A stretch of DNA of 64,000 nucleotides, taken from positions 62,001-126,000 of the forward strand of contig LT827120.1 in NCBI GenBank assembly GCA_900169975.1. Direction: 5' to 3'. Positions 1 to 64,000 of the stretch are shown here, in pieces; positions within the stretch are counted from its first letter, which is position 1; each line of letters opens with the position of its first letter. The stretch comes from Pseudoflavonifractor sp. Marseille-P3106 (lineage in GTDB: Bacteria > Bacillota > Clostridia > Oscillospirales > Oscillospiraceae). A program made the translations under genes and the position numbers. A model generated the notes under the pieces. It was not told the origin of the DNA. It was given only the letters and a program-made list of their open reading frames with translations, and did not search any database.

Positions 1-69
1 TTTCCGATTGTACTGAGTATTGTATTCTATTTTCTCTGAAATTACAAGGGAAAAAGTGTTCCGAAACGA

Positions 70-98
70 TTGTAATTTCCCCACAAACCGTGTACACT
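70..98 (+). promoter_or_regulatory. Putative sigma-A promoter of the small membrane protein gene
   Basis: A -35 element TTGTAA (70-75) and a -10 element TACACT (93-98) are separated by 17 bases and sit about 50 bases before the small ORF. Each matches the consensus at four of six positions. Confidence 0.45.
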
Positions 99-146
99 AA
101 AGGAGACTGTAAGATCCACCAACTTGAAAAAGGAGGCGTCGGGGAC

Positions 147-332
147 ATGAAAGTTGCCCGCTTCGTACTGAAAATCGTAGGTTTCTGTCTGGCCGCGGCC
201 GCGGCCGCCTGCTGCGTCATCGCCTACTGGGACAAGATCGTCGCCGGATTCCAGGCGATCGGGGGAAAGCTGGGCTGCACCCGCTGTGCCCATTCTGCCG
301 AGTATGACGATTACGCCGACTGGGACGAATAA
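147..332 (+). CDS. Small single-pass membrane protein, unknown function
   Basis: A 61-residue protein. The ATG at 147 is chosen because an AGGAGG site lies just upstream, whereas the in-frame ATG at 90 has none. Residues about 6-27 are an alanine-rich hydrophobic helix following MKVAR. After that come an amphipathic stretch (YWDKIVAGFQ), a CTRC motif near residues 43-46, and an acidic tyrosine/aspartate tail ending in DWDE. It is probably an inner-membrane protein with a short soluble tail; the CxxC pair could bind metal or form a disulfide. I do not recognise a family. It has its own promoter-like sequence and a strong terminator immediately downstream, so it looks like a monocistronic small gene. 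Confidence 0.6.
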   Translation: MKVARFVLKIVGFCLAAAAAACCVIAYWDKIVAGFQAIGGKLGCTRCAHSAEYDDYADWDE

Positions 333-340
333 GAAGTAAA

Positions 341-371
341 ACGGGGACTGCCTGAGGCAGTCCCCGTTTTT
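341..371 (+). terminator. Intrinsic terminator after the small membrane protein
   Basis: The arms ACGGGGACTGCC and GGCAGTCCCCGT form a perfect hairpin with a two- to four-base loop, followed directly by a T run. Confidence 0.9.
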
Positions 372-481
372 GCCTGCGCCTGCATTTTCCTCTTTTCTTT
401 TCGGAGAGCCGATGTTATAATGCAGGCGTCATCTCATTTTGAAAACCAGATTCTGCTTTTTTCTTAAAGGAACGTGACTGC

Positions 482-1318
482 ATGCCCAATTATTATGCCC
501 ATCTGGTCTTTGGCCGGGAGGTACTGGCCCAGCTCCCGCCCATCCTACGAGGCCAGCTGGAGGGGGAGCGCGGCGCCTTTGACATCGGGCTCTACGGCCC
601 CGATCCGCTCTTCTGTTACCATCCCATGACCCGGAATTTTGCCCGGACCACAGGACTGTCCATACACAAGGAGCCGGTGCGTCCGGCGGCAGAGCGGCTG
701 CGGCAGGCGGTCGAGGACGGCCTCCCCTACGCCCGAGGCTACGCCGCCGGATTCCTCTGTCACTTTGCCCTGGACAGCCGCTGCCACTACTACATTGAGG
801 AGCGTCATGCTCGGGGGCTCTCCCACGCGGGGATGGAGGCCGAGCTGGAGCGGGCGCTGATGCTGGCCGACGGCATCGATCCGCTCCACGAAACTCCCAT
901 GCCCTGTCCCGAGCTGCCCGGGGCCTTCTATGAAACGGTGACTGCGGCCGCCTATCCCGGCGTGCGCCCCGACCAGTTTCAAAAGGGGCTGCGGGTCTTT
1001 CGGCGGTTCTGCCGCCTCCAGACCCGGGCCGCCGGAACCTACGTCCACCGCTTTGCCAACTGGGCGGGCGGACACTCCACCCGGCTCTCCCGGGTCCGGG
1101 GCACCGTTCTCTCCCCCAGCCCGGATCCCGTCTATGCCGAGAGCACCCGGGTCCTCCTCTCCCTCCTCCACGGGGAGGCCGCCTCCACAGCCGCGGAGCT
1201 GACCCGCTTTTTTGCTGTGGTGGCCCGCGGCGGCGTGCTGGGCAGCTGGTACGACCGACCTTTTTCCGGCCAGTGGCAGTCCGAACAGGCAGTGATCCTC
1301 CGCACGGCCTTCCGCTGA
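482..1318 (+). CDS. Zinc-dependent phospholipase C-like protein
   Basis: A 278-residue protein resembling the zinc-dependent phospholipase C family (PF00882). Family-typical features are the opening NYYAHLVFG with an early histidine, the DIGLYGPDPLFCYH segment, and the helix GFLCHFALDSRCHYYIEERH, which supplies His/Asp ligands for a metal site. No signal peptide is seen, so unlike secreted clostridial alpha-toxins it is probably cytoplasmic. Many clostridial genomes carry such soluble homologues of unknown substrate. An AAAGGAACG site precedes the ATG at 482, and a TATAAT-like -10 lies at 416-421. It stands alone between two terminators. Phospholipase activity is a family inference only. Confidence 0.8.
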   Translation: MPNYYAHLVFGREVLAQLPPILRGQLEGERGAFDIGLYGPDPLFCYHPMTRNFARTTGLSIHKEPVRPAAERLRQAVEDGLPYARGYAAGFLCHFALDSRCHYYIEERHARGLSHAGMEAELERALMLADGIDPLHETPMPCPELPGAFYETVTAAAYPGVRPDQFQKGLRVFRRFCRLQTRAAGTYVHRFANWAGGHSTRLSRVRGTVLSPSPDPVYAESTRVLLSLLHGEAASTAAELTRFFAVVARGGVLGSWYDRPFSGQWQSEQAVILRTAFR

Positions 1319-1352
1319 AGCCTGTTCTCAATCAGAAATTTTTCTCTGCCGA

Positions 1353-1398
1353 TCAGTCAAGGGCGCCGCCACGTTTCCGTGGCGGCGCCCTTGACTGA
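1353..1398. terminator. Bidirectional terminator between convergent genes
   Basis: A 21-base perfect inverted repeat (1353-1373 and 1378-1398) with loop TTTC lies between the plus-strand phospholipase gene and the minus-strand trxB. A-rich and T-rich flanks allow termination in both directions. Confidence 0.85.
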
Positions 1399-1439
1399 TT
1401 TTCTCGGTTCGCTCCTTCGCATCAGCGGGCTCCGGGCCC

Positions 1440-2351
1440 TCACAGCCCGGCCTGATCCAGCCAGCCGCAGGCCGCTGCGGCGGCCTGCGCGCCGTCGGCG
1501 GCGGCGGTGGTGAGCTGCCGCAGCTCCTTGGTACGGCAGTCCCCGGCGGCAAAAACCCCGGGGGTAGAAGTCCGGCAGTCCTCTCCCGCCCGCACATAGC
1601 CCGCCGCGTCCAACTCCGCCAGCTCCGCAAAGACCCGGTTGTCCGGCTCCTGCCCCACCGCCACGAAAAGTCCGGTGACCGGCAGCCGTTCCCGGACGCC
1701 GCCCGCAGCGGTGAGCTCCACCCCGGTGAGGCTGTCCGCACCCTCCAGGGCTGTCACCTGGCGGGACAGGCAGAGCGTGATGTTCTCCCGTTTTTTGAGG
1801 GCGGCGACATGGCAGGGCTCACCCCGAAATTCCTCCCGCCGATGCACGAGGTAGACCCGCCCGCACCGCTTGGACAGGAAGAGCGCCGCCTGGAGGGCGC
1901 TGTCCCCTCCCCCGGCCACCGCCACATCCTCTCCGGCGAAAAAGGCCCCGTCGCACGCGGCGCAGTAGCTCACCCCGTTTCCCACCAGGCGTTCCTCCCC
2001 CGAAAGGCCCAGCTTTCGGTGCTTCGCCCCGGTGGCCAGAACGAGCGCCCTGCCGGAAAACGATCTCCCCCCGGCGGTGAGGACGAACCCGTCCCCCGTC
2101 CGCCGGGCGGCGGCCACCCGTTCCAGCTCGGCGTCCGCCCCCAGATCCAGCGCCTGTCCCGTGAGGGCATCGGCGAAAGCCATGCCGCTGATGGACGGGA
2201 TCCCGGGGTAATTTTCCACCAGCGGAGAGGCGGTGATCTGTCCCCCGAAGCCCCCGCCCTCCAGCACCAGGACGGATCTGCCCGCCCGGCGGGCGTAAAG
2301 GGCGGCGGTAAGTCCGGCGGTCCCTCCGCCCACGATCAGGATGTCATACAT
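1440..2351 (-). CDS. trxB: Thioredoxin reductase (NADPH)
   Basis: A 303-residue flavoprotein of normal length for low-molecular-weight thioredoxin reductase. The FAD-binding motif GGGTAGLTAALYARRAG starts at residue 8, the redox-active CAACD (C130 and C133) is intact, the NADPH loop GGGDSALQAALFL follows near 147, and the second FAD motif TPGVFAAGD is near the C terminus. It transfers electrons from NADPH to thioredoxin or glutaredoxin-like proteins. The ATG at 2351 overlaps the nrdD stop codon (ATGTATGA), so the two are translationally coupled. It therefore probably reduces the redoxin domain fused to NrdD. Confidence 0.93.
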   Translation of the reverse strand: MYDILIVGGGTAGLTAALYARRAGRSVLVLEGGGFGGQITASPLVENYPGIPSISGMAFADALTGQALDLGADAELERVAAARRTGDGFVLTAGGRSFSGRALVLATGAKHRKLGLSGEERLVGNGVSYCAACDGAFFAGEDVAVAGGGDSALQAALFLSKRCGRVYLVHRREEFRGEPCHVAALKKRENITLCLSRQVTALEGADSLTGVELTAAGGVRERLPVTGLFVAVGQEPDNRVFAELAELDAAGYVRAGEDCRTSTPGVFAAGDCRTKELRQLTTAAADGAQAAAAACGWLDQAGL

Positions 2352-4719
2352 GGGCCGCACAGCCCTCCGCATAGCCCTTGATGTTGGAGGCGTTGGCATA
2401 GACCTCCGCACCGCCCCCCGCGACGGGCACCACCAGGGTGGGGGCCTGCTTTACCCCGCTGGCCCGGGCCAGATCGGGCTGCTCCTCGGCATCGATGCGG
2501 CGGAAGGAGATCCCCGCCCGCTCCAGGGCCGAAACCGCCAGCCGGCAGTTGGGGCAGGTCTTGGTGGTGAAGAGCAGCGGCTCCCCCCCGGAGGCCGCCG
2601 GTTCCGCCCCGCGCTCCTCCGTCTCCGGCCCGGTGTGGGTCAGCCGGGAGGCTCCGATGTCGTAGACCTTCCGCTCCTTGTACTCCTGGAGTTTGCCGTC
2701 GTTCCAGTTCTGCACCGGGCGGTAGTAGCCGGTGATGCGGCTGTATACCTCGGTGGCCTGTCCGCAGTGGGGGCAGGTGTACTGCTCTCCGACCAGATAC
2801 CCGTGCTCCCTGCACACCGAATAGGTGGGAGAGAGGGTGTAGTAGGGCAGCTTGTAGTTCTCCGCGATCTTCCGCACCAGCGCGGCGGCCGCTTTCCAGT
2901 CGGGGAGCTTCTCTCCCAGGAAGGCGTGGAACACCGTGCCCGAGGTATATCGGGTCTGGAGATCGTCCTGGACATCCAGAGCGGCAAAAATATCCTGGGT
3001 ATAGCCCACCGGCAGGTGGGAGGAGTTGGTGTAGTAGGGGGTGCCTCCGGGCTCGGCGGCGGTGATGATGCCGGGGTACTTCTCCACGTCGTGCTTGGCC
3101 AGACGGTAGGTGGTGGACTCGGCGGGTGTGGCCTCCAGATTGTAGAGATCGCCGTACTCCTCCTGGTAATCGGACAGGCGCTCCCTCATGTGATCCAGCA
3201 CCTCCTTGGCAAAACGCTGGGTCTCGGGGTGGGTCAGGTCCTTTTTCAGCCACCTGGCGTTGAGTCCCACCTCGTTCATGCCGATCAGACCGATGGTGGA
3301 GAAGTGGTTTTCGAAGGAGCCCAGATAGTGCTTGGTGTAGGGATAAAGCCCTTCGTTCAGGAGCTTGGTGATGACGGTGCGCTTGGTCTTGAGGCTCCGG
3401 GCGGCAATGTCCATCATGTGATCCAGCCGCTTGTAGAAGTCGGCTTCGTCCTTGGCCAGATAGGCGATCCGGGGCAGGTTGATGGTGACCACGCCCACAC
3501 TGCCGGTGGACTCGCCCGAACCGAAGAAGCCGCCGGACTTCTTCCGCAGCTCCCGGAGGTCCAGCCGCAGCCGGCAGCACATGCTCCGCACGTCGGAGGG
3601 CTCCATATCGGAGTTGATGTAGTTGGAGAAATAGGGAGTGCCGTACTTGGAGGTCATTTCAAAGAGGAGACGGTTGTTCTCGGTCTCGCTCCAGTCGAAG
3701 TTCTTGGTGATGGAGTAGGTGGGAATGGGGTACTGGAAGCCCCGGCCGTTGGCGTCCCCCTCGATCATGGTCTCGATGAACGCCTTGTTGACCATGTCCA
3801 TCTCTTTTTTGCAGTCGCCGTAGGTGAAGGGCATGTCCTTCCCCCCCACGATGGCGGGCAGGTTCTTCAGGTCCTCAGGCACGGTCCAGTCCAGGGTGAT
3901 GTTGGAGAAAGGGGCCTGCGTGCCCCAGCGGCTGGGGGTGTTGACGCCGTAGATGAAGGACTCCACACACTTTTTCACTTCGTAGTAGGACAGGTTGTCC
4001 GCCTTGACAAAGGGAGCCAGATAGGTGTCGAAGGAGGAGAACGCCTGGGCGCCCGCCCACTCGTTCTGCATGATGCCCAGGAAGTTGACCATCTGGTTGC
4101 ACAGGGAGCTCAGATGCTTGGCCGGAGAGGAGGTGATCTTCCCGGGCACGCCGCCCAGCCCCTCTCGGATGAGCTGCTTCAGGCTCCAGCCCGCGCAGTA
4201 GCCGGTGAGCATGGAGAGATCGTGGAGGTGGATGTCCCCGTCCCGGTGGGCGCTGGCCACCTCGTCGTCATAGATCTCGCTGAGCCAGTAGTTGGCCGTG
4301 ATGGCCCCGGAGTTGGACAGAATGAGGCCCCCCACCGAGTAGGTCACAGTGGAGTTTTCCTTCACCCGCCAGTCTGTGACCTTCACATAGGAGTCCATCA
4401 CCGCCTTGTAGTCCAACATGGTGGACTTCATATTGCGGATCTTCTCCCGCTGCTTGCGGTAGAGGATATAGGCCTTGGCCACGTCGGCGTAGCCCGCCTC
4501 GCTGAGGACCTTTTCCACGCTGTCCTGGATGTCCTCCACTGCCACCTTGCCGTCCCTGATCTTGTCCTCAAAGTCGGCGGTGACCCGCAGCGCCAGCAGG
4601 TCGATGACGCTGGGGTGGTACTCCTTGATCTGCGCTTCAAACGCCTTGGTGATGGCCGCCGAGATCTTGGAGATGTTAAACTCCGCGATCTTGCCGTCCC
4701 GCTTGATGACCTGATACAT
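2344..4719 (-). CDS. nrdD: Anaerobic (class III) ribonucleoside-triphosphate reductase with fused glutaredoxin-like domain
   Basis: A 791-residue protein; family members are usually about 700. It has an N-terminal ATP-cone (start MYQVIKRDGK), then the NrdD barrel with the active-site Cys region MCCRLRLDL. A zinc site follows (CREHGY and CPHCGQ), then the glycyl-radical motif RITGYYRPV with the radical glycine near residue 664. After a linker of about 35 residues, the last 80 or so form a glutaredoxin/thioredoxin-like domain with CPNC at about 722-725 and a cis-proline segment APTLVV. It makes dNTPs without oxygen after activation by NrdG. Formate-dependent NrdDs lack such a domain, so this one probably takes electrons from its own tail (inference). 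ATG 4719 is preferred over 4746 because of the GGGGGG site upstream. Confidence 0.93.
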   Translation of the reverse strand: MYQVIKRDGKIAEFNISKISAAITKAFEAQIKEYHPSVIDLLALRVTADFEDKIRDGKVAVEDIQDSVEKVLSEAGYADVAKAYILYRKQREKIRNMKSTMLDYKAVMDSYVKVTDWRVKENSTVTYSVGGLILSNSGAITANYWLSEIYDDEVASAHRDGDIHLHDLSMLTGYCAGWSLKQLIREGLGGVPGKITSSPAKHLSSLCNQMVNFLGIMQNEWAGAQAFSSFDTYLAPFVKADNLSYYEVKKCVESFIYGVNTPSRWGTQAPFSNITLDWTVPEDLKNLPAIVGGKDMPFTYGDCKKEMDMVNKAFIETMIEGDANGRGFQYPIPTYSITKNFDWSETENNRLLFEMTSKYGTPYFSNYINSDMEPSDVRSMCCRLRLDLRELRKKSGGFFGSGESTGSVGVVTINLPRIAYLAKDEADFYKRLDHMMDIAARSLKTKRTVITKLLNEGLYPYTKHYLGSFENHFSTIGLIGMNEVGLNARWLKKDLTHPETQRFAKEVLDHMRERLSDYQEEYGDLYNLEATPAESTTYRLAKHDVEKYPGIITAAEPGGTPYYTNSSHLPVGYTQDIFAALDVQDDLQTRYTSGTVFHAFLGEKLPDWKAAAALVRKIAENYKLPYYTLSPTYSVCREHGYLVGEQYTCPHCGQATEVYSRITGYYRPVQNWNDGKLQEYKERKVYDIGASRLTHTGPETEERGAEPAASGGEPLLFTTKTCPNCRLAVSALERAGISFRRIDAEEQPDLARASGVKQAPTLVVPVAGGGAEVYANASNIKGYAEGCAAHV

Positions 4720-4740
4720 ATCCGATGCCCCCCGCTGTTC

Positions 4741-4756
4741 TCTCAAATATTGTGAC
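4741..4756. promoter_or_regulatory. Possible second, imperfect NrdR-box-like half site
   Basis: TCTCAAATATTGTGAC resembles an NrdR box half-site (CACAATAT on the minus strand) but its spacing is one base short. It lies downstream of the nrdD promoter. Weak evidence. Confidence 0.2.
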
Positions 4757-4769
4757 CGTTCAGTTTCCC

Positions 4770-4797
4770 ATTATATCATCCCTGCCGGTTTCGTCAA
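4770..4797 (-). promoter_or_regulatory. nrdD-trxB promoter
   Basis: Read on the minus strand: -35 TTGACG (4797-4792), 16-base spacer, -10 TATAAT (4775-4770). It gives nrdD-trxB a promoter separate from the upstream nrdG operon. Confidence 0.7.
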
Positions 4798-4822
4798 TAT
4801 GTAGTTTCGCCAAAACTGCTTC

Positions 4823-4838
4823 ACACAATATCTTGTTA
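4823..4838. promoter_or_regulatory. Putative NrdR box upstream of nrdD
   Basis: ACACAATATCTTGTTA matches 13 of 16 positions of the NrdR box consensus acaCwAtATaTwGtgt. It lies about 25 bases upstream of the -35 of the nrdD promoter and overlaps the nrdG stop codon. NrdR normally represses RNR genes through paired boxes; only one good box is visible here. Confidence 0.4.
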
Positions 4839-5528
4839 TATACCTCGAAGAGCCGCGTTCGGGATGAAATTCGACAGGATGGAGCGGAATCCAATCATTT
4901 CCTCCTCACCAAACGGGGAGAGCCCGGTTCCGATGAGGTCGCCCGAATCCTGAAACCCCTGAAGAAAATAGGGCTCATCCCCCGCCAGCCATGCTCCGAT
5001 GGCCTGAAAACAGTCTGAATCGTGGAGCGGCCGGACCACCGTGGTGCGGAACTCAAAGGGCAGCCCGCCTTTCATCAGAAAGCCAGCGCTCTCCCGAATG
5101 GGGGTCAGATCCAGCCCGGGCACCCCCGCCGTCTCGGCGTAGCGTTCCGGGGCGTTTTTGATGTCCATGGCCACATAGTCCACCAGTTCCTCCTCCGCCA
5201 GCGCCCGGAGAACATCGGGGCGGGCCCCGTTGGTGTCCAGCTTCACGGCATACCCCAGGGCCTTGACCCGCCGGAGAAAGTCGGGCAGGGCGGGCTGGAG
5301 CGTGGGTTCGCCGCCGGTGACGCACACCCCGTCCAGCACTCCCCGCCGCTTTTCCAGCAGGGCAAAGACCTCCCCTTCGGGCACCTCCGCCCCCGCCCGT
5401 CCGGGCAGCACCAGAGAGGCGTTGTGGCAGAAGGGACAGCGGAAGCCGCAGCCGGGGGTGAACACGGTGCAGGCCACCTTTCCCGGGTAGTCCAGCAGGG
5501 TCAGGGTCTGGAATCCTTCGATCTTCAT
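4836..5528 (-). CDS. nrdG: Anaerobic ribonucleotide reductase activating protein (radical SAM)
   Basis: A 230-residue radical SAM activase of the NrdG2-like type (start MKIEGFQTLTLLDYPGKVA). The cluster motif is C27-x3-C31-x2-C34 (CGFRCPFC), and SAM-binding segments such as VCVTGGEPTL and VKLDTNGARP follow. It would cleave SAM to create the glycyl radical on NrdD. The start overlaps the stop of the upstream DUF4130 gene as ATGA, so it is transcribed and translated with the DNA-repair-type genes rather than with nrdD, which has its own promoter 117 bases downstream. Activation of another glycyl-radical enzyme is possible, but nrdD is adjacent. Confidence 0.88.
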   Translation of the reverse strand: MKIEGFQTLTLLDYPGKVACTVFTPGCGFRCPFCHNASLVLPGRAGAEVPEGEVFALLEKRRGVLDGVCVTGGEPTLQPALPDFLRRVKALGYAVKLDTNGARPDVLRALAEEELVDYVAMDIKNAPERYAETAGVPGLDLTPIRESAGFLMKGGLPFEFRTTVVRPLHDSDCFQAIGAWLAGDEPYFLQGFQDSGDLIGTGLSPFGEEEMIGFRSILSNFIPNAALRGI

Positions 5529-6289
5529 GGCAGAGCCTTCCTCTCTTCCTCGGTCTGAAATTCAGTCATGGTCCCCCAGTAGCGCTTGGGCATATGGGTC
5601 ATACGGCACTTGGGATTGTACCGCCCCTCAATGGAGATCTTCTCATAAAAGCTCCGCCACAGCTTCCGCCAGCCCAGCTCCTCTTCTCCCGCCGGGCCCA
5701 GGCGGAAGTCCTCCACCGGCAGGATGGCCCGCTTTCCGGCGGCGTAAAAAAACGCCTCTCCGTGGGTGCGGTCGTAGAGGGCCAGCTTCTCCCCCGACAG
5801 CCGGGCGGCAAAGTGGTTGGCCAGCAGGGGGAGCACCCGGTTCCTTGGCTCGATCTCCCCCGCCAGCACCCCGTCCAGCTCGGAAAAGCGGACAAAGCCC
5901 TTCAGATGATCCACCTCGGTGTCCAGCTTCCGCAGGGCCAGCATCACCCGGGCCACGGTGGGATCGGCCAGATCCATCCGCACCCGGTCCCCTTCTGCCA
6001 GCCCCCGGCGGATGAGGGTATCGAGGTCCAGCTCCCGCCTGGGCAGGCAGGTGAGGAACCCCTTCTCCACCAGACGCTGAAATTCCGGCGAGACCTTCTC
6101 CCCCAGCGCCCGGTACACCCGCATGGCGCGGGCCCGGTCGGTCTCCACCGGCCGCTCCGGCCAGAGGGTGACGGCGCCGTCTGCCCGGGTGAGGAACTCG
6201 GCCGGGAGCTCCCGGTGGGCGTAGAGTTCAAAAACACAGGTGAGAAAGCCCCCGAAGGAGCCGTCATAGCGGCAGCATACCTGTGTCAT
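5525..6289 (-). CDS. Probable DNA metabolism protein (DUF4130 / TIGR03915-like)
   Basis: A 254-residue protein beginning MTQVCCRYDGSFGGFLTCVFE, typical of the DUF4130 family that accompanies the putative DNA-modification/repair radical SAM protein encoded immediately upstream. In many genomes this family is fused or linked to a uracil-DNA glycosylase-like domain; no glycosylase domain is seen here. ATG 6289 is chosen for its GGAAGGAGGTG site. It starts 41 bases after the radical SAM gene and overlaps nrdG by four bases, so the three form one operon. The biochemical role of the family is unknown; a link to DNA base repair or modification is inferred from its partners. Confidence 0.8.
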   Translation of the reverse strand: MTQVCCRYDGSFGGFLTCVFELYAHRELPAEFLTRADGAVTLWPERPVETDRARAMRVYRALGEKVSPEFQRLVEKGFLTCLPRRELDLDTLIRRGLAEGDRVRMDLADPTVARVMLALRKLDTEVDHLKGFVRFSELDGVLAGEIEPRNRVLPLLANHFAARLSGEKLALYDRTHGEAFFYAAGKRAILPVEDFRLGPAGEEELGWRKLWRSFYEKISIEGRYNPKCRMTHMPKRYWGTMTEFQTEEERKALP

Positions 6290-6330
6290 TGTAGCACCTC
6301 CTTCCGACGGACGCAATGGCGCGGCGGCCG

Positions 6331-7605
6331 TCATGTCAGGGCCGCCGCGCCGTCAAAGAGACTCAGCTGCTCCCAGCTCTCTCCGGGCAGCGCCGCCCGC
6401 TCCAGCCCCGCCAGACGCCGGTACACCCCCTCGGGAGAGCACCGCAGTCCGGGGAGCATCCGCCCCGAACAGGTGAGGAAGTACTGGGCCCGCTTGAGCA
6501 CCACCCCCAGCCGCTTGAGCCCTTCGAAGGTCAGCGGCCCGCACCGCCGGGCGGTGACGATGCGCCGGGCCGAGGTCACCCCCACCCCCGGCACCCGGAG
6601 CAGGGCCTCGTAGTCCGCCCGGTTGACCTCCACCGGAAAATGCTCCAGGTGCCGCAGGGCCCAGTCGCACTTGGGATCCAGCGCGCTGTCAAAATTTTCG
6701 TGCCCCTCATCCAGCAGCTCCTCGGCGGAAAAGCCGTAAAACCGCAGCAGCCAGTCGGCCTGGTAGAGCCGGTGCTCCCGCAGCAGGGGAGGCCGGAACC
6801 CCGCCGGGGCGGGGAGGAGCTTGCTGTCCGACACCGGCATGTAGGCGGAGAAAAACACCCGCTTGAGCCGGTACTTTTGATAAAGCCCCTGGGTGAGGGC
6901 CAGGATGCGCCGGTCGGTCTCCGGCGTGGCCCCCACGATCATCTGGGTGGCCTGCCCTGCCGGGGCGAACTTCGGCGCACCCCGATAGAGCTTCAGCTCC
7001 TGCCGGGACCGCTCCGCTCCGTCCCGGATCTGGGCCATGGGGACCAGAATGGACGCCTTGGTCTTGTCGGGGGCCAGCAGCTGAAGGGACCGCTCCGACG
7101 GCAGCTCGATGTTCACGCTCAGTCGGTCGGCCAGCAGCCCCAGCTGGTAGGTGAGCCCGGAGTCCGCCCCGGGGATGGCCTTGGCATGGATGTAGCCGCC
7201 GAAGCGGTACTCGGTGCGCAGCAGCCGCAGGGCCTCGATCATCCGCTCGGTGGTGTAATCCGGACTTTTCAGCACCGCCGAGGAGAGAAACAGCCCCTCA
7301 ATGTAGTTGCGACGGTAAAACTGGATGGTGAGCTCCGCCAGCTCCCGGGGGGTAAAGGCCGCCCGGGGCACGTCGTTGGAGCGGCGGTTGACGCAGTAGG
7401 CGCAGTCGCAGCGGCAGTGGTTGGTCATCAGCACCTTTAAAAGGGAGATGCACCGCCCGTCCGCAGAAAAGGAATGACAGCACCCGGCGTTGGACGCGGT
7501 TCCGATGCCTCCCCGCTGCCCGCCGCGCGTCACCCCGCTGGAGGTGCAGGCGGCGTCATACTTGGCGGCGTCGGCCAGAATGTTCAGCTTGTCCATCAGC
7601 TCCAT
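6331..7605 (-). CDS. Putative DNA modification/repair radical SAM protein (TIGR03916-like)
   Basis: A 424-residue radical SAM enzyme. The cluster motif is C64-x3-C68-x2-C71 (CRCDCAYC). The C-terminal part carries a helix-hairpin-helix DNA-binding signature (LLRVPGVGVTSARRIVTAR, around 345-363). The N terminus DKLNILADAAKYDAAC and the glycine-rich RGG/GIG segment are typical of the family that pairs with DUF4130. It probably acts on DNA bases, but no reaction is established. The promoter directly upstream contains two LexA-like boxes, which suggests DNA-damage control. The GGAGGG site places the start at 7605. Confidence 0.85.
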   Translation of the reverse strand: MELMDKLNILADAAKYDAACTSSGVTRGGQRGGIGTASNAGCCHSFSADGRCISLLKVLMTNHCRCDCAYCVNRRSNDVPRAAFTPRELAELTIQFYRRNYIEGLFLSSAVLKSPDYTTERMIEALRLLRTEYRFGGYIHAKAIPGADSGLTYQLGLLADRLSVNIELPSERSLQLLAPDKTKASILVPMAQIRDGAERSRQELKLYRGAPKFAPAGQATQMIVGATPETDRRILALTQGLYQKYRLKRVFFSAYMPVSDSKLLPAPAGFRPPLLREHRLYQADWLLRFYGFSAEELLDEGHENFDSALDPKCDWALRHLEHFPVEVNRADYEALLRVPGVGVTSARRIVTARRCGPLTFEGLKRLGVVLKRAQYFLTCSGRMLPGLRCSPEGVYRRLAGLERAALPGESWEQLSLFDGAAALT

Positions 7606-7620
7606 GCGTCGCCCTCCAAT

Positions 7621-7656
7621 CGAACGTTTGTACTTTTATTATAGTACGTGCGTTCG
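7621..7656. promoter_or_regulatory. Pair of LexA-like (SOS) boxes overlapping a promoter
   Basis: Two sites of form CGAAC-N4-GTAC face each other: CGAACGTTTGTAC on the plus strand (7621-7633) and CGAACGCACGTAC on the minus strand (7656-7644). Each fits the Gram-positive LexA core GAAC-N4-GTTC at seven of eight positions. One fills the -35/-10 spacer and the other follows the -10, an ideal repressor placement for the DNA-repair radical SAM operon. Confidence 0.6.
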
Positions 7657-7665
7657 ATATGTCAA
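7638..7665 (-). promoter_or_regulatory. Promoter of the radical SAM-DUF4130-nrdG operon
   Basis: On the minus strand: -35 TTGACA (7665-7660), 16-base spacer, -10 TATAAT (7643-7638). Both hexamers match the sigma-A consensus exactly. The spacer contains a LexA-like box. Confidence 0.8.
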
Positions 7666-7682
7666 GGGGAAAAATCTGGCGC

Positions 7683-8987
7683 TCAGTCCCGAAAAAAGGA
7701 CCTCCGCAGGTCCTCGGCCGCCCGGGGGGCCTTTTCTTCGGGCAGTCCGGCAAAGCCCAGCACCAGAGTGCCCGGGCGGGGGACCGCCCGCTGGCAGTAT
7801 TCCCCCAGGCCCCGGACCCGGTAGCCCGCCTCCGCCGCCCGGCGTTTCAGCTCCTCCTCCCGCCGCCCCGGCAGGGTGAACAGCAGATGCAGACCGGCGT
7901 CGCTCCCCCGAACCTCCCCCCAGCCGGACAGGGCCGCCACCAGGGCGTCCCGCCGCTGGCGGTAGAGATTACCCACCCGGCGCAGGTGGCGACTGTAGCT
8001 CCCGGAGGCCAGAAAACGCCGCAGTGCCTCCTGCTCAAACCGGGAGACCGTAGCCGCCCCGTGGCCGAATTTGTCCCGGTAGCGCTTGAGCAGCTCGGGC
8101 GGCAGAATGAGGTAGGCCACGCGGATGGAGGGGGCCAGCGTCCGGGAAAAGGTGCCCACATAGATGACCCGTCCGCCCTCGTCCAGCCCCTGCATGGCTG
8201 GGATGGGCCGGGAGGCATAGCGGAATTCCGAGTCGTAGTCGTCCTCAATGAGATAGCGCCCAGGAGCCTCATAGGCCCAGCGAAGCAGCTCGGAGCGCCG
8301 CCCCACCGGAGTGGCCACCCCCAGGGGAAACTGATGGGAGGGAGTGACATAGGCCACGTCGGCACCGGAGGAGCGCAGGGCGGCGGGATCCAGCCCCCGC
8401 TCGTCCACCGGCACCGGCGCATAGGGCCGCCGCAGATTTTCCAGCAGCAGCCGCAGGGAGGCGTAGCCCGGATCCTCCAGTGCGAACACCGCGTCGGGCA
8501 GAAGCTGGAGGAGGATCCACATCAGCGCCTCCATCCCCGCCCCCAGCACCACCTGTTCCGGGGTGCAGTTCACCCCCCGGTACTGGTGGAGGAAGCTGGC
8601 CAGCGTCCCCCGGAAGGCCCAGTCCCCCTGGCCGTCTCCCCGCTGGAGGAGCGCCGGGTTTTCGTACACCGCCTCCTTGGAAAGCCGTGCCCAGGTGGCG
8701 TAGGGAAACTGCTCGGTGTCCACCGCGGAGGTGGAAAAGCAGTCGTCCAGAGGGGTGACCCGGTAGCCGCTGCGGGGGGCCGACTCCAGATACCCCTCCG
8801 CCGTCAGAAGGCCGTAGGATTTCTCCACCGTGGTCAGGCTCACCCCCAGATGCTCGGCCAGCCGCCGCTTGGAGGGGAGCTTCTCCCCCTCCGGCAGCGC
8901 GCCCGAGCGGATCTGGGCCACAATATAGCGGTAGAGCTGCTCATACAGGGGGGCGGAATCGTCAAATTGGGGCGTCAGTTCCGTCAT
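7683..8987 (-). CDS. MocR/PdxR-type regulator (GntR helix-turn-helix fused to aminotransferase fold)
   Basis: A 434-residue protein. Residues about 10-80 form a winged helix of the GntR type (PLYEQLYRYIVAQI, LPSKRRLAEHLGVSLTTVEKSYGLL). The remainder resembles a fold-type I aminotransferase and keeps the PLP-lysine region YVGTFSRTLAPSIRVAYLILP, with DDYDSEFRY upstream. In this family the aminotransferase half senses PLP or an amine-PLP adduct. ATG 8987 is chosen because GGAGG lies in register. The gene is divergent from an ECF transporter S component across 115 bases, so it probably controls it; vitamin B6 or an amino compound is the likely signal (inference). It could equally be a GABA- or taurine-type MocR. 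Confidence 0.85.
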   Translation of the reverse strand: MTELTPQFDDSAPLYEQLYRYIVAQIRSGALPEGEKLPSKRRLAEHLGVSLTTVEKSYGLLTAEGYLESAPRSGYRVTPLDDCFSTSAVDTEQFPYATWARLSKEAVYENPALLQRGDGQGDWAFRGTLASFLHQYRGVNCTPEQVVLGAGMEALMWILLQLLPDAVFALEDPGYASLRLLLENLRRPYAPVPVDERGLDPAALRSSGADVAYVTPSHQFPLGVATPVGRRSELLRWAYEAPGRYLIEDDYDSEFRYASRPIPAMQGLDEGGRVIYVGTFSRTLAPSIRVAYLILPPELLKRYRDKFGHGAATVSRFEQEALRRFLASGSYSRHLRRVGNLYRQRRDALVAALSGWGEVRGSDAGLHLLFTLPGRREEELKRRAAEAGYRVRGLGEYCQRAVPRPGTLVLGFAGLPEEKAPRAAEDLRRSFFRD

Positions 8988-9004
8988 GGCTGTTTCCTCC
9001 ATTT

Positions 9005-9048
9005 TGACCCCTTTAAAAAGATAAAAACTGGATATTTTCAAAGGGTCA
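9005..9048. promoter_or_regulatory. Inverted repeat, candidate MocR operator
   Basis: TGACCCCTTT (9005-9014) and AAAGGGTCA (9040-9048) form an inverted repeat with about 25 bases between arms, centred in the divergent region between the MocR regulator and the ECF S-component gene. Widely spaced repeats are normal for MocR proteins. Confidence 0.45.
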
Positions 9049-9102
9049 GATTTTGCTATCATAGTACCAGAACAAAACGAAACCGTCAAGGAGGTCCTTT
9101 CC

Positions 9103-9615
9103 ATGAGAGAGAACAGCGAAAAGCTCCGCCGCCTGGTGACGACCGCCCTCTTCGCCGCCGCCATCACCGTCACCACCGCCTATATTCTCCACATTCCCCT
9201 CCCCACCGGAGGCTATGTGCACCTGGGCGACGCCCTCATCTATCTGTGCGCCTGCCTGCTGCCCGCCCCCTGGGCCATGGCTGCCGGCGCCGTCGGCGCC
9301 GGTCTGGCCGATCTGCTCACCGCCCCCATGTGGGTGGTGCCCACCCTGATCGTCAAGTCGCTCATCTGCCTGCCCTTCACCAGCAGGAGCCAACGGGTGC
9401 TCTGCCCCCGGAACGTGGCCGCCATCTTTCTTTCCGGCCTGCTCTCCCCCGCCCTCTACGGCGTGGCCAACGTCCTCTTCGCCGGCACCGTGAACGCCTT
9501 TCTGCCCCAGTTCCTGGGCACGTTGGTCCAGGCGGTGGGCAGCGGTCTGATGTTCGCCGTGCTGGCCTACGGCGTGGACCGGATCGGCCTGAAAAAGCGG
9601 CTGACGGCAGCATGA
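9103..9615 (+). CDS. ECF transporter S component
   Basis: A 170-residue membrane protein with five to six hydrophobic segments. It follows the S-component pattern: a basic N terminus (SEKLRRLVTTALFAAAITVTTA), the loop HIPLPTGGYVHLGDALIYL, then the alanine/glycine-rich AAGAVGAGLADLL helix. S components bind a vitamin or its precursor and use a shared energising module (EcfT/EcfA) encoded elsewhere; none is in this window. GGAGG lies before ATG 9103. The divergent MocR regulator suggests a B6-related or amine substrate, but that is inference. No other gene is coupled to it. Confidence 0.8.
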   Translation: MRENSEKLRRLVTTALFAAAITVTTAYILHIPLPTGGYVHLGDALIYLCACLLPAPWAMAAGAVGAGLADLLTAPMWVVPTLIVKSLICLPFTSRSQRVLCPRNVAAIFLSGLLSPALYGVANVLFAGTVNAFLPQFLGTLVQAVGSGLMFAVLAYGVDRIGLKKRLTAA

Positions 9616-9626
9616 GCCGCCCCGCC

Positions 9627-9655
9627 TTGCATTTTTTCTCCAAAGAGGGTATCAT
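9627..9655 (+). promoter_or_regulatory. Promoter of the tatD-radical SAM operon
   Basis: -35 TTGCAT (9627-9632), 17-base spacer, -10 TATCAT (9650-9655), just downstream of the ECF gene stop. Confidence 0.55.
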
Positions 9656-9683
9656 GTGTGTACTTTGACTTGAGGTGATGCCC

Positions 9684-10466
9684 ATGCGGCTCTTCGATAC
9701 CCACGCCCACTACTATGACGACGCCTTCGGCTCCGACCGGGACGAGGTGCTCTCCGCCCTCCCCGCCGCCGGGGTGGAGCGGGTGGTCTGCCCCGGCTGC
9801 GACCTGCCCACCACCCGGCAGAGCCTGGCTCTGGCCGAGCGATACCCCTTTCTCTATTTTGCCGCCGGGCTCCATCCGGAAAATCTGGAGGGGGCGTCCC
9901 TGTCCGACCTGGACGAGGTGCGGGCACTGGCCCGCCACCCCAAATGCGCGGCCATCGGAGAGATCGGGCTGGACTACTACTGGCTCAGGACGCCGGAGGA
10001 GCGGGCCAACTCCCGGGACTTTTTCGCCGCCCAGCTGGCGCTGGCCGGGGAGCTGGACCTGCCCGCCATCGTCCACGACCGGGACGCCCACAGGGACACC
10101 CTGGACCTGGTGCGCGCCCACCCCGGCACCCGGGGGGTATTCCACTGCTGCGCCCTCTCCGCCGAGGACGCCAAGGTGGTGGAGAAGCTGGGCTGGTACG
10201 TCTCCTTTACGGGAAACGTCACCTTCAAAAACGCCCGCCGGGCGCTGGAGGTCATCGCCGCACTCCCTCTGGAGCGTATCATGATCGAGACCGACAGCCC
10301 CTACATGGCCCCCGAGCCCTTTCGGGGGAAGCGGTGCGATTCCCGCTATGTCTTCCGGGTGGCCGAGACCATCGCCCAGGTGAAGGGCATTTCCACTGAA
10401 GCGGCGGCCGAGGCGACCTATCAAAACGCCCTGCGATTTTTTGGATTGGAGGATACCCCGCTATGA
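9684..10466 (+). CDS. TatD family metal-dependent hydrolase
   Basis: A 260-residue TIM-barrel hydrolase. The metal ligands are visible: HxH in FDTHAHYYD near residue 6, E in AIGEIGLDYYW, H in IVHDRDAH, HC in VFHCCALS and D in MIETDSPYMAPEP. TatD proteins act as 3'-5' exonucleases or DNA-repair nucleases and possibly on D-aminoacyl-tRNA-type substrates. The ATG at 9684 is favoured by GAGGTG six bases upstream; in-frame GTG and ATG codons at 9675 and 9678 overlap that site. The stop overlaps the next radical SAM gene as ATGA. Confidence 0.9.
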   Translation: MRLFDTHAHYYDDAFGSDRDEVLSALPAAGVERVVCPGCDLPTTRQSLALAERYPFLYFAAGLHPENLEGASLSDLDEVRALARHPKCAAIGEIGLDYYWLRTPEERANSRDFFAAQLALAGELDLPAIVHDRDAHRDTLDLVRAHPGTRGVFHCCALSAEDAKVVEKLGWYVSFTGNVTFKNARRALEVIAALPLERIMIETDSPYMAPEPFRGKRCDSRYVFRVAETIAQVKGISTEAAAEATYQNALRFFGLEDTPL

Positions 10467-11080
10467 TGACCATTACCTACGAGTATGAGGGGGCGCTCTA
10501 CGTCAACCTCACCAACAAGTGCGACTGCGCCTGTGTGTTCTGCCTGCGCCACAACGGCCACAAGGGCAGCATCTACGCCGACGACCTGTGGCTGGAGCAC
10601 GAGCCCAGCCGCCAGGAGGCGCTGGACGACCTGCTCTCCAGGGATCTGTCCCAGTACCGGGAACTGGTGTTCTGCGGCTTTGGCGAGCCCATGTTCCGCT
10701 GGGACGACGACGCCTGGCTCATCGACGAGCTCAGGCGCCGGGGGGTGAAGCTGCCCCCTGTGCGCATCAACACCAACGGCCACGCCAACCGCTTCCTGGG
10801 CCGGGACGTGACCCCGGAGCTGAAGGGCCGGGTGGATGTGATCTCCATCTCCCTCAACGGCTCCAACGAGGCCGAGTACACCGCCGTCACCCAGCCCTCC
10901 ACCGGCAAGCAGGGCTGGGCGGACATGCTGGACTTTACTCAAAAGGCCGCCCGGTACGTCCCCGAGGTGGTGATGACCATCGTCAACAAGGACAAGACCG
11001 CCGAGGACATTGCCCAGTGCCGCGCCCTGGCCGAGCGGCTGGGGGCCACTCTGCGGGTGCGGGAGTATATTCCCGACTGA
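10463..11080 (+). CDS. TatD-associated radical SAM protein
   Basis: A 205-residue minimal radical SAM protein with C20-x3-C24-x2-C27 (CDCACVFC) and a glycine-rich FCGFGEPMFRWDD segment. It matches the TatD-linked radical SAM family (TIGR04038-like), which is found next to or coupled with tatD in many Firmicutes. It has no C-terminal auxiliary cluster domain. The four-base overlap with tatD implies co-translation. The product is unknown; a shared role in nucleic acid or nucleotide quality control is only inferred from the pairing. Confidence 0.85.
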   Translation: MMTITYEYEGALYVNLTNKCDCACVFCLRHNGHKGSIYADDLWLEHEPSRQEALDDLLSRDLSQYRELVFCGFGEPMFRWDDDAWLIDELRRRGVKLPPVRINTNGHANRFLGRDVTPELKGRVDVISISLNGSNEAEYTAVTQPSTGKQGWADMLDFTQKAARYVPEVVMTIVNKDKTAEDIAQCRALAERLGATLRVREYIPD

Positions 11081-11121
11081 TTTTTTGTAAGCGCCAATGC
11101 ATCTCTTTTCGATCAAATAGC

Positions 11122-11162
11122 TTAAGGGCATCGCCGTTCCAGCGGAACGGCGATGCCCTTAA
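11122..11162. terminator. Bidirectional terminator
   Basis: Perfect 19-base arms (TTAAGGGCATCGCCGTTCC and its complement) with a three-base AGC loop, between the convergent radical SAM and nucleotidyltransferase genes. Confidence 0.85.
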
Positions 11163-11174
11163 TTGCGTTCTGGC

Positions 11175-11657
11175 CTATTCTTTCCCATCCACCGGGATGG
11201 AGCGGTCTATGGTTTCCACTTTGGAAGTCCTTCCCATCAGCTCATAGTACCTTCTCCAGTCTCTCAGCGACTGGAGCGGGATCGTCTCCCCATTCAGCTG
11301 AAGATACTCCTCGATCTGTTCCGGCCCAAAGGGACAGTCGTAGTCCCGTTCATCCTTGACGATCACGAATCCAGCTATGACATCCACGTCAACTCCCTGG
11401 ATCACAAATTCCAAAAAATGTCGTGTTTTGTACTGCTGATCCGGCTTCGGAGGCGCCAGCACCCCCATGGGCAAAAGCTGTTCTTTCAGCTTTTCCACGT
11501 CACTTTCGCATACCATAAGATCAATGTCATGAAAAACGTCCACGATTCCTCTCAAATATAACAGCATGGATGCGCCGACGGCCCAGACCACATTTCTTTC
11601 ATTTAAACCATGCGCGATCTTCGTCAGCACATTCAATTTCTTCTCCAAATCATCCAC
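11175..11657 (-). CDS. Nucleotidyltransferase-fold protein
   Basis: A 160-residue protein. The segment WAVGASMLLYLRGIVDVFHDIDLMVCESD has the GxS...DxD arrangement of small polymerase-beta-type nucleotidyltransferases, and a later VDVDVIAGF may give the third acidic residue. GTG 11657 is chosen because GGAGGGGGA lies upstream; longer in-frame ORF upstream is antisense to the luxE-like gene. Such proteins add nucleotides to proteins, small molecules or RNA, and some are toxins or antibiotic adenylyltransferases. No HEPN-type partner is adjacent, so a toxin-antitoxin role is not supported. Confidence 0.65.
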   Translation of the reverse strand: MDDLEKKLNVLTKIAHGLNERNVVWAVGASMLLYLRGIVDVFHDIDLMVCESDVEKLKEQLLPMGVLAPPKPDQQYKTRHFLEFVIQGVDVDVIAGFVIVKDERDYDCPFGPEQIEEYLQLNGETIPLQSLRDWRRYYELMGRTSKVETIDRSIPVDGKE

Positions 11658-11769
11658 TCTGTCTCCCCCTCCGCTTCCGCCGATCGTCCTGCGGGCCATA
11701 AGCCCGCCAGGGGCCACTGCAAGTGTACCACAGCGATCCCGTGCAATCAAACGCATTTTCCCGCTTCCC

Positions 11770-11798
11770 TTGCGCTCTGTCCCGGCCTGTATTATGAT
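11770..11798 (+). promoter_or_regulatory. Promoter of the luxE-luxC pair
   Basis: -35 TTGCGC (11770-11775), 17-base spacer, -10 TATGAT (11793-11798), 25 bases before the luxE-type start codon. Confidence 0.55.
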
Positions 11799-11822
11799 AG
11801 CAGCAGAAAGGACGGTGATCCC

Positions 11823-12947
11823 ATGCCCAGCCGGCAGGCCCTCTTCTGGCACCCCCGGCCCTACGACCTCCCCGCCTCCGACGCCCTCTTTCTCCGGGCG
11901 GCGGCGGACAACTGCGCCTATCACATCGCCCACTGCCCCGGCTACGCCGCCATCTGCCGGCGTCTGGACTTTGACCCCAAAAGCCTCCGCTCCACGGAGG
12001 ATCTGGCCCGGATCCCCGTTCTGCCCACCCTGCTTTTCAAGCGGGAGGCCCTTTTTTCCATGCCGGAGAGACGGATGGCCATGCGGGTCACTTCCTCGGG
12101 CACCAGCGGAACATTCAGCCGCATCGGCTTCGACTGGGGGAGTCTCCTGGCGGAGGTCCCCATGGTGCTGCGGCTGGGGGCGCGGCACCGGCTCATCTCC
12201 GGCGTGCCCGCCCACTGCGTGGTGCTGGGTTATCAGCCCCACCGGGACAACCACGCCGGGGTGACCCGCACCATGTACGGCCTGACTTTTTTCTCTCCGC
12301 CCCTGAGCCGCACCTACGCCCTCCAGCGGAGGGGGACGTCCTACATCCCCGACCTGGACGGGGCAGCTCACGCTCTGGAGCGGCTGGCCGCCTCCCCCTT
12401 CCCCACCCGGGTCATCGGCTTCCCCTCTTACCTTTGGTTCGGTTTGCAGCAGTTGGAGGCGCTGGGCCGGACCGTCCGGCTGCGCCCCGGCTCCCGGATC
12501 ATTCTGGCGGGCGGCTGGAAGGAGCACGGCGCGCAGGAGGTGGCCAAATCGGCCCTCTACGCCGCGGCGGAGCGGGTGCTGGGCGTCCCGCCCGATCACA
12601 TCCACGAGCTCTTCGGCGCGGTGGAGCACCCCGTCTTTTACAACGCCTGCCCCAACCACCGCTTCCATGTCCCCATTTACAGCCGGGTGCTCATCCGGGA
12701 CCCGGAGACCCTGGCGCCGCTCCCCATGGGGGAAGTGGGCCTCATCAACCTCATCTCCCCCCTGATGACCGCCACGCCCACCCTGAGCGTCATGACCGAC
12801 GACCTGGGCTATCTGGAGCCGGGGGATGCCTGCGGCTGCGGCATTCCATCTCCCGCCCTCACCATCGTGGGCCGGGTGGGGATGTCCGACATCCGTACCT
12901 GCGCCGCCGGGGCGGCCGAACTTCTGGGAAAGGGGGAGATGGGATGA
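11823..12947 (+). CDS. LuxE-type acyl-protein synthetase
   Basis: A 374-residue member of the acyl-protein synthetase LuxE family (PF04443) of adenylate-forming enzymes. The phosphate-binding core VTSSGTSGTFSRIGFDWG lies near residues 96-113. The region LAGGWKEHG and the closing LTIVGRVGMSDI follow the family order. LuxE activates fatty acids with ATP and passes the acyl group to the LuxC reductase. AAGGACGGTGA precedes ATG 11823. The stop overlaps the luxC-type gene (ATGA). There is no luciferase gene here, so a bioluminescence role is unlikely; a free fatty aldehyde or an acylated product is the likely output (inference). Confidence 0.85.
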   Translation: MPSRQALFWHPRPYDLPASDALFLRAAADNCAYHIAHCPGYAAICRRLDFDPKSLRSTEDLARIPVLPTLLFKREALFSMPERRMAMRVTSSGTSGTFSRIGFDWGSLLAEVPMVLRLGARHRLISGVPAHCVVLGYQPHRDNHAGVTRTMYGLTFFSPPLSRTYALQRRGTSYIPDLDGAAHALERLAASPFPTRVIGFPSYLWFGLQQLEALGRTVRLRPGSRIILAGGWKEHGAQEVAKSALYAAAERVLGVPPDHIHELFGAVEHPVFYNACPNHRFHVPIYSRVLIRDPETLAPLPMGEVGLINLISPLMTATPTLSVMTDDLGYLEPGDACGCGIPSPALTIVGRVGMSDIRTCAAGAAELLGKGEMG

Positions 12948-14212
12948 TCTTCGCCCACGGCTCCCTGCTGCCCGACAGCCGCCTCCCCGGTCTTCTGGCG
13001 GGATTGGAGGGGGAGCTCAACGCCGCCCTCGCGGGGCCGCCCCTCCCGGCGGAGACGGTGCTCGCCGCCCTGGACGCCCTGGGCCGCCGCCTGGCTGCCG
13101 GGGAATTTGACGCCCTGCTGCGCCGGTTCCTCCCCGCCGGGGAGCTGGCCCGTCTGGGGGAAGTGCTCCCCCTCTTCACCCGGGATGTCCTGGAGGAAAA
13201 GCTCCGCGCCGAGTTGGGGCCGGAGCGGTTCTCTCCCCGGGAGAGACGGCAGACCACCGCCCGTTTTCTGCCCCTGGGCGTCCTGCTCCATGTGGCCGCC
13301 GGAAACCAGCCCGGGCTGGGGCTGTTCAGCGTGGCCGAGGGCCTGCTCACCGGCAACGTCAACCTTTTGAAGCTCCCCCGGGAGGACAAGGGGCTGTCCC
13401 TGGCGGCCCTGTCTCTCCTCACCGAGGCCGCCCCCGAACTGGCCGGCTTTGTCTACGCCTTCGACCTGCCCTCCTCCCGGACCGCGGAGCTGACGGCCCT
13501 GGCCGGGCTGGCCGACGGCATCGCCGTATGGGGCGGAGACGGGGCGGTGGAGACCTTCCGCCATCTGGCTCCGCCGGGGTGCCGGCTCATGGAGTGGGGC
13601 CACCGGCTGAGCTTCGCCTACCTGTCCGGCCCTCCCGCGGCCCAGGAGCTGGACGCGCTGGCCGCCCACATCGCCGCCACCGGGCAGCGGCTGTGCAGCT
13701 CCTGCCAGGTCATTTTTCTGGACACCGGCGACTTTTCCGCCGCCCGGGCCTTTGCGGAGGCGTTCCTCCCCCGGCTGGAGCGGGCGGTTTTGGCCCGGCG
13801 GACCGGGCCATGGGAGAGTGCCCGGGCCGCCCTCAGCGGCTACACCGCCTTTCTGGAGCGCGTCACGGCGGGCCGGGAGCCCGGTGAGGCCTTCTTCCGG
13901 GGCCGGGGCTGCTCGGTGACCGCCCGGCCCGACCGGGAGCTGGAGCTCTCCCCCATGGAGGGGAACGTCCTGGTCAAGCCCCTCCCCCGCTCTGAACTGC
14001 TGCCTGTCCTCCGGCGGCAGAAGGGACGGCTCCAGACCGCGGGCCTCCTCTGTGCGGAGGAGGAGCGGGAGGCCCTGACCGCCCTTCTGGCCCGGGCGGG
14101 CGTGACCCGGATCACACGGGCAGGCCGCCTGTCCGACGCCTTTCCCGGCGAGGGGCACGACGGGGAGTATCCCCTGCGCCGCTATCTCCGGGTGGTGGAT
14201 GTGGAAAATTAA
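12944..14212 (+). CDS. LuxC-type acyl-CoA/acyl-protein reductase
   Basis: A 422-residue protein of the LuxC acyl reductase family (PF05893), an aldehyde-dehydrogenase-like fold. It has FLPLGVLLHVAAGNQPGLG near 108-125 (cofactor and substrate region), GNVNLLKLPREDKG and the catalytic-cysteine motif GQRLCSSCQVIFL with C251. It reduces an acyl thioester to the aldehyde with NADPH, using acyl groups supplied by LuxE. The four-base overlap with the luxE-type gene means the two form a coupled pair. Confidence 0.87.
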   Translation: MIFAHGSLLPDSRLPGLLAGLEGELNAALAGPPLPAETVLAALDALGRRLAAGEFDALLRRFLPAGELARLGEVLPLFTRDVLEEKLRAELGPERFSPRERRQTTARFLPLGVLLHVAAGNQPGLGLFSVAEGLLTGNVNLLKLPREDKGLSLAALSLLTEAAPELAGFVYAFDLPSSRTAELTALAGLADGIAVWGGDGAVETFRHLAPPGCRLMEWGHRLSFAYLSGPPAAQELDALAAHIAATGQRLCSSCQVIFLDTGDFSAARAFAEAFLPRLERAVLARRTGPWESARAALSGYTAFLERVTAGREPGEAFFRGRGCSVTARPDRELELSPMEGNVLVKPLPRSELLPVLRRQKGRLQTAGLLCAEEEREALTALLARAGVTRITRAGRLSDAFPGEGHDGEYPLRRYLRVVDVEN

Positions 14213-14312
14213 GGATCCCGCCGTCCGGCAGCCTGTCACCACACCGCACAGAAAATCAAGAAATATCAGATGAATCGGGATAGAATCCTTTTATGCGGAA
14301 GGAGATCGGGAG

Positions 14313-15188
14313 ATGGATTGGGTTACGGGGATCCAGCGCGCACTGGACTACACGGAGGAGCATCTGACGGAAGCGCTCGATTATGAGTCGGTGGCGAAGC
14401 AGGCCTGTTCGTCGGCGTTTCATTTTCAGCGGATGTTCAGCATGCTCTGCGGATTTTCCCTGGGAGACTATATTCGCATGCGCCGCCTCACCCAGGCCGC
14501 GGAAGCACTCCTTGGAACCGGCGATAAGGTCATCGACATTGCGCTCCGGTACGGATACGACACCCCCGAAAGCTTCACGCGGGCGTTTACTCGATTCCAC
14601 GGGATCACCCCCACCGAAGCAAGACGCGGCGGCACGATCAAATCCTTTTCCAGACTTTCCGTAAAACTGATTTTATCGGGAGGCAGCACCATGGACTACA
14701 GGATTGAAAAAAAGGATGCGTTTCAGGTCATCTGCAAAAAGAAGCTGGTGAACAAACCTCAGGGCGAGACCGCCACAGCGGACATTTCGGCATTCTGGAA
14801 CGAGTGCCAAAAAAACGGCTCTATTGATGCCATCTGCAAATACGGCCGGTTTGACCATGTGAACGGCATTCTGGGGATCTGTTTCTCCGCGGAGATGGCG
14901 GATTCCGGCTTCCCCTACGGCATCGGTGCGGAGTACAACGGCGCACCCCTGAACGGTGAAGCGCTGGACATCGTGGAAATCCCCGCCTATACCTACGCGG
15001 TCTTTTCCTGCAAGGGGAAGATGCCGGACGCTTTCATAAAAACTTATCGGCAGATCTGCACCGAGTTCTTCCCCCAGAGCAATTACGAGTATGGCAGCGG
15101 GGTGGAGCTTGAGGTCTATCCCTCGGCCGAGGTGCAGGATCCCAACTACACCTGCGAAATTTGGATCGCAGTCAGGGAAAAGCAGTGA
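14313..15188 (+). CDS. AraC family regulator with C-terminal GyrI-like effector domain
   Basis: A 291-residue protein. Residues about 1-105 are the AraC double helix-turn-helix (IQRALDYTEEHLTEALDYESVAKQA, then GYDTPESFTRAFTRFHGITPTEAR). Residues about 125-290 form a GyrI-like effector domain (MDYRIEKKDAFQVICKKK ... YTCEIWIAV), as in Rob, BmrR and SAV-type regulators that sense lipophilic cations or drugs. GGAAGGAGATC precedes ATG 14313. It is 100 bases after the luxC-type gene on the same strand; whether they are co-regulated is unclear. Confidence 0.88.
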   Translation: MDWVTGIQRALDYTEEHLTEALDYESVAKQACSSAFHFQRMFSMLCGFSLGDYIRMRRLTQAAEALLGTGDKVIDIALRYGYDTPESFTRAFTRFHGITPTEARRGGTIKSFSRLSVKLILSGGSTMDYRIEKKDAFQVICKKKLVNKPQGETATADISAFWNECQKNGSIDAICKYGRFDHVNGILGICFSAEMADSGFPYGIGAEYNGAPLNGEALDIVEIPAYTYAVFSCKGKMPDAFIKTYRQICTEFFPQSNYEYGSGVELEVYPSAEVQDPNYTCEIWIAVREKQ

Positions 15189-15232
15189 GCCTCCCCTTCC
15201 GCGGGATGCGCCTGCTCCAGTTCTCCTGACAG

Positions 15233-15274
15233 ACGGAGGAGCCGCGGGACCATCCGGTCCCGCGGCTCCTCCGT
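15233..15274. terminator. Bidirectional terminator
   Basis: ACGGAGGAGCCGCGGGACC and its complement form a 19-base stem with an ATCC loop between the convergent AraC and GNAT genes; T residues follow on the plus strand. Confidence 0.85.
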
Positions 15275-15279
15275 GCTTT

Positions 15280-15876
15280 TTAAACGCCGCCCGTTTTCCA
15301 GGGCTCCTGTTCTTCCGCCACCGACGGAAAAGGCCTTACCGGGGCTGGGTCGGCCGGGTGGCTGCCCAGCAGTTTTTCCATCCACACCATGTCATACCAT
15401 CGTCCGAACTTATAGCCGCAGTCGTGGAACCGCCCCACCATCCGGTAGCCCAGTTTTTCGTGGAAGGCCACGCTGTCCCGGGTGAGGTGCTCGTCCTCCC
15501 GCTCGGGATAGGCGATACAGGCATTGAGATTGAGGATGCCCTGGGCTTTGAGGCTCTCCTCCAGCGCGTGGTAGAGTCTGCCCCCCACCCCCGCGCGCTT
15601 TTTGCTCCGGTCCACATAGATAGAAGTTTCCACCGCCCAGTCGTAGGCGGCCCGGGCGTGGAACGGCCCCGCATAGGCATAGCCCACCAGGACCCCGTCC
15701 GCCTCGGCCGCCAGATAGGGATAGCGCTCCTGCACCCGGCGGATCCGCGCCCGGAACTCCTCCAGGGAAGGCGCCTCGTACTCAAAGGTAATGGCCGTGT
15801 CCCGGACATAGGGCGCGTAAATGGCCAGCAGGGCCTCTGCGTCCTCAGGCTTTGCCTGTCTGATTTTTACTTCCAT
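15280..15876 (-). CDS. GNAT acetyltransferase, phosphinothricin acetyltransferase-like
   Basis: A 198-residue GNAT protein. The start MEVKIRQAKPEDAEALLAIYAPYV, the strand TAITFEYEAP, and the acetyl-CoA loop region RAGVGGRLYHALEESLK are typical of the Pat/YncA subfamily (phosphinothricin or methionine sulfone/sulfoximine N-acetyltransferases). FHEKLGYRMVGRFHDCGYKFGRWYDMVWMEK is the usual C-terminal beta-hairpin. ATG 15876 is preferred for the AGAGAGGAA site. It would detoxify amino-acid analogues; the true substrate is not known. Confidence 0.85.
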   Translation of the reverse strand: MEVKIRQAKPEDAEALLAIYAPYVRDTAITFEYEAPSLEEFRARIRRVQERYPYLAAEADGVLVGYAYAGPFHARAAYDWAVETSIYVDRSKKRAGVGGRLYHALEESLKAQGILNLNACIAYPEREDEHLTRDSVAFHEKLGYRMVGRFHDCGYKFGRWYDMVWMEKLLGSHPADPAPVRPFPSVAEEQEPWKTGGV

Positions 15877-15965
15877 CTTTTTCTTCCTCTCTGAAAATAA
15901 AGCGGGCGGCACGGCTGTCCGCCATGCCGCCCCCGGCCTTGCCCGTCTAAATTCGTCCGAATGCC

Positions 15966-17573
15966 TCAGTCATCCTCCCGGGGGGTGCTGAACTCGGAGA
16001 AAGTGAGTCTGTGATTGCGCTCCTGGGTCCAGTTCACCGCCCACTGAGAGCCGAAGAGCAGCAGCTGGCGGCCCTTGAAGTCCTCCACCAGCTTGGTGTC
16101 GGTGCCGAGGACCAGGTCCTCCTCCTTGGCCGGCTCGCCGTCGTCGGTGGTGATCCACCTGAGATACTCGTAGGGCAGCCCCTCCATGAAGATGTCCACA
16201 TTGTATTCACTCTTGAGCCGGTACTCCAGCACGTCGAACTGCAGGGTGCCCACCACGCCGACGATGATCTCCTCCATGCCGGTATAGGGGGCCTTGAACA
16301 TCTGAATGGCGCCCTCCTGGGCGATCTGCTCCGCCCCCTTCAAAAATTGCTTGCGCTTCATGGTATCCAGGGGCCGGACCCGGCGGAAGTGCTCGGGGGC
16401 GAAGGTGGGGATGGGGTCGAACCGGAACTTTTTCCCCGGGGCGCAGAGGGTGTCTCCAATGGTGAAAATGCCCGGGTCAAAGACACCGATGATGTCCCCG
16501 GCGTAGGCCTCCTCGATCATCTCCCGTTCGGCGGCCATCAGCTGCTGGGGCCGGGAGAGCCGGATCTTCTTTTTGCCCTGGACGTGATAGACCTCCCGGT
16601 CGGCGTCAAACCGGCCGGAGACCACCCGCATGAAGGCGATGCGGTCCCGGTGGGCCTTGTTCATGTTGGCCTGGATCTTAAAGACGAAGGCGGAGAAGTC
16701 GTCGTCCATGGAGTCCACCAGGGTATCCCCCGCCAGCCGGGGCAGCGGGGGGGTGGTCATTTTGAGGAAGCCCTCCAGGAAGGGCTCCACGCCGAAGTTG
16801 GTGAGGGCGGAGCCGAAGAACACCGGGGAGAGCTTGCCGTGCCGGACCTTCTCCAGGTCGAACTCGGCGGCGGCCCCGTCCAGCAGATCCACGTCGTCGG
16901 TGAGCTGGCGGTGGAGCCGCTGGCCGATGAGCCCGTCCAGGTTGGGATCTCCCAGCGCCACCGCGGTGGCGGTTGCGGCATGGGCGCCGCCGTTGGAGGT
17001 AAAGTGGATGATCTCCCCCTTCTCCCGGTCGTAGACGCCCTGGAACTCCTTGCCGCAGCCGATGGGCCAGTTCATGGGGTAGGTCTCGATGCCCAATTCC
17101 CGCTCCAGCTCCTCGCAGAGCTCAAAGGGGTCCCGGGCCTCCCGGTCCATCTTGTTGATAAAGGTGAAAATGGGGATGTCCCGCATGGCGCAGACCTTGA
17201 AGAGCTTCCGGGTCTGGGCCTCCACGCCCTTGGCGGCGTCGATGACCATGACGGCGGAGTCGGCGGCCATCAACGTGCGGTAGGTGTCCTCGGAGAAGTC
17301 CTGGTGGCCCGGAGTATCCAGAATGTTGACACAGTAGCCCTCGTACTGGAACTGCATCACCGAGGAGGTCACCGAGATGCCGCGCTGCTTCTCGATCTCC
17401 ATCCAGTCGGAGGTGGCGGCGCGGGTGTTTTTCTTGCCCTTGACCTGTCCGGCCTGGGCAATGGCTCCGCCGTAGAGCAGGAACTTTTCGGTCAGGGTGG
17501 TCTTGCCGGCGTCTGGGTGCGAAATGATGGCAAAGGTGCGCCGGCGCTTGATCTCGGATTCGTATTTGGGCAA
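15966..17573 (-). CDS. prfC: Peptide chain release factor 3
   Basis: A GTPase of about 535 residues that recycles RF1/RF2 after peptide release. It has the G1 loop SHPDAGKTT, G2 region with EKQRGISVTSS, G3 DTPGHQD, G4 NKMD and RF3-specific domains II/III (ending HRLTFSEFS). Its length is normal. The start is uncertain: an ATG at 17588 has no ribosome binding site, but that codon lies inside GGAGGGATC, which serves an in-frame TTG at 17573. I therefore chose the TTG. A promoter-like sequence lies about 90 bases upstream. Confidence 0.93.
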   Translation of the reverse strand: MPKYESEIKRRRTFAIISHPDAGKTTLTEKFLLYGGAIAQAGQVKGKKNTRAATSDWMEIEKQRGISVTSSVMQFQYEGYCVNILDTPGHQDFSEDTYRTLMAADSAVMVIDAAKGVEAQTRKLFKVCAMRDIPIFTFINKMDREARDPFELCEELERELGIETYPMNWPIGCGKEFQGVYDREKGEIIHFTSNGGAHAATATAVALGDPNLDGLIGQRLHRQLTDDVDLLDGAAAEFDLEKVRHGKLSPVFFGSALTNFGVEPFLEGFLKMTTPPLPRLAGDTLVDSMDDDFSAFVFKIQANMNKAHRDRIAFMRVVSGRFDADREVYHVQGKKKIRLSRPQQLMAAEREMIEEAYAGDIIGVFDPGIFTIGDTLCAPGKKFRFDPIPTFAPEHFRRVRPLDTMKRKQFLKGAEQIAQEGAIQMFKAPYTGMEEIIVGVVGTLQFDVLEYRLKSEYNVDIFMEGLPYEYLRWITTDDGEPAKEEDLVLGTDTKLVEDFKGRQLLLFGSQWAVNWTQERNHRLTFSEFSTPREDD

Positions 17574-17659
17574 AGGTGATCCCTCCATGAAATTATAGTT
17601 GTTGGCTCCGCTCTGTCACGTCACATCGGGATACCCCTTTTCCAAAAAGTTTTCGCCTT

Positions 17660-17688
17660 ATTATACTGGATTTCCAGAAGCTTGTAAA
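17660..17688 (-). promoter_or_regulatory. Promoter of prfC
   Basis: On the minus strand: -35 TTTACA (17688-17683), 17-base spacer, -10 TATAAT (17665-17660). Confidence 0.65.
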
Positions 17689-17717
17689 CGGCTCCCCAAA
17701 ATTTTTTAGAAAATCTC

Positions 17718-17746
17718 TTGACAAAATGGGTGACTTTTTGTATAAT
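17718..17746 (+). promoter_or_regulatory. Perfect consensus promoter of tRNA-Gly
   Basis: -35 TTGACA (17718-17723), 17-base spacer and -10 TATAAT (17741-17746) match the sigma-A consensus exactly. An AT-rich block AAAATTTTTTAGAAAA (17698-17713) sits just upstream like an UP element. The tRNA begins 14 bases after the -10. Confidence 0.9.
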
Positions 17747-17760
17747 GCACGTTGTCGCTT

Positions 17761-17836
17761 GCAGGTGTAGCTCATCTGGTAGAGCGCCACCTTGCCAAGG
17801 TGGAGGTAGCGAGTTCGAGCCTCGTCACCTGCTCCA
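17761..17836 (+). tRNA. tRNA-Gly (anticodon GCC)
   Basis: A full cloverleaf can be drawn. Acceptor arms are GCAGGTG and CACCTGC. The D-arm is GCTCATCTGGTAGAGC. The anticodon stem CCACC/GGTGG encloses TTGCCAA with anticodon GCC, and the T-arm contains GTTCGAGC. Discriminator T is followed by an encoded CCA (17834-17836). Confidence 0.97.
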
Positions 17837-17874
17837 AAGGCCTGTCTTTCTTTTCGAGAAAGGCAGGCCTTTTT
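17837..17874 (+). terminator. Terminator after tRNA-Gly
   Basis: The hairpin GGCCTG...CTTTC / GAAAG...CAGGCC is followed by TTTTTC, immediately after the tRNA CCA end. Confidence 0.85.
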
Positions 17875-17939
17875 CTTTGCCCGATTTTTATGATATGCTG
17901 GCATAGAGTTATTTATATAGCTTGGGGTGGAGATACAGT

Positions 17940-18195
17940 GTGTTAGAAGCTTGTTTTAATAACCCTGTAAAAGGCTCCCTGGCTTTCGCACAGCATTGTG
18001 GAAGCGAGTTGTCGAAAACGGTTCCGTGGTCAGTGCTGATATAAGTTACTATGATGATTTGATCAGAAAAGAATTCCCAAAAGATACTTGTAAGACCGCA
18101 CATATTATGGGGAGCACTTCGGGAAAACAAAAAATACTAACAGGCGACGTTTTCTTTTTCCTTGAAAATATCCGGACCGCCGGCATCCCCCAGCT
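17940..18195 (+). pseudogene. Decayed DUF1835/DUF3658-type gene
   Basis: A GTG at 17940 with a GGAG site opens a frame reading VLEACFNNPVKGSLAFAQHCG, which resembles the N terminus of DUF1835 proteins. It stops at about 18044. In the +2 frame, SYYDDLIRKEFPKD ... MGSTSGKQKILTGDVFFF (about 18036-18170) resembles the C-terminal DUF3658 domain. Intact proteins are several times longer, so the gene has lost its middle and its reading frame. Function before decay is unknown. The identification is by eye and would need a profile search. Confidence 0.5.
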
Positions 18196-18200
18196 AACAG

Positions 18201-18234
18201 GAAAACGGCCGACCCTTTCGGGCCGGCCGTTTTC
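18201..18234. terminator. Bidirectional terminator
   Basis: GAAAACGGCC and GGCCGTTTTC arms around a GACCCTTTCGGGCC loop region, between the pseudogene and the convergent symporter gene. Confidence 0.75.
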
Positions 18235-18321
18235 CCCCGTCCGGATGTGGCAGATCCTTTCGGAGTGAGAGAGTGTGGATTTTCACGAGAGTTGGGGGGA
18301 CTTTTACGCGATATGGATATC

Positions 18322-19662
18322 TTAGCCGATTCCGCCGAAGGCGATTCCGGCTATGAACACCACCATGGTCAGCCCGCAGAACAGATATTTGTACAGCGGG
18401 TAGTACAGGCTGTTGACCCGCTTGCCGTGGCCCTTGGACACCTCGTCCTCCACGGCATTTTTGCCCCAGATCCAGGCAAAGAAGATGCCGGCCAGTCCGG
18501 CGCCCAGGGGGCATACATAGATGGAGACGAAATCCATCCAGTCGCTTACGATACCCTGGATGCAGAGGGAAACGACCAGGCCGATGACGGCGATGGTAAT
18601 GACCGCCTTGGGACGGCTGAACTTCAGGTTGTCCTGCAGGGTGGCGATGGGCGCCTCGAACAGGTTGACCAGAGAGGTCAGGCCGGCAAAGAGAACGGCC
18701 ACGAAGAACACGATCATCACGATCTGGCCGCCGGGCATTGCCTTGAACAGGTAGGGCAGAGAGATGAACATCAGGCCCGGGCCGCTCTCGGAGAGGACAG
18801 CGCCGGTGGTGGCCATGGCAGGGATAATGACCAGAGCGGCCAGCATGGCGGCCAGGGTGTCGAACACGGCGATCAGGATGGCGGAACTGATGGTATCGGT
18901 CTTGTCATCCAGGTAGGAGCCGTAGATCACAGTTCCGTTGCCCGCCAGGGACAGGGAGAAGAAAGACTGCCCCAGAGCATATACGTACAGCATGGGGTTG
19001 GCAAACTGCTTGGGATCGATGGTAAACATCCACTTGTAGCCGTCGGCGGCGCCGGGCTGGAAGCCGACATAGATGGCCAGACCAATAAACATGAGATAGA
19101 ACAGCGGGATCATGATCATGTTTGCCTTCTCGATGCCGCCGGCGATGCCCAGCGTCATGATGGCGAAGGTGACCACCAACGCCACGATCTGCCAGCCGTT
19201 GTTGCCGAAAGCGGAGGCCATACCGCCGAACGCCGCGCCGAAACCGGCGGGGTCGGCGGGAGCCAGAACGGACCCGGTAAAGGAGCCGCAGGTATATTTC
19301 ACGATCCACCCCACGACCACGGAGTAGCCGATGGCCAGAGCCAGCGCGCCCAGCATGGGGAACGCGCCGATGAGCTGGCCGATCTTCCTCTTGTCCTCGC
19401 CCCGGGAGGCGGCAGCCTCGCCAAAAGCACCGATGGGGCCGGCCTTGGCCCGGCGGCCAAAATTCATCTCGCCCACCACGCCGGAGAACCCGATCAAAAT
19501 GTCAAAGAGCAGGTAGATTACAAGGAACGCGCCGCCGTAGGTCGCCATGCGGTAGGGGAACAGCCAGATGTTGCCCATACCTACGGCAGAGCCGACGCAG
19601 GCCAGAATAAACCCTATTTTGCTGTTAAAACCATCGCGTTTTTCCAATGTTTCGGTACTCAT
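18322..19662 (-). CDS. Sodium-dependent NSS family symporter
   Basis: A 446-residue membrane protein of the neurotransmitter:sodium symporter family (LeuT fold). The N-terminal signature DGFNSKIGFILACVGSAVGMGNIWLFPYR contains the unwound TM1 that binds sodium and substrate. GEMNFGRR in TM2 and eleven to twelve hydrophobic helices follow. It imports an amino acid or related solute with sodium. ATG 19662 is chosen; a GTG at 19668 has better spacing from AAAGGGG and could be the real start. A leader of several hundred bases without a gene lies upstream. Substrate cannot be told from sequence. Confidence 0.9.
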   Translation of the reverse strand: MSTETLEKRDGFNSKIGFILACVGSAVGMGNIWLFPYRMATYGGAFLVIYLLFDILIGFSGVVGEMNFGRRAKAGPIGAFGEAAASRGEDKRKIGQLIGAFPMLGALALAIGYSVVVGWIVKYTCGSFTGSVLAPADPAGFGAAFGGMASAFGNNGWQIVALVVTFAIMTLGIAGGIEKANMIMIPLFYLMFIGLAIYVGFQPGAADGYKWMFTIDPKQFANPMLYVYALGQSFFSLSLAGNGTVIYGSYLDDKTDTISSAILIAVFDTLAAMLAALVIIPAMATTGAVLSESGPGLMFISLPYLFKAMPGGQIVMIVFFVAVLFAGLTSLVNLFEAPIATLQDNLKFSRPKAVITIAVIGLVVSLCIQGIVSDWMDFVSIYVCPLGAGLAGIFFAWIWGKNAVEDEVSKGHGKRVNSLYYPLYKYLFCGLTMVVFIAGIAFGGIG

Positions 19663-20340
19663 ACGCACAAAACACCCCTTTCAATGTTGCGGCAGGAATA
19701 TCTTCCGATCTGCGGCATCCGGTGTTGGGCACACCGCAGGGAGCTGCCCGTGGGACACAGTCACGTAGCTCTTGGAACGCCGGGAAACGATCGTGCTCGT
19801 CGCGGGGAAAACGAGCCTGGAGACGGGGTGCCGGGTGGGTGTTTTTTCATGATACAGTTACCTCCATTTTGACGCGGCGCGCCACTTTTTCTTGGAGATA
19901 CCCCGGTCATCGGGGATCGGCCTTCCATTCCGATCCTGGCGACTGGCGGACAGTACCTTTGTCTAATTTGCCCTGTTTTGCTTTCACCACCTTGCCGTTA
20001 TTTGTGTGGTTAACCTACCACATCGACCCTCGCCTTGTCAATCGCACCCCGGCTAAGAAACGAATAAGAACCTCCCCGTCCGGCCGCCTAAGGCCCCTTC
20101 TTTGCCGCCGCGCGCCGGCCCCTTCCCCCCGCGTTCCTTTCTGCGCCAAGGATCCGGCTGTGGCGGACCCTTTTGCCGTCCCCGACAGTCCCACCAGATT
20201 CGACCCAAAATTCTTTGCCGAATCTTTGCCGCAAAAATGGTACAGTAGGAGGAGAAAATCCACGGGGATCGGCCCGAAGGACTGTCTTTTTTCGCCTGCT
20301 GTGCTACAATGGAAAAACACTCCGAGAAAGGAGAAAACCC
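19663..20340. other. Long intergenic region, probable leader of the NSS gene
   Basis: No conserved gene is seen in this stretch of more than 600 bases. On the minus strand it holds a possible promoter and palindrome (20005-20041). It also holds a hairpin CCCCG-GTCAT-CGGGG near 19903-19917, and a short ORF at 19850-19761 (29 codons, GGAGG ten bases before ATG, proline- and arginine-rich). A further hairpin (GCTCGT ... ACGAGC) lies inside the short ORF. This could be a leader-peptide attenuator, or mere coincidence. The plus-strand side must contain the promoter for the sensor kinase gene; a TACAAT-type -10 is at 20305-20310. Confidence 0.4.
20005..20041 (-). promoter_or_regulatory. Possible NSS promoter with overlapping palindrome
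   Basis: On the minus strand a TTGACA (20041-20036) is followed, at about the right distance for a -10, by an inverted repeat TGTGGT-N6-ACCACA (20022-20005). The -10 itself is poor (TAGGTT), so this would need an activator. Confidence 0.3.
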
Positions 20341-21399
20341 ATGAAAACACCGGAGACGCTGATCCGGGACGGGCTATACTCGTTTCTGGTCATGGCGGTG
20401 GCCTTTGCCGTCAATCTGCTCTTTCAGATCCAGCCCCAGATCCGCTCCCTGATCCCCATGATCTTTGTACTGGGGACCTTTCTCATCTCCCTCAAGACCC
20501 AGGGCTATCTCTGGGGCGTTCTGGCCTCGATCCTGGGCGTGTTTGCGGTAAACTACGCCTTTACCCTTCCCTATTTTGCCTTTAACTTCTCCCTGCCGGA
20601 AAGCGTTTTTTCAGCTCTGGTCATGTTTACGGTGGCTCTCTCCACCAGCGCCCTGACCACTAAGGTCAAGGAGCAGGAGAAAATGCGCTCGGAGAGTGAA
20701 AAGGAAAAAATGCGGGCCAACCTGCTCCGGGCCATCTCCCATGACCTGCGCACCCCCCTCACCTCCATCTACGGCTCGGCCTCGGTGCTCCTGGAAAACT
20801 ACGACGACCTCCCCCGCGAGCGGCAGTTCAAGATGCTGGAAGAGATGCGCAAGGACTCAGAGTGGCTTATCCGCATGGTGGAAAATCTTCTCTCTGTCAC
20901 CCGGATCGACGGAGAAAAGGTCCAGGTCATCAAAACGCCCACCGTGCTGGAGGAGCTGATCGACTCCACGCTGGTCAAGTTCCGCAAGCGTTATCCCGAA
21001 CAGCAGGTGACCGTCTCTATCCCCCCGGACTTCATCAGTATCCCCATGGACGGAATGCTCATCGAGCAGGTCCTCATCAACCTGCTGGAAAACGCCGCGC
21101 TCCACGCCAGGGGGATGACCGAGCTGACGCTCATCGTCCGCACCGGAGAGGGCCGGGTGGTGTTTGAGGTTTCGGACAACGGCTGTGGGATTCCCAGGGA
21201 ACGGCTGGAGCACCTGTTCGCAGGCTATTTGGAACATACCCATGCCCCCGCCGACAGCGGGCGGAGCAACATGGGCATCGGGCTGTCGGTGTGCGCCACC
21301 ATCGTCCGGGCCCACGGGGGCGTCCTGCAAGCCGAAAACCGGCCGGAGGGCGGTGCGCGGTTCTGGTTCTCACTGGAAATGGAGGGAGAGGACACATGA
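20341..21399 (+). CDS. KdpD-like sensor histidine kinase lacking the N-terminal KdpD/USP domains
   Basis: A 352-residue kinase. Residues about 12-105 form a DUF4118-type bundle of three to four membrane helices, as in the central part of KdpD. A short charged coiled segment follows, then the phospho-acceptor motif AISHDLRTPL with H134. The ATPase boxes are NLLENAALHA (N), VSDNGCGIP (G1) and SNMGIGLSVC (G2). True KdpD carries a further 400 or so residues with a universal-stress-like domain, absent here. AAAGGAG precedes the start. The stop overlaps the response regulator (ATGA). No kdpFABC operon is in the window. Confidence 0.88.
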   Translation: MKTPETLIRDGLYSFLVMAVAFAVNLLFQIQPQIRSLIPMIFVLGTFLISLKTQGYLWGVLASILGVFAVNYAFTLPYFAFNFSLPESVFSALVMFTVALSTSALTTKVKEQEKMRSESEKEKMRANLLRAISHDLRTPLTSIYGSASVLLENYDDLPRERQFKMLEEMRKDSEWLIRMVENLLSVTRIDGEKVQVIKTPTVLEELIDSTLVKFRKRYPEQQVTVSIPPDFISIPMDGMLIEQVLINLLENAALHARGMTELTLIVRTGEGRVVFEVSDNGCGIPRERLEHLFAGYLEHTHAPADSGRSNMGIGLSVCATIVRAHGGVLQAENRPEGGARFWFSLEMEGEDT

Positions 21400-22100
21400 G
21401 CAATAACAAGTACAAAGTCCTTCTGGTGGAGGACGAGGCCAGCATCCGGGATTTCGTGCAGACCATTATGGAGTCCAACTCCTATCAGGTCCTCTCGGCA
21501 GAGACCGGGGCTCAGGGGCATCTTCTGTTCCTCTCCCATCAGCCGGATCTGGTGATCCTGGACCTGGGGCTGCCTGATATGGACGGTCTGGACTTTATCC
21601 GCCTGGTGCGCAAATCCTCCCCCGTGCCCATCGTCATTCTCTCCGCCCGGACACAGGAGTGGGACAAGGTGTCCGCCCTCGATCTGGGAGCCAACGACTA
21701 CATCACCAAGCCCTTCGGCACCTCGGAGCTGCTGGCCCGGGTACGGGTTGCCCTGCGCAGCAGCCGGGGCGGCGTGGACTCCCTGCCCGGCGGGAAATTT
21801 ACCCTGGCGGGCCTGGTGATCGACTACGAAAAGCGGATGGTGACCTTATCCGGAGCGGAGATCCGTCTGACCCAGACCGAGTACAACATCCTGGCCGTGC
21901 TGGCCCAGCACGCGGGAAAAATGATGACCTACTCCGCCATTGTCCAGGCGGTATGGGGCGGTTCCGACCCCGGAAGCGTTAAAAAACTCCAGGTCAACAT
22001 GGCCAACATCCGCAAGAAGATGGGCTCCCGGCCCGGGGAGAGCCGCTACATCGTCAACGAGCTGGGCGTGGGCTACCGGATGCGTGGGGAAGAGGAATGA
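21396..22100 (+). CDS. KdpE/OmpR-type response regulator
   Basis: A 234-residue response regulator. The receiver domain has VEDE at 11-14, the phospho-acceptor D56 in VILDLGLPD, and K in TKPFGTSELLAR. The C-terminal winged helix of the OmpR class (LTQTEYNILAVLAQHAGKMMTYSAIVQAVWG ... YIVNELGVGYRM) follows. It is coupled by a four-base overlap to the KdpD-like kinase that would phosphorylate it. Regulated genes are unknown; potassium or turgor control is only suggested by family resemblance. Confidence 0.9.
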   Translation: MSNNKYKVLLVEDEASIRDFVQTIMESNSYQVLSAETGAQGHLLFLSHQPDLVILDLGLPDMDGLDFIRLVRKSSPVPIVILSARTQEWDKVSALDLGANDYITKPFGTSELLARVRVALRSSRGGVDSLPGGKFTLAGLVIDYEKRMVTLSGAEIRLTQTEYNILAVLAQHAGKMMTYSAIVQAVWGGSDPGSVKKLQVNMANIRKKMGSRPGESRYIVNELGVGYRMRGEEE

Positions 22101-22110
22101 TCCAGCACAA

Positions 22111-22149
22111 AAAAGGCGCCGGGAACCCGCTCGGTTCCCGGCGCCTTTT
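22111..22149. terminator. Bidirectional terminator
   Basis: AAAAGGCGCCGGGAACC (22111-22127) pairs with GGTTCCCGGCGCCTTTT (22133-22149); A-rich and T-rich flanks suit both the response regulator and the convergent azlD. Confidence 0.9.
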
Positions 22150-22172
22150 CTTTCAAATCATCTGGTCCTCTC

Positions 22173-22505
22173 TCACACGAATACGGTCTGCACCAAAAAC
22201 ATGTAGAGCAGAGTGCCTCCAAAAATGGAGATGAGGTTGTTGTGCTTCCAGAGGTGAAGCGCAATCACCGCCGCCACGCTGATGAGCTGCGGAAGCCACA
22301 GCCCCGGGGCGGTGAAGCGCACGGTGCGCAGACAGTAGACGATGAGCATGGCGATCACCGCCGGGGGCAGCACCCGCCCCAGGTAGAGCACCAGCTGGGG
22401 CGGCCGCTCTCCCCGGTCAAAGAGGAGAAAAGGCAGGGCCCGGGTGAGGAAGGTCACCGCCGCCATCACGGCAATGGCCGCCGCCGCATAACCAAATCGG
22501 CTCAT
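22173..22505 (-). CDS. azlD: AzlD family branched-chain amino acid export subunit
   Basis: A 110-residue protein with four hydrophobic helices and the AzlD signature TFLTRALPFLLF and VLPPAVIAMLIVYCL. It works with AzlC, encoded just upstream with a four-base overlap, to export branched-chain amino acids or analogues. Confidence 0.9.
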   Translation of the reverse strand: MSRFGYAAAAIAVMAAVTFLTRALPFLLFDRGERPPQLVLYLGRVLPPAVIAMLIVYCLRTVRFTAPGLWLPQLISVAAVIALHLWKHNNLISIFGGTLLYMFLVQTVFV

Positions 22506-23212
22506 ACCTCAGCCTCCTTTTCTTCCGGCTCTCCCTCGTCCAGCCGGCTCCTCAGGGCCATCAGTCCCGCCACAATGACGGCCAGAGCCGGCAGGAGCAT
22601 CTGCTCCTGTCCCACCAGGATCAGGAACAGCAGCGCCGCCCCCGCGCCCAGAACAGCGGGCAGATGGGACTTGTAGCTCTCCCACTGTCCCACGGCGATG
22701 ACTATGAAGAGGGCCGTCATGGCAAAGTCGATGCCCTGGGTGTTGATGGGCAGGGCGGCGCCCAGCATGGCCCCGATCACCGAGCCCAGGATCCAGTAGC
22801 TGTGATCCAGCAAAGCAATGGAGAAATAGTAGTTGCGGGGGTCGATCCCCACCGGGGCCCGGGCCGAAGCCAGCAGGGCATAGGTCTCGTCAGTAAGGGA
22901 AAAAATCATATACAGCTTCCGCAGGCCCATGCCCCGGAATTTCTCCAGCATGGACAGGCCGTAGACCAGGTGGCGGAAGTTGATGATGAGGGTGAGGAAG
23001 GCCACCTCTCCCAGCGCGGCGGCGGAGGCCAGCATCGTCACGCCCAGATACTGCCCCGACCCGGCATAGACGGTCAGAGACATGAAAAAGGCCCAGATAA
23101 AATTGTAGCCGATGGCCTCCAGCATGAAGCCGAAGGCCATCCCGATGGCCAGATAGCCCAGCAGCACCGGCACCGTGGCCGGAAATGCCGCCGCCATGGC
23201 TTTGCGATCCAT
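22502..23212 (-). CDS. azlC: AzlC family branched-chain amino acid exporter
   Basis: A 236-residue membrane protein with the AzlC pattern: FPATVPVLLGYLAIGMAFG, the LTVYAGSGQYLGV helix, NFRHLVYGLSM and FSLTDETYALL. ATG 23212 follows AAAGGGGGAC; the longer upstream in-frame ORF has no site. Together with AzlD it forms a two-gene exporter. A palindromic operator candidate lies about 30 bases upstream. Confidence 0.9.
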   Translation of the reverse strand: MDRKAMAAAFPATVPVLLGYLAIGMAFGFMLEAIGYNFIWAFFMSLTVYAGSGQYLGVTMLASAAALGEVAFLTLIINFRHLVYGLSMLEKFRGMGLRKLYMIFSLTDETYALLASARAPVGIDPRNYYFSIALLDHSYWILGSVIGAMLGAALPINTQGIDFAMTALFIVIAVGQWESYKSHLPAVLGAGAALLFLILVGQEQMLLPALAVIVAGLMALRSRLDEGEPEEKEAEV

Positions 23213-23243
23213 GATCAGTCCCCCTTTTTGGGTGCGTTTAATT

Positions 23244-23262
23244 GTGTATTTTACCAATACAC
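23244..23262. promoter_or_regulatory. Palindromic operator candidate upstream of azlCD
   Basis: GTGTATT-TTACC-AATACAC is a perfect seven-base inverted repeat with a five-base spacer in the azlC leader or promoter. It suits a dimeric repressor; no T run follows, so it is not a terminator. Confidence 0.5.
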
Positions 23263-23332
23263 CGTAAAAAAGGCAAGGCCGCCGGCCGATTTTTTTCAAA
23301 ATCCCCATTTTTCAGCCCGTATAAAAAGGGGA

Positions 23333-23361
23333 TTCCATTTCCGAGTAAAACGGTCTATAAT
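23333..23361 (+). promoter_or_regulatory. Promoter of the lipid kinase-mnmG region
   Basis: -10 TATAAT (23356-23361) with a weak -35 TTCCAT (23333-23338) at 17 bases. Confidence 0.45.
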
Positions 23362-23414
23362 ATAGGGCACTGTGGTTTTTCTTCCACACGGTGTCATTTT
23401 TCGGAGGTCTCCCC

Positions 23415-24311
23415 ATGGAAAAACTGCTTTTCATCTACAACCCTCACGCCGGAAAGGGCCGGGTGCGCAGCAAGCTGGCCGGGATCCTCAACGCCTTTAC
23501 CCGGGCGGGGTGTCTGGTCACGGTCTATCCCACCCAGGGCCCCGGTGACGCAGCCGAGGCCGCCCGGACGCTGGCCTCCGGCTTTGACCGGGTGGCCTGC
23601 TGCGGCGGAGACGGTACCCTCCATGAAGTCATCACCGGCCTGCTGGCCCTGCCCGCCGAGCGGCGGCCGCCGGTGGGCTATCTCCCGGCGGGCACCACCA
23701 ATGACTTCTCCCGGAACCTCTCTCTCCCCGATGGGCTGGAGAATATGGCCGCGGTGGCCGCCGCCGGCACGCCCCGCCCCTGCGACGTGGGCCGGTTTGA
23801 CGATCAGTTTTTCGTCTACGTGGCCGCCTTCGGGGCCTTTACCGATGTGTCCTACAACACCCCACAGCAGTTTAAAAACATGTTCGGCCATCTGGCCTAT
23901 GTGCTCAAGGGTGTTTCAGAGATGGCCAGCCTCAAGGGCTACCGCCTCCGGGTGGAGCACGATGGCGGCGCGCTGGAGGGGGAGTACCTCTACGGCATGG
24001 TGAGCAACACCGTCTCGGTGGGCGGCCTCATCGGCCTTCCCAGCGAGGAAGTCTCCCTGGACGACGGCCTGCTGGAGGCGGTGCTGGTGCCAATGCCCAA
24101 AACTGTGGCCGATTTTCAGGCCGCCATCCGCGGTCTGGCCAGGCAGACCTACGACGCCGAGAGCGGCATCGTGGGGCTTCACTCCTCCCGGTTCACTATC
24201 ACCTGCGCCGAGCCGGTCCCCTTCACCCTGGACGGGGAGTACGGCGGCGACCACACCCGGGCGGAGATCTCCGCCGTGTCCAGACCCATCTCCATTGTAT
24301 ACGGAACGTGA
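23415..24311 (+). CDS. Diacylglycerol kinase family lipid kinase
   Basis: A 298-residue member of the DagK/YegS/LCB5 kinase family. It has the N-terminal [10 protein letters not shown] (nucleotide loop), the [11 protein letters not shown] motif near residue 70 and [15 protein letters not shown]. It phosphorylates a lipid such as diacylglycerol at the membrane, recycling it to phosphatidic acid. GGAGGT precedes ATG 23415. mnmG begins five bases after its stop codon. Confidence 0.88.
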
Positions 24312-24315
24312 TAAG

Positions 24316-26130
24316 ATGAATTTTGATTACAATGCCGGCATCTTTGATGTCGCGGTCATCGGCGCGGGCCACGCCGGGATCGAAGCCGCTCTTGCCTGCG
24401 CCCGTCTGGGGCTGAAAACCCTCTGCTTCACCATCAACCTGGACGCGGTGGGCAACATGCCCTGCAACCCCGCCATCGGCGGCACCGGCAAGGGCCATCT
24501 GGTCCGGGAGCTGGACGCCCTGGGGGGCGAGATGGGCAGAGCCGCCGACCGCGCCTGCATCCAATACCGGGTGCTCAACAAGGGCAAAGGCCCCGCTGTC
24601 TGGTCCCTCCGGGCCCAGGCCGACCGCCGCCGGTACCAGGAGATCATGAAGCACACCCTGGAGCTCCAGGAAAACCTCTGGGTCAAGCAGGGAGAGATCA
24701 CCGACATCCTCACCGACGACCGCGGCGCGGTCTCCGCCGTGCGCACCGGCCACGGGGCAGTGTACGCCGTACGGGCCGCCGTGGTCTGCACCGGCACTTA
24801 TCTGGCCGGGCGCACCATCGTGGGTGAAGTCACCCGTCAGAGCGGACCGGACGGCATGGCGGCCGCCGGAGCCCTGTCCGGGTGCCTGACCAGATTGGGC
24901 GTCGGCCTGCGCCGGTTCAAGACCGGCACGCCCCCCCGGGTCAACCGCCGGAGCGTGGACTTTTCCAAAATGGAGCTTCAGCCCGGGGACGAGACCCCCG
25001 TCCCCTTCTCCTTCTCCACCCGGACGCCGCTGGAAAACCGGGCGGTGTGCTGGCTCACCTACACCACGGAGGAGACCCACCGGGTCATCCGGGCCAATCT
25101 GGACCGCTCCCCCCTCTATTCCGGGGTCATCCACGGCATCGGCCCCCGGTACTGCCCCTCCATTGAGGACAAGGTGGTCCGCTTCGCCGACAAGCCCCGC
25201 CACCAGCTCTTTGTGGAGCCCATGGGCCTGAACACCGAGGAGCTGTATATCCAGGGCTTCTCCTCCTCCCTCCCCGAGGAGGTGCAGGTGGAGATGCTCC
25301 ACACCGTCCCCGGCCTGGAGCACGCCGAGATGACCCGTAGCGCCTACGCCATCGAGTACGACTGCGTGGATCCCACCGAGCTGCTGCCCACCCTGGAGCA
25401 CAAAAAAGTCCCCGGCCTCTACGGCGCGGGGCAGTTCAACGGCTCCTCGGGCTACGAGGAGGCCGCCGCTCAGGGCCTGATGGCGGGCATCAACGCGGCG
25501 TTGAAGCTCCTGGGCCGGGAACCGCTCATCCTGGGCCGGGAACAGGGTTACATCGGGGTGCTCATTGACGACCTGGTGACCAAGGGCACCAACGAGCCCT
25601 ACCGGATGATGACCTCCCGGACGGAATACCGCCTCCTCCAGCGCCAGGACAACGCCGACCGGCGGCTGGCGGGCATCGGCCATGCCGTGGGGCTGGTGAG
25701 CGACGAGAGCTATCAAAGAACGGTGGAAAAATACGCCGCGGTAGCCGCCGAGATGGCCCGGCTGGAAAAGACCGGCTCCCCCCAGGGAAAGCTGGCCGAC
25801 CTGCTCCGCCGCCCGGAGAACACCTATGACGGCCTCGCGCCGCTGGATCCCAACCGCCCCCAGCTGTCTTTGGCGGTGCGGGAGGCGGTGGAGATCGAGA
25901 TCAAATATGCCGGCTATCTCCGCCGCCAGGAGCGGCAGGTGGAGGAGATGAAAAAGCTGGAGCGCCGCCCCCTCCCCCCCGATCTGGACTATGAGGGGAT
26001 GCAGGGCCTCCGTCTGGAGGCCCGCCAGAAGCTGTCCAGGATCCGCCCCCTCAACCTGGGCCAGGCCAGCCGGGTCTCGGGGGTCAGCCCCGCCGACATC
26101 GCCGCGCTGATGGTCTACCTTCAAAAGTAG
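24316..26130 (+). CDS. mnmG: tRNA U34 carboxymethylaminomethyl synthesis enzyme MnmG (GidA)
   Basis: A 604-residue FAD protein (usual length about 630). The FAD motif [19 protein letters not shown] starts near residue 13. The family signatures [21 protein letters not shown] and [15 protein letters not shown] are intact, and the C terminus ends with the helical domain [18 protein letters not shown]. With MnmE it installs the cmnm5 group on U34 of several tRNAs. mnmE is not in the window. The upstream lipid kinase gene ends five bases earlier. mnmA, which thiolates the same base, lies 1.3 kb downstream. Confidence 0.95.
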
Positions 26131-26187
26131 CGGTGCGGGAACTTTTTTCCGCCTTTGCCGTCCAAGAGAGCAAAGGAGGAAAATTTT

Positions 26188-27381
26188 ATGAAACGAAACG
26201 CCGTACTGTCTCTTGCCCTGGCTGCCGCTTTGTGCCTGACCGGCTGCGGCGGTCCCACTCCCGCCGTCCCCGACCGCCCTGCGTCCGCCGCGCCGGTCTC
26301 CGGGGAGATCCGCGCCTTTTCCTCCCCCCTCGATGCCGCCGGGCGGCTGCTGGCCCTGGAGACGGCCCAGCACCCCGGTGAAAATGTCATCCTCTCTCCC
26401 CTGTCCCTGGAGCTGGCTCTGTGCATGGCGGCCAACGGGGCCGCCGGGGAGGCCCGCACCGCCCTGGAGGCGCTGCTGGGCGGCGACACGGATACCTGGA
26501 ACGCCGCCGCCAAAGCCAGTCTGGCAGAGCGCGACGACACGCTTTTCCTGGCCAATTCCATGTGGTTCAACGAGGGATTGAAGGAGGAAGTGAGCCCCTC
26601 CTTCCGGGCGGTTCTGTCCGACGTCTACGGCGCGGAGGAGGCCTTTTTCCGTCCCGGGGATGCCGGAGCGCTCAACCGCTGGGTCTCCCGGGCCACCCGG
26701 AAGCGGATCGCCGCCATCCTTACCGACGACGCCCTCACCGAGGACACGCTGGCGGTTCTGGTGAACGCCCTCTATTTTAACGGAGAATGGACAGCGCCCT
26801 TTGAGCACGGGCAGAACGTCCGGGAGGGAACTTTTTCCGGGACGGGCGGCAGCGAGGACGCGGAGTTTCTGGTGGGCGAAGAGCATATCTACTTCGAGAC
26901 CGACCGGGCCTCCGCCTTTGCCAAGCCCTACAAGAACGGCTATGAGTTTGTGGGCATTCTCCCCAAGGCGGGAGGCGTTCCCGACCTGACCTGCCTGGAT
27001 CTGGACGCCCTGCTGGACAGCCGCACCGGGGAGTACGACGTATCCATCGGCATTCCCAAGTTTGAATTGACCTACGCCGCCTCTTTGAAGGAGACTCTGG
27101 CGGGGCTGGGGCTGGGGAGCCTTTTTGCCGACGGCTCGATGAATGCCGCTCTGCGGGAGGGAAGCGCTTACACTGCCTGGGTGGACGACGTGATCCAAAA
27201 GACGTACCTGCGGATGTATGAAAAGGGAACCGAGGGCGCAGCCGCCACCGCGGTGGTGAATAAGTGCGGCAGCGCCGCTCCCCGGGAGCCAAAGGAGGTC
27301 TTTTTGGACCGCCCCTTTGCCTTTCTCATTCTGGACGGGGAGCAGGTGGTCTTTGCCGGGACGATCAACACGCTGAAATGA
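26188..27381 (+). CDS. Serpin (serine protease inhibitor), lipoprotein
   Basis: A 397-residue protein. A lipoprotein signal (KRNAVLSLALAAALCLTGCGG, Cys about 21) implies anchoring outside the cytoplasmic membrane. The serpin fold is clear: NVILSPLSLELALCMAANGA, LANSMWFNEG, LVNALYFNGEWTAPF, IGIPKFELTY. The reactive loop has the inhibitory hinge EKGTEGAAATAVV with small residues, then NKCGSAAPREP, and closes with DRPFAFLILDGEQVVFAGTI. The P1-P1' bond probably lies in NKCGSA (inference). Such serpins in gut Firmicutes and bifidobacteria inhibit elastase-like or bacterial proteases. GGAGG precedes ATG 26188. It sits between mnmG and mnmA. Confidence 0.92.
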   Translation: MKRNAVLSLALAAALCLTGCGGPTPAVPDRPASAAPVSGEIRAFSSPLDAAGRLLALETAQHPGENVILSPLSLELALCMAANGAAGEARTALEALLGGDTDTWNAAAKASLAERDDTLFLANSMWFNEGLKEEVSPSFRAVLSDVYGAEEAFFRPGDAGALNRWVSRATRKRIAAILTDDALTEDTLAVLVNALYFNGEWTAPFEHGQNVREGTFSGTGGSEDAEFLVGEEHIYFETDRASAFAKPYKNGYEFVGILPKAGGVPDLTCLDLDALLDSRTGEYDVSIGIPKFELTYAASLKETLAGLGLGSLFADGSMNAALREGSAYTAWVDDVIQKTYLRMYEKGTEGAAATAVVNKCGSAAPREPKEVFLDRPFAFLILDGEQVVFAGTINTLK

Positions 27382-27390
27382 GATGATTTT

Positions 27391-28416
27391 TTGAAGCCAA
27401 AGCTGGTTCTCGGCCTCTCCGGAGGTGTGGACTCCGCGGTCTCCGCCCGGCTGCTGATGCGGGACTACGACGTGACCTGCCTCTATCTCTCCATCGGCCC
27501 GGAAGCCGCCGGGGAAGAAGACGCCGCCCGGGTGGCGGAGGATCTGGGCCTGGACTTCCGGGCAGCCGACGTCTCGGCGGCGCTGGAGTGCCGGGTGAAG
27601 GCCCCCTTTGCCGCCGACTATCTGGCCGGACGCACCCCTCTGCCCTGCGCCCGGTGCAACCCCACGGTGAAATTCCCGGCCCTTCTGACGCTGGCGGACG
27701 AGATCGGCGCGGCGTTCGTGGCCACCGGCCACTACGCCCGCACCGCCGTCGGCCCCGACGGCCGCGCCCTGCTGCGCAAGGGGATGCCCGCCAACGACCA
27801 GTCCTATATGCTCGCCCGCCTGCCTCAGGAGATCCTGCGGCGGGTGGTATTCCCCCTGGGGGATTACGAAAAGGCCGACGTCCGGGCTATGGCCCGGGAT
27901 TTCAGCATCCCGGTGGCCGAGAAAAGGGACTCCATGGAGATCTGCTTCATCCCGGACACCGACTACGCCGCCTGGCTGGGCCGCCGGGGCGCCGTGCCCC
28001 CGCCGGGGGATTTCATCTCCCCCACCGGAGAGATCCTGGGCCGGCACCTGGGGATCCACCGCTATACCCTGGGCCAGGGCCGGGGCCTGGGGATCTCCGG
28101 CCCCCACCGGTACTACGTCTCGGCCATCGACCCCGCGGCCAATACCGTGACCCTCTCGGACGGCAGCGACCTCGCCCGCACCCGCATCCGCTGCACCCAG
28201 CCCAACTGGATCGCGCTGTCCGGGCTGGACACCCCCAGGCCGGTGCAGGCCCGGTTCCGCCACACCCACGCCGAGACCCCCTGTATCCTCTCCCCCGTCT
28301 CAGCCAAGGAGGTTCTGGTGGAGGCGCAGGTCCCCGTCCGGGCCCCTACGCCGGGTCAGCTGGCGGTCTTTTACGACGGAGACTCCGTCCTGGGCAGCGC
28401 CTGGATCGCAAATTAA
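27391..28416 (+). CDS. mnmA: tRNA U34 2-thiouridylase MnmA
   Basis: A 341-residue thiouridylase. The PP-loop GLSGGVDSAVSARLL binds ATP. The catalytic cysteines are in LPCARCNPTVKF and SMEICFIPD. The segments ATGHYAR and GMPANDQSYML are typical. It transfers sulfur to U34 of Lys, Glu and Gln tRNAs. The start is a TTG at 27391, nine bases after the serpin stop codon, with a weak GAGATGA site; no ATG is available in frame. It shares its target base with MnmG. Confidence 0.93.
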   Translation: MKPKLVLGLSGGVDSAVSARLLMRDYDVTCLYLSIGPEAAGEEDAARVAEDLGLDFRAADVSAALECRVKAPFAADYLAGRTPLPCARCNPTVKFPALLTLADEIGAAFVATGHYARTAVGPDGRALLRKGMPANDQSYMLARLPQEILRRVVFPLGDYEKADVRAMARDFSIPVAEKRDSMEICFIPDTDYAAWLGRRGAVPPPGDFISPTGEILGRHLGIHRYTLGQGRGLGISGPHRYYVSAIDPAANTVTLSDGSDLARTRIRCTQPNWIALSGLDTPRPVQARFRHTHAETPCILSPVSAKEVLVEAQVPVRAPTPGQLAVFYDGDSVLGSAWIAN

Positions 28417-28423
28417 ACGGAAC

Positions 28424-28463
28424 ATAAGAGCGCGCCGTCTCCGGGGAGACGGCGCGCTCTTAT
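28424..28463. terminator. Bidirectional terminator
   Basis: ATAAGAGCGCGCCGTCTCC and its complement make a 19-base stem between the convergent mnmA and MATE genes. Confidence 0.88.
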
Positions 28464-28495
28464 ATTTTGTCGGAAACTCCGGCCCTCCGCTGTGT

Positions 28496-29884
28496 TCAGC
28501 CGGCTTCCCCGCTTCCCTTCCGCAGGGTCTCTTTCCGCCGCTTCAAGATCCCGGAGAATCGGGAGAAAAAGACGATGCCCGTGGTGCCGGCGGCCAGAAT
28601 ATCCGCCACCGGCTCGGCCAGCCACACGGCGAACACCTTGTCCGCCAGGAAGTTGGGGAGGATAAACACCAGGGGGATCAGCAGGATGACCTTCCGCAGC
28701 AGGGCCAGAAAGAGAGAGACCTTGGCCTCCCCCAGGGCCACAAAGGTCTGCTGGCAGGCGGACTGGACCCCGAAGGCGAAGATCCCCGCAAAGTAGACCC
28801 GGATGGTCCGCCGGGCCACCTCCACCAGTTCGGGCTTGTCGTTGAAGATGGCGATGAACACACCGGGGAAGCACTCCACCACCGCCCAGGCAGCCACCGT
28901 GTAGATCACGCAGCTGAAAAAGAGCAGCCGGAACGCCCTGCGGACCCGCTCCATATTCCCCGCGCCGAAGTTGAAGCCCACAATGGGCTGGGCCCCCTGG
29001 GCCAGTCCGTAGAGGGGCATGGTGACCACCTGCATCACGGAGGACGCGATGGTCATAGCCCCCACGTACACGTCGCTGCCGTAGGCCTTCAGGGAAGAGT
29101 TAAAGGAGATGTTCACCAGGCTCTCGGTGGACTGCATGATAAAGGGGGACACTCCCACCGCCACCACCGGAAGCAGCACGGAGGCCTTGAGCCGCAGCCA
29201 CTTCACCCGCAGCTTCAGCAGGGTCTTTTTCCCCCGCAGGAAGGCCACCACCCAGACGGCCGAGACCGTCTGGGACAGGATCGTAGCCAGGGCGGCCCCC
29301 TCCACTCCCATGTCCAGCCCGAAGATAAAGATGGGGTCGAGCACGATATTGCACACCGCGCCTATGACCACCGTCAGCATGGAAAAGAGGGAAAAGCCCT
29401 GGGTGGTGATAAAGTTGTTCAGCCCCAGGGAGAAGAGCACCGACACCGAGCCCCACAAATAGACGCCCAGATACCCGCTGGCATAGGGCAGGGTGTTTTC
29501 ACTGGCTCCGAAGAGGAGGAGCAGCGGATCCCGAAACACCTGAAACACCGCGGTGGACGCCACCGCCATGACCAGCAGCAAAGCGGCACAGCCGCCCAGA
29601 ATGGACTCCGCCCCTTCAATGTCCTTCTCCCCCATGCGGATGGCGGCCCGGGAGCCGCCTCCCATCCCCGCCAGAGCGGAGAGGGCGGAGATGAACATCA
29701 GGATGGGAAAGCAGACCCCCAATCCGGTGAGGGCCAGATCCCCCACCCCCTCCATGTGGCCGATGTACATGCGGTCCACCACATTGTAGAGGGCGTTGAC
29801 CATCTGGGCGGCGATGGCCGGAACGGCCAGCTTCACCATCAGCTTCCCCACCGGGGCTGAGCCCAGCGCGTTTTGATCCTCCAT
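28496..29884 (-). CDS. MATE family multidrug/metabolite exporter
   Basis: A 462-residue membrane protein with twelve predicted helices. The start GKLMVKLAVPAIAAQMVNALYNVVDRMYIGH and the repeat LYGLAQGAQPIVGFNFGAGN are MATE signatures of the DinF/VmrA branch common in Clostridia. It exports cationic drugs or metabolites using Na+ or H+. Its ATG overlaps the stop of the HD-domain gene by one base (TGATG), so the two are coupled. Confidence 0.9.
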   Translation of the reverse strand: MEDQNALGSAPVGKLMVKLAVPAIAAQMVNALYNVVDRMYIGHMEGVGDLALTGLGVCFPILMFISALSALAGMGGGSRAAIRMGEKDIEGAESILGGCAALLLVMAVASTAVFQVFRDPLLLLFGASENTLPYASGYLGVYLWGSVSVLFSLGLNNFITTQGFSLFSMLTVVIGAVCNIVLDPIFIFGLDMGVEGAALATILSQTVSAVWVVAFLRGKKTLLKLRVKWLRLKASVLLPVVAVGVSPFIMQSTESLVNISFNSSLKAYGSDVYVGAMTIASSVMQVVTMPLYGLAQGAQPIVGFNFGAGNMERVRRAFRLLFFSCVIYTVAAWAVVECFPGVFIAIFNDKPELVEVARRTIRVYFAGIFAFGVQSACQQTFVALGEAKVSLFLALLRKVILLIPLVFILPNFLADKVFAVWLAEPVADILAAGTTGIVFFSRFSGILKRRKETLRKGSGEAG

Positions 29885-30474
29885 CAGTCCCGATCCTCTC
29901 CTTCCAGGAAATATGTGGCCTCCATATCGGCCACCGACAGGGCGAAGGCCAGAGGATACTGCTCCAGCGCCTGTCCCACCAGACGGCTGTCCTCCCCGCC
30001 GGAGAAGCCCATGTGCCAGCGGATGGCCATGGCCTCCTGCCGGGTGAGCTTCAGAAAGCCGGAGATGATGTACACGGATTTCTCCCCATGGCCGTAGGGC
30101 AGGGGATCTTCATAGAAGAAAGTCTGCACTTTCTCCCACTGGCCGGTCTGGTCGTTCTTCACGTTCCGGGTCCCCGGCTTGTAGCAGCCGATCTTGCACA
30201 GGTCGTGGAGCAGGGCGGCGATGGCCGCGCTCTCCGGCGGGATCTCCAGTCCGTAGAGCTCCTGGACCCGCTCCCGGGCCAGATAATCGGTCAGGCAGTG
30301 GTAAACGTTGAGGCTGTGGTCGCACAGCCCGCCGGCATAGGCCCCGTGAAACCGGGCCGAGGCGGGGCAGGTGAAGAAGTCGGACTTGTTCTCCAGATAG
30401 TCCAGCAGGGCCTCGCTCCCCTCCCGGTGGATCCGCTCCCGATAGAGCTCGATAAATTCCTCTTTTCCGCTCAT
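29884..30474 (-). CDS. HD-domain hydrolase-like protein
   Basis: A 196-residue protein with an HD-type metal site: H in FHGAYAGGLCDHSLNVYHC, HD in AIAALLHDLCKIG, and a later D in LSVADMEATYF. The arrangement is that of the HD superfamily of phosphohydrolases acting on nucleotides. ATG 30474 follows AAAGGAGAG. A TATAAT -10 lies near 30511-30516 on the minus strand. Substrate unknown. Translational coupling to the MATE exporter is a local fact whose meaning is unclear. Confidence 0.8.
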   Translation of the reverse strand: MSGKEEFIELYRERIHREGSEALLDYLENKSDFFTCPASARFHGAYAGGLCDHSLNVYHCLTDYLARERVQELYGLEIPPESAAIAALLHDLCKIGCYKPGTRNVKNDQTGQWEKVQTFFYEDPLPYGHGEKSVYIISGFLKLTRQEAMAIRWHMGFSGGEDSRLVGQALEQYPLAFALSVADMEATYFLEGEDRD

Positions 30475-30613
30475 GGCGCTCTCCTTTGAAATTTGTAAAT
30501 CAGCAAAGGATATTATAGCATACTGCGGAAAAAATGGGAACGGATTTTCTTTTGCCTGTCCGCGCTCACCCCCATCCGGTCTTTTCCATAGGATGACCGG
30601 AAGAGGTGATATT

Positions 30614-31153
30614 ATGGACGTTCTTTCCGCCCTGGGGGCGGGATTCGTGTTTGCCCTGGCCTGCAACCTGGATACGGTGGTGGCCGCGATGGGGCACGGG
30701 GCGCGGGGAAATCGTCTGGGCCCCCGGGCGGCGCTGGTGCTGGCATCGCTGACCACCGCCATCACGTTCCTCTCTCTGGCCATGGGCGCTCTGGGAGCCG
30801 CCCTGCTCCCTGCCGGGCTGGCCGGGCGGCTGGGCGGCCTGGCTCTCACCGGGCTGGGCCTTTGGTATCTGCTGGACACCCTCCGGGGAAAAAACAACGG
30901 CGAACCCCCAGCGGAAAAAAGCGGCTGGGTAGCCCTCTCGGCCGCCCTGGCGGTGAACAACGCCGGAGTTGGGGTGGCCGCGGGCGTCACGGGGCTCTCT
31001 CCCCTGCTGGCCTCCGCCTGCAATTTCGCGGTGACCCTGGCCGCGCTGGCCCTGGGGCGGCGGCTGGGAGAGCGGCTGGCGGGCTGGAGCCGGCTGGCCC
31101 TCCCCCTCTCCGGGCTCCTTCTGGTGGCCCTGGGCCTTTGGCAGCTTGCCTGA
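30614..31153 (+). CDS. MntP/YtaF-like membrane protein
   Basis: A 179-residue protein with six hydrophobic helices in two repeats. Each repeat opens with the acidic/asparagine motif of the MntP/YtaF superfamily: FALACNLDTVVAAMGHGARG near 15-35 and LAVNNAGVGVAAGVTGL near 112-130. MntP exports Mn2+; YtaF is a sporulation-associated relative. In the second half the aspartate is replaced (NNAG). GAGGTGAT precedes ATG 30614. The length is typical. Confidence 0.75.
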   Translation: MDVLSALGAGFVFALACNLDTVVAAMGHGARGNRLGPRAALVLASLTTAITFLSLAMGALGAALLPAGLAGRLGGLALTGLGLWYLLDTLRGKNNGEPPAEKSGWVALSAALAVNNAGVGVAAGVTGLSPLLASACNFAVTLAALALGRRLGERLAGWSRLALPLSGLLLVALGLWQLA

Positions 31154-31174
31154 CGAAGGAAAACGGGGTATAAT
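31146..31174 (+). promoter_or_regulatory. Promoter of the M16 peptidase gene
   Basis: -35 TTGCCT (31146-31151), 17-base spacer, -10 TATAAT (31169-31174); the -35 overlaps the end of the MntP-like gene. Confidence 0.65.
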
Positions 31175-31205
31175 ACCACATACCGTAATGATATGAGGAG
31201 TCGAA

Positions 31206-32456
31206 ATGATGTACCAACGACAAGTTCTTCCCAACGGCGTCCGCCTGCTCACTGAGCATGTCCCCGGCGTCCGCTCCGCCGCCCTGGGGATCTGGGTGGG
31301 CGTGGGCTCCCGCCGGGAGGCCCCCGGATTCAGCGGCGCGGCCCATTTTATCGAGCACATGTCCTTCAAGGGGACCGCCCGGCGCTCCGCGGTACGGCTG
31401 GCCGAGGAGATGGACGCCATCGGCGGCCAGCTCAACGCCTACACCACCAAGGAAGACACCGTCTACTACGCCTGGGTGCTGGACACCCACCTTGCCCAGG
31501 CCGCCGACATCCTCTGCGACATGCTCTTCTGCTCCAAATTCGACGAGGGCGACGTGACCACCGAGCGGGGCGTCATTTTGGAGGAGATGGGGATGTACGC
31601 CGACAACCCTGAGGATCTGTGCGCCGAACGGCTGGCCGCGGCGGTCTTTCAGGGCTCGGCCCTGGCCCGGCCCATTTTGGGCCGAAAGGCCACGCTGGAG
31701 CAGATGACGGGGGAAAAGCTGAAAGCCTGGCAGAGGGCGCACTATGTCCCCTCCCAGCTGGTGGTGACGCTGGCGGGGAGCTTTACCGACCGGGACGCGG
31801 AGGATCTGGCCGCCCGCTTCTCCGACCTGACGGGCGCACCCCTGCCTCCGGAGCGGAGCGCAGTCTATCTTCCGGCCTTCACCACCCGGAAAAAGGCCAC
31901 CGAGCAAAACCACCTCACCCTGGCCTTCCCCGGCCTGCCCCTGGGAGATCCCCGGCGTTTCACTCTGCAGCTCCTCTCCTCCATCCTGGGCGGCGGCATG
32001 TCCTCCCGGCTGTGGCAGAAGGTGCGGGAGGAGAGCGGACTTTGCTACTCGGTCTACTCCTACGGCGCGGGCCACGCCGACACCGGACTCTTCGCCGTCT
32101 ACGCCGCCATGGGCGCGGACACCGAGGCCGCCGCTCTCCAGACCATCGCCCGGGAGACCCGGCGCTTTGTGGCCAACGGCGTGACGCAGGAAGAGCTGAC
32201 CCGGGCCCGGGAGCAGTCCAAGGCCAATGTCCTCATGGGATTGGAGTCCACTCAGTCCCGGATGAGCGCCCTGGGCCGGGGGGAACTGCTCACCGGCTCG
32301 GTGCTCTCTGCCGAGGAGGTCATCGCCGCCTACGACGCCGTGACGGCGGAGGACATCCAGGCGCTGGCAGCCGAGCTGCTGGACTTTGAGCGGGTCTCTC
32401 TGTCAGCAGTGGGCCGGGTGGCCCCGGCAGAGCGCTATCGGGAACTTTTGAGCTGA
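31206..32456 (+). CDS. M16 family zinc metallopeptidase
   Basis: A 416-residue peptidase of the mitochondrial-processing-peptidase-like group. The inverted zinc motif H47-F-I-E50-H51 (HFIEHMSFKG) and the distal glutamate in TTERGVILEEMGMY are intact, and the second half-domain follows with SRLWQKVREESGLCYSVYSYG. It should degrade or process peptides in the cytoplasm. ATG 31206 is chosen for GAGGAG. It stands alone between a promoter and a terminator; in Bacillus a relative (MlpA) lies near dut and pnp, which is not the case here. Confidence 0.92.
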   Translation: MMYQRQVLPNGVRLLTEHVPGVRSAALGIWVGVGSRREAPGFSGAAHFIEHMSFKGTARRSAVRLAEEMDAIGGQLNAYTTKEDTVYYAWVLDTHLAQAADILCDMLFCSKFDEGDVTTERGVILEEMGMYADNPEDLCAERLAAAVFQGSALARPILGRKATLEQMTGEKLKAWQRAHYVPSQLVVTLAGSFTDRDAEDLAARFSDLTGAPLPPERSAVYLPAFTTRKKATEQNHLTLAFPGLPLGDPRRFTLQLLSSILGGGMSSRLWQKVREESGLCYSVYSYGAGHADTGLFAVYAAMGADTEAAALQTIARETRRFVANGVTQEELTRAREQSKANVLMGLESTQSRMSALGRGELLTGSVLSAEEVIAAYDAVTAEDIQALAAELLDFERVSLSAVGRVAPAERYRELLS

Positions 32457-32471
32457 GTCTCTGCAAAAAAC

Positions 32472-32505
32472 GGAGGTCCCTCTTCCCAACGGAAGAGGGA
32501 CCTCC
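32472..32505. terminator. Bidirectional terminator
   Basis: GGAGGTCCCTCTTCC and GGAAGAGGGACCTCC pair around CAAC; A-rich on the left and T-rich on the right. Confidence 0.88.
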
Positions 32506-32526
32506 ACTTTTGGATCGGGTTTCCTT

Positions 32527-34701
32527 TTACTTGGTGGTGATGCTCAGCACGCCGTCTGTCTCGGCCAGGACGGCGCCGGTCAGCGCGTTCAGTCCGGCGG
32601 CAGTGACGTAGTAGTTGCCGTCCACCGCGTCGCCCACAATGACCTGGGCGGCCGTGCAGGAGGCGGCAGCGCCGTCCACCGTGGCCGTGAGCTCGGCGAC
32701 GGTGTTCCGGGTGGCCCCGGTGACCAGATTCATGGGCGCATCGGTGTACGCGGCCCCGGTGGTGATGACCACACCGTCATCCCAGGTCACATTGAACTGG
32801 GCCTGGGTGCCGGTGAGGGCGGCGGCCAGGTCGCGCAGACGATAGTAGGTCACACCGTCAATGACGGTGAAATCCACAGAGCAGGGGGTTCCGTCCACGG
32901 TGATGTTGTCGGCCTTGGCCAGAACGGCCTTGACGGTTTCATCGTTGAGGTTGATGCTCTTGGATTTGGGGCTGGCCAGCCGGCCGTTGTTCACCAGCTT
33001 CACCAGGGTGGCCCGGTCAGGATTGCTCAGCTGCAGATCCACGCCGGTGATCTTCCAGTTGTTGTCCACCTCGGGGGCCACGGGGGAGTGCTCGGCGAAG
33101 TAGGCCACGATCATGTCGCGGATGGAGCCGGAGGACTCCCAGTCCTTCTTGCCGGAGACCAGGTTCTTCGCCTTCAGGGCGGAGGAGTAGCGGTAGTTGT
33201 TCACCGCCAGCGTGAGAATCTGGTCATCGGTGAGGGCCTTGCCCTTGAACATGACGTTCTCAATGCGCTCGCCCTTGGGTTTGGAGAGGTTGATCTCATA
33301 GTCCACACCGGCAAACATGTCGTAGAGGTAGTCTGGGTACTCAGGATCCAGGCTGATGTTGATGTCCCCCTCCACCCACTGGTTGTAGCACTCGGCGGAC
33401 CACTCCATGTAGGCCTTGAGCTCCTTGCCGGTGACGGTGACCCGGTAGAGGGTGTTGTCAAACTTGTAGATGTCGAAGATGTTGCCGTAGTTGATGCTGC
33501 CCGCGGGCAGGTCGCTGGTGTCCTTGAAAAGGGCGGCGGCGGAGACGTCGGCGCCGGAGGCCTCCAGCTGGATCTTGTTGATGAGATCCATGACGGCAGT
33601 GTCCTGGATCTTGCCCTGGGGCAGACCGGCGAACTCATTCTCCGGCTGGAACTTGGCGGTGGTGGTGCCCAGCGCCTTCCCCTGCTCGCCGTCGGTGCCG
33701 GTGCCGCCCTTGATGAAGTCGATGGTCTTCTGCTGGGCCTCCTTCACCAGGGGGATGTCCCGGATCTCCTGGCTGGGGGCGGTGTCCTTCATGTCCACGA
33801 TCTCCACCTTGGAGTCGACGACCTTGTTGTCCTTGTCCAGGGTCAGGTCGAAGCGGGCGATGTCCCGGCCGGAATTGCGCACACCGCCGATGACCACGCC
33901 GCCCTGCTTTTCGTTGACCACCACGTGGTTGTGGGCCACCTGGAGCACGTCGATCTCGGGGTTGTCGTCCAGGATCTTCTGGGCGGAGTCGGAGCCGTTG
34001 TCCTCGTCGAACTCGGCGTACAGGCCCATGTGGGCGGAGACCACGATGAGGTCGGCCTGATTGCCGATCTCGGCGATGGCGCTCTTCACGGCCGCGTTGG
34101 CTGCCTCAAAGGTGCAGCTCTCGATGCCGTCCTTGCCGCCGTCCCAGATGGGCACGTCGGGGGTGACCACGCCGATGACGGCCACCTTCACGCCGCCCTT
34201 GTCCACGATGGTCCAGCCCGCCCCGGTGACGTACTTGCCGTCGGTGCCCTTCACGTTGGCCGCCAGAACGGGGAACTCAGCCTGCCCGGTGATCTTCTGC
34301 ATAGTCTCGATGCCCCAGTTGAACTCGTGGTTGCCCAGGGTCATGGCGTCATAGCCCATGTAGTTCATGGCGGCGATGACGGGGTGGGCCTCGTCGGGAG
34401 TCTTGTTGTAGAGGTCGTCGGTCATGATGGTGCCCTGGATGTCATCACCGGCGTCAATCAGGATGGCGTTCGGGTTCTCGGCCCGGACCTGCTGGATATA
34501 GGTGTAAAGACGGGACATGCCGTTGTTGGCGGATTCCTTGTTATCCTCATAGGAATAACCCCAGATATTCCCGTGCATATCTGAAGTACCCAGGATGGTC
34601 ACATGCTTCTCTCCTTCGGCAGCGAAGGCGGCCGGGATGGTTCCGGCCAGCATGGTCGCGGCCAGCGCGCCGGCCAGCAGCTTGCGGAGACGGATGTTCA
34701 T
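32527..34701 (-). CDS. Secreted 5'-nucleotidase / metallophosphoesterase
   Basis: A 724-residue exported protein. The signal peptide MNIRLRKLLAGALAATMLAG...AFA ends near residue 27. The metallophosphatase domain shows TSDMHGNIWG, DAGDDIQGT and TLGNHEFNWG. The 5'-nucleotidase C-terminal domain follows (substrate-binding segments ASGADVSAAALF and SINYGNIFDIYKFDN). The last 130 or so residues resemble a copper amine oxidase N-like module (ITVDGTPCSVDFTVIDGVTYYRLRDLAAAL), probably for wall or surface attachment. It would release nucleosides from nucleotides outside the cell. This fits the neighbouring purine-catabolic genes. An alternative ATG lies at 34722. Confidence 0.9.
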   Translation of the reverse strand: MNIRLRKLLAGALAATMLAGTIPAAFAAEGEKHVTILGTSDMHGNIWGYSYEDNKESANNGMSRLYTYIQQVRAENPNAILIDAGDDIQGTIMTDDLYNKTPDEAHPVIAAMNYMGYDAMTLGNHEFNWGIETMQKITGQAEFPVLAANVKGTDGKYVTGAGWTIVDKGGVKVAVIGVVTPDVPIWDGGKDGIESCTFEAANAAVKSAIAEIGNQADLIVVSAHMGLYAEFDEDNGSDSAQKILDDNPEIDVLQVAHNHVVVNEKQGGVVIGGVRNSGRDIARFDLTLDKDNKVVDSKVEIVDMKDTAPSQEIRDIPLVKEAQQKTIDFIKGGTGTDGEQGKALGTTTAKFQPENEFAGLPQGKIQDTAVMDLINKIQLEASGADVSAAALFKDTSDLPAGSINYGNIFDIYKFDNTLYRVTVTGKELKAYMEWSAECYNQWVEGDINISLDPEYPDYLYDMFAGVDYEINLSKPKGERIENVMFKGKALTDDQILTLAVNNYRYSSALKAKNLVSGKKDWESSGSIRDMIVAYFAEHSPVAPEVDNNWKITGVDLQLSNPDRATLVKLVNNGRLASPKSKSINLNDETVKAVLAKADNITVDGTPCSVDFTVIDGVTYYRLRDLAAALTGTQAQFNVTWDDGVVITTGAAYTDAPMNLVTGATRNTVAELTATVDGAAASCTAAQVIVGDAVDGNYYVTAAGLNALTGAVLAETDGVLSITTK

Positions 34702-34835
34702 ACAGATGTTCGCTCCTTTCATTTTCCCCTTTCCTTGCGGGTCTTTGCATTTAGTGTACTCCTTTTTCCATAAAAAAGCAATTCCAAGCATCGTAAATTT
34801 TAGGAAAAGTGTTTGCGCAAAGCGGCCGTATTCTG

Positions 34836-37388
34836 TCACTTTCGGCTGTATGGAGTCTCCTCCAGAGGCAGCGAGGTGCGGAACTTTCCGTCCCGGTTGT
34901 AATAGGCGTTCTGCACGGCGGGAGCGGTCGGGATAGAGCAGATCTCCCCGATGCCCTTGGCCCCGCAGGCAAGCTCCTCCCGGCTCTTTTCCACGATGAC
35001 CGAGACCACGTCGGGCGTCTGGTCGGCCCGGAAAAGCCCAAGCGAGGCATACATCCCCTTGGGGGCCCCGTCCACCATAGGCAGCTTTTCCGTGAGGGCG
35101 TAGCCCAGGCTCATCACCACGCCGCCCTCGATCTGTCCTTCCACATTGACCGGGTTGACCGCCTTCCCCACATCGTGGGCGGCGATGACCCGGCTGACCC
35201 GGCCGTCTTCCCCCAGCTCCACCAGATGGGTGGCATAGCCGTAGGCGATGTGGCTGACGGGATTCTCCCGCTCAGAGCCCAGCTTGTCGGTGATGCCGGT
35301 GTACTCCTGGTGAAAATCCACCCCTTCCACCGCATCCAGCGCGCGGCCCTCCAGCGCCCACCTGAGCTCGGTGGCCGCCCTGCGGGCGGCCTCGCCGGTG
35401 AACAGGGTCTGGCGGGAGGCCGTTGTATTGCCCGAGTTGGGGGCAACTGAGGTGTCCGGCGCGTCCCAGACCACCTGATCGGGGGTGAGTCCGGCCGTCT
35501 GGCAGACGATCTGGCAGAGGATGGTGCCCAGCCCCTGGCCGATGCAGGCCGCAGAGGTCCGGATGTGGACGATCCCTCCCTCGATGTGCAGCGTCACCCG
35601 CCCGGTGTCGGGGATGCCCACCCCAAGTCCGGCGTTTTTCATGGCGCAGGCGATACCCGCCTTGGGATTGGCCTCATAATAGGGCCGCACGGCGTCCAGC
35701 GTCTCCACCAGGGCGGTGTCCGCCCCGGCGATCTGTCCGTTGGGCAGCACCTGCCCCGGGCGGATGGCGTTGCGGTAGCGGATCTCAAAGGCGGAGATCC
35801 CCACCTTTTCCGCCAGCAGATCCAGGTTGCACTCGGCGGCAAAGCAGCTCTGGGTGACGCCGAAGCCCCGGAAGGCCCCGCAGGGCGGGTTGTTGGTGTA
35901 ATAGGCCTTGCCGTCGATATCGATGTCCTGGAAGTTGTAGGGCCCGGCGGCGTGGGTGCAGGCCCGCTGGAGCACCGGCCCGCCCAGGGAGGCGAAAGCT
36001 CCGGAATCCGAGACCAGCGTGGCCCGGAAGGCGGTGAGGTAGCCGTTTTCGTCACAGCCGGTGGTGACCTCCATGGAGAAGGGGTGGCGCTTGGGGTGGC
36101 AGAGCATGGACTCGGCCCGGGACATGGCCACCTTGACCGGAGCCTGGGTCAGCAGCGCCAGAATGGCGGCGTGGTGCTGGACCGACATGTCCTCCTTGCC
36201 GCCGAAGCCGCCGCCCACGCACTTGGCCACCACCCGCACCAGCGCCTGGTCCAGGCCGGTGGCGTCGGCGCACTCCCGGCGGGTCTGATAGATGCCCTGG
36301 TCGGAGGACCAGATCACCACGCCGCTCCCCTCGGGGGCGGCCACGGCGCACTCGGGCTCCAGGAAGGCGTGCTCGGTGACCGGGGTCTCATACCGGGTGG
36401 TCACCACATATTTGCTGGCGGCCAGCTTGGCCGCCGCATCTCCCCGGACCAGGTGCTCGTGGGAGAGGAGATTTCCCCCCTCCTGGAGCTGGGGCGCGCC
36501 GGGGGCGGCCGCCTCCTCCGCCGAGAGAACGGGCTTTAGCACGTCGTACTCCACCTTCACCATCGTCTTGGCCTGGGCCAGGATCTCCGGCGTCTCCGCG
36601 GCGATGAGGACGATGGGATCTCCCCGAAAGTGGACCTCCCCCCCCACCGGCACCAGCACCCACTGATCCCGTTTGAGGTGGCCCACCTTTATCTGTCCGG
36701 GAAGGTCGGCGGCGGTGACCACCCGGACCACCCCGGGCAGAGCCGCAGCTTCGGAGACGTCAACGGACTTCACGACCGCTCTGGGATAGGCCGAGCGCAC
36801 CGCGCCGCCATGGAGCATCCCGGGCAGACGGATATCGTCGGTATACTCCGCCGTGCCGATGGTCTTGGCGGGGGCGTCCACCCGGGGGAGATTCTCCCCC
36901 ACAGCGCCGGTAAACGTCTCCTGGGGCACAGGGGCGTTCTCCCGGAAGAGCTTTCCCGCCAGAAGCACCGCGTCCACGATCTTCCGATAGCCGGTGCACC
37001 GGCAGATGTTATTGCGGATGGCCGTCTTGACCGCCTGCCGGTCCGGGTCCGGATCGACATCCAGCAGCGCTTTGGCGCTCATGACCATGCCCGGCGTGCA
37101 GAAACCGCACTGCACGGCCCCGCAGTGGGTAAAGGCGTAGGCGTACACCTCCTTCTCCCGCTGGGTGAGCCCCTCGCAGGTGACCACCTGCTTCCCCTCC
37201 ATCCGGGAGGTTTTCTGCACACAGGACTTTGCCGCTTTTCCGTCGATGATCACCGTGCAGGTGCCGCAGCCGCCCTCGGAGCAGCCGTTCTTCACAGAGG
37301 TCAGCCCCAGATCCTCCCGGAGAAAGGTCATCAGTTTGACATCCTTCTCGGTGGATATCTGTGCGCCGTTCACAGTAAAAGTGTACAT
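34836..37388 (-). CDS. Selenium-dependent-type xanthine dehydrogenase (2Fe-2S and molybdopterin domains fused)
   Basis: An 850-residue molybdenum hydroxylase. Residues 1-160 hold two [2Fe-2S] sites (NGCSEGGCGTC, then CGFCTPG and NNICRCTGY). The rest is the molybdopterin domain with GGGFGGKEDMS, PPCGAFRGFG and the active-site region KGIGEICSIPTAPAV. The fused architecture with no FAD domain matches the selenium-dependent xanthine dehydrogenase family (TIGR03311-like). These carry a labile selenium on molybdenum, not selenocysteine; no in-frame TGA is needed. Likely reaction: interconversion of hypoxanthine, xanthine and urate. ATG 37388 follows AAAGGAGAGG. It is divergent from ygeX. Confidence 0.88.
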   Translation of the reverse strand: MYTFTVNGAQISTEKDVKLMTFLREDLGLTSVKNGCSEGGCGTCTVIIDGKAAKSCVQKTSRMEGKQVVTCEGLTQREKEVYAYAFTHCGAVQCGFCTPGMVMSAKALLDVDPDPDRQAVKTAIRNNICRCTGYRKIVDAVLLAGKLFRENAPVPQETFTGAVGENLPRVDAPAKTIGTAEYTDDIRLPGMLHGGAVRSAYPRAVVKSVDVSEAAALPGVVRVVTAADLPGQIKVGHLKRDQWVLVPVGGEVHFRGDPIVLIAAETPEILAQAKTMVKVEYDVLKPVLSAEEAAAPGAPQLQEGGNLLSHEHLVRGDAAAKLAASKYVVTTRYETPVTEHAFLEPECAVAAPEGSGVVIWSSDQGIYQTRRECADATGLDQALVRVVAKCVGGGFGGKEDMSVQHHAAILALLTQAPVKVAMSRAESMLCHPKRHPFSMEVTTGCDENGYLTAFRATLVSDSGAFASLGGPVLQRACTHAAGPYNFQDIDIDGKAYYTNNPPCGAFRGFGVTQSCFAAECNLDLLAEKVGISAFEIRYRNAIRPGQVLPNGQIAGADTALVETLDAVRPYYEANPKAGIACAMKNAGLGVGIPDTGRVTLHIEGGIVHIRTSAACIGQGLGTILCQIVCQTAGLTPDQVVWDAPDTSVAPNSGNTTASRQTLFTGEAARRAATELRWALEGRALDAVEGVDFHQEYTGITDKLGSERENPVSHIAYGYATHLVELGEDGRVSRVIAAHDVGKAVNPVNVEGQIEGGVVMSLGYALTEKLPMVDGAPKGMYASLGLFRADQTPDVVSVIVEKSREELACGAKGIGEICSIPTAPAVQNAYYNRDGKFRTSLPLEETPYSRK

Positions 37389-37425
37389 ATGCGCCTCTCC
37401 TTTATCACGCTTGATTTGTAAGTTC

Positions 37426-37454
37426 AGTCTATCACGAAAATTTTCCGATGACAA
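37426..37454 (-). promoter_or_regulatory. Promoter of the xanthine dehydrogenase gene
   Basis: On the minus strand: -35 TTGTCA (37454-37449), 17-base spacer, -10 TAGACT (37431-37426). Confidence 0.5.
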
Positions 37455-37528
37455 CGGCAATCGCACCGTCAAATTTCACAAAATTCTAAAAAAATTTTAG
37501 GTACTAGAAAAATTTTTTAGAAAAAATC

Positions 37529-37557
37529 TTGACTTGCGCCGCAAGGATGATTATGAT
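37529..37557 (+). promoter_or_regulatory. Promoter of the ygeX operon with UP-like element
   Basis: -35 TTGACT (37529-37534), 17-base spacer, -10 TATGAT (37552-37557). The block AAAATTTTTTAGAAAA (37509-37524) is directly upstream and identical to the one before the tRNA-Gly promoter. Confidence 0.7.
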
Positions 37558-37597
37558 AAGGGCATAATCAAACAGAAACGATTTTGGGAGGGGTTTC

Positions 37598-38809
37598 ATG
37601 GAAACGATCAAATGGGCGGCAAACCGGCTGCCGAAGAGCGAGGACAAGGATCTGGCGGTGATGTCTCTGGAGAACGTGGCCAAGGCCCGGGCCTTCCACC
37701 GCAGCTTCCCCCAGTACTCGGTCACTCCGCTGGCGGAGCTGAGCGGGATGGCGCGGGAGCTGGGCCTGGCGGGGCTGTACGTCAAGGACGAGAGCTACCG
37801 CTTCGGCCTCAACGCCTTCAAGGTCCTGGGCGGCTCCTTCGCCATGGCCCGCTACATCGCCCAGAAAACGGGCAAGGACGTGTCCGAGATGAGCTATGAC
37901 TACCTCACCAGCGACAAGCTGAAGGAGGAGTTCGGTCAGGCCACCTTCTTCACCGCCACCGACGGCAACCACGGCCGGGGCGTGGCATGGGCGGCCAACA
38001 AGCTGGGTCAGAAGGCCGTGGTCCACATGCCCAAGGGCAGCGTCAAGACCCGCTTCGACAACATCGCCCGGGAGGGCGCCCAGGTGACCATCGAGGAGGT
38101 CAACTACGACGACTGCGTCCGCATGGCCGCCGCCGAGGCCGCCGCCACCCCCAACGGCGTGGTGGTCCAGGACACCGCCTGGGAGGGCTATGAGGAGATC
38201 CCCGCCTGGATCATGCAGGGCTACGGCACCATGGCCTCCGAGGCCGCCGATCAGCTCCGGAAGATCGGCAGGGGCCGGCCCACCCACGTGTTCGTGCAGG
38301 CGGGCGTGGGCTCCCTGGCGGGGGCCATCCAGGGCTTCTTCGTCAACCGCTACCCCGACTGCCCCCCCGCCGTGGTGGTGATGGAGGCCGGGGCCGCCGA
38401 CTGCCTCTACCAGGGCGCGGTGGCCGGGGACGGCAAGCCCCGGTTCGTCACCGGCGATCTCCGGACCATCATGGCCGGGCTGGCCTGCGGTGAGCCCAAC
38501 ACCATCGGCTGGGACATCCTGAAGAACCACACCGCCGCCTTCCTCTCCTGCCCCGACTGGGTGGCCGCCAAGGGCATGCGGATGCTCTCCGCCCCCGTCA
38601 AGGGCGATCCCCGCGTCATCTCCGGCGAGTCGGGCGCCGTGGGCATGGGCGTCATCTCCACCGTGATGACCGACGAGGCCTACGCCGATTTCCGCGCCGC
38701 CGTGGGCCTGGACGGCTCCAGCCGGGTGCTGCTGTTCTCCACCGAGGGAGACACCGACCCCGTCAACTACAAGAAAGTCGTCTGGGACGGCGGCTACCCC
38801 TGCTGCTGA
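37598..38809 (+). CDS. ygeX: Diaminopropionate ammonia-lyase (YgeX)
   Basis: A 403-residue fold-type II PLP enzyme. The Schiff-base lysine is K75 in RFGLNAFKVLGGS. The asparagine loop is TDGNHGRGVAWAA and the PLP-phosphate glycine loop is QAGVGSLAGAI. It splits 2,3-diaminopropionate into pyruvate and ammonia. In the ygeWXY context it is a core enzyme of anaerobic urate/purine breakdown. GGGAGGGG precedes ATG 37598. Codon use is strongly biased to C- and G-ending codons, which suggests high expression. ygeY follows 56 bases later. Confidence 0.95.
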   Translation: METIKWAANRLPKSEDKDLAVMSLENVAKARAFHRSFPQYSVTPLAELSGMARELGLAGLYVKDESYRFGLNAFKVLGGSFAMARYIAQKTGKDVSEMSYDYLTSDKLKEEFGQATFFTATDGNHGRGVAWAANKLGQKAVVHMPKGSVKTRFDNIAREGAQVTIEEVNYDDCVRMAAAEAAATPNGVVVQDTAWEGYEEIPAWIMQGYGTMASEAADQLRKIGRGRPTHVFVQAGVGSLAGAIQGFFVNRYPDCPPAVVVMEAGAADCLYQGAVAGDGKPRFVTGDLRTIMAGLACGEPNTIGWDILKNHTAAFLSCPDWVAAKGMRMLSAPVKGDPRVISGESGAVGMGVISTVMTDEAYADFRAAVGLDGSSRVLLFSTEGDTDPVNYKKVVWDGGYPCC

Positions 38810-38865
38810 TCTTTTCCCTTCCAAAATAACAGAAATACAAATCAATTCTGGAGGTTGACACTATT

Positions 38866-40248
38866 ATGGATTTCGAAGCGATCAAGAAGGCGGCCGCCGG
38901 CTATCAGGCGGACATGACCGCGTTCCTGCGGGCCATGATCTCCCATCCCAGCGAGAGCTGCGAGGAGAAGGAAGTGGTGGCCTGCATCAAGGCCGAGATG
39001 GAGAAGCTGGGCTACGACAAGGTGGAAGTGGACGGCCTGGGCAACGTCATCGGCTGGATGGGCGAGGGCGACAAGATCATCGCCATCGACTCCCACATCG
39101 ACACCGTGGGCATCGGCAACCTCAGCAACTGGACCCACGACCCCTACCAGGGCTACGAGGACGATGAGGTCATCTACGGCCGCGGCGGCTCCGACCAGGA
39201 GGGCGGCATGGCCTCCGCCACCTACGGCGTAAAGATCATGAAGGACCTGGGCCTCATCCCCGCCGGCTACAAGCTGATGGTGGTGGGCTCCGTGCAGGAA
39301 GAGGACTGCGACGGCATGTGCTGGCAGTACATCGTCAACAAGGGCCACCCCGAGCTGAAGGACAAGATCGAGTTCGTCATCTCCACCGAGCCCACCGACG
39401 GCGGCATCTACCGCGGCCACCGGGGCCGCATGGAGATCCGGGTGGACGTGAAGGGCGTCTCCTGCCACGGCTCCGCCCCCGAGCGCGGCGACAACGCCAT
39501 CTACAAGATGGCCGACATCCTCCAGGACGTCCGCGCCCTCAACGAAAACCCCGCCGACGACTCTGTGGAGATCAAGGGCCTTGTGAAGATGCTCGATCCC
39601 AAATTCAACCCCGAGCACTACGAGGACGCCCGCTTCCTGGGCCGGGGCACCTGCACCACCAGCCAGATCTTCTACACCTCCCCCAGCCGCTGCGCCGTGG
39701 CCGACTCCTGCTCCATCTCCATCGACCGCCGCATGACCGCCGGCGAGACCTGGGATTCCTGCCTGGAGGAGATCCGCAGCCTGCCCAGCGTGAAGAAGTA
39801 CGGCGGCGACGTGAAGGTGTCCATGTACATGTACGACCGCCCCTCCTGGACCGGCGAGGTCTATGAGACCGAGTCCTACTTCCCCACCTGGATCAACAAG
39901 GAGAACGCCGCCCACGTCCAGGCCCTGGTGGACGCCCACCACGCCCTGTTCGGCGAGGAGCGCATCGGGCCCGACGGCGCCATGCACCTGCGTCACCGCC
40001 CCCTCATCGACAAGTGGACCTTCTCCACCAACGGCGTGGCCATCCAGGGCCGCTACGGCATCCCCTGCGTCGGCTTCGGCCCCGGCGCCGAGAGCCAGGC
40101 CCACGCCCCCAACGAGATCACCTGGAAGCAGGATCTCGTCACCTGCGCCGCCCTCTACGCCGCCGTCCCCGGCCTCTACAAGGCCGAGAACAAGACGTCC
40201 GACGTCTCCCAGTTCCGCGCCGGGAAGACCGACAACGACATCAAATAA
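38866..40248 (+). CDS. ygeY: YgeY family M20 metallohydrolase, selenium-metabolism-linked
   Basis: A 460-residue M20-type amidohydrolase. Metal ligands are visible in [10 protein letters not shown] (H, D), [13 protein letters not shown] (D) and SVQEEDCDG (catalytic EE), with a final H near [10 protein letters not shown]. The family is annotated as a selenium-metabolism-linked hydrolase because it travels with ygeX, ygeW and molybdenum hydroxylases. It would hydrolyse a ureido or N-acyl intermediate before YgeX. GGAGG precedes ATG 38866. Co-directional with ygeX and ygeW and similarly codon-biased. Confidence 0.93.
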
Positions 40249-40385
40249 CCTGCTTTTTCTTTCCGGAAAAAGCAGGCAAAAAGAACTTCCACAGTTTCCT
40301 CCTCTTCCGGGGGAAGAGGGCCAAACTCCCTGTACGACGCTGAACCGATCCACCCATCATTTATTATTTTTAAGGAGTGCTGACC

Positions 40386-41585
40386 ATGGATAAGACTTTG
40401 CAGATGTACATCGACAAGCTCAACAAGCTCAACTTCAAGGAGATGTACGAGGGCGACTTCTTCCTCACCTGGGAAAAGACCGACGACGAGCTGGAGGCCG
40501 TCTTTACCGTCGCCGACGCCCTGCGCTACATGCGCGAGAACAACATCTCCACCAAGATCTTCGAGTCCGGCCTGGGCATCTCCCTCTTCCGCGACAACTC
40601 CACCCGCACCCGTTTCTCCTTCGCCTCCGCCTGCAACCTGCTGGGCCTGGAGGTCCAGGACCTGGACGAGGGCAAGAGCCAGATCGCCCACGGCGAGACC
40701 GTCCGTGAGACCGCCAACATGATCTCCTTCATGGCAGACGTCATCGGCATCCGGGACGACATGTACATCGGCAAGGGCAACGCCTACATGCACGAAGTGG
40801 TCAACTCCGTCACCCAGGGCCGCAAGGACGGCGTCCTGGAGCAGAAGCCCACTCTGGTCAACCTCCAGTGCGACATCGACCACCCCACCCAGTGCATGGC
40901 CGATATGCTCCACATCATCCACACCTTCGGCGGCGTGGAGAACCTCAAGGGCAAGAAGGTCGCCATGTCCTGGGCCTACTCCCCCTCCTACGGCAAGCCC
41001 CTCTCCGTGCCCCAGGGCGTCATCGGCCTGATGACCCGCTTCGGCATGGACGTGGTCCTGGCCCATCCCGAGGGCTACGAGGTCATGCCCGAGGTGGAGG
41101 AGGTCGCCAGGGCCAACGCCGCCAAGACCGGCGGCAGCTTCACCAAGACCAACTCCATGGCCGAGGCCTTCCGGGACGCCGACATCGTCTATCCCAAGAG
41201 CTGGGCCCCCTTCGCCGCCATGGAGAAGCGCACCGACCTCTACGCCAAGGGCGACAGCGACGGCATCAAGGCTCTGGAGAAGGAGCTGCTGGCCCAGAAC
41301 GCCCAGCACAAGGACTGGTGCTGCACCGAGGAGCTGATGAAGACCACCCGGGACGGCAAGGCCCTCTACCTGCACTGCCTGCCCGCCGACATCAACGGCG
41401 TCTCCTGCGTGGACGGCGAGGTGGAGGCCTCCGTGTTTGACCGCTACCGCGATCCGCTCTACAAAGAGGCTTCCTTCAAGCCCTACGTCATCGCCGCCAT
41501 GATCTTCCTGGCCAAGTGCCGGGATCCCCAGGCCGTGCTCAAGGCTCTGGAAGAGCGCGGCGTGAAGCGCCAGTTCTCCAAATAA
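40386..41585 (+). CDS. ygeW: Knotted carbamoyltransferase YgeW
   Basis: A 399-residue member of the aspartate/ornithine carbamoyltransferase superfamily. The carbamoyl-phosphate motif is DNSTRTRFSFASA, and CDIDHPTQCMADMLHI with LHCLPADINGVSC gives the second substrate region. YgeW has no proven classical substrate; in the purine cluster it is thought to transfer a carbamoyl group from a ureido intermediate to phosphate, giving carbamoyl phosphate for carbamate kinase. ATG 40386 has AAGGAG nine bases before it. About 140 bases separate it from ygeY, with no terminator seen. Confidence 0.92.
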   Translation: MDKTLQMYIDKLNKLNFKEMYEGDFFLTWEKTDDELEAVFTVADALRYMRENNISTKIFESGLGISLFRDNSTRTRFSFASACNLLGLEVQDLDEGKSQIAHGETVRETANMISFMADVIGIRDDMYIGKGNAYMHEVVNSVTQGRKDGVLEQKPTLVNLQCDIDHPTQCMADMLHIIHTFGGVENLKGKKVAMSWAYSPSYGKPLSVPQGVIGLMTRFGMDVVLAHPEGYEVMPEVEEVARANAAKTGGSFTKTNSMAEAFRDADIVYPKSWAPFAAMEKRTDLYAKGDSDGIKALEKELLAQNAQHKDWCCTEELMKTTRDGKALYLHCLPADINGVSCVDGEVEASVFDRYRDPLYKEASFKPYVIAAMIFLAKCRDPQAVLKALEERGVKRQFSK

Positions 41586-41695
41586 GAGTTCCCCCCTCAC
41601 CTCTGGCCCGTCCCGGATACGACATACTGTGTGCGGGGCGGGCCGTCTTTTCTCATGATACAGGATACAGGTTATACAGGAGGTATTGTTTGAAT

Positions 41696-42637
41696 ATGGG
41701 TAAACGAATCGTGATCGCTCTGGGCGGCAACGCCCTGGGCAGCAACCTGCCCGAGCAGATGGTGGCCGTGAAGCAGACCTCCAGGGCCATCGCCGATCTC
41801 ATCCAGGCGGGCAACCAGGTGGTCATCGCCCACGGCAACGGCCCCCAGGTGGGCATGATCCAGAAGGCCATGGCCGAGCTCACCCGCACCGATCCGGAGA
41901 AGTACATCCCCTGCCCCCTCTCCGTCTGCGTGGCCATGAGCCAGGGCTACATCGGCTACGACCTGCAGAACGGCCTGCGGGAGGAGCTGCTGGACCGGGG
42001 CATCCAAAAGGGGGTCTCCACCGTGCTCACCCAGGTGGAGGTGGACCCCGCCGACCCCGCCTTCCAGCATCCCACCAAGCCCATCGGCGCCTTCATGAGC
42101 AAGGAAGAGGCCGACAGGCTGGTGGCCGAGCGCGGCTATGACGTCATCGAGGACGCCGGCCGGGGCTACCGCCGGGTGGTCGCCTCCCCCAAGCCCGTCT
42201 CCATCGTGGAGATCGAGTCCATCCGGGACATGGTGGACGCCGGACTGGTGGTGGTTGCCTGCGGCGGCGGCGGCATCCCCGTGTTCCAGACCGAGGGGCA
42301 TCACCTCAAGGGCGCGGCCGCCGTCATCGACAAGGACTTCGCCTCCTGCACCCTGGCCCAGCAGCTGGACGCCGACATGCTCATCATCCTCACCGCGGTG
42401 GAGAAGGTCGCTGTGAACTTCGGCAAGCCCGACCAGAAGTGGCTGGACGCCCTCACCCCGGAGCAGGCCCGGGCCTATATGGACGAGGGGCAGTTCGCCC
42501 CCGGCTCCATGCTCCCCAAGGTCCAGGCCGCCGTGGCCTTCGCCGAGAGCAAGCCCGGCCGCTCCGCCCTCATCACTCTGCTGGAGAAGGCCAAGGACGG
42601 CATCGAAGGCAAGACCGGCACCGTCATCCGCCGGTAA
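41696..42637 (+). CDS. arcC: Carbamate kinase
   Basis: A 313-residue amino-acid kinase. It has the N-terminal KRIVIALGGNALG loop, VVIAHGNGPQVG near residue 45, ACGGGGIPV near 187 and AAAVIDKDFASCTLAQQL. It makes ATP, CO2 and ammonia from carbamoyl phosphate. This is the ATP-yielding end of the ygeXYW pathway. ATG 41696 is reported; a TTG six bases earlier (41690) has better spacing from AGGAGG and could be used. A strong terminator follows. Confidence 0.95.
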   Translation: MGKRIVIALGGNALGSNLPEQMVAVKQTSRAIADLIQAGNQVVIAHGNGPQVGMIQKAMAELTRTDPEKYIPCPLSVCVAMSQGYIGYDLQNGLREELLDRGIQKGVSTVLTQVEVDPADPAFQHPTKPIGAFMSKEEADRLVAERGYDVIEDAGRGYRRVVASPKPVSIVEIESIRDMVDAGLVVVACGGGGIPVFQTEGHHLKGAAAVIDKDFASCTLAQQLDADMLIILTAVEKVAVNFGKPDQKWLDALTPEQARAYMDEGQFAPGSMLPKVQAAVAFAESKPGRSALITLLEKAKDGIEGKTGTVIRR

Positions 42638-42640
42638 AAC

Positions 42641-42680
42641 AGCAGACCCCCCGGCCGCATTTGCGGCCGGGGGGTCTGCT
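42641..42680. terminator. Bidirectional terminator
   Basis: AGCAGACCCCCCGGCCGCA and its complement form a 19-base stem with a TT loop between convergent arcC and the redoxin gene. Confidence 0.88.
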
Positions 42681-42719
42681 GTGAGAAAGGGTGGGACAGG
42701 TCCTGCCTCTGACTGCCGC

Positions 42720-43265
42720 TTATCCCAGCAGCGCCGCCAGCTCGGAGGGGCTCGGCACGTCGCCGACAGTCTTTCCGTAATGGGCGTAAGTAATGGTCAG
42801 CGCCTGATCCACCACGAACACGGCGGGGAGCTGGAGCTCATCCCCCTCGTAGTCTCCGTGCTGAAATCCGTTGGCCTTTGCCTTGGCAATCTTCCCCATA
42901 GTCTTCAGATCGACCATCTTCTCCTTGGAGGGGGCGGGCAGAATCTCAAATTGCCGGTAGAGCTTCTGCTCCGGGTCACAGATGATGGAGAAGGGCAGGT
43001 CACCCTCCTTCATCTGCCCGGCCAGCTTGGCGGGATCGGACTGGAGCACCACCAGCATCTGTCCGCCGGCACCGGCGATCTTATCGTGCTGGAGGGCGAA
43101 CTCATGGATATCATACTGGCAGAGCGTACAGCCGTAGTAGCGCAGAAAAACCAGAGCGGTCTTTCCCGCTGTCTTTTTCACCGTCTCAGAGAGCACGCAT
43201 CCAGCGGAAAATGGGGTATCATAGGTAAAATCGGGCATCTTTTCGCCCTGATTCAGCTTTGCCAT
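42720..43265 (-). CDS. Peroxiredoxin-like (AhpC/TSA family) redoxin
   Basis: A 181-residue thioredoxin-fold protein. The motif LVFLRYYGCTLCQYD carries a CxxC where peroxiredoxins have the peroxidatic cysteine, and LPAVFVVDQALTITYAHYG is the C-terminal half of the fold. It is closer to redoxin/thiol-disulfide proteins than to typical 2-Cys peroxiredoxins. ATG 43265 follows AAAGGAGT. It is the last gene of the minus-strand group with the C-S lyase, 109 bases after that gene. Confidence 0.8.
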   Translation of the reverse strand: MAKLNQGEKMPDFTYDTPFSAGCVLSETVKKTAGKTALVFLRYYGCTLCQYDIHEFALQHDKIAGAGGQMLVVLQSDPAKLAGQMKEGDLPFSIICDPEQKLYRQFEILPAPSKEKMVDLKTMGKIAKAKANGFQHGDYEGDELQLPAVFVVDQALTITYAHYGKTVGDVPSPSELAALLG

Positions 43266-43374
43266 TCCAAAGGACTCCTTTCGATCCGGGTTTGTCCGGT
43301 CATTTTTAAATATTATGGTATTTTAAATATTTGAATTCTGTCAACTATTTCCTGCTGCCGCGGCAAAGGAAAAA

Positions 43375-44574
43375 TCAAGCGTTGAACACATATTTGTCCA
43401 GCCGCTCAAAAGCCTCCTGGACACGGCTGAGGGGCAGGGCCAGATTCATACGAATGTGGCAGGGCCCGTGGAACGGACGCCCATCCTGCCAGATGACGCC
43501 CACGGCTACGCCGGCTTTCTGGAGCTCGTCAATGGTCTTGCCGTGCTTTTCACACCACTTGGTACAGTCAAGGAAGAGCATATAGGTGCCCTCTGGTTTG
43601 GACACCTCTACTCCCTCAAAATGTTTGGCAATATAGTCACAGGCAAAATTTACATTTCCGGTAATGGTCTCCCGCAATTCATCCACCCATTCATAGCCCT
43701 CAGGTTTGTAAGCTCCGATCAGCGCATGGATAGACAGCACATTTAAAGAGTCATAATGAGACAGGGAAGACTCTTTCTCCATTCTGTCCTGGAGCCACTT
43801 ATTGTAGACGATACGATAGCTGCCCACCAGTCCGGCCAGGTTAAAGGTCTTGGAAGGCGCGTAGATCGCTACTGTGCGGTTGCGGGCATCTTCAGACACA
43901 GACTGGGTGGGGATATGCTTGTGTCCGGAGAGAATAATGTCAGACCAGATCTCATCGGAAACCACAAATACATCGTGCTTCTTATAGATCTCCATCGCTT
44001 TCTCAATTTCCCAGCGTTCCCATACACGGCCACAGGGATTGTGGGGGGAGCAGAACACCGTAGCATGGATCTTGTTTTCCACGATCTTCTTTTCCATGTC
44101 CTCAAAATCCATGCGCCAAACGCCATCCGCGTCTTTCACCAGCGGCGAATGAACAATGCGATAGCCGTTGTTGGTAATGCAGTTGGTAAAGCCGATGTAG
44201 GTGGGAGAGTGCAGCAGCACGTTATCGCCCTTGGAGCAATAGATGTTCAAGGCGCTGACTACACCGCCCAAAACACCGTTTTCGTAGCCAATGCACTCTT
44301 TCGTCAGGCCGGTCACCCCGTTGCGGATCTCATGCCACTTGATGATGGAGTTAAAGTACTCGTCTGTAGGACGGAAATAGCCATAAGCGGGGTGCTTGGC
44401 CCGCTCAATGATAGCCTCCGGGATTGTAGGTACTGTAGGGAAATTCATATCGGCCACCCACATGGGAATTTTGTCAAAACCCTCCCGAACTGCGGCACCC
44501 GGAATGGGAATGTTCTCCACAGCAATGGCATCCTTCCCCTGCCGATTCATGATAGACGTAAAATCGTATTTCAT
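43375..44574 (-). CDS. PatB/MalY-like C-S lyase (PLP aminotransferase fold)
   Basis: A 399-residue fold-type I PLP enzyme. The start KIPMWVADMNFPTVPTIPEAI and YGYFRPTDEYFNSIIKWH are typical of PatB/MalY cystathionine beta-lyases. The PLP lysine is in APSKTFNLAGL, with VVSDEIWSDI preceding it. The C-terminal arginine segment is GPCHIRMNLALP. It would cleave cystathionine, cysteine or cysteine conjugates to pyruvate, ammonia and a thiol. It is downstream of a DUF401 membrane protein and an amino acid permease on the same strand. Lower GC and different codon use from genes on either side. Confidence 0.87.
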   Translation of the reverse strand: MKYDFTSIMNRQGKDAIAVENIPIPGAAVREGFDKIPMWVADMNFPTVPTIPEAIIERAKHPAYGYFRPTDEYFNSIIKWHEIRNGVTGLTKECIGYENGVLGGVVSALNIYCSKGDNVLLHSPTYIGFTNCITNNGYRIVHSPLVKDADGVWRMDFEDMEKKIVENKIHATVFCSPHNPCGRVWERWEIEKAMEIYKKHDVFVVSDEIWSDIILSGHKHIPTQSVSEDARNRTVAIYAPSKTFNLAGLVGSYRIVYNKWLQDRMEKESSLSHYDSLNVLSIHALIGAYKPEGYEWVDELRETITGNVNFACDYIAKHFEGVEVSKPEGTYMLFLDCTKWCEKHGKTIDELQKAGVAVGVIWQDGRPFHGPCHIRMNLALPLSRVQEAFERLDKYVFNA

Positions 44575-44676
44575 ATTTTTCTTTCCTTTCTTTCGCTATG
44601 TTTGCTATGATTGTTTAATACGTTCATAGTTAAGCTGATTATATCATTATATGCTTTCATATGATACCCCTTTTAA

Positions 44677-45894
44677 TCACAACCCGAAGGCTGAGAGTAA
44701 AAAATAATAGCCGAATGAGAGAATTGCGAATGTAACAATCATAGGCATGGTCTTAACGGCCATGGCTCCCAGTGACACGTGAAAATCTTCCGCGCAGAGC
44801 GTCAGGCAGATGTGGACCGGGGAAATCTGCATGGCGGCATAGTTCATACACATCAGTAGAATAAAGAGGGACAGCGCTGGGCCACCATTGAGGGAGGCCA
44901 TAGCCATCGGCATGCACAATACAATGATCCCCTGGCTTCCCGCCACAATTGCCCCGAAAAAGAAGATCAGGGCAAAGACCAGAAAGGTGGGGATGGGAAG
45001 ATGGGAGAAAAACTCCGGAAACTTGCTGATTACGCCAGTGGCGGCCAGCACTTCCTTAAAAATCATGACCAGCCAGGTGCTCAGCATCAGCTTGCCTTCA
45101 AAGGCCGTCCGGAAAAAGGGAATCAATTCCCCAAAGGAAAATTTGTTGACAAATACATTGATAATGATGCAGACCAACACTGCCACTTCCACCGGCAACT
45201 TAAAAACCAGGATGAGTGCAATGGCCAGTCCAATAGCCCAAATGCTTTTTGCCAGAAGTTTCCAGTAATAGCTTTTGGGCTGGTCGGGAACCATACCGGT
45301 ATCCTTGGGAATCCGGCGCAGATATACTACATAACCAGCAATAAAGAGAGCCACAACCATGGGAAGCATAGCCAGCACAAAGCTGCTGACGCTTACCGCG
45401 CCATTGGTCAGACCTACGGCTATGAAAATAGTGGTATAGGTAGGCAGAAAGCTCTCTGAAATATGTCGAAAATAAGAAGTGACTGCCGCCTTCTCCGGCG
45501 TGGTGAGCTCATCTCCAACGCTCTCCCGGACAATGGGCCCGCAGATTAGCACAGTGCTGGCCGCCGGTAGGCAACCCAGCAGGAATGGTGCTACCGAAAC
45601 ATTGACCCGGCGATTGTTGAACAGGCCGTTCAGCGCCACTTGGGAGTTGCTTAGATTTTTGCGTTTTTCCATCATACGCTGCAGAAACGTGATGGCGTAG
45701 AACACCAAAAGAGCCTCAATGGTAGTCCAGCTGGTGGCTCCCTTTACAACCGCAGTCCACGTCACGTTTGCCGGCAGCCGATACAACAGGATCGCACCAA
45801 TGGTGGCCACTGCCATTGCCACCGACAGCGGTTTTTTTAGCCACATGACGATGATGATAATGGCGAATACCGCCAGAAGTTTTGCAATATCCAC
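44677..45894 (-). CDS. DUF401 family membrane protein
   Basis: A 405-residue membrane protein with about ten hydrophobic helices, matching the DUF401 family (PF04165), which belongs to the ion-transporter-like permeases. The start is a GTG at 45894 with AAAGGAGG upstream (VDIAKLLAVFAIIIIVMW). Features include FLLGCLPAASTVLICGPIVRESVGDEL and SPVHICLTLCAEDF. It is probably a secondary carrier for an organic anion or amino acid, but no member has a certain substrate. It lies between the amino acid permease and the C-S lyase gene. Confidence 0.8.
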   Translation of the reverse strand: MDIAKLLAVFAIIIIVMWLKKPLSVAMAVATIGAILLYRLPANVTWTAVVKGATSWTTIEALLVFYAITFLQRMMEKRKNLSNSQVALNGLFNNRRVNVSVAPFLLGCLPAASTVLICGPIVRESVGDELTTPEKAAVTSYFRHISESFLPTYTTIFIAVGLTNGAVSVSSFVLAMLPMVVALFIAGYVVYLRRIPKDTGMVPDQPKSYYWKLLAKSIWAIGLAIALILVFKLPVEVAVLVCIIINVFVNKFSFGELIPFFRTAFEGKLMLSTWLVMIFKEVLAATGVISKFPEFFSHLPIPTFLVFALIFFFGAIVAGSQGIIVLCMPMAMASLNGGPALSLFILLMCMNYAAMQISPVHICLTLCAEDFHVSLGAMAVKTMPMIVTFAILSFGYYFLLSAFGL

Positions 45895-45985
45895 AGGAAA
45901 TATCCTCCTTTGGGAGTTGCCGGATCGCCTGGTCCGCCCTCTCCAATCGGTCAAATCAGGTTCGCACATAAGTCTCGGACAGGCG

Positions 45986-46016
45986 GCGGAGAGCCGGACC
46001 CTGTCCGGCCCTCCGC
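45986..46016 (-). other. Strong hairpin between permease and DUF401 genes
   Basis: GCGGAG-A-GCCGGAC pairs with GTCCGGC-C-CTCCGC. No T run follows on the minus strand, so it is more likely an mRNA processing or stability element than a terminator. Confidence 0.45.
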
Positions 46017-46068
46017 TGACACAAATGTCCGTATTATTTCAACTTGCTTTGGGATGTTTTTGGCAAAT

Positions 46069-47403
46069 TTAAGCCTTCTCGTAGCTAATTTCCATGTGCG
46101 CATGCTTGCTGCGAACGGCACCAAACACCAGCGCCACCGCAATGACGACAAAGTTGACGATCTGCAGGGTCCGGGTTAAGCGGGTAAAATTGAGATAGAC
46201 ATTAAACGCGCAAGCCAGTGTTCCAATGGCAGAGACCGCTTTCAGCATGCCATTGCTGACTTTAAATTTAGACGTTGCCCACTCTTCAGGGCAGACCCGT
46301 GGCAGTTTCCAGGTAAAGGCGCAAATCATCATGACGGTCACATTGGAGGCCACTAGGCACATATTGCCCAGCGCAGAGACGCTCAGTCCAGTTGCAATGC
46401 AGATAAAGGCAATCACATAAAGGACCCCCAAAATGATCACAGGGGTATTGTGCTTGTTCAGCTTCGCCAAGCCCGCAGGTAGCCATCCATCGTCGCAGGC
46501 CTGCATGGTGGGCTTAGGTGCCCATGCCATCTGGGAGTTCAACGTGGAAACCAGTGCGAAGCCTGCACCGCAAACCATGAAGAACACATACAGAGGCTTG
46601 GAGAGAATTGTCTTAGCTACCAGAGACAGGTTCTGGCCCGCCACCTGATCCAGCGGCAGGACTCCGCCAGCCACAACGCCAATCACGGCGTACAATGCCG
46701 CCACGACCAGGGTAGAAATAATGATGGTCAGAGGAATATCGCGGGTGGGGTTCTTGGCTTCAGCGGAGAGATCAATAACACAGGTCGCGCCGCCGGTGGC
46801 AAAGGTCAGCAGTCCGCTGGCCTGGAGCAGGCCTAACAGCCCGTCTGTCATAAATGTAGACTCCTCATAGTAATTGGGAGCCAGCTTCGTCACTCCGATA
46901 GCCGCAAACATGCCCAGCGCCACAATTAGACAACCCACGATAATGTTCTGGGCCTTAGCAAATTTGTCAATTCCCATACAGTTCAAAATCATAAACAGTG
47001 TCAGCAAAACCAGGGCAACTACCTTTTCGTCGCCAACACCAAACAGGGACACAAAGTAGCTTGCAAAAGATAAGGCATACATAGAGAGTGACAAATTGGA
47101 AAAAATGTAAATAATGCTATAAGCGCCTGCCAGTTTCTCCCCGCCCAGCATTGCCACCATGGTATATCGGCCTCCGCGGAGTCGCACGGTCCCAGAGATA
47201 AACAGCATGGGTAAGAATTGACAAATTGTGATGATTGCCGCAATGCCGAGGGCAATGGGGATAGAACGGCCTGTCATGGCCAACGCTGCTCCCAGCAGGG
47301 TCATAATACCCGCGCCAATAATCTGGCCAACCGCCGCCCCCATTAAATCCCAAAAGCCCAACACCTGTTTAAGTTGCTTGGTGGATCCTCCATTCATTGC
47401 CAT
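46069..47403 (-). CDS. APC family amino acid permease
   Basis: A 444-residue protein with about twelve helices. TM1 has VLGFWDLMGAAVGQIIGAGIMTLLG with the GxG backbone-binding motif of APC carriers, and TM6 lies in ASGLLTFATGGATCVIDLSAEAKNPTRDIP. It imports an amino acid by proton symport or exchange. AAAGGAGG precedes ATG 47403. It is the first gene of the minus-strand operon with DUF401, C-S lyase and redoxin genes, so a sulfur amino acid is a plausible substrate (inference). Confidence 0.88.
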   Translation of the reverse strand: MAMNGGSTKQLKQVLGFWDLMGAAVGQIIGAGIMTLLGAALAMTGRSIPIALGIAAIITICQFLPMLFISGTVRLRGGRYTMVAMLGGEKLAGAYSIIYIFSNLSLSMYALSFASYFVSLFGVGDEKVVALVLLTLFMILNCMGIDKFAKAQNIIVGCLIVALGMFAAIGVTKLAPNYYEESTFMTDGLLGLLQASGLLTFATGGATCVIDLSAEAKNPTRDIPLTIIISTLVVAALYAVIGVVAGGVLPLDQVAGQNLSLVAKTILSKPLYVFFMVCGAGFALVSTLNSQMAWAPKPTMQACDDGWLPAGLAKLNKHNTPVIILGVLYVIAFICIATGLSVSALGNMCLVASNVTVMMICAFTWKLPRVCPEEWATSKFKVSNGMLKAVSAIGTLACAFNVYLNFTRLTRTLQIVNFVVIAVALVFGAVRSKHAHMEISYEKA

Positions 47404-47508
47404 GTCGGATTTCCTCCTTTAATTTTTCCCTAGTTTCCTATCATAAAAGCGGGCCCGCTTTTATTTCTCCCTCACCTGTTTCTTTTCCATAGCCGCGTCA
47501 TTCAAGCG

Positions 47509-47522
47509 CTTTAATATTAAAG
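47509..47522. promoter_or_regulatory. Perfect palindrome, candidate operator of the permease operon
   Basis: CTTTAATATTAAAG is a 14-base perfect palindrome located just after the predicted transcription start of the permease operon; a suitable site for a MarR-type or other dimeric regulator. Confidence 0.5.
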
Positions 47523-47545
47523 TATATTAATCATTAAGTGTATTC

Positions 47546-47573
47546 ATAATACCACATTGCAGGTAATCGTCAA
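47546..47573 (-). promoter_or_regulatory. Promoter of the permease-DUF401-lyase operon
   Basis: On the minus strand: -35 TTGACG (47573-47568), 16-base spacer, -10 TATTAT (47551-47546). Confidence 0.6.
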
Positions 47574-47666
47574 GTCTATTTTTGCGCTTTTTCAACAGTT
47601 CTGCACTTCCTACAAATCTTCTTTCCCCTCTTTGTAAAAAATACACAGAAATTTGGCCTAAAACAG

Positions 47667-47697
47667 AAAAAGGCCGGACAGCAAAAGCTGTCCGGCC
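47667..47697 (-). terminator. Terminator of the marR-type gene
   Basis: GGCCGGACAGC-AAAA-GCTGTCCGGCC, followed on the minus strand by TTTTTCTG. Confidence 0.85.
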
Positions 47698-47732
47698 CAT
47701 TTGCCGTTGGGGATCCGTTTGCGGCACCGCGG

Positions 47733-48233
47733 TCAGTCCTTCTCCCCCTGCTGCATGAACTTCTCCCGGCTCCTTCGCACGTCTCCCCGGTATGCCTCGT
47801 TGACTCTTTCCTGCACCCGGATGTGGTGCTCCAGCTCCTCGTCCGTAAAATTCTTCAGCAGCAGGAAGGTCTCCTTCTGGCACTCCCGGTTAAACTTCTG
47901 GTGGTCTTCATAGACCCGCATTCCGCCTTCTGTGAGCTTCAGGTTGTACTGCCGGTTGTTGTTCCGGTTCCGGGTCTGCTCCACCCACCCCTTTTCCTTC
48001 AGCTTGCGCACGATCTGCGAACAGGCGCTGGCCGTCTTTTTCAGAATGTTTCCCAGGTCGGTAATGGTGATGCCCGGGTAGACCGCGATGAGGTCAATAA
48101 TATGACCCTCCGCCTGATACAGAATGTTGTCTCCGTAGTGGTGGGGCAGGGAATCATACTCGCACATCAGGTCATATGCCTCGTCCTGTGCTTCCCAGAG
48201 CCGCCGAAGCAGCTTTTCTCGCTTCTCTCCCAT
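47733..48233 (-). CDS. MarR family transcriptional regulator
   Basis: A 166-residue winged-helix protein. The recognition region is PGITITDLGNILKKTASACSQIVRKLKEKGWVEQTRNRNNNRQYNLKLTEGG (about 60-110), with dimerisation helices at both ends. GGAGGGTCC precedes ATG 48233. It has its own promoter (48260-48287) and terminator. It is divergent from the RsiV-like lipoprotein gene, and the amino-acid permease operon lies downstream. It could control either. Confidence 0.87.
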   Translation of the reverse strand: MGEKREKLLRRLWEAQDEAYDLMCEYDSLPHHYGDNILYQAEGHIIDLIAVYPGITITDLGNILKKTASACSQIVRKLKEKGWVEQTRNRNNNRQYNLKLTEGGMRVYEDHQKFNRECQKETFLLLKNFTDEELEHHIRVQERVNEAYRGDVRRSREKFMQQGEKD

Positions 48234-48259
48234 TGCCGGACCCTCCTTTTTCTTTCTTC

Positions 48260-48287
48260 TTATTATAGCAGGTTCATGATCCCTCGC
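48260..48287 (-). promoter_or_regulatory. Promoter of the marR-type gene
   Basis: On the minus strand: -35 TTGCGA (48287-48282), 16-base spacer, -10 TATAAT (48265-48260). Confidence 0.6.
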
Positions 48288-48309
48288 AAGCGGAAGTTCC
48301 CAAAATTTC

Positions 48310-48338
48310 TTTACCCTGGACCGTTTGCGTGGTAAACT
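48310..48338 (+). promoter_or_regulatory. Weak promoter of the RsiV-like lipoprotein gene
   Basis: -35 TTTACC (48310-48315), 17-base spacer, -10 TAAACT (48333-48338). Confidence 0.4.
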
Positions 48339-48377
48339 GGGAAAAGAAATTCTTCCCACTTCAGAAAGGAGGCCCTT

Positions 48378-49181
48378 ATGACTCGTAAATTTTTGCTTTC
48401 TCTGGCCCTGTGCCTTCTGCTTTCCGGATGCTCCACCGTGGCGGAACACACTTCCTCCGCTCCCGTCTCCCCCATTCCTTCGGCCGAACCCACGCCCCCT
48501 GCCGCCACCGCCCGCACCGCGCCCGAGTGGGGAGAGCAGGTCTACATGACCGCCTATGTGGCCGAGGGCCGGGAGGCCCCCGTCTTTTCCCCCGAATATC
48601 GCTTGCCCGAGATCAAGAATGCCGCGGGCGACCCCGCCTACGAGGCGATCAACACCTTTTATGCCGGGGCCCTGTCCGACCTGGCCGCTTCGGCCGCCGA
48701 GGTGTCCGGCTGGGCGGTGGACGACTACAAGACCGCCCAGGCCGCCGGGTATCCCTTCTATGAATATGTGGACACCGAATCCTACGAGCTGACGCTGGAG
48801 ACCGCCGCCCGGGTCAGCTTCCTGCGCAGCCATTACAGCAACTCCGGCGGCCCGTCCCCCGTCCTCTACCCCATCGGGGACACCTTTGACCTGACCACCG
48901 GTGCCCGCCTCTCCTTTGCCGACCTTTTCTCCTGCCCGGCAGAAGAGGCCCGGAGCGCCGTGCTGGAGCGGGTCCTGTCCCTCAATGAGCTGGGCGCCTA
49001 CGCCGGAACGGTGCTGGATGCCGATCTGCTCCGAAACGCCTATGATCCCGAGCACTTCTATCTCACCGAGGACAGCCTGGTGTGCTACTTTCCGGAGGGT
49101 GACCTTCCACACGCGGCGGGGTCCCCCACGTTTGCCATTCCCTATCCAGAATTAAAGGAGATCATGCGCCCATGGGAGTAA
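48378..49181 (+). CDS. Lipoprotein with RsiV-like DUF3298 domain
   Basis: A 267-residue lipoprotein. The signal RKFLLSLALCLLLSGCS places the lipidated cysteine near residue 18. A Pro/Thr/Ala linker follows. The C-terminal 200 residues look like the DUF4163/DUF3298 pair of RsiV and PdaC: YRLPEIKNAAGDPAYEAINTFY, PIGDTFDLTTGARLSFADLF, FYLTEDSLVCYFPEGDL, and FAIPYPELKEIM. RsiV binds lysozyme; other members have no known ligand. No sigma factor gene is adjacent. It overlaps rlmD by ten bases. Confidence 0.82.
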   Translation: MTRKFLLSLALCLLLSGCSTVAEHTSSAPVSPIPSAEPTPPAATARTAPEWGEQVYMTAYVAEGREAPVFSPEYRLPEIKNAAGDPAYEAINTFYAGALSDLAASAAEVSGWAVDDYKTAQAAGYPFYEYVDTESYELTLETAARVSFLRSHYSNSGGPSPVLYPIGDTFDLTTGARLSFADLFSCPAEEARSAVLERVLSLNELGAYAGTVLDADLLRNAYDPEHFYLTEDSLVCYFPEGDLPHAAGSPTFAIPYPELKEIMRPWE

Positions 49182-50551
49182 CCAAAAAAACGCCCCCCGC
49201 AAACCCTGTCCCGCTCACCATTGACGGCTACGGTGCCTCCGGCGAGGGGGTTGCCCGCCTGCCCGACGGGATGGCCTGCTTCGTCACCGGCGCTCTGCGG
49301 GGGGAGTCCTGCGCGGTCCGCCTGGACAAGGTGGGCAGATCCGCCGCCTGGGGCCATGCCGAACGGATCCTCACCCCCTCCCCCGCCCGGCTTGCGTCCG
49401 ACTGCCCCTGGGACTCCCACTGCGGCGGCTGCGCCCTCCGGCACATGACCTATGCCGAGGAGCTGGCTTTCAAGCGGCAGAAGGTTGATGACTGCCTCCG
49501 TCGCATCGGCGGCTGTGAGGTTCCCGTCTCAGAGATCTATGGAGCAAAGGAGACCGTGCGTTACCGAAATAAGGTCCAGTTCCCCGTCTCCCAAACCGCC
49601 ATCGGCTTCTACGCCTCCGGCACACACTCGGTCACCGACGTCTCCGACTGCCTGCTCCAGCCCGAGAGCGCCGCCCGCATCCGGCAGGCGGTCAAGGACT
49701 TTATGGCGGCCAACAGCATCCCCGCCTATGACGAGCGGACCGGGACCGGCCTGCTCCGCCACCTCTATGTCCGCACCAATCGCGCCGGGGAGAGCCTGTG
49801 CTGTCTGCTGGTCAACGGAAAAGCCCTCCCCCGGGAGGCCGAGCTGGCGGCGGCGCTCCGCGCCGCGGAACCCGGTCTGCGGGGGATCGTGCTGGGGGTA
49901 AACGAGAAGCGGGGCAACGTCATCCTGGGAGACTCCTACCGCACCCTCTGGGGGGACGACTTCCTTATGGACACCCTCTGCGGCCTCTCCTTCCGGCTGT
50001 CAGTGCCCTCCTTTTATCAGGTGAATGCCGACCAGGCCGAGGTCCTTTACGGCCTGGCCCTGGACTACGCCGCCCTCGCAGGGACGGAGACCGTGCTGGA
50101 CCTCTACTGCGGCATCGGCACCATCACGCTCTGTCTGGCCCGCCGGGCGGGGCGTGTGCTCGGAGCGGAGGTGGTGCCCCAGGCCATCGATGACGCCCGG
50201 GAGAACGCCCGGCGCAACGGCATTGAAAACGCAGAATTTTTCTGCGGAGACGCCGCCAATCTGGCCGCCCGCTTCGCCGCCGAAGGCACCCGCCCCGACG
50301 TGGTGACGGTGGACCCGCCCCGAAAGGGCCTGGCCCCCCAGGTGGTGGAATCCATCGCCGAGATGGCCCCCCGGCGGGTGGTCTACGTCTCCTGCGACCC
50401 CGCCACCCTGGCCCGGGACGTCAAGCGCTTTGCACAGCTGGGATATCTCGTCCAAAAGGCCGCCGCCGTGGATCTTTTCCCCAGAACGGCCCATGTGGAG
50501 ACGGTGGCCCTTTTGTCCAAACGCAATCCCAAGCAGCCCATCGAGGCATAG
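49172..50551 (+). CDS. rlmD: 23S rRNA (uracil-5-)-methyltransferase RlmD-like
   Basis: A 459-residue class I methyltransferase. An N-terminal TRAM-like domain (to about 65) precedes the iron-sulfur cysteines (DCPWDSHCGGC). The SAM motif is VLDLYCGIGTITLCLA near 308. DPPRKG and the catalytic YVSCDPATLARDV are intact. It methylates U1939 or U747 of 23S rRNA. The N terminus overlaps the lipoprotein gene by ten bases. The reading frame continues past an amber stop into an extension seen in some clostridial homologues (see next entry). Confidence 0.92.
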   Translation: MGVTKKTPPANPVPLTIDGYGASGEGVARLPDGMACFVTGALRGESCAVRLDKVGRSAAWGHAERILTPSPARLASDCPWDSHCGGCALRHMTYAEELAFKRQKVDDCLRRIGGCEVPVSEIYGAKETVRYRNKVQFPVSQTAIGFYASGTHSVTDVSDCLLQPESAARIRQAVKDFMAANSIPAYDERTGTGLLRHLYVRTNRAGESLCCLLVNGKALPREAELAAALRAAEPGLRGIVLGVNEKRGNVILGDSYRTLWGDDFLMDTLCGLSFRLSVPSFYQVNADQAEVLYGLALDYAALAGTETVLDLYCGIGTITLCLARRAGRVLGAEVVPQAIDDARENARRNGIENAEFFCGDAANLAARFAAEGTRPDVVTVDPPRKGLAPQVVESIAEMAPRRVVYVSCDPATLARDVKRFAQLGYLVQKAAAVDLFPRTAHVETVALLSKRNPKQPIEA

Positions 50552-50785
50552 TTGAATCTGGACGAACTGGATTTGATCGTAGCTGAGCACAAAGCCACCT
50601 ATGGCAAGATCAAAGCGCATATGCTGAAAAAGCATGGTTTGACGGTGTTCAGACGGTATATCTCCCGAGTCAAACGGAAGTGCGGGCTGGATGTAGGGCA
50701 GAACTATAATCTGTCAAAGAAGAAAAATGCCAAAGTGCCGCCGTGTTCCTCGAAAAAGGGAGCTGCGATTGATTTGCTAAAATAA
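50552..50785 (+). pseudogene. Post-stop remnant of the RlmD C-terminal accessory domain
   Basis: The 77 codons after the rlmD TAG, in the same frame, read LDELDLIVAEHKATYGKIKA ... YISRVKRKCGL ... NYNLSKKKNAKVPPC. This closely resembles an accessory domain that ends some clostridial RNA and DNA methyltransferases, but it stops short of the usual end. No ribosome binding site or good start is present (a TTG follows the stop). Its base composition is lower in GC than rlmD. It is either a remnant after an amber mutation or foreign DNA joined at the gene end. Confidence 0.5.
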
Positions 50786-50790
50786 CAACG

Positions 50791-50830
50791 CTATCAAAAG
50801 ACGCCACTTTTAGGCGGCGGCTTTTGATAG
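50791..50830. terminator. Hairpin terminator after rlmD
   Basis: CTATCAAAAG (50791-50800) pairs with CTTTTGATAG (50821-50830) around a GC-rich inner segment. Confidence 0.6.
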
Positions 50831-50988
50831 GTAATTTTCTTCAAGATATAGAGATATCATAGATACAATGTGTCCAGCCAAATCCCATATTGTCGTCCAA
50901 TTAAGTTTCATATAATCTCTAAAATCTCCCCCAATATATCGAATTTTACAAAAGGCAATGATTACGGCAGATTCTTATATGTAGAATC

Positions 50989-51017
50989 TTGACAAAAGGC
51001 AAAATGCCATGTATACT
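50989..51017 (+). promoter_or_regulatory. Promoter of the metal-transport/lar operon with palindromic spacer
   Basis: -35 TTGACA (50989-50994), 17-base spacer, -10 TATACT (51012-51017). The spacer contains GGCA-AAA-TGCC (50998-51008), an operator-like inverted repeat that would block polymerase if bound. Confidence 0.8.
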
Positions 51018-51024
51018 GTATAAA

Positions 51025-51146
51025 ACAATTTGCACGAAGCAAATTGGGGAGGCTGAAGTCTCTTGGTTTCCGGCACATCTGATTAGCTGCTGAAATGTAT
51101 GCTATAAGGCATATGACTTCTCTGAAGGGAAGCCATATGCCTTTTT
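51025..51146 (+). promoter_or_regulatory. Structured leader with intrinsic terminator (candidate attenuator or riboswitch)
   Basis: Between promoter and first gene the leader forms AATTTGC-ACGAA-GCAAATT, a linker region, then a terminator GGCATATG-ACTTC / GAAG-C-CATATGCC with five Ts (51108-51146). Alternative pairings exist: GAAGTC (51055-51060) is complementary to GACTTC in the terminator arm (51115-51120), and GTATGC (51098-51103) can pair with GCATAT (51109-51114). This is the geometry of a transcription attenuator. I could not match it to cobalamin, NiCo, Moco, fluoride or other classes I know. Confidence 0.65.
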
Positions 51147-51200
51147 ATTGTTTTTTACAATATTGTAGATGGATACGATGAGAAAGGATTTGAAATTATC

Positions 51201-52367
51201 ATGAAAAAGTTTCTGCCACTGCTGCTGGCACTGACAATGGTATTTAGCCTTGTGGCCTGCGGCAACTCCAACAGCACCAAAAACGATCAGAGCGGCGCAG
51301 ATCAAAGCAACACCCCGACTCAGACCCCGGATGCCGGCAATGCTGAGCAGTCGGAGACCCGTATCATCACCGATATGCTGGGGCGTGAAGTCGAGATTCC
51401 TGCCAAGATCAATACAATCATCTGTAATGGCAGCAATGCCCTGCGTATGGTTTCTTACCTGCAGGCTACCGGCATGATAGTAGGTGTGGAGGAAACCGAC
51501 AAGGGTTATGAGACATCGACCAAGCGGGATTATGCTCATGCCTATTATGATATCTTCAAGGATATGCATGTTATCGGCAAGGGCGGTGGCACTGCCTACA
51601 CCGCTTATCCTGAAGAGATTTTAAAGGTTCATCCCGACGTGATCCTGACCTGTTTCGTACAGGAGGCTGCCGAACAGCTGCAGAACGAGACTGGTGTTCC
51701 CGTGGTCAGCATTCGTTGCCCAAGCGCCAACTTTATTGACGAAAACTGGTATGCAGCATTGCGCCTGACCGCTGAGCTGACCGGCACTGAGGAGCGTTGT
51801 GAGGAACTTCTGAGCTACATCGACGAATGCAAGGCTGACCTGAAGGAGCGGTCCTCTACCGTTGCGGATGAGGACAAGCCCACGGTTTATACCGGCGCTG
51901 TTACTTTCTCTGGCGGTCACGGTTTTGCCGGCACCTATGCCAATTTCGGCCCCTTCCTGGCCATTGACGCCAAGAACGTTGCTGATGAGACTGGCGAAAA
52001 AGCCGCTTTCGAAGTCGATCTGGAGAGGGTCCTCGTCTGGGATCCCGATGTTATTTTCCTCGATCCTGGAAACATGAATTTGGTCAATGATGAGTACAAA
52101 TCCAACCCTGATTTTTTCCATTCCCTGAGTGCTGTTCAGAACGGTGAAGTATACACCATGCCCTCTTTCAATAATTACTCCACCAATATCACCTACTGCA
52201 TCATGAATGCCTACCACGCTGGCAAGGTGCTGTATCCAGATCAATTTGCAGATATTGATCTGGAGGCTAAGAGCACCGAGATCATGAATGAGTTCCTGGG
52301 CACGTCTTTCTTTGATGACATGGAAGCAGATGGTCTGTACTACGGAAAACTGACACTAGGTGAGTAA
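51201..52367 (+). CDS. ABC transporter substrate-binding lipoprotein, metal/metallophore type
   Basis: A 388-residue lipoprotein. The signal MKKFLPLLLALTMVFSLVACG gives a lipidated Cys20. A Ser/Asn/Gln-rich linker precedes a BtuF/FepB-type binding fold (PF01497: RIITDMLGREVEIPAKINTIICNGS ... VHPDVILTCF ... VWDPDVIFLDP). It captures a metal complex or cofactor outside the cell. The downstream permease, ATPase and nickel-cofactor genes make nickel or a nickel chelate the likely cargo (inference); iron-siderophore or cobalamin cannot be excluded. GAAAGGA precedes the start. Confidence 0.87.
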   Translation: MKKFLPLLLALTMVFSLVACGNSNSTKNDQSGADQSNTPTQTPDAGNAEQSETRIITDMLGREVEIPAKINTIICNGSNALRMVSYLQATGMIVGVEETDKGYETSTKRDYAHAYYDIFKDMHVIGKGGGTAYTAYPEEILKVHPDVILTCFVQEAAEQLQNETGVPVVSIRCPSANFIDENWYAALRLTAELTGTEERCEELLSYIDECKADLKERSSTVADEDKPTVYTGAVTFSGGHGFAGTYANFGPFLAIDAKNVADETGEKAAFEVDLERVLVWDPDVIFLDPGNMNLVNDEYKSNPDFFHSLSAVQNGEVYTMPSFNNYSTNITYCIMNAYHAGKVLYPDQFADIDLEAKSTEIMNEFLGTSFFDDMEADGLYYGKLTLGE

Positions 52368-52371
52368 ATAT

Positions 52372-53460
52372 ATGCAGAAAACCCAAACCGCACTGAAGAA
52401 TTCATATCGGCGCTATATCCGGCGCAAATGGCTGGTGTTGTTTGTCCTGGTAGCTATTCTTTGCACCTGTGTTGTAGTCTCTATCTCTGTCGGATCATCA
52501 GGCCTGACGATTTCTGAGATTGTGACCGCATTGCTGGGGAAAGGAACCGCGCAGACCAGTGCGATCATCTGGAACATACGTATGCCCCGAATTGTTACCG
52601 GCATCATGGTGGGTATCGCATTGGCCTTGGCCGGCTGTATCATGCAGAATGTGCTGCGCAATCCGCTGGCCTCCGCCTCTACCCTTGGCGTTTCCCAAGG
52701 TGCCTCCTTTGGTGCAGCATTTGCCATCGTCTGTCTAGATGCCGGTGCTCAAGTTAATGCCAGCACTTCCGCAGCGGCTGCCGTTTCCATCACCAACCCT
52801 TATCTGGTAACATTGTGCGCTTTTATTGGCGGCTTTCTGACAACGGTGATAATCCTTGGTCTGTCGAGAATTGCCAGAGTTTCTCCGGCTACCATGGTCC
52901 TGGCCGGCGTGGCTCTCAGTTCCCTGTTCAGCGGCGGTACCACTATTGTACAGTACTTTGCTGATGATGTGAAGGTAGCCTCCGTCGTCTATTGGACCTT
53001 CGGTGACTTGGGCCGCGCAAACTGGCAGGAAATTGCTTCGATTTTTGCTGTTACAGTCATTGCTCTGCTGTACTTCCTCGCCAACCGCTGGAATTTCAAT
53101 GCAATGGAAAGCGGCGCTGACACCGCCAAGAGTTTGGGTGTTGCCGTCGATCGGCTTATTTTGATCAGCATGACCTTGTGTTCCCTGATGGCTGCAGTTT
53201 CCACTGCCTTTGTGGGCTGTATCAGCTTCATTGGTTTGATTTCTCCTCATATGGTGCGGAAATTCGTGGGAAATGATTACCGTTTTCTGATTCCTGCCTC
53301 GGCATTGATGGGAGCAATCGTCCTGGTCCTTTCAGAGTTGGTCTCCCGTATGATCGTTGCACCAAGCATTCTGCCCATCGGTGCCCTTACATCCTTCCTG
53401 GGTGCCCCCATGTTCCTCTACATGATTTTCAAAAGGGGGGGCATCAAATGGTCGAAGTAA
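52372..53460 (+). CDS. FecCD/BtuC-type ABC permease
   Basis: A 362-residue membrane protein with about ten helices. VLFVLVAILCTCVVVSISVGSSGL, RMPRIVTGIMVGIALALAGCIMQNVLRNPLAS, and GCISFIGLISPHMVRKFVGNDYRFLIPASALMGA are standard signatures, the last containing the ATPase-contact loop. ATG 52372 follows GGTGAG; an in-frame GTG at 52360 overlaps the preceding gene. It forms the channel for the binding protein upstream and the ATPase downstream. Confidence 0.88.
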   Translation: MQKTQTALKNSYRRYIRRKWLVLFVLVAILCTCVVVSISVGSSGLTISEIVTALLGKGTAQTSAIIWNIRMPRIVTGIMVGIALALAGCIMQNVLRNPLASASTLGVSQGASFGAAFAIVCLDAGAQVNASTSAAAAVSITNPYLVTLCAFIGGFLTTVIILGLSRIARVSPATMVLAGVALSSLFSGGTTIVQYFADDVKVASVVYWTFGDLGRANWQEIASIFAVTVIALLYFLANRWNFNAMESGADTAKSLGVAVDRLILISMTLCSLMAAVSTAFVGCISFIGLISPHMVRKFVGNDYRFLIPASALMGAIVLVLSELVSRMIVAPSILPIGALTSFLGAPMFLYMIFKRGGIKWSK

Positions 53461-54197
53461 AAGACATTACTTTTTCCTACGGAAAGCATTCCATCTTAAA
53501 AGGCATTTCTTTTTCAGCAGAACCCGGTGACTGTGTCGGAATCCTCGGTAACAACGGCGTGGGGAAATCCACTCTTATCACTTGTATGAACAGCATCCGA
53601 AAGCCTGACGACGGGTCGGTTTTGATCAATGGTAAAAGCATTTTTGAAATGAGCCGTCTGGAGTTGGCCAGAAACGTTGCCTATGTGGCGCAAAAAAACG
53701 AGTTGAGCCAAACAACGGTTTATGACGCTATTCTGCTGGGCCGAAAGCCCTATATGACATGGAGCATGAACTGCGCTGACTATGCTCTTTGTGATGAAAT
53801 GATGGAACGCATTGGCATGACAGATTTCAAACTTCGCAACATCAATGAACTCAGCGGGGGCGAAGTGCAAAAGGTCATGCTGGCCCGCGCCTTTGTACAG
53901 CAGCCTAAGCTGCTGCTTCTGGACGAGCCCACCAGCAATCTGGATCCTAGAAACCAGTACGAGATGATGAAGCTGGTCCGTCAGATGGCGCTGGAACAGG
54001 GTATCTCCGTGCTGGTGGTCATCCATGACCTGAATTTGGCTCTGCGCTACTGCAACCGTTTCCTTTTTATAAAAGATGGTAGTGTGTACGATTACGGCGA
54101 TGGGTCTGTTGTAACGGAAAAGGCGCTTCGGGATGTCTATGGGATCAATGCTTCCTTGGTCATCCATGATAATAAAAAATTTGCAATTATCAAATAA
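53448..54197 (+). CDS. ABC transporter ATP-binding protein
   Basis: A 249-residue ATPase. Walker A is GNNGVGKST, signature is LSGGEVQKVMLARA, Walker B LLLLDEPTSNLD, and H-loop VIHDLNLAL. It matches the FecE/BtuD group. It overlaps the permease gene by 13 bases, so the three genes form one importer unit. Confidence 0.92.
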   Translation: MVEVKDITFSYGKHSILKGISFSAEPGDCVGILGNNGVGKSTLITCMNSIRKPDDGSVLINGKSIFEMSRLELARNVAYVAQKNELSQTTVYDAILLGRKPYMTWSMNCADYALCDEMMERIGMTDFKLRNINELSGGEVQKVMLARAFVQQPKLLLLDEPTSNLDPRNQYEMMKLVRQMALEQGISVLVVIHDLNLALRYCNRFLFIKDGSVYDYGDGSVVTEKALRDVYGINASLVIHDNKKFAIIK

Positions 54198-54212
54198 AAA
54201 GGAGAATCAACC

Positions 54213-54743
54213 ATGGATAAGAGAGCGCTTTGGGAAAAATGCGTTGCATTTCATGGACATGAGTGCCCCGGCCTGACGATTGGATATCGTGCGGCTCTAT
54301 ACGCCATTGACCTGTTGGAATTGACCTTTTCTAATGATGAGCAGGTGGTCTGTATCACAGAGAATGATGCCTGTGGTGTGGATGCGATCCAGGTATTGCT
54401 GGGGTGCAGTGTAGGCAAGGGGAATCTGCTCTTCCATATGACGGGCAAGCAGGCATTTTCTTTCTACAACCGTAAGACCGGAAAATCTGTTCGTTTGGTC
54501 CTGAACAAGCCCCTTGGAGAGTTGACCAGAGAAGAGTCCTTTCGCTATTATCACGCATGCAAGCAGGAAGATCTGTTTACAGTCAAAGAAACGAAAATCG
54601 AAGTCCCTGAGCGTGCACGGCTGTTTGATTCTTATGCTTGTGAATGCTGCGGTGAAACTACGGGCTCAAACTGGATCCGTCTCTCCGGCGGCAAAAAGCT
54701 CTGCATAGACTGCTATCAGAGATATGATCGGTTCAACGTATGA
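54213..54743 (+). CDS. FmdE family protein with C-terminal zinc ribbon
   Basis: A 176-residue protein. The N-terminal domain (CVAFHGHECPGLTIGYRAA ... CITENDACGVDAIQVLLGCSVGKGNL) is the FmdE domain (PF02663) named from formylmethanofuran dehydrogenase. A zinc ribbon follows at the end (YACECCGE ... KLCIDCYQRY). No methanogenesis genes are present. FmdE-like proteins occur beside metal transport and metal-cofactor genes, where they may act as metal-binding chaperones. Here it lies between the transporter and the lar genes, so nickel delivery is a reasonable guess. AAAGGAG precedes the start. Confidence 0.82.
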   Translation: MDKRALWEKCVAFHGHECPGLTIGYRAALYAIDLLELTFSNDEQVVCITENDACGVDAIQVLLGCSVGKGNLLFHMTGKQAFSFYNRKTGKSVRLVLNKPLGELTREESFRYYHACKQEDLFTVKETKIEVPERARLFDSYACECCGETTGSNWIRLSGGKKLCIDCYQRYDRFNV

Positions 54744-54812
54744 TTGACTCTTCGGTGAGAATCCTGACTCTGCGCAGGGTCTGGGCAAAACACATGATGG
54801 AGCCATTCGATA

Positions 54813-54850
54813 CGCAGGGCCTGTATTCCGTATTGGATATAGGCCCTGCG
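54813..54850. other. Hairpin between FmdE and larE genes
   Basis: CGCAGGGCCTGTAT pairs with ATATAGGCCCTGCG. There is no clear T run, so it may attenuate or process the transcript rather than end it. Confidence 0.45.
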
Positions 54851-54899
54851 GTTTCCAGTTTCTGTATGGGACACCGTTTCCTTTTCTTTCAAATACACG

Positions 54900-54928
54900 G
54901 TGACAATCACTTCTTGCTTTTGTATAAT
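54900..54928 (+). promoter_or_regulatory. Internal promoter before larE
   Basis: -35 GTGACA (54900-54905), 17-base spacer, -10 TATAAT (54923-54928); would allow larE-larB-larC to be expressed independently. Confidence 0.6.
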
Positions 54929-54977
54929 GTCGGTAATATGCCAAAAAGCACAAGTTTCTCCAAAGAAGGTATTTATT

Positions 54978-55727
54978 GTGACGCTCTATGAATTTTTTCA
55001 AAAGCACCCAAAAGTAGCCCTTGCGTTCTCCGGCGGCGTAGATTCTGCATATCTGCTTTATGCCGCGCTCAACTGCGGGGCACAGGTCCATGCCTACTAT
55101 GTCAAGTCTGCGTTTCAACCTCGGTTCGAACTAGAGGACGCCATGCGGCTTGCGGCAGAACTGGGTGTGGACATGAAAGTGCTGGATGTAGATGTCTTGG
55201 ACTGCCCGCAGATCGCAGCCAATACCGCAGAGCGCTGCTATTACTGCAAATATTCTATTTTTAAGGCTATTATCAACGCAGCGTCAGAAGATGGGATCTC
55301 TGTCCTGATAGATGGAACCAATGCGTCCGATGATGCAGGTGACCGTCCCGGTATGCTGGCACTGCGGGAATTGACGGTACGCTCCCCCTTGCGGGAGTGT
55401 GGACTCACAAAGACAGAGGTACGGCGTCTTTCTAAGGAGGCAGGCCTCTTTACTTGGGACAAACCCGCCTATGCTTGCCTTGCCACCAGAATCCCAACCG
55501 GAGAAGAGATCACCAAGGAAAAGCTTCAGAGAACTGAGCGGGCAGAAGATTATTTGTTCTCCGCTGGTTTTACCGACTTTCGGGTGAGAATGATGGGCAG
55601 TGCTGCAAGGATTCAACTTCCAGAGCGTCAGCTTCCTTTTTTGCTTAACAAGCGGAAGGAATTTTTGGGGGAATTGAAAAAATATTACAGCGCAGTTTTA
55701 CTGGATCTGGAGGTGCGCGGTGAATAA
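54978..55727 (+). CDS. larE: Nickel-pincer cofactor biosynthesis sulfur transferase LarE
   Basis: A 249-residue PP-loop enzyme. FSGGVDSAYLLYAAL binds ATP. LarE adenylates the carboxylates made by LarB and inserts sulfur. L. plantarum LarE gives up a cysteine of its own; other LarEs use three cysteines to hold a [4Fe-4S] cluster. This protein has ERCYYCKYSIF (CxxC) and PAYACLATRIPTG (third Cys), which fits the cluster type (inference from recalled sequences). The start is a GTG at 54978 with AAGGT eight bases upstream. Its stop overlaps the larB start. Confidence 0.9.
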   Translation: MTLYEFFQKHPKVALAFSGGVDSAYLLYAALNCGAQVHAYYVKSAFQPRFELEDAMRLAAELGVDMKVLDVDVLDCPQIAANTAERCYYCKYSIFKAIINAASEDGISVLIDGTNASDDAGDRPGMLALRELTVRSPLRECGLTKTEVRRLSKEAGLFTWDKPAYACLATRIPTGEEITKEKLQRTERAEDYLFSAGFTDFRVRMMGSAARIQLPERQLPFLLNKRKEFLGELKKYYSAVLLDLEVRGE

Positions 55728-56481
55728 CGAGATTAAACAAATTTTAGAAGCAGTACATTCCAGAGAGTTGTCTGTGGATGATGCACTGTTGAGAATCAAG
55801 ACAGAACCTTTTGAAGATATTGGCTTTGCCAAAGTAGACCTGCACCGAAAAATCCGGCAGGGCGTGGCGGAGGTGATTTACGGTGCCGGAAAAACGCCGG
55901 AGCAGATTATCGGGATTCTGGATGTCATGAAAGCGAATGGACAGGAAACCATTCTGATTACCCGCATGTCTGAAGAAACCGCTGCTGTTATTGGTAAGCA
56001 CCATGAGTTGGATTATCATAAAGATGCACGGGTGGGCATCGTTGGCAAGCTGCCAAGTGCCGATGGATTGGGTAAGATTGTAGTGGCCACCGGCGGGACC
56101 AGCGATATCCCAGTGGCGGAAGAGGCTGTGCTGACCGCACAGGTCCTTGGAAATGAAGTGGTTCGTCTATACGACGTTGGGGTTGCGGGGCTGCACCGAA
56201 CTCTTGCACACTTGGACGATATCATGAGCGCCAGCGTGATTGTTGCTATTGCGGGAATGGAAGGTGCACTTGCCAGCGTGATTGGAGGCCTTGCAGATTG
56301 TCCGGTCATTGCTGTGCCGACCAGTGTTGGTTATGGTGCTTCCTTTAACGGCCTGTCTGCCTTGTTGTCCATGCTCAATTCCTGCGCCAGCGGAGTATCT
56401 GTGGTGAATATTGACAATGGCTTCGGTGCTGGATATCTTGCCAGCATGATTAACCACATGGATGTAAAAAAGGAGGTTTGA
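55720..56481 (+). CDS. larB: Nickel-pincer cofactor biosynthesis protein LarB
   Basis: A 253-residue protein. The C-terminal half resembles AIR carboxylase (PurE): GKIVVATGGTSDIPVAEEA, VVRLYDVGVAGLHR, IVAIAGMEGALASVIGGL and AVPTSVGYGASFNGLSALLSMLNSCASGV. LarB carboxylates and hydrolyses nicotinic acid adenine dinucleotide, the first step of the pincer cofactor. The start is a GTG at 55720 with GGAGGT, overlapping larE by eight bases. larC follows three bases after its stop codon. Confidence 0.93.
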   Translation: MNNEIKQILEAVHSRELSVDDALLRIKTEPFEDIGFAKVDLHRKIRQGVAEVIYGAGKTPEQIIGILDVMKANGQETILITRMSEETAAVIGKHHELDYHKDARVGIVGKLPSADGLGKIVVATGGTSDIPVAEEAVLTAQVLGNEVVRLYDVGVAGLHRTLAHLDDIMSASVIVAIAGMEGALASVIGGLADCPVIAVPTSVGYGASFNGLSALLSMLNSCASGVSVVNIDNGFGAGYLASMINHMDVKKEV

Positions 56482-56484
56482 GCC

Positions 56485-57699
56485 ATGAAAACGCTATATT
56501 TGGATTGTGGAATGGGTGCTGCGGGAGATATGCTCACTGCTGCGCTGCTTGAATTGCTCCCCGACCCCGATGCATTTATCCATGAAGTGAATGCGCTGGG
56601 CTTGTCCGGTGTCCATGTAAAAAAAGAGTCGGCGGTCAAGTGTGGTATCATGGGCACTCATATTTCTGTAACGGTGAATGGTGAAGAAGAGAAGAGCTGC
56701 GAGTACCACCATGACCATGAGCACCCTCATGATCACGAGGATCGTCACAGCCACGGACACCACCACAGCGGTCTGCATGATATCGAGCACATCGTCCGGG
56801 ATCATCTCCCTGTTTCAGAGAAAGTGAAGCAGGATGTGATGGCAGTTTATGGACTGATCGCGGAAGCGGAAAGCTATGTACATGGTGTTCCGGTTTCTGA
56901 GATCCATTTTCATGAAGTCGGCACGATGGATGCGATCGCCGATATTACGGCGGTCTGTATGCTGATGGAAAAACTTTCGCCTGACGAGGTAGTCGTATCC
57001 CCGATCCATGTGGGCAGCGGCCAGGTCTGGTGTGCCCACGGTGTCCTGCCGGTCCCTGCCCCTGCCACCGCCCGCATCCTCAAAGATGTGCCCATTTACA
57101 CAGGCCGGATCAAGGGCGAACTCTGCACACCCACCGGTGCCGCGCTGCTCAAGTATTTTGCGACCCGTTTTGGTGATATGCCGATCATGAAGACCCGCGG
57201 AATTGGTTACGGTATGGGCAAAAAGGATTTTGAGGCGGCAAACTGTGTCCGTGCCCTGTTTGGGGATACGGAAGATAAGACAGATGTCGTACTGGAACTC
57301 TCCTGCAACGTAGACGATATGACTGCCGAGCAGGTCGGCTATGCTATGGAGCGTCTGTTTGACGGCGGCGCACTGGAGGTCTACACCATTCCTGCCGGCA
57401 TGAAAAAATCCCGTCCCGGCACGATGATCTGTGTGTTGTGCCAAGAACAAGACAAAGAAAAAACCGTTTCTTTGATTTTTAAATACACAACGACAATCGG
57501 TGTGCGGGAAGCAAAAATGCATCGTTACGTGCTTGACCGCAATGTGACAGCAAAAGAAACTCCCTACGGAATCGTTCGCCGCAAAGATTCTTCTGGGTAT
57601 GGTGTGACCCGGTCAAAATATGAGTACGAAGATCTGACGCGTATTGCCAGAGAACGTGATATCCGCATTGAGGATGTTATTGCGGCAGTAAAGGATTAA
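56485..57699 (+). CDS. larC: Nickel-pincer cofactor nickel-insertion enzyme LarC
   Basis: A 404-residue CTP-dependent cyclometallase that inserts nickel into the pincer ligand. The N terminus LYLDCGMGAAGDMLTAALLELL and the GELCTPTGAALLKYF segment are family signatures. Residues 75-94 are extremely His-rich (HHDHEHPHDH...HSHGHHH) and should bind nickel. The C-terminal domain (ELSCNVDDMTAEQVGYAMERL) is in the same frame. In L. plantarum LarC is made by a programmed frameshift between two ORFs; here it is a single uninterrupted ORF. Confidence 0.94.
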   Translation: MKTLYLDCGMGAAGDMLTAALLELLPDPDAFIHEVNALGLSGVHVKKESAVKCGIMGTHISVTVNGEEEKSCEYHHDHEHPHDHEDRHSHGHHHSGLHDIEHIVRDHLPVSEKVKQDVMAVYGLIAEAESYVHGVPVSEIHFHEVGTMDAIADITAVCMLMEKLSPDEVVVSPIHVGSGQVWCAHGVLPVPAPATARILKDVPIYTGRIKGELCTPTGAALLKYFATRFGDMPIMKTRGIGYGMGKKDFEAANCVRALFGDTEDKTDVVLELSCNVDDMTAEQVGYAMERLFDGGALEVYTIPAGMKKSRPGTMICVLCQEQDKEKTVSLIFKYTTTIGVREAKMHRYVLDRNVTAKETPYGIVRRKDSSGYGVTRSKYEYEDLTRIARERDIRIEDVIAAVKD

Positions 57700-57851
57700 T
57701 AGGCAAAATTCGTGCAGTTTGCTTGTATTTAGATTCTACTTTGGCCCTACAATATTTTTTGTAATTCGGTGTAATTACCAGTTGACCGTGGCTCTCATAT
57801 ACGGTACACTGATTTTGCTTTTGGTTTTTCTTCATAAATTGACCTTAACGC

Positions 57852-57901
57852 AAAAAGACAGACGGGGCAACCCTTCCAGGCTTACCCCGTCTGTCCTTTT
57901 T
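57852..57901. terminator. Terminator after larC
   Basis: GACAGACGGGG (57857-57867) pairs with CCCCGTCTGTC (57885-57895), flanked by an A run before and TTTTT after, so it can stop transcription in both directions. Apart from this, 57700-57961 holds nothing recognisable. Confidence 0.8.
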
Positions 57902-57961
57902 ACAGGCCCATTTTGCAACGCACCTGTTGTGATCTGAGGTTTCGGAAAAGGAACTGGGCGC

Positions 57962-58622
57962 ATGGGGGAAGAAAGGACCGTTCGGGAAGCGGCCCGAATG
58001 TGGAGCGATTTTCCCGGCAAATTTGGAATTCCACGCCAAAGCGGGCTGGTGTCAGCGCTGCATAGTACGATCGTGTTTGAACCGGAGTTCCGGAACCCTG
58101 ACGCACCGCGGGGGATTGCGGGCTTTTCACACCTGTGGCTGATCTGGGAATTCTCTGCCGCGGTGAGAAAGAGCTGGTCGCCTACTGTACGGCCGCCGCG
58201 GCTGGGAGGGAATACCCGCATCGGGGTGTTTGCCACGCAGTCCCCGTTTCGGCCCAATCCGTTGGGGCTGTCCTGCGTCCGGCTGGAGGGGGTGGACCTT
58301 GACACGCCGGAGGGGCCGGTGCTCCGCGTATCCGGCGCCGCCCTGATGGACGGGACGCCCACTTTTGATATAAAGCCCTATGTGCCTGCCCTATGCCGAC
58401 TGCCATCCGGAAGCAACGGAGGGCTTTGCCCCGGCTCCCGCCAAGGAACTGGAGGTCTTTTTCCCTCCTGCGCTTCTGGATCAGTTCCCTGAGAACCGCC
58501 GGGAAGCCCTGCGGGGCGTTTGGGCCTGTGATCCCCCGCCATCCTACCAGGATGATCCCGCCAGAATCTACGGGATGCGCTTCGCAGGGCCGGAAGTGAG
58601 CTTTCGGGCAGAGGGGAGATAG
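57962..58622 (+). pseudogene. trmO: tRNA methyltransferase TrmO (TsaA/YaeB), frameshifted
   Basis: The first frame (57962 to about 58383) reads SDFPGKFGIPRQSGLVSALHSTIVFEPEFRNPDAPRGIAGFSHLWLIWEF ... TQSPFRPNPLGLSCVRLEGVD ... PTFDIKPYVP, a TsaA/TrmO domain. The remaining YADCHPEATEGFAPAPAKEL ... DDPARIYGMRFAGPEVSFR is in another frame. The shift coincides with a tandem TGCC-TGCC at 58383-58390; deleting one copy restores one ORF of about 219 residues. TrmO makes N6-methyl-threonylcarbamoyl-A37 in tRNA-Thr. This is a recent mutation, a phase switch, or a sequencing error. Confidence 0.85.
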
Positions 58623-58849
58623 TTGTCTGTACTCGCTGTGGCAAAAGCGCCCGGACGGGGCGTGGTGCCAATTTGCCTTGACATGAAGGCAAAAAAGAAG
58701 ATTCTCAAAATTAGAAAAACCAGGGGCAAAAAAGGAAGCTTTCGGTCTGCCGCACTGGCATCGCAACAATTTTTGTGTTAAAATAAAAAATGGTATGCGT
58801 TAGCGCTCATGTGTCCCAATCAGGCAAAAACGGGGGGGGAGAAAACACC

Positions 58850-59554
58850 ATGCAGCATCGTTCAGTTAGCACCATCCGCAACCAGGTATACCAGATTCTC
58901 AAGGAGGATATCTGCAATGGAAAATACCGGCCCGGCCAGTGGCTGCAGGAAAATGAGGTGGCCACACAGCTGTCTGTCAGCCGCAGCCCGGTGCGCGAGG
59001 CACTGCGCCAGCTGGCGGCGGATGGCCTTGTGGTGGAGATTCCCAACAAGGGCGTATTTGTAAAGGAGTTCACCTCCCGGGATATCGAGGAGGTGTTCGA
59101 TCTGCGGGTGCTACTTGAAAACTACGCCATCGGCCGCCTGCGGGACAACCTGTCCACCGCGGGCATGGAACAGCTGATGGCCTGCCTGGCCGAGCTGGAG
59201 CGCGCCCACGCCCAAAACGACCTGCGACGCTACATCGACGAGGACGCCCGGCTGCACAGCCTGCTGGTGGAGCTCAGCGGCAACAGCCTGCTGCGCTCCA
59301 TGTACGATAGGGTGCATTCCATGAACCAGCAGTTCCGCATCTATTCTCTCACCAGCAAGAAGCGCTTTGACGAATCCGTCGATGAGCACCGCGGCATGAT
59401 CCACTGCCTGCTCACAGACAGCACGCAGGAGGCGCAGGCCATTAACCGGCAGCATCTGCAATTGGCGCGCGAAAAGATCATCGAGCATCTGGCGCAGCTT
59501 TCCGCGCAGGGGCCGGACGCCCCTCTGCCCGAGCCGCCCACCGAACCGCGCTGA
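58850..59554 (+). CDS. GntR family regulator, FadR/FCD subgroup
   Basis: A 234-residue regulator. The winged helix (NQVYQILKEDICNGKYRPGQWLQENEVATQLSVSRSPVREALRQLAADGLV) spans about 10-70. An all-helical FCD ligand domain follows, with metal-binding residues in DEDARLHSLLVEL and H in DEHRGMIHCLL. Such proteins sense sugar acids or other organic acids. ATG 58850 follows GGGGGAGA. It lies end-to-end with the GntP-UxaA-LarA operon and is the likely regulator of it (inference). Confidence 0.88.
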   Translation: MQHRSVSTIRNQVYQILKEDICNGKYRPGQWLQENEVATQLSVSRSPVREALRQLAADGLVVEIPNKGVFVKEFTSRDIEEVFDLRVLLENYAIGRLRDNLSTAGMEQLMACLAELERAHAQNDLRRYIDEDARLHSLLVELSGNSLLRSMYDRVHSMNQQFRIYSLTSKKRFDESVDEHRGMIHCLLTDSTQEAQAINRQHLQLAREKIIEHLAQLSAQGPDAPLPEPPTEPR

Positions 59555-59562
59555 AACGCGTC

Positions 59563-59593
59563 AGGCCCCCGGTTTTCACCGGGGGCCTTTTTT
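59563..59593. terminator. Bidirectional terminator
   Basis: AGGCCCCCGGT-TTTC-ACCGGGGGCCT followed by T residues, between the convergent GntR and GntP genes. Confidence 0.88.
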
Positions 59594-59644
59594 GTGGAGC
59601 GGCTACACATTCCCTGCCACCGCACATTGCAGACTGCGGACAGT

Positions 59645-61102
59645 TTAATGAATGAAGATGCTCAGGATGCAGATGATGACCGAGCCGAACACCGGCACCA
59701 GGATGGAACCAATCGTCCAGGTTTTCAGGCTGGTCCTGATATCCATACCGCTGAAGTTCGTCACCACATGGAAGTAGCTGTCGTTGAGGAATGAGGGGCA
59801 CATGGACGTGAGGCACACGCCCAAGCCCGCCAGATAGGGGTTGATGCCCAGCGTGGCCAGCATCGGGGCGATGATGGCGGAGCCGGTGATCATGGCCGTT
59901 GTGCCGGAACCCTGGGGAAAACGCATGATGGTACCGATCAGGAGCGGGACCAGGATCCCAGGGATGCCCACGGCAACGATGGCGCCCGCCATCATGCCGG
60001 CGGCACCGGTGGCCTTGACGACAGAACCCAGCGCACCACCTGCGGCGGTGATCATCACAATGGGGCCGGCGTCTTTCAGCGCATCGTTCATCATGTCCAC
60101 GACCATCTTGTTATCCAGATCTTTTGCCAGCAGGAAGGCGCCTAGGCACAGCGAGATGAACAGTGCGATGACGGGATTTCCCAGGAAGGTGATGATCTGG
60201 CCAATCAAAACACCCTTGAGGGCAGTTTGGCTGACGAGTGTGTTGGCGAGGATCAGAAACACAGGCAAGAGCAGGATCGTAAAGGACAGGCCGGCGCTGG
60301 GTAACTTTTCGGTGCTGAGCAGCTCGGTGAAATCTGTATTTTCCAGTTCCTTGCCGGATTTGATCTTAGCGTCAATTTTATCCAGAACAGCCAACTGTGC
60401 TGCGGTGTATTTGGTGCGGTCGATTTCATAGGGGACCACCAAGTTGGGGTATTTTTTGCCGAACCAGCGGAACAGGAACACCGAGAAGATAAACAGAGGG
60501 ATGGAGATCAGCAGGCCTGCGATGATAAACAGGCCCAGATCAATGATGATGCCCTCGTTTTGAAATGTACTGACCACAGCCAGAGGGCCGGGCGTGGGAG
60601 GGACCATGAAGTGCGTGAGATACAGGCCCATGCCCAAGATGCCGCCTAAGCCGACCATGGATTTTTTGGTCAGGCGGGAGAACTCCTTGGCCAGTGAGGA
60701 CAGAATAACAAAGCCGGAATCGCAGAAAACAGGGATGGACACCACAAAACCCGTGAGGCCCAGAACAACGTCGGCCCGCTTGACGCCCACCAACTTTAGG
60801 ATGGTGATTGCCATGCGCTTGGCGGCACCGCTCTTCTCCAGAAAGATGCCCATGATGCAACCGAAGCCGATCACGATGCCGATGCTGGCCATGGTGCTGC
60901 CGAAGCCGGATGTGACGGTGCTGATGGCAACACTCAGCAAATTGCCGCCTTCATTGCCGGTGCCTGCCAGCAGATAATTGCCCGATAAGACCGCAATCAA
61001 GATCGCAGAGATGATCAGGGAGGGGAACGCGTGCATTCTCGTACAGATGATCAAAAGCATCATTACGACAACACCGATCAGCATTGCTAATACTGGATTC
61101 AT
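59645..61102 (-). CDS. GntP family organic acid permease
   Basis: A 485-residue membrane protein with about twelve helices. GntP signatures are IVIGFGCIMGIFLEKSGAA, GFVVSIPVFCDSGFVILSSLAKEFSR, HFMVPPTPGPLAV, RFPQGSGTTAMITGSAI and CPSFLNDSYFHVV. The family imports gluconate, glycerate, lactate or related hydroxy acids with protons. GAAGGAGAG precedes ATG 61102. It is the last gene of the LarA operon, 98 bases after the large lyase subunit gene. Confidence 0.92.
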   Translation of the reverse strand: MNPVLAMLIGVVVMMLLIICTRMHAFPSLIISAILIAVLSGNYLLAGTGNEGGNLLSVAISTVTSGFGSTMASIGIVIGFGCIMGIFLEKSGAAKRMAITILKLVGVKRADVVLGLTGFVVSIPVFCDSGFVILSSLAKEFSRLTKKSMVGLGGILGMGLYLTHFMVPPTPGPLAVVSTFQNEGIIIDLGLFIIAGLLISIPLFIFSVFLFRWFGKKYPNLVVPYEIDRTKYTAAQLAVLDKIDAKIKSGKELENTDFTELLSTEKLPSAGLSFTILLLPVFLILANTLVSQTALKGVLIGQIITFLGNPVIALFISLCLGAFLLAKDLDNKMVVDMMNDALKDAGPIVMITAAGGALGSVVKATGAAGMMAGAIVAVGIPGILVPLLIGTIMRFPQGSGTTAMITGSAIIAPMLATLGINPYLAGLGVCLTSMCPSFLNDSYFHVVTNFSGMDIRTSLKTWTIGSILVPVFGSVIICILSIFIH

Positions 61103-61200
61103 AAGATTCTCTCCTTCTCAAAGCAAGATTGGGCAGGCGGAATGTGTAGAAGCTTTCGCTTAAGGCCCCTGCACAGCGGGGCTGAAACGACGCATGGGTA

Positions 61201-62364
61201 TCAGATCACAGGGCCCAGACAATGGATGTCGATTGCGCTGAAGTACTGAATAGCCTCGTTTTTGGTCATCTCGCCGCTGAGCACGCGCAGCATCTTGGTA
61301 AAGGCCTCCTCACCAACCTGCTCAATGGTCTTTTCGCCGGTAATGATTAGGCCGGCGTTGAGATCCATATCGTTCTCCATGTGCTCGTAGGTGTTGGGGT
61401 TCCCGCAAATCTTAATGACCGGCATGCTGGGGAAGCCCTGCGGCGCACCCCGCCCAGTGGAAAACATCATGAACTGGGCGCCTGTGGCAGCCATACCGGT
61501 GAGAATTTCGGGTTCGCGGCCCGGGGTATCCTTGATCCACAGGCCTTTCTGCGTGGTGACGTGCTCAGGATATTCCAGTACGCCCTGGATGGGGCGAGTG
61601 CCGCTTTTGACAATGGCCCCCAGGCTTTTTTCCTCGATGCTGGACAGGCCCCCGGCGATATTGCCCGGAGTGGGCTGTCCCTTACGCATGTCGCAGCCGA
61701 TGCTCTTGGCGCGGGCCTCCATGGCGTTGACAATTGCGAAGATCTTGTCGCCTACCTCCTTATTTACGGCGCGGCGCGCCAGAAGATGCTCGCCGCCCAA
61801 AAACTCGGTGGTCTCGCCGAAGATCACGGTCGCGCCCAGATCCACCAGCTTGTCGGCCACATAGCCGATCACGCAGTTGGACGCCATGCCGCTCGTCGTA
61901 TCGGATGCGCCGCACTTGATAGCCATCACGATATTGGACACATCCACGCTCTGGCGCTGCAGGCCGGAAACCTCGACTACCAGCCTGCGGGCGATATCAG
62001 TACCCAACTGGATGGCCTTGCTCACGCCGCCCAGCTCCTGGATATGGATGATCTCCACATGTTTTCCGGTGGCGATCAGCTCCTGGTACATCCGCTCGTG
62101 GTCGGTACCCTCGCAGCCCAGGCTAACGATGAGGATGGCCGCTACATTGGGGCTGTGGCCCAGGCTGATGAGCGTGTCGGTCACTCGCTCAAGGTCGGGA
62201 GGCATCTGGCAGCAACCCTGATGGTGCAGATACGTGATTGTGCCCTGCACCTGGCGGCAGATGGCCTGGGCCACGTCGTTGGCACAGGTGACACTGGGAA
62301 TCACCGCGACATAATTGCGTGCGCCGACCTTTCCGTCGGGCCTCACATATCCCATAAACTCCAT
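61201..62364 (-). CDS. UxaA/SuyB-type lyase, large subunit
   Basis: A 387-residue protein equal to the C-terminal catalytic part of altronate dehydratase UxaA, and also to SuyB, the large subunit of sulfolactate sulfo-lyase. Motifs: GYVRPDGKVGARNYVAVIPSVTCAN, HHQGCCQM, VSLGCEGTDHERM, AIKCGASDTTSGMASN, FGETTEFLGGEHLL and FSTGRGAPQGFPSMPVIKICGN. The conserved cysteines suggest an iron-dependent active site. It removes water (or sulfite) from a 2-hydroxy acid. GGAGG precedes ATG 62364. The small subunit lies 15 bases upstream. Confidence 0.9.
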   Translation of the reverse strand: MEFMGYVRPDGKVGARNYVAVIPSVTCANDVAQAICRQVQGTITYLHHQGCCQMPPDLERVTDTLISLGHSPNVAAILIVSLGCEGTDHERMYQELIATGKHVEIIHIQELGGVSKAIQLGTDIARRLVVEVSGLQRQSVDVSNIVMAIKCGASDTTSGMASNCVIGYVADKLVDLGATVIFGETTEFLGGEHLLARRAVNKEVGDKIFAIVNAMEARAKSIGCDMRKGQPTPGNIAGGLSSIEEKSLGAIVKSGTRPIQGVLEYPEHVTTQKGLWIKDTPGREPEILTGMAATGAQFMMFSTGRGAPQGFPSMPVIKICGNPNTYEHMENDMDLNAGLIITGEKTIEQVGEEAFTKMLRVLSGEMTKNEAIQYFSAIDIHCLGPVI

Positions 62365-62379
62365 TGTGTTTTATCCTCC

Positions 62380-62682
62380 TCATCCTTCCAGATCGCCGCG
62401 ACCGCGCATGCTGTCGAGGTTGTGCACATGCACATATTCGCCCTTGGCGATATCTTTGCTTGCGATACCGATCTCCTCGCCGTACTTGGTGATCTGCTCG
62501 CCTTTTTTGATGCTGCACACCGCGATCTTGTGCCCATAGGGCACATCGCCCTTGACCGTAACGGTCTCGGCGCCGCCCTTTTTGTCGCGGATCTCCACCT
62601 CCATGCCGTCGGTGATGCCGTTGGCAAAAATGGTGGCCACATTGTCTTTGTCGTGTACTTTCAGGGCCAGTTTCAGTTCCAT
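62380..62682 (-). CDS. UxaA/SuyA-type lyase, small (SAF-domain) subunit
   Basis: A 100-residue SAF-domain protein equal to the N-terminal part of UxaA or to SuyA. The pattern LKVHDKDNVATIFANGITDGMEV ... VPYGHKIAVCSIKKGEQITKYGEEIGIASKDIAKGEYVHVHNLDS is typical; the YGEEIG core is intact. It pairs with the large subunit gene directly downstream. Separate subunits are normal in Clostridia and in Suy lyases. Confidence 0.9.
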   Translation of the reverse strand: MELKLALKVHDKDNVATIFANGITDGMEVEIRDKKGGAETVTVKGDVPYGHKIAVCSIKKGEQITKYGEEIGIASKDIAKGEYVHVHNLDSMRGRGDLEG

Positions 62683-62714
62683 AAGGTTCCACTCCTTTTT
62701 ATTGCGGCGGATAT

Positions 62715-63992
62715 TTACTCTTTTACGGCCAGCACGCTCACGCCGTCTGGGATAACCACCACGCTGGCGTCGCGCCCCTTCATGCTGTAGGCGATCTGCA
62801 GTGCCTCGTCGGGCGTGGAGGCCGGGATCATGTTTGCCCTGCGCACCTCATCATGGTTAAGATATGTGGTAACCAGGATTACCGGATGCTTTTTCAGGAT
62901 GCGGGCATAGATCTGCGGACACCACTGTTCAGGGATCGTCTCCTTGGGAGGGATCTTGGACAGATAGCTGTCAATCTCGTCCACACTGCCCATCGTGATG
63001 AGCTTTTCAAAATGTGTTCCACCCATACCATCGGCACAGCTGCAGCACATGATGATCACACCGTTCTCTCCGGCGCAGGCCTCTGCAGTAGCTACAGCCT
63101 TGGGGCTTTGGTAAAGGTTCTGATCCAGCGGATAGCCCCCGTTGCTGGTAACTACGATGTCCCCCGTGACGCTAGGGCACTGCGACCATTTACGGATGAA
63201 CGCCACGCCTTCGGCGTGGGCCTGCTCCAAATCACCCGCCCAAGCGGCAATAATCTTTTTCTTGCCGTCCAGCGCCACATTGAAGATGAACTGCACGTTC
63301 ACCTTGCGCGCCGCATACAGCATATCCTCGTGAATCGGGTTGTGCTCCAGGATGCCCGTGTTGGAATACGGGCTGGCAATGGCCTTGTAGCTGTGGTTCT
63401 CGTTCACCGTCTCCTGGGAACAGATCCCTGGCAGGATGCTTTTGCGTCCGCCCGAAAAGCCTGCGAAGAAGTGCGGCTCGATAAAGCCTTCTGTCACCAG
63501 AAGATCACATTCAGTTGCCAGCCGGTTAACATTGAAATCCGCCCCCGAGGGCAGTGTGCACATATGTACGAACTGGCTGGGGTCGAACGCATTGTTGATG
63601 GCAATCTTTTCATTGTCTACGATGACATCACCGAACATGAGGCGCTGCTCTTCCTCTGTGGTGGCCCTATGCAGTCCGGTCGCAATCAGGATCGTGATTT
63701 CCGCATCCGGGTTGCCTGCCCGGATCTCGGCCAGCAGAATGGGCAGCGTGATCTTACTGGGCACGGCACGAGTGTGGTCGCTGGTTACCAATACCACCTT
63801 CTTTTTCCCCTTTGCCAGCTCGCGCAGACGCGGCGTGCCGATGGGATGCTCCAAAGCGTCCAGCACTAGCTGCTCCTCGCTTTTGTCTGCCTTGTACTCG
63901 TGCATCTTGGCAGTTACTACGGCTTTCAGGTTTGCCTCATCTACATGCAGATCCAATGTGGAGGTATAATAGGGAATGGGAATGGTCTTCAT
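62715..63992 (-). CDS. LarA-family nickel-pincer-dependent 2-hydroxy-acid racemase/epimerase
   Basis: A 425-residue LarA homologue (DUF2088). All active-site residues I recall from L. plantarum LarA fall at identical numbers: D72, R75 (SDHTR), H108 (TGLHR), H174 and K184 (EPHFFAGFSGGRK), H200 (NENH) and K298 (QSPK). K184 carries the pincer cofactor, H200 binds nickel, and H108/H174 abstract the alpha proton. The enzyme is therefore probably active. Homologues act on lactate, malate, gluconate and other 2-hydroxy acids. It precedes a split UxaA/SuyAB lyase, so the product probably feeds that lyase. The window ends eight bases before its start, so upstream control is not visible. Confidence 0.93.
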   Translation of the reverse strand: MKTIPIPYYTSTLDLHVDEANLKAVVTAKMHEYKADKSEEQLVLDALEHPIGTPRLRELAKGKKKVVLVTSDHTRAVPSKITLPILLAEIRAGNPDAEITILIATGLHRATTEEEQRLMFGDVIVDNEKIAINNAFDPSQFVHMCTLPSGADFNVNRLATECDLLVTEGFIEPHFFAGFSGGRKSILPGICSQETVNENHSYKAIASPYSNTGILEHNPIHEDMLYAARKVNVQFIFNVALDGKKKIIAAWAGDLEQAHAEGVAFIRKWSQCPSVTGDIVVTSNGGYPLDQNLYQSPKAVATAEACAGENGVIIMCCSCADGMGGTHFEKLITMGSVDEIDSYLSKIPPKETIPEQWCPQIYARILKKHPVILVTTYLNHDEVRRANMIPASTPDEALQIAYSMKGRDASVVVIPDGVSVLAVKE

Positions 63993-64000
63993 CGTGATCC

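Follow-up and report, generated by a model that had tools for sequence, protein, structure and literature searches.

The window, a stretch of 64,000 nucleotides, contains a minus-strand operon that we read, with a probability of roughly 0.55, as a GntR-regulated glycerate catabolic unit for import, racemisation and dehydration to pyruvate, with a kinase for the D form. In the proposed route, a GntP-family permease would import glycerate, and LarB, LarC and LarE would make the nickel-pincer cofactor that loads LarA. LarA would turn D- into L-glycerate and back through a hydride transfer on C2, a cofactor chemistry shown for the family, glycerate being the predicted substrate. A two-subunit, iron-type lyase of the UxaA/GarD family would then act on one enantiomer, probably L-glycerate, and strip off its C3 hydroxyl to give pyruvate, and a neighbouring glycerate 2-kinase would convert D-glycerate to 2-phosphoglycerate. 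Both enantiomers would be usable, one leaving via 2-phosphoglycerate and the other going straight to pyruvate. The more specific proposal of a natural iron-dependent L-glycerate dehydratase (UxaA/GarD), fed by a nickel-pincer glycerate racemase and offering a kinase-free exit to pyruvate, falls just short of even odds. The racemase-dehydratase pairing looks undescribed.

Organization of the operon and its surroundings

The operon comprises larA (62715..63992, minus strand), encoding a 425-aa nickel-pincer 2-hydroxyacid racemase homologue with Pfam domains Lar_N and LarA_C and predicted to be a glycerate racemase; the small lyase subunit (62380..62682, minus), of 100 aa with a SAF domain (PF08666, 23 bits, cut-off 21); the large lyase subunit (61201..62364, minus), of 387 aa in the UxaA/GarD superfamily with domains GD_AH_second and GD_AH_C, a predicted L-glycerate dehydratase; and the GntP-family permease (59645..61102, minus; PF02447, 281 bits), the predicted substrate importer. 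The genes stand where the first-pass annotation had placed them, with successive gaps of 32, 15 and 98 bases. The larA-lyase-gntP genes are real and conserved and chance is excluded, since all four clear their Pfam cut-offs and the larA-lyase block is found again in dozens of genomes. The small SAF subunit adjoins the large one in most of the relatives read. The GntR-FCD regulator (58790..59554; FCD and GntR domains), which had been described as the end of the operon, is encoded on the plus strand and convergently with gntP, and therefore lies outside the minus-strand unit and outside the interval 59645..63992 assigned to it.

The cofactor genes are on the plus strand, approximately 5-9 kb from larA, and their models exceed the cut-offs: larE (54900..55727), a sulfur transferase of NPN cofactor synthesis (TIGR00268, 254 bits, cut-off 150); larB (55720..56481), also of NPN synthesis (NF033503, 285 bits, cut-off 175); and larC (56485..57699), for nickel insertion into NPN (PF01969, 451 bits, with the LarC1 and LarC2 models above cut-off). 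On the same strand, an ABC transporter is encoded by genes for a substrate-binding protein (51201..52367; an ORF whose family was judged by eye), a FecCD-family permease (52360..53460; PF01032, 299 bits) and an ATPase (53448..54197; ABC_tran, with top models of heme/F420-0/corrinoid type). An FmdE-domain protein with a zinc-finger end (54213..54743, plus; PF02663, 119 bits) lies between this transporter and larE. Judged solely from its position near larEBC, the transporter may serve nickel uptake.

Just past the right edge of the window, on the same strand as larA, is a glycerate 2-kinase gene (L004:14377-15612), the sole intact MOFRL gene of the genome. Its product carries DUF4147 (263 bits) and MOFRL (119 bits) domains and matches PDB 2b8n, 'glycerate kinase, putative' (E 7e-124), and is below the cut-offs of the NCBIfam glycerate 2-kinase equivalogs (248 vs 550 and 207 vs 670). 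The relatives of the source bacterium are animal gut dwellers.

LarA and its pocket

As previously annotated, LarA has D72, R75, H108, H174, K184, H200 and K298 at exactly these residue numbers. They include the catalytic H108 and H174 and the NPN-binding R75, K184 and H200, and all seven are kept in 22/22 lyase-linked relatives; together with the presence of larB, larC and larE in the genome, this places the protein in the LarA superfamily. With LarA1 (L. plantarum), LarAH42, LarAH43 and LarAH51 it has in common the family, the cofactor, the catalytic residues and an F,F,W pocket, and it is 44-50% identical to the 48 other lactate-racemase-group genes read. Unlike that group, it belongs to a Cys subclade of its own that goes with a dehydratase in place of genes for lactate oxidation; all 22 lyase-linked members carry Cys at the position of T359, Pro at that of V297 and Glu at that of D356. 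The clustering with plain lactate racemases that the first-pass annotation had named as counting against its own reading holds in part: LarA passes the lactate-racemase equivalog NF033504 (583 bits, cut-off 460) and falls inside the group, but as a separate subclade and in a genome where a conventional operon for lactate racemase stands elsewhere (L006). NF033504 fails to separate the subgroups, since it also accepts the LarA paralogue in L005 (574 bits).

The NF033504 score would suit an ordinary lactate racemase standing beside a lyase for an unrelated acid. We consider this very improbable, given that L006 already provides a Glu-type LarA together with genes for a lactate permease, a GlcD-type dehydrogenase, an ETF subunit and an acyl-CoA dehydrogenase, that LctP or GlcD neighbours were found at 0/24 LarA-clade loci, and that the pairing of LarA with the lyase is near-perfect. 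Lactate racemases reportedly tend to have E or Q at pocket position 359; the window protein has Cys358, and not the Glu that, together with lactate permease or dehydrogenase neighbours, marks a lactate racemase in the strict sense. Elsewhere in the group, neighbours and pocket residue agree, Gln-type LarA adjoining GarK in 9/25 cases and Glu-type adjoining LctP or GlcD in 8/14. The nine Gln-type loci beside GarK (e.g., L110-L113) also combine a lactate-racemase-group LarA with a glycerate 2-kinase, but their kinase is of the GarK and not the MOFRL family, and the lyase pair of the window clade is absent from them.

At positions 175/176/358/359 the pocket reads F,F,W,C, its F,F,W part being of the type of small-acid racemases, whereas the GntE signature is E,V,A,H. 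The hexonate-epimerase model NF052594 gives 36.9 bits (cut-off 500). A hexonate- or altronate-type substrate for LarA is thus not supported.

The pocket Cys (Cys358 here) replaces the Gln of LarAH43-like glycerate racemases in 22/22 lyase-linked members, and this counts against glycerate: the assayed LarAH43 prefers glycerate, while the Cys-bearing LarAH42, which may or may not belong to the same clade (its residue is Cys357, that of a second Cys group Cys359), gives 610 M-1 s-1 with 2-hydroxybutyrate, 200 with lactate and 12 with glycerate. Such a preference for a C4 acid would fit a pair acting on a C4 2,3-dihydroxy acid (4-deoxythreonate/4-deoxyerythronate or threonate/erythronate), where LarA would epimerise C2 and the lyase would yield a 2-oxo acid such as 2-oxobutyrate. 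In addition, 4-deoxytetronates are slowly epimerised by lactate-racemase-group enzymes, threonate-kinase-like and PdxA genes accompany the lyase at L013, a locus identical with L104, and 2-oxobutyrate may be accepted by pyruvate:ferredoxin oxidoreductases. We nevertheless regard a C4 substrate as unlikely, as it leaves the glycerate kinase, the tartronate-semialdehyde-reductase-like neighbours and the common operator unexplained, and threonate-kinase-like genes (those with 24-28% to the L013 gene) occur near 5/25 Gln-type LarAs and just 1/24 clade LarAs (L104).

The lyase pair

The large subunit, with its GD_AH domains, SAF partner and four cysteines (C27, C51, C84 and C151) at the conserved columns, is a member of the UxaA/GarD superfamily. 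These cysteines are present in 66/66 large-subunit relatives and in E. coli UxaA and GarD, whereas three of them are lost in 6/6 SuyB, replaced by L/I, R and I (CCCC in the window lyase vs [LI]RIC). Among the 81 sequences compared, the three columns split SuyB (6) from all others (75). The cysteine rule for dehydratase vs SuyB is taken from an excerpt of PMC6336799, which also cites a two-subunit dehydratase as unpublished data. The large subunit is 36% identical to SuyB, whose sequences group in a clade apart with support 1.0 (membership being taken here as 62% or more identity to SuyB). No NIR_SIR sulfite-reductase domain was found in the genome, while 11/14 controls have one. A sulfo-lyase is unlikely because the UxaA/GarD cysteines are kept and the genome is without a NIR_SIR domain, and the retained cysteines support a lyase of the dehydratase type.

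A sulfolactate racemase feeding SuyAB, which had been one of two initial suggestions, is accordingly given an extremely low probability. The small SAF-type and large GD_AH-type subunits are laid out as in SuyAB, pyruvate is the likely product in both, and CuyA/D-cysteine-desulfhydrase-like genes are near the lyase in 3/65 loci (L025, L027 and L097). However, the position outside the SuyB clade and the retained cysteines speak against SuyAB; sulfonate or sulfite genes were not seen nearby, SuyB loci carrying hpsN (L056), TauE (L144) or a sulfate exporter (L145), and the two-subunit dehydratase mentioned above also speaks against it. The same desulfhydrase-like genes, accompanied in L097 by a methionine-gamma-lyase-like gene, might instead indicate 3-mercaptolactate or another C3-sulfur acid, racemised by LarA and converted to pyruvate by elimination of sulfide, and a Cys pocket preferring an ethyl-sized side chain, if LarAH42 is representative, would be compatible with it. 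This is also highly improbable, considering the full dehydratase cysteine set and the rarity of sulfur-type neighbours (3/65 loci vs 20/65 for glycerate kinase).

Regarding the reaction itself, glycerate is converted to pyruvate and water by the dihydroxyacid dehydratase SsDHAD, as a small promiscuous activity described in an excerpt of PMC6982167; it is of a different enzyme family and acts on the D form.

Gene neighbourhoods and the case for glycerate

In a LarA-first search, the large lyase subunit was found within 6.5 kb of LarA on the same strand in 22/24 clade genes (one copy decayed, in pieces) and in 0/48 other lactate-racemase-group genes (Fisher p=1.5e-16, the genes not being phylogenetically independent); L120, one of these 48, has a 50% lyase relative outside the clade. 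This conserved pairing supports the general logic already proposed, namely uptake followed by nickel-dependent inversion at C2 and then beta-elimination by the lyase. The lyase survey comprised 65 distinct loci, 54 with clade LarA and 11 without LarA, and GntP is near the lyase in 36 of them. A MOFRL glycerate 2-kinase lies within 8 kb of the lyase in 20/65, in three arrangements (upstream, divergent or downstream), and in 18 of the 36 with GntP; it was not seen at that distance in 45/65, partly owing to contig ends. It occurs within 8/24 clade LarA loci vs 0/48 other LarA loci.

The operator TGTATACA is present 5' of larA in 29/53 clade genes (shuffle expectation 0.4) and 5' of the kinase in 8/20 (expectation 0.08, simple shuffles). 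In L008, L010, L011 and L028 it belongs to the kinase's own promoter, and in the other four to a region common with divergent larA. Exact copies precede 0/8 downstream kinases, and the copy at the L004 kinase has one mismatch. The GntR-FCD regulator is predicted to bind this operator upstream of larA, and the larA set and the kinase are probably co-regulated. Tartronate-semialdehyde-reductase-like genes were found in four loci (L017, L028, L031 and L091), that of L028 with 61% to E. coli GarR and that of L091 exceeding the TIGR01505 cut-off. In L022 and L024 the lyase, a lactate-permease-family transporter and pyruvate:ferredoxin oxidoreductase subunits form one run, which makes pyruvate the likely lyase product. 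Further partners include MR dehydratases and TctA-PrpD-Lyase_1.

Reductase and glycerate kinase also occur in the E. coli gar pathway, the GntP models matched are gluconate-type, and the Pfam family of the lyase would suit an aldonate or aldarate. In that case, a galactarate/altronate-type dehydratase and a mostly unlinked aldolase would give pyruvate and a C3 unit handled by the reductase and the kinase, LarA epimerising C2 of the sugar acid. L019, without LarA and with a large subunit 85% identical, has a DapA-family (DHDPS) gene (197 bits) directly upstream, as in sugar-acid routes, the single case in 65 lyase loci. Two more distant split lyases, that of Priestia (L058) and the genome's own paralogue (L098, 45% identity), each have a DHDPS-family aldolase gene as well and share domains, four cysteines and split subunits with the window lyase at 44-45% identity; unlike them, the window type is accompanied by LarA, by glycerate kinase or by pyruvate oxidoreductase. 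We hold a sugar acid to be distinctly unlikely. GarL- and DapA-type aldolases, the types searched for at every locus, were found within 8 kb in 0/54 lyase loci with clade LarA; the LarA pocket is not that of GntE; the large and small subunits reach 222 and 52 bits with galactarate dehydratase TIGR03248 (cut-off 731); and the pyruvate oxidoreductase link of L022 and L024 also argues against it. The hexonate epimerase with altronate-type dehydratase of the first-pass annotation is not supported.

Glycerate, in turn, is suggested by the kinase and reductase neighbours, the common operator, the F,F,W pocket and the lack of GarL/DapA aldolases near LarA loci; against it count the pocket Cys, the loci without kinase, the L019 gene and the other partner genes.

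It must be noted that layout alone is no ground for naming two-subunit UxaA-like pairs SuyAB, since three cysteine columns separate SuyB. Glycerate is racemised in vitro by lactate-racemase-group LarA, and in the excerpt of PMC11770544 its authors state that its physiological role has still to be established. The operon would offer a defined biological setting for this reaction, one in which a nickel racemase has a dehydratase and a glycerate kinase as partners. If the glycerate reading is true, the UxaA/GarD superfamily would extend to a C3 substrate and probably include an L-glycerate hydro-lyase, anaerobes would have a route for both glycerate enantiomers, and glycerate racemisation would have an in vivo role, glycerate being led to pyruvate without a kinase across Clostridia, many of them from animal guts.

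The larA block and its genomic surroundings

The minus-strand block described in the first-pass annotation was found as such, with larA at 62715-63992, the small and large lyase subunits at 62380-62682 and 61201-62364, and gntP at 59645-61102. The LarA residues that had been named as active-site positions (D72, R75, H108, H174, K184, H200 and K298) are present at exactly those numbers. The GntR-FCD regulator (58790-59554), which had been placed at the end of the operon, is instead encoded on the plus strand, convergent with the block. Also on the plus strand, larE, larB and larC (54900-57699), each above its own NCBIfam cut-off, are preceded by genes for an FmdE-domain protein and for an ABC transporter whose permease belongs to the FecCD family. 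The stretch thus encodes cofactor synthesis, the enzyme itself and possibly a metal importer. The binding protein, FecCD permease, ATPase, FmdE/zinc-finger protein, larE, larB and larC form a single plus-strand run (51201-57699), possibly a nickel-uptake plus cofactor operon, whose transporter we take to differ in type from that of L. plantarum. An ORF at 57962-58492 resembles, by eye, the TsaA/TrmO tRNA methyltransferase.

The genome has a size of 3.1 Mb, and the window spans positions 62001-126000 of its contig 14. Past the window edge, a MOFRL-family glycerate 2-kinase gene was identified by Pfam on the same strand as larA and about 380 bases upstream of it (14377-15612 of L004, the locus around the window larA); its closest solved structure is 2b8n ("glycerate kinase, putative"; E 7e-124). 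It is the one intact MOFRL gene in the genome, a second match being partial and below the cut-off. A GC-rich inverted repeat followed by a T tract was seen by eye between kinase and larA (L004, about 14350-14302, minus strand), so that the two are probably separate transcripts; the promoter and terminator scan, whose limit is exceeded by the loop of this repeat, found nothing.

Two further larA genes are present in this genome. That of locus L006 belongs to a usual lactate operon, with lactate permease, a GlcD-type dehydrogenase, an ETF subunit and acyl-CoA dehydrogenase. The other, in locus L005 (contig 13), is intact and follows a TRAP transporter and two enolase-superfamily (MR-family) proteins; after it comes another large-subunit gene of the lyase, in pieces and with an internal gap (L005:11134-11692, outside the window). 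The same gene run was found with an intact lyase in L035 and L044.

Pairing of LarA with the lyase

Two samples of loci were read. A large-subunit search of named genomes gave 49 lyase-first loci, mostly from Clostridia but also from Megasphaera, Acidaminococcus and two deltaproteobacterial contigs. Given that this sample is biased toward LarA linkage, linkage was counted in a LarA-first set, meant to avoid selection through the lyase, for which partly overlapping sets of 394 (order), 391 (class), 398 (phylum) and 397 (family of genome G609) genomes were searched and 72 neighborhoods read. The order search gave 64 LarA places, of which the three own genes, all seven further members of the clade and 13 out of the other 54 were taken; the family search contributed all of its 43 places except one partial gene, and the class and phylum searches every place.

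In the 72 neighborhoods, 24 LarA genes group with the window LarA at 56% identity or more, a cut that we placed where identities drop from 56 to 50%. For 22 of these 24 (counting the contig 13 copy, where the lyase is decayed), the large lyase subunit is encoded no more than 6.5 kb away in the same orientation, versus none of the 48 other lactate-racemase-group genes. At most 430 bases separate the two genes in 20 cases; the other two are L107 (1441 bases) and L096 (1960 bases). Cys358, Pro297 and Glu355 are shared by all 22 lyase-linked LarAs (Thr359, Val297 and Asp356 in LarA1 of L. plantarum), while the two clade members lacking the lyase, L074 and L075, have Asn at 358 rather than Cys. Among the 48 non-clade genes, one Ala-type LarA (L120) adjoins a related lyase pair (50%) that falls outside the lyase clade. 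One cultured species in which larA, lyase and gntP occur together is Caproicibacter fermentans (L054).

Five further Cys-type LarAs (L132, L136, L137, L139, L141) form a second, separate group, which the tree places on the lactate side; two of the five have LctP or GlcD neighbors. The assayed homologue LarAH42 could belong to this group; its Cys is numbered 357, compared with 358 for the clade and 359 for the second group, and this gave no placement.

No description of the LarA-lyase pairing was found among the titles and abstract openings listed from open-licence literature; for glycerate dehydration and racemization the listing covered 30 of 58 papers, most of them apparently about enolase. 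Neither PMC7583248 nor PMC11770544 uses the words "dehydratase" or "UxaA" in its main text; the gene contexts in Table S1 of PMC7583248 may list it.

Type and partners of the lyase

According to PMC6336799, members of the UxaA/GarD superfamily share four conserved cysteines, with sulfolactate sulfo-lyase as the exception. As cysteine columns we used the four occupied by Cys in both UxaA and GarD of E. coli; their spacing matches the numbers that this paper gives for its own protein, one outside our alignment. In the large subunit of the window all four are present (C27, C51, C84, C151), and the same is true of 66/66 lyase-clade members, of UxaA and GarD, and of seven further split relatives. 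In six SuyB proteins, three of these columns are occupied by L or I, R and I, and the fourth remains Cys. Their identity was checked by context: hpsN and hpsO in C. pinatubonensis, TauE in L144, a sulfate exporter in L145, a histidinol-dehydrogenase-type gene plus dehydrogenases in L143 and dehydrogenases in L146, while L147, which carries no annotation, rests on 86% identity to SuyB. Additionally, the NIR_SIR domain, present in 11 of 14 control genomes, is absent from this genome. The earlier proposal of a sulfolactate racemase feeding SuyAB was therefore rejected. The cysteine set and the lack of NIR_SIR indicate that the window lyase is most likely a dehydratase-type enzyme, which should then act on a 2,3-dihydroxy acid.

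Merging both samples and removing duplicates by lyase sequence gave 65 distinct lyase loci; the lyase clade was cut at 57%, with low tree support (0.39). Besides the clade LarA, its partners include MR-family proteins (5/65 loci), CuyA-like genes (3/65) and a malate-racemase-type LarA with TctA, PrpD and Lyase_1 genes (4/65). In these last four (L026, L036, L038, L041) the pair occurs with an NPN group-22 homologue and adenylosuccinate-lyase-like genes, the lyase-like gene being FumC-like in L026, L036 and L038. All four nest among gntP-type sequences in the lyase tree, which suggests that they may share the lyase substrate and reach it through other upstream steps. The substrate of the TctA/PrpD-type sets may be a succinyl-linked compound.

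Loci L089 and L090 carry a similar set with a Cys-type LarA and malic enzyme. The CuyA/D-cysteine-desulfhydrase-like gene directly follows the lyase in L027 and L097 and is divergent in L025; L097 also has a methionine-gamma-lyase-like gene. On a plasmid of Sporomusa termitida, the species from which LarAH62 and LarAH66 originate, an MR-family gene, a tripartite tricarboxylate transporter, an NPN group-22-like protein, a lyase pair (49%) and GntR stand in one run (L057).

Glycerate as the most likely substrate

The MOFRL kinase was found within 8 kb in 20 of the 65 loci; gntP is present in 36 loci, and 18 of these include the kinase. The kinase gene is upstream in the same orientation (L004, L008-L011, L028, L045), upstream and divergent (L029, L030, L033, L037, L055) or downstream (L017, L031, L034, L043, L070, L072, L091, L092), and these three arrangements argue for several separate joinings. 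A palindrome with the core TGTATACA was found before 29 of the 53 clade larA genes, compared with an expectation of 0.4 from shuffles, and before 8 of the 20 kinase genes (expectation 0.08). Of the eight kinase copies, four are in the kinase's own promoter and four in a region shared with a divergent larA. Exact copies were found upstream of none of the eight downstream-placed kinases, nor of gntR (0/26), gntP (0/37), reductase-like genes (0/4) or small subunits without LarA (0/12); the own-genome kinase copy has one mismatch. The operator is missing before larA in most loci without GntP (e.g., L005, L035, L044, L089, L090, L097, L107, L108). With up to two mismatches, the extended operator occurs at three places in the own genome, one of them exact (before larA), and the reversed pattern at two.

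A tartronate-semialdehyde-reductase-like gene is present in L017, L028, L031 and L091; of the two scanned, that of L091 is above the TIGR01505 cut-off and that of L031 (its copy in L096) below it (264 vs. 341 bits). In L022 and L024, where LarA is absent, the lyase comes after genes for a transporter of the lactate permease family and for subunits of pyruvate:ferredoxin oxidoreductase.

Regarding the LarA pocket, LctP or GlcD was found near 8 of 14 Glu-type LarAs and none of 25 Gln-type, and a GarK-family glycerate kinase near 9 of 25 Gln-type and none of 14 Glu-type, in the same 72 loci. This split matches the assay of LarAH43, which has Gln in the pocket and, according to PMC11770544, prefers glycerate, so neighbors are informative about substrates in the lactate-racemase group. 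The Gln-type LarAs near GarK (L110-L113, L115, L119, L122, L123, L076), several with threonate-kinase-like and PdxA genes, mark candidate glycerate racemase operons without lyase.

The window pocket is of the type of the group acting on C3-C4 monocarboxylates. A sugar-acid route, in which an aldonate or aldarate would pass through dehydratase and aldolase, was addressed by searching GarL and one DapA-type reference within 8 kb of the 65 loci. No such gene was found around the 54 loci with a clade LarA; together with the pocket, this led us to reject the hexonate option raised initially. Among the 11 loci without LarA, one (L019:3089-5502) has a DapA-family (DHDPS) gene directly before a lyase pair; the large subunits of this pair and of the window share 85% identity. 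At 25% identity to the reference, the DapA-family gene was missed under the 30% floor. It lowered our probability for glycerate from 0.57 to 0.55 and slightly raised the sugar-acid route, which we consider improbable. A GarL/DapA-type gene also adjoins the own genome's 45% lyase paralogue. A Pfam scan of 112 of the 159 neighboring ORFs of at least 190 aa, with the longer ones mostly left out, gave a weak negative, no aldolase being among the 25 of 95 families listed.

Glycerate best satisfies the kinase, the operator, the reductase, the pyruvate oxidoreductase, the scarcity of aldolases and the pocket, and is the most likely substrate, instead of hexonate or sulfolactate, with a probability of about 0.55. 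Against it, the Cys-bearing LarAH42 is, according to PMC11770544, poor on glycerate and best on 2-hydroxybutyrate. Moreover, the glycerate route alone leaves the MR-family, CuyA-like, TctA/PrpD/Lyase_1 and L019 DapA-family partners unexplained. By stereochemical analogy, the lyase would use the L form of glycerate; D-altronate and (R)-sulfolactate share an L-like arrangement at C2. The LarA-lyase set is real and conserved, and probably regulated as a unit, in which D-glycerate would go to the MOFRL kinase and the loss of water from glycerate by the lyase would yield pyruvate.
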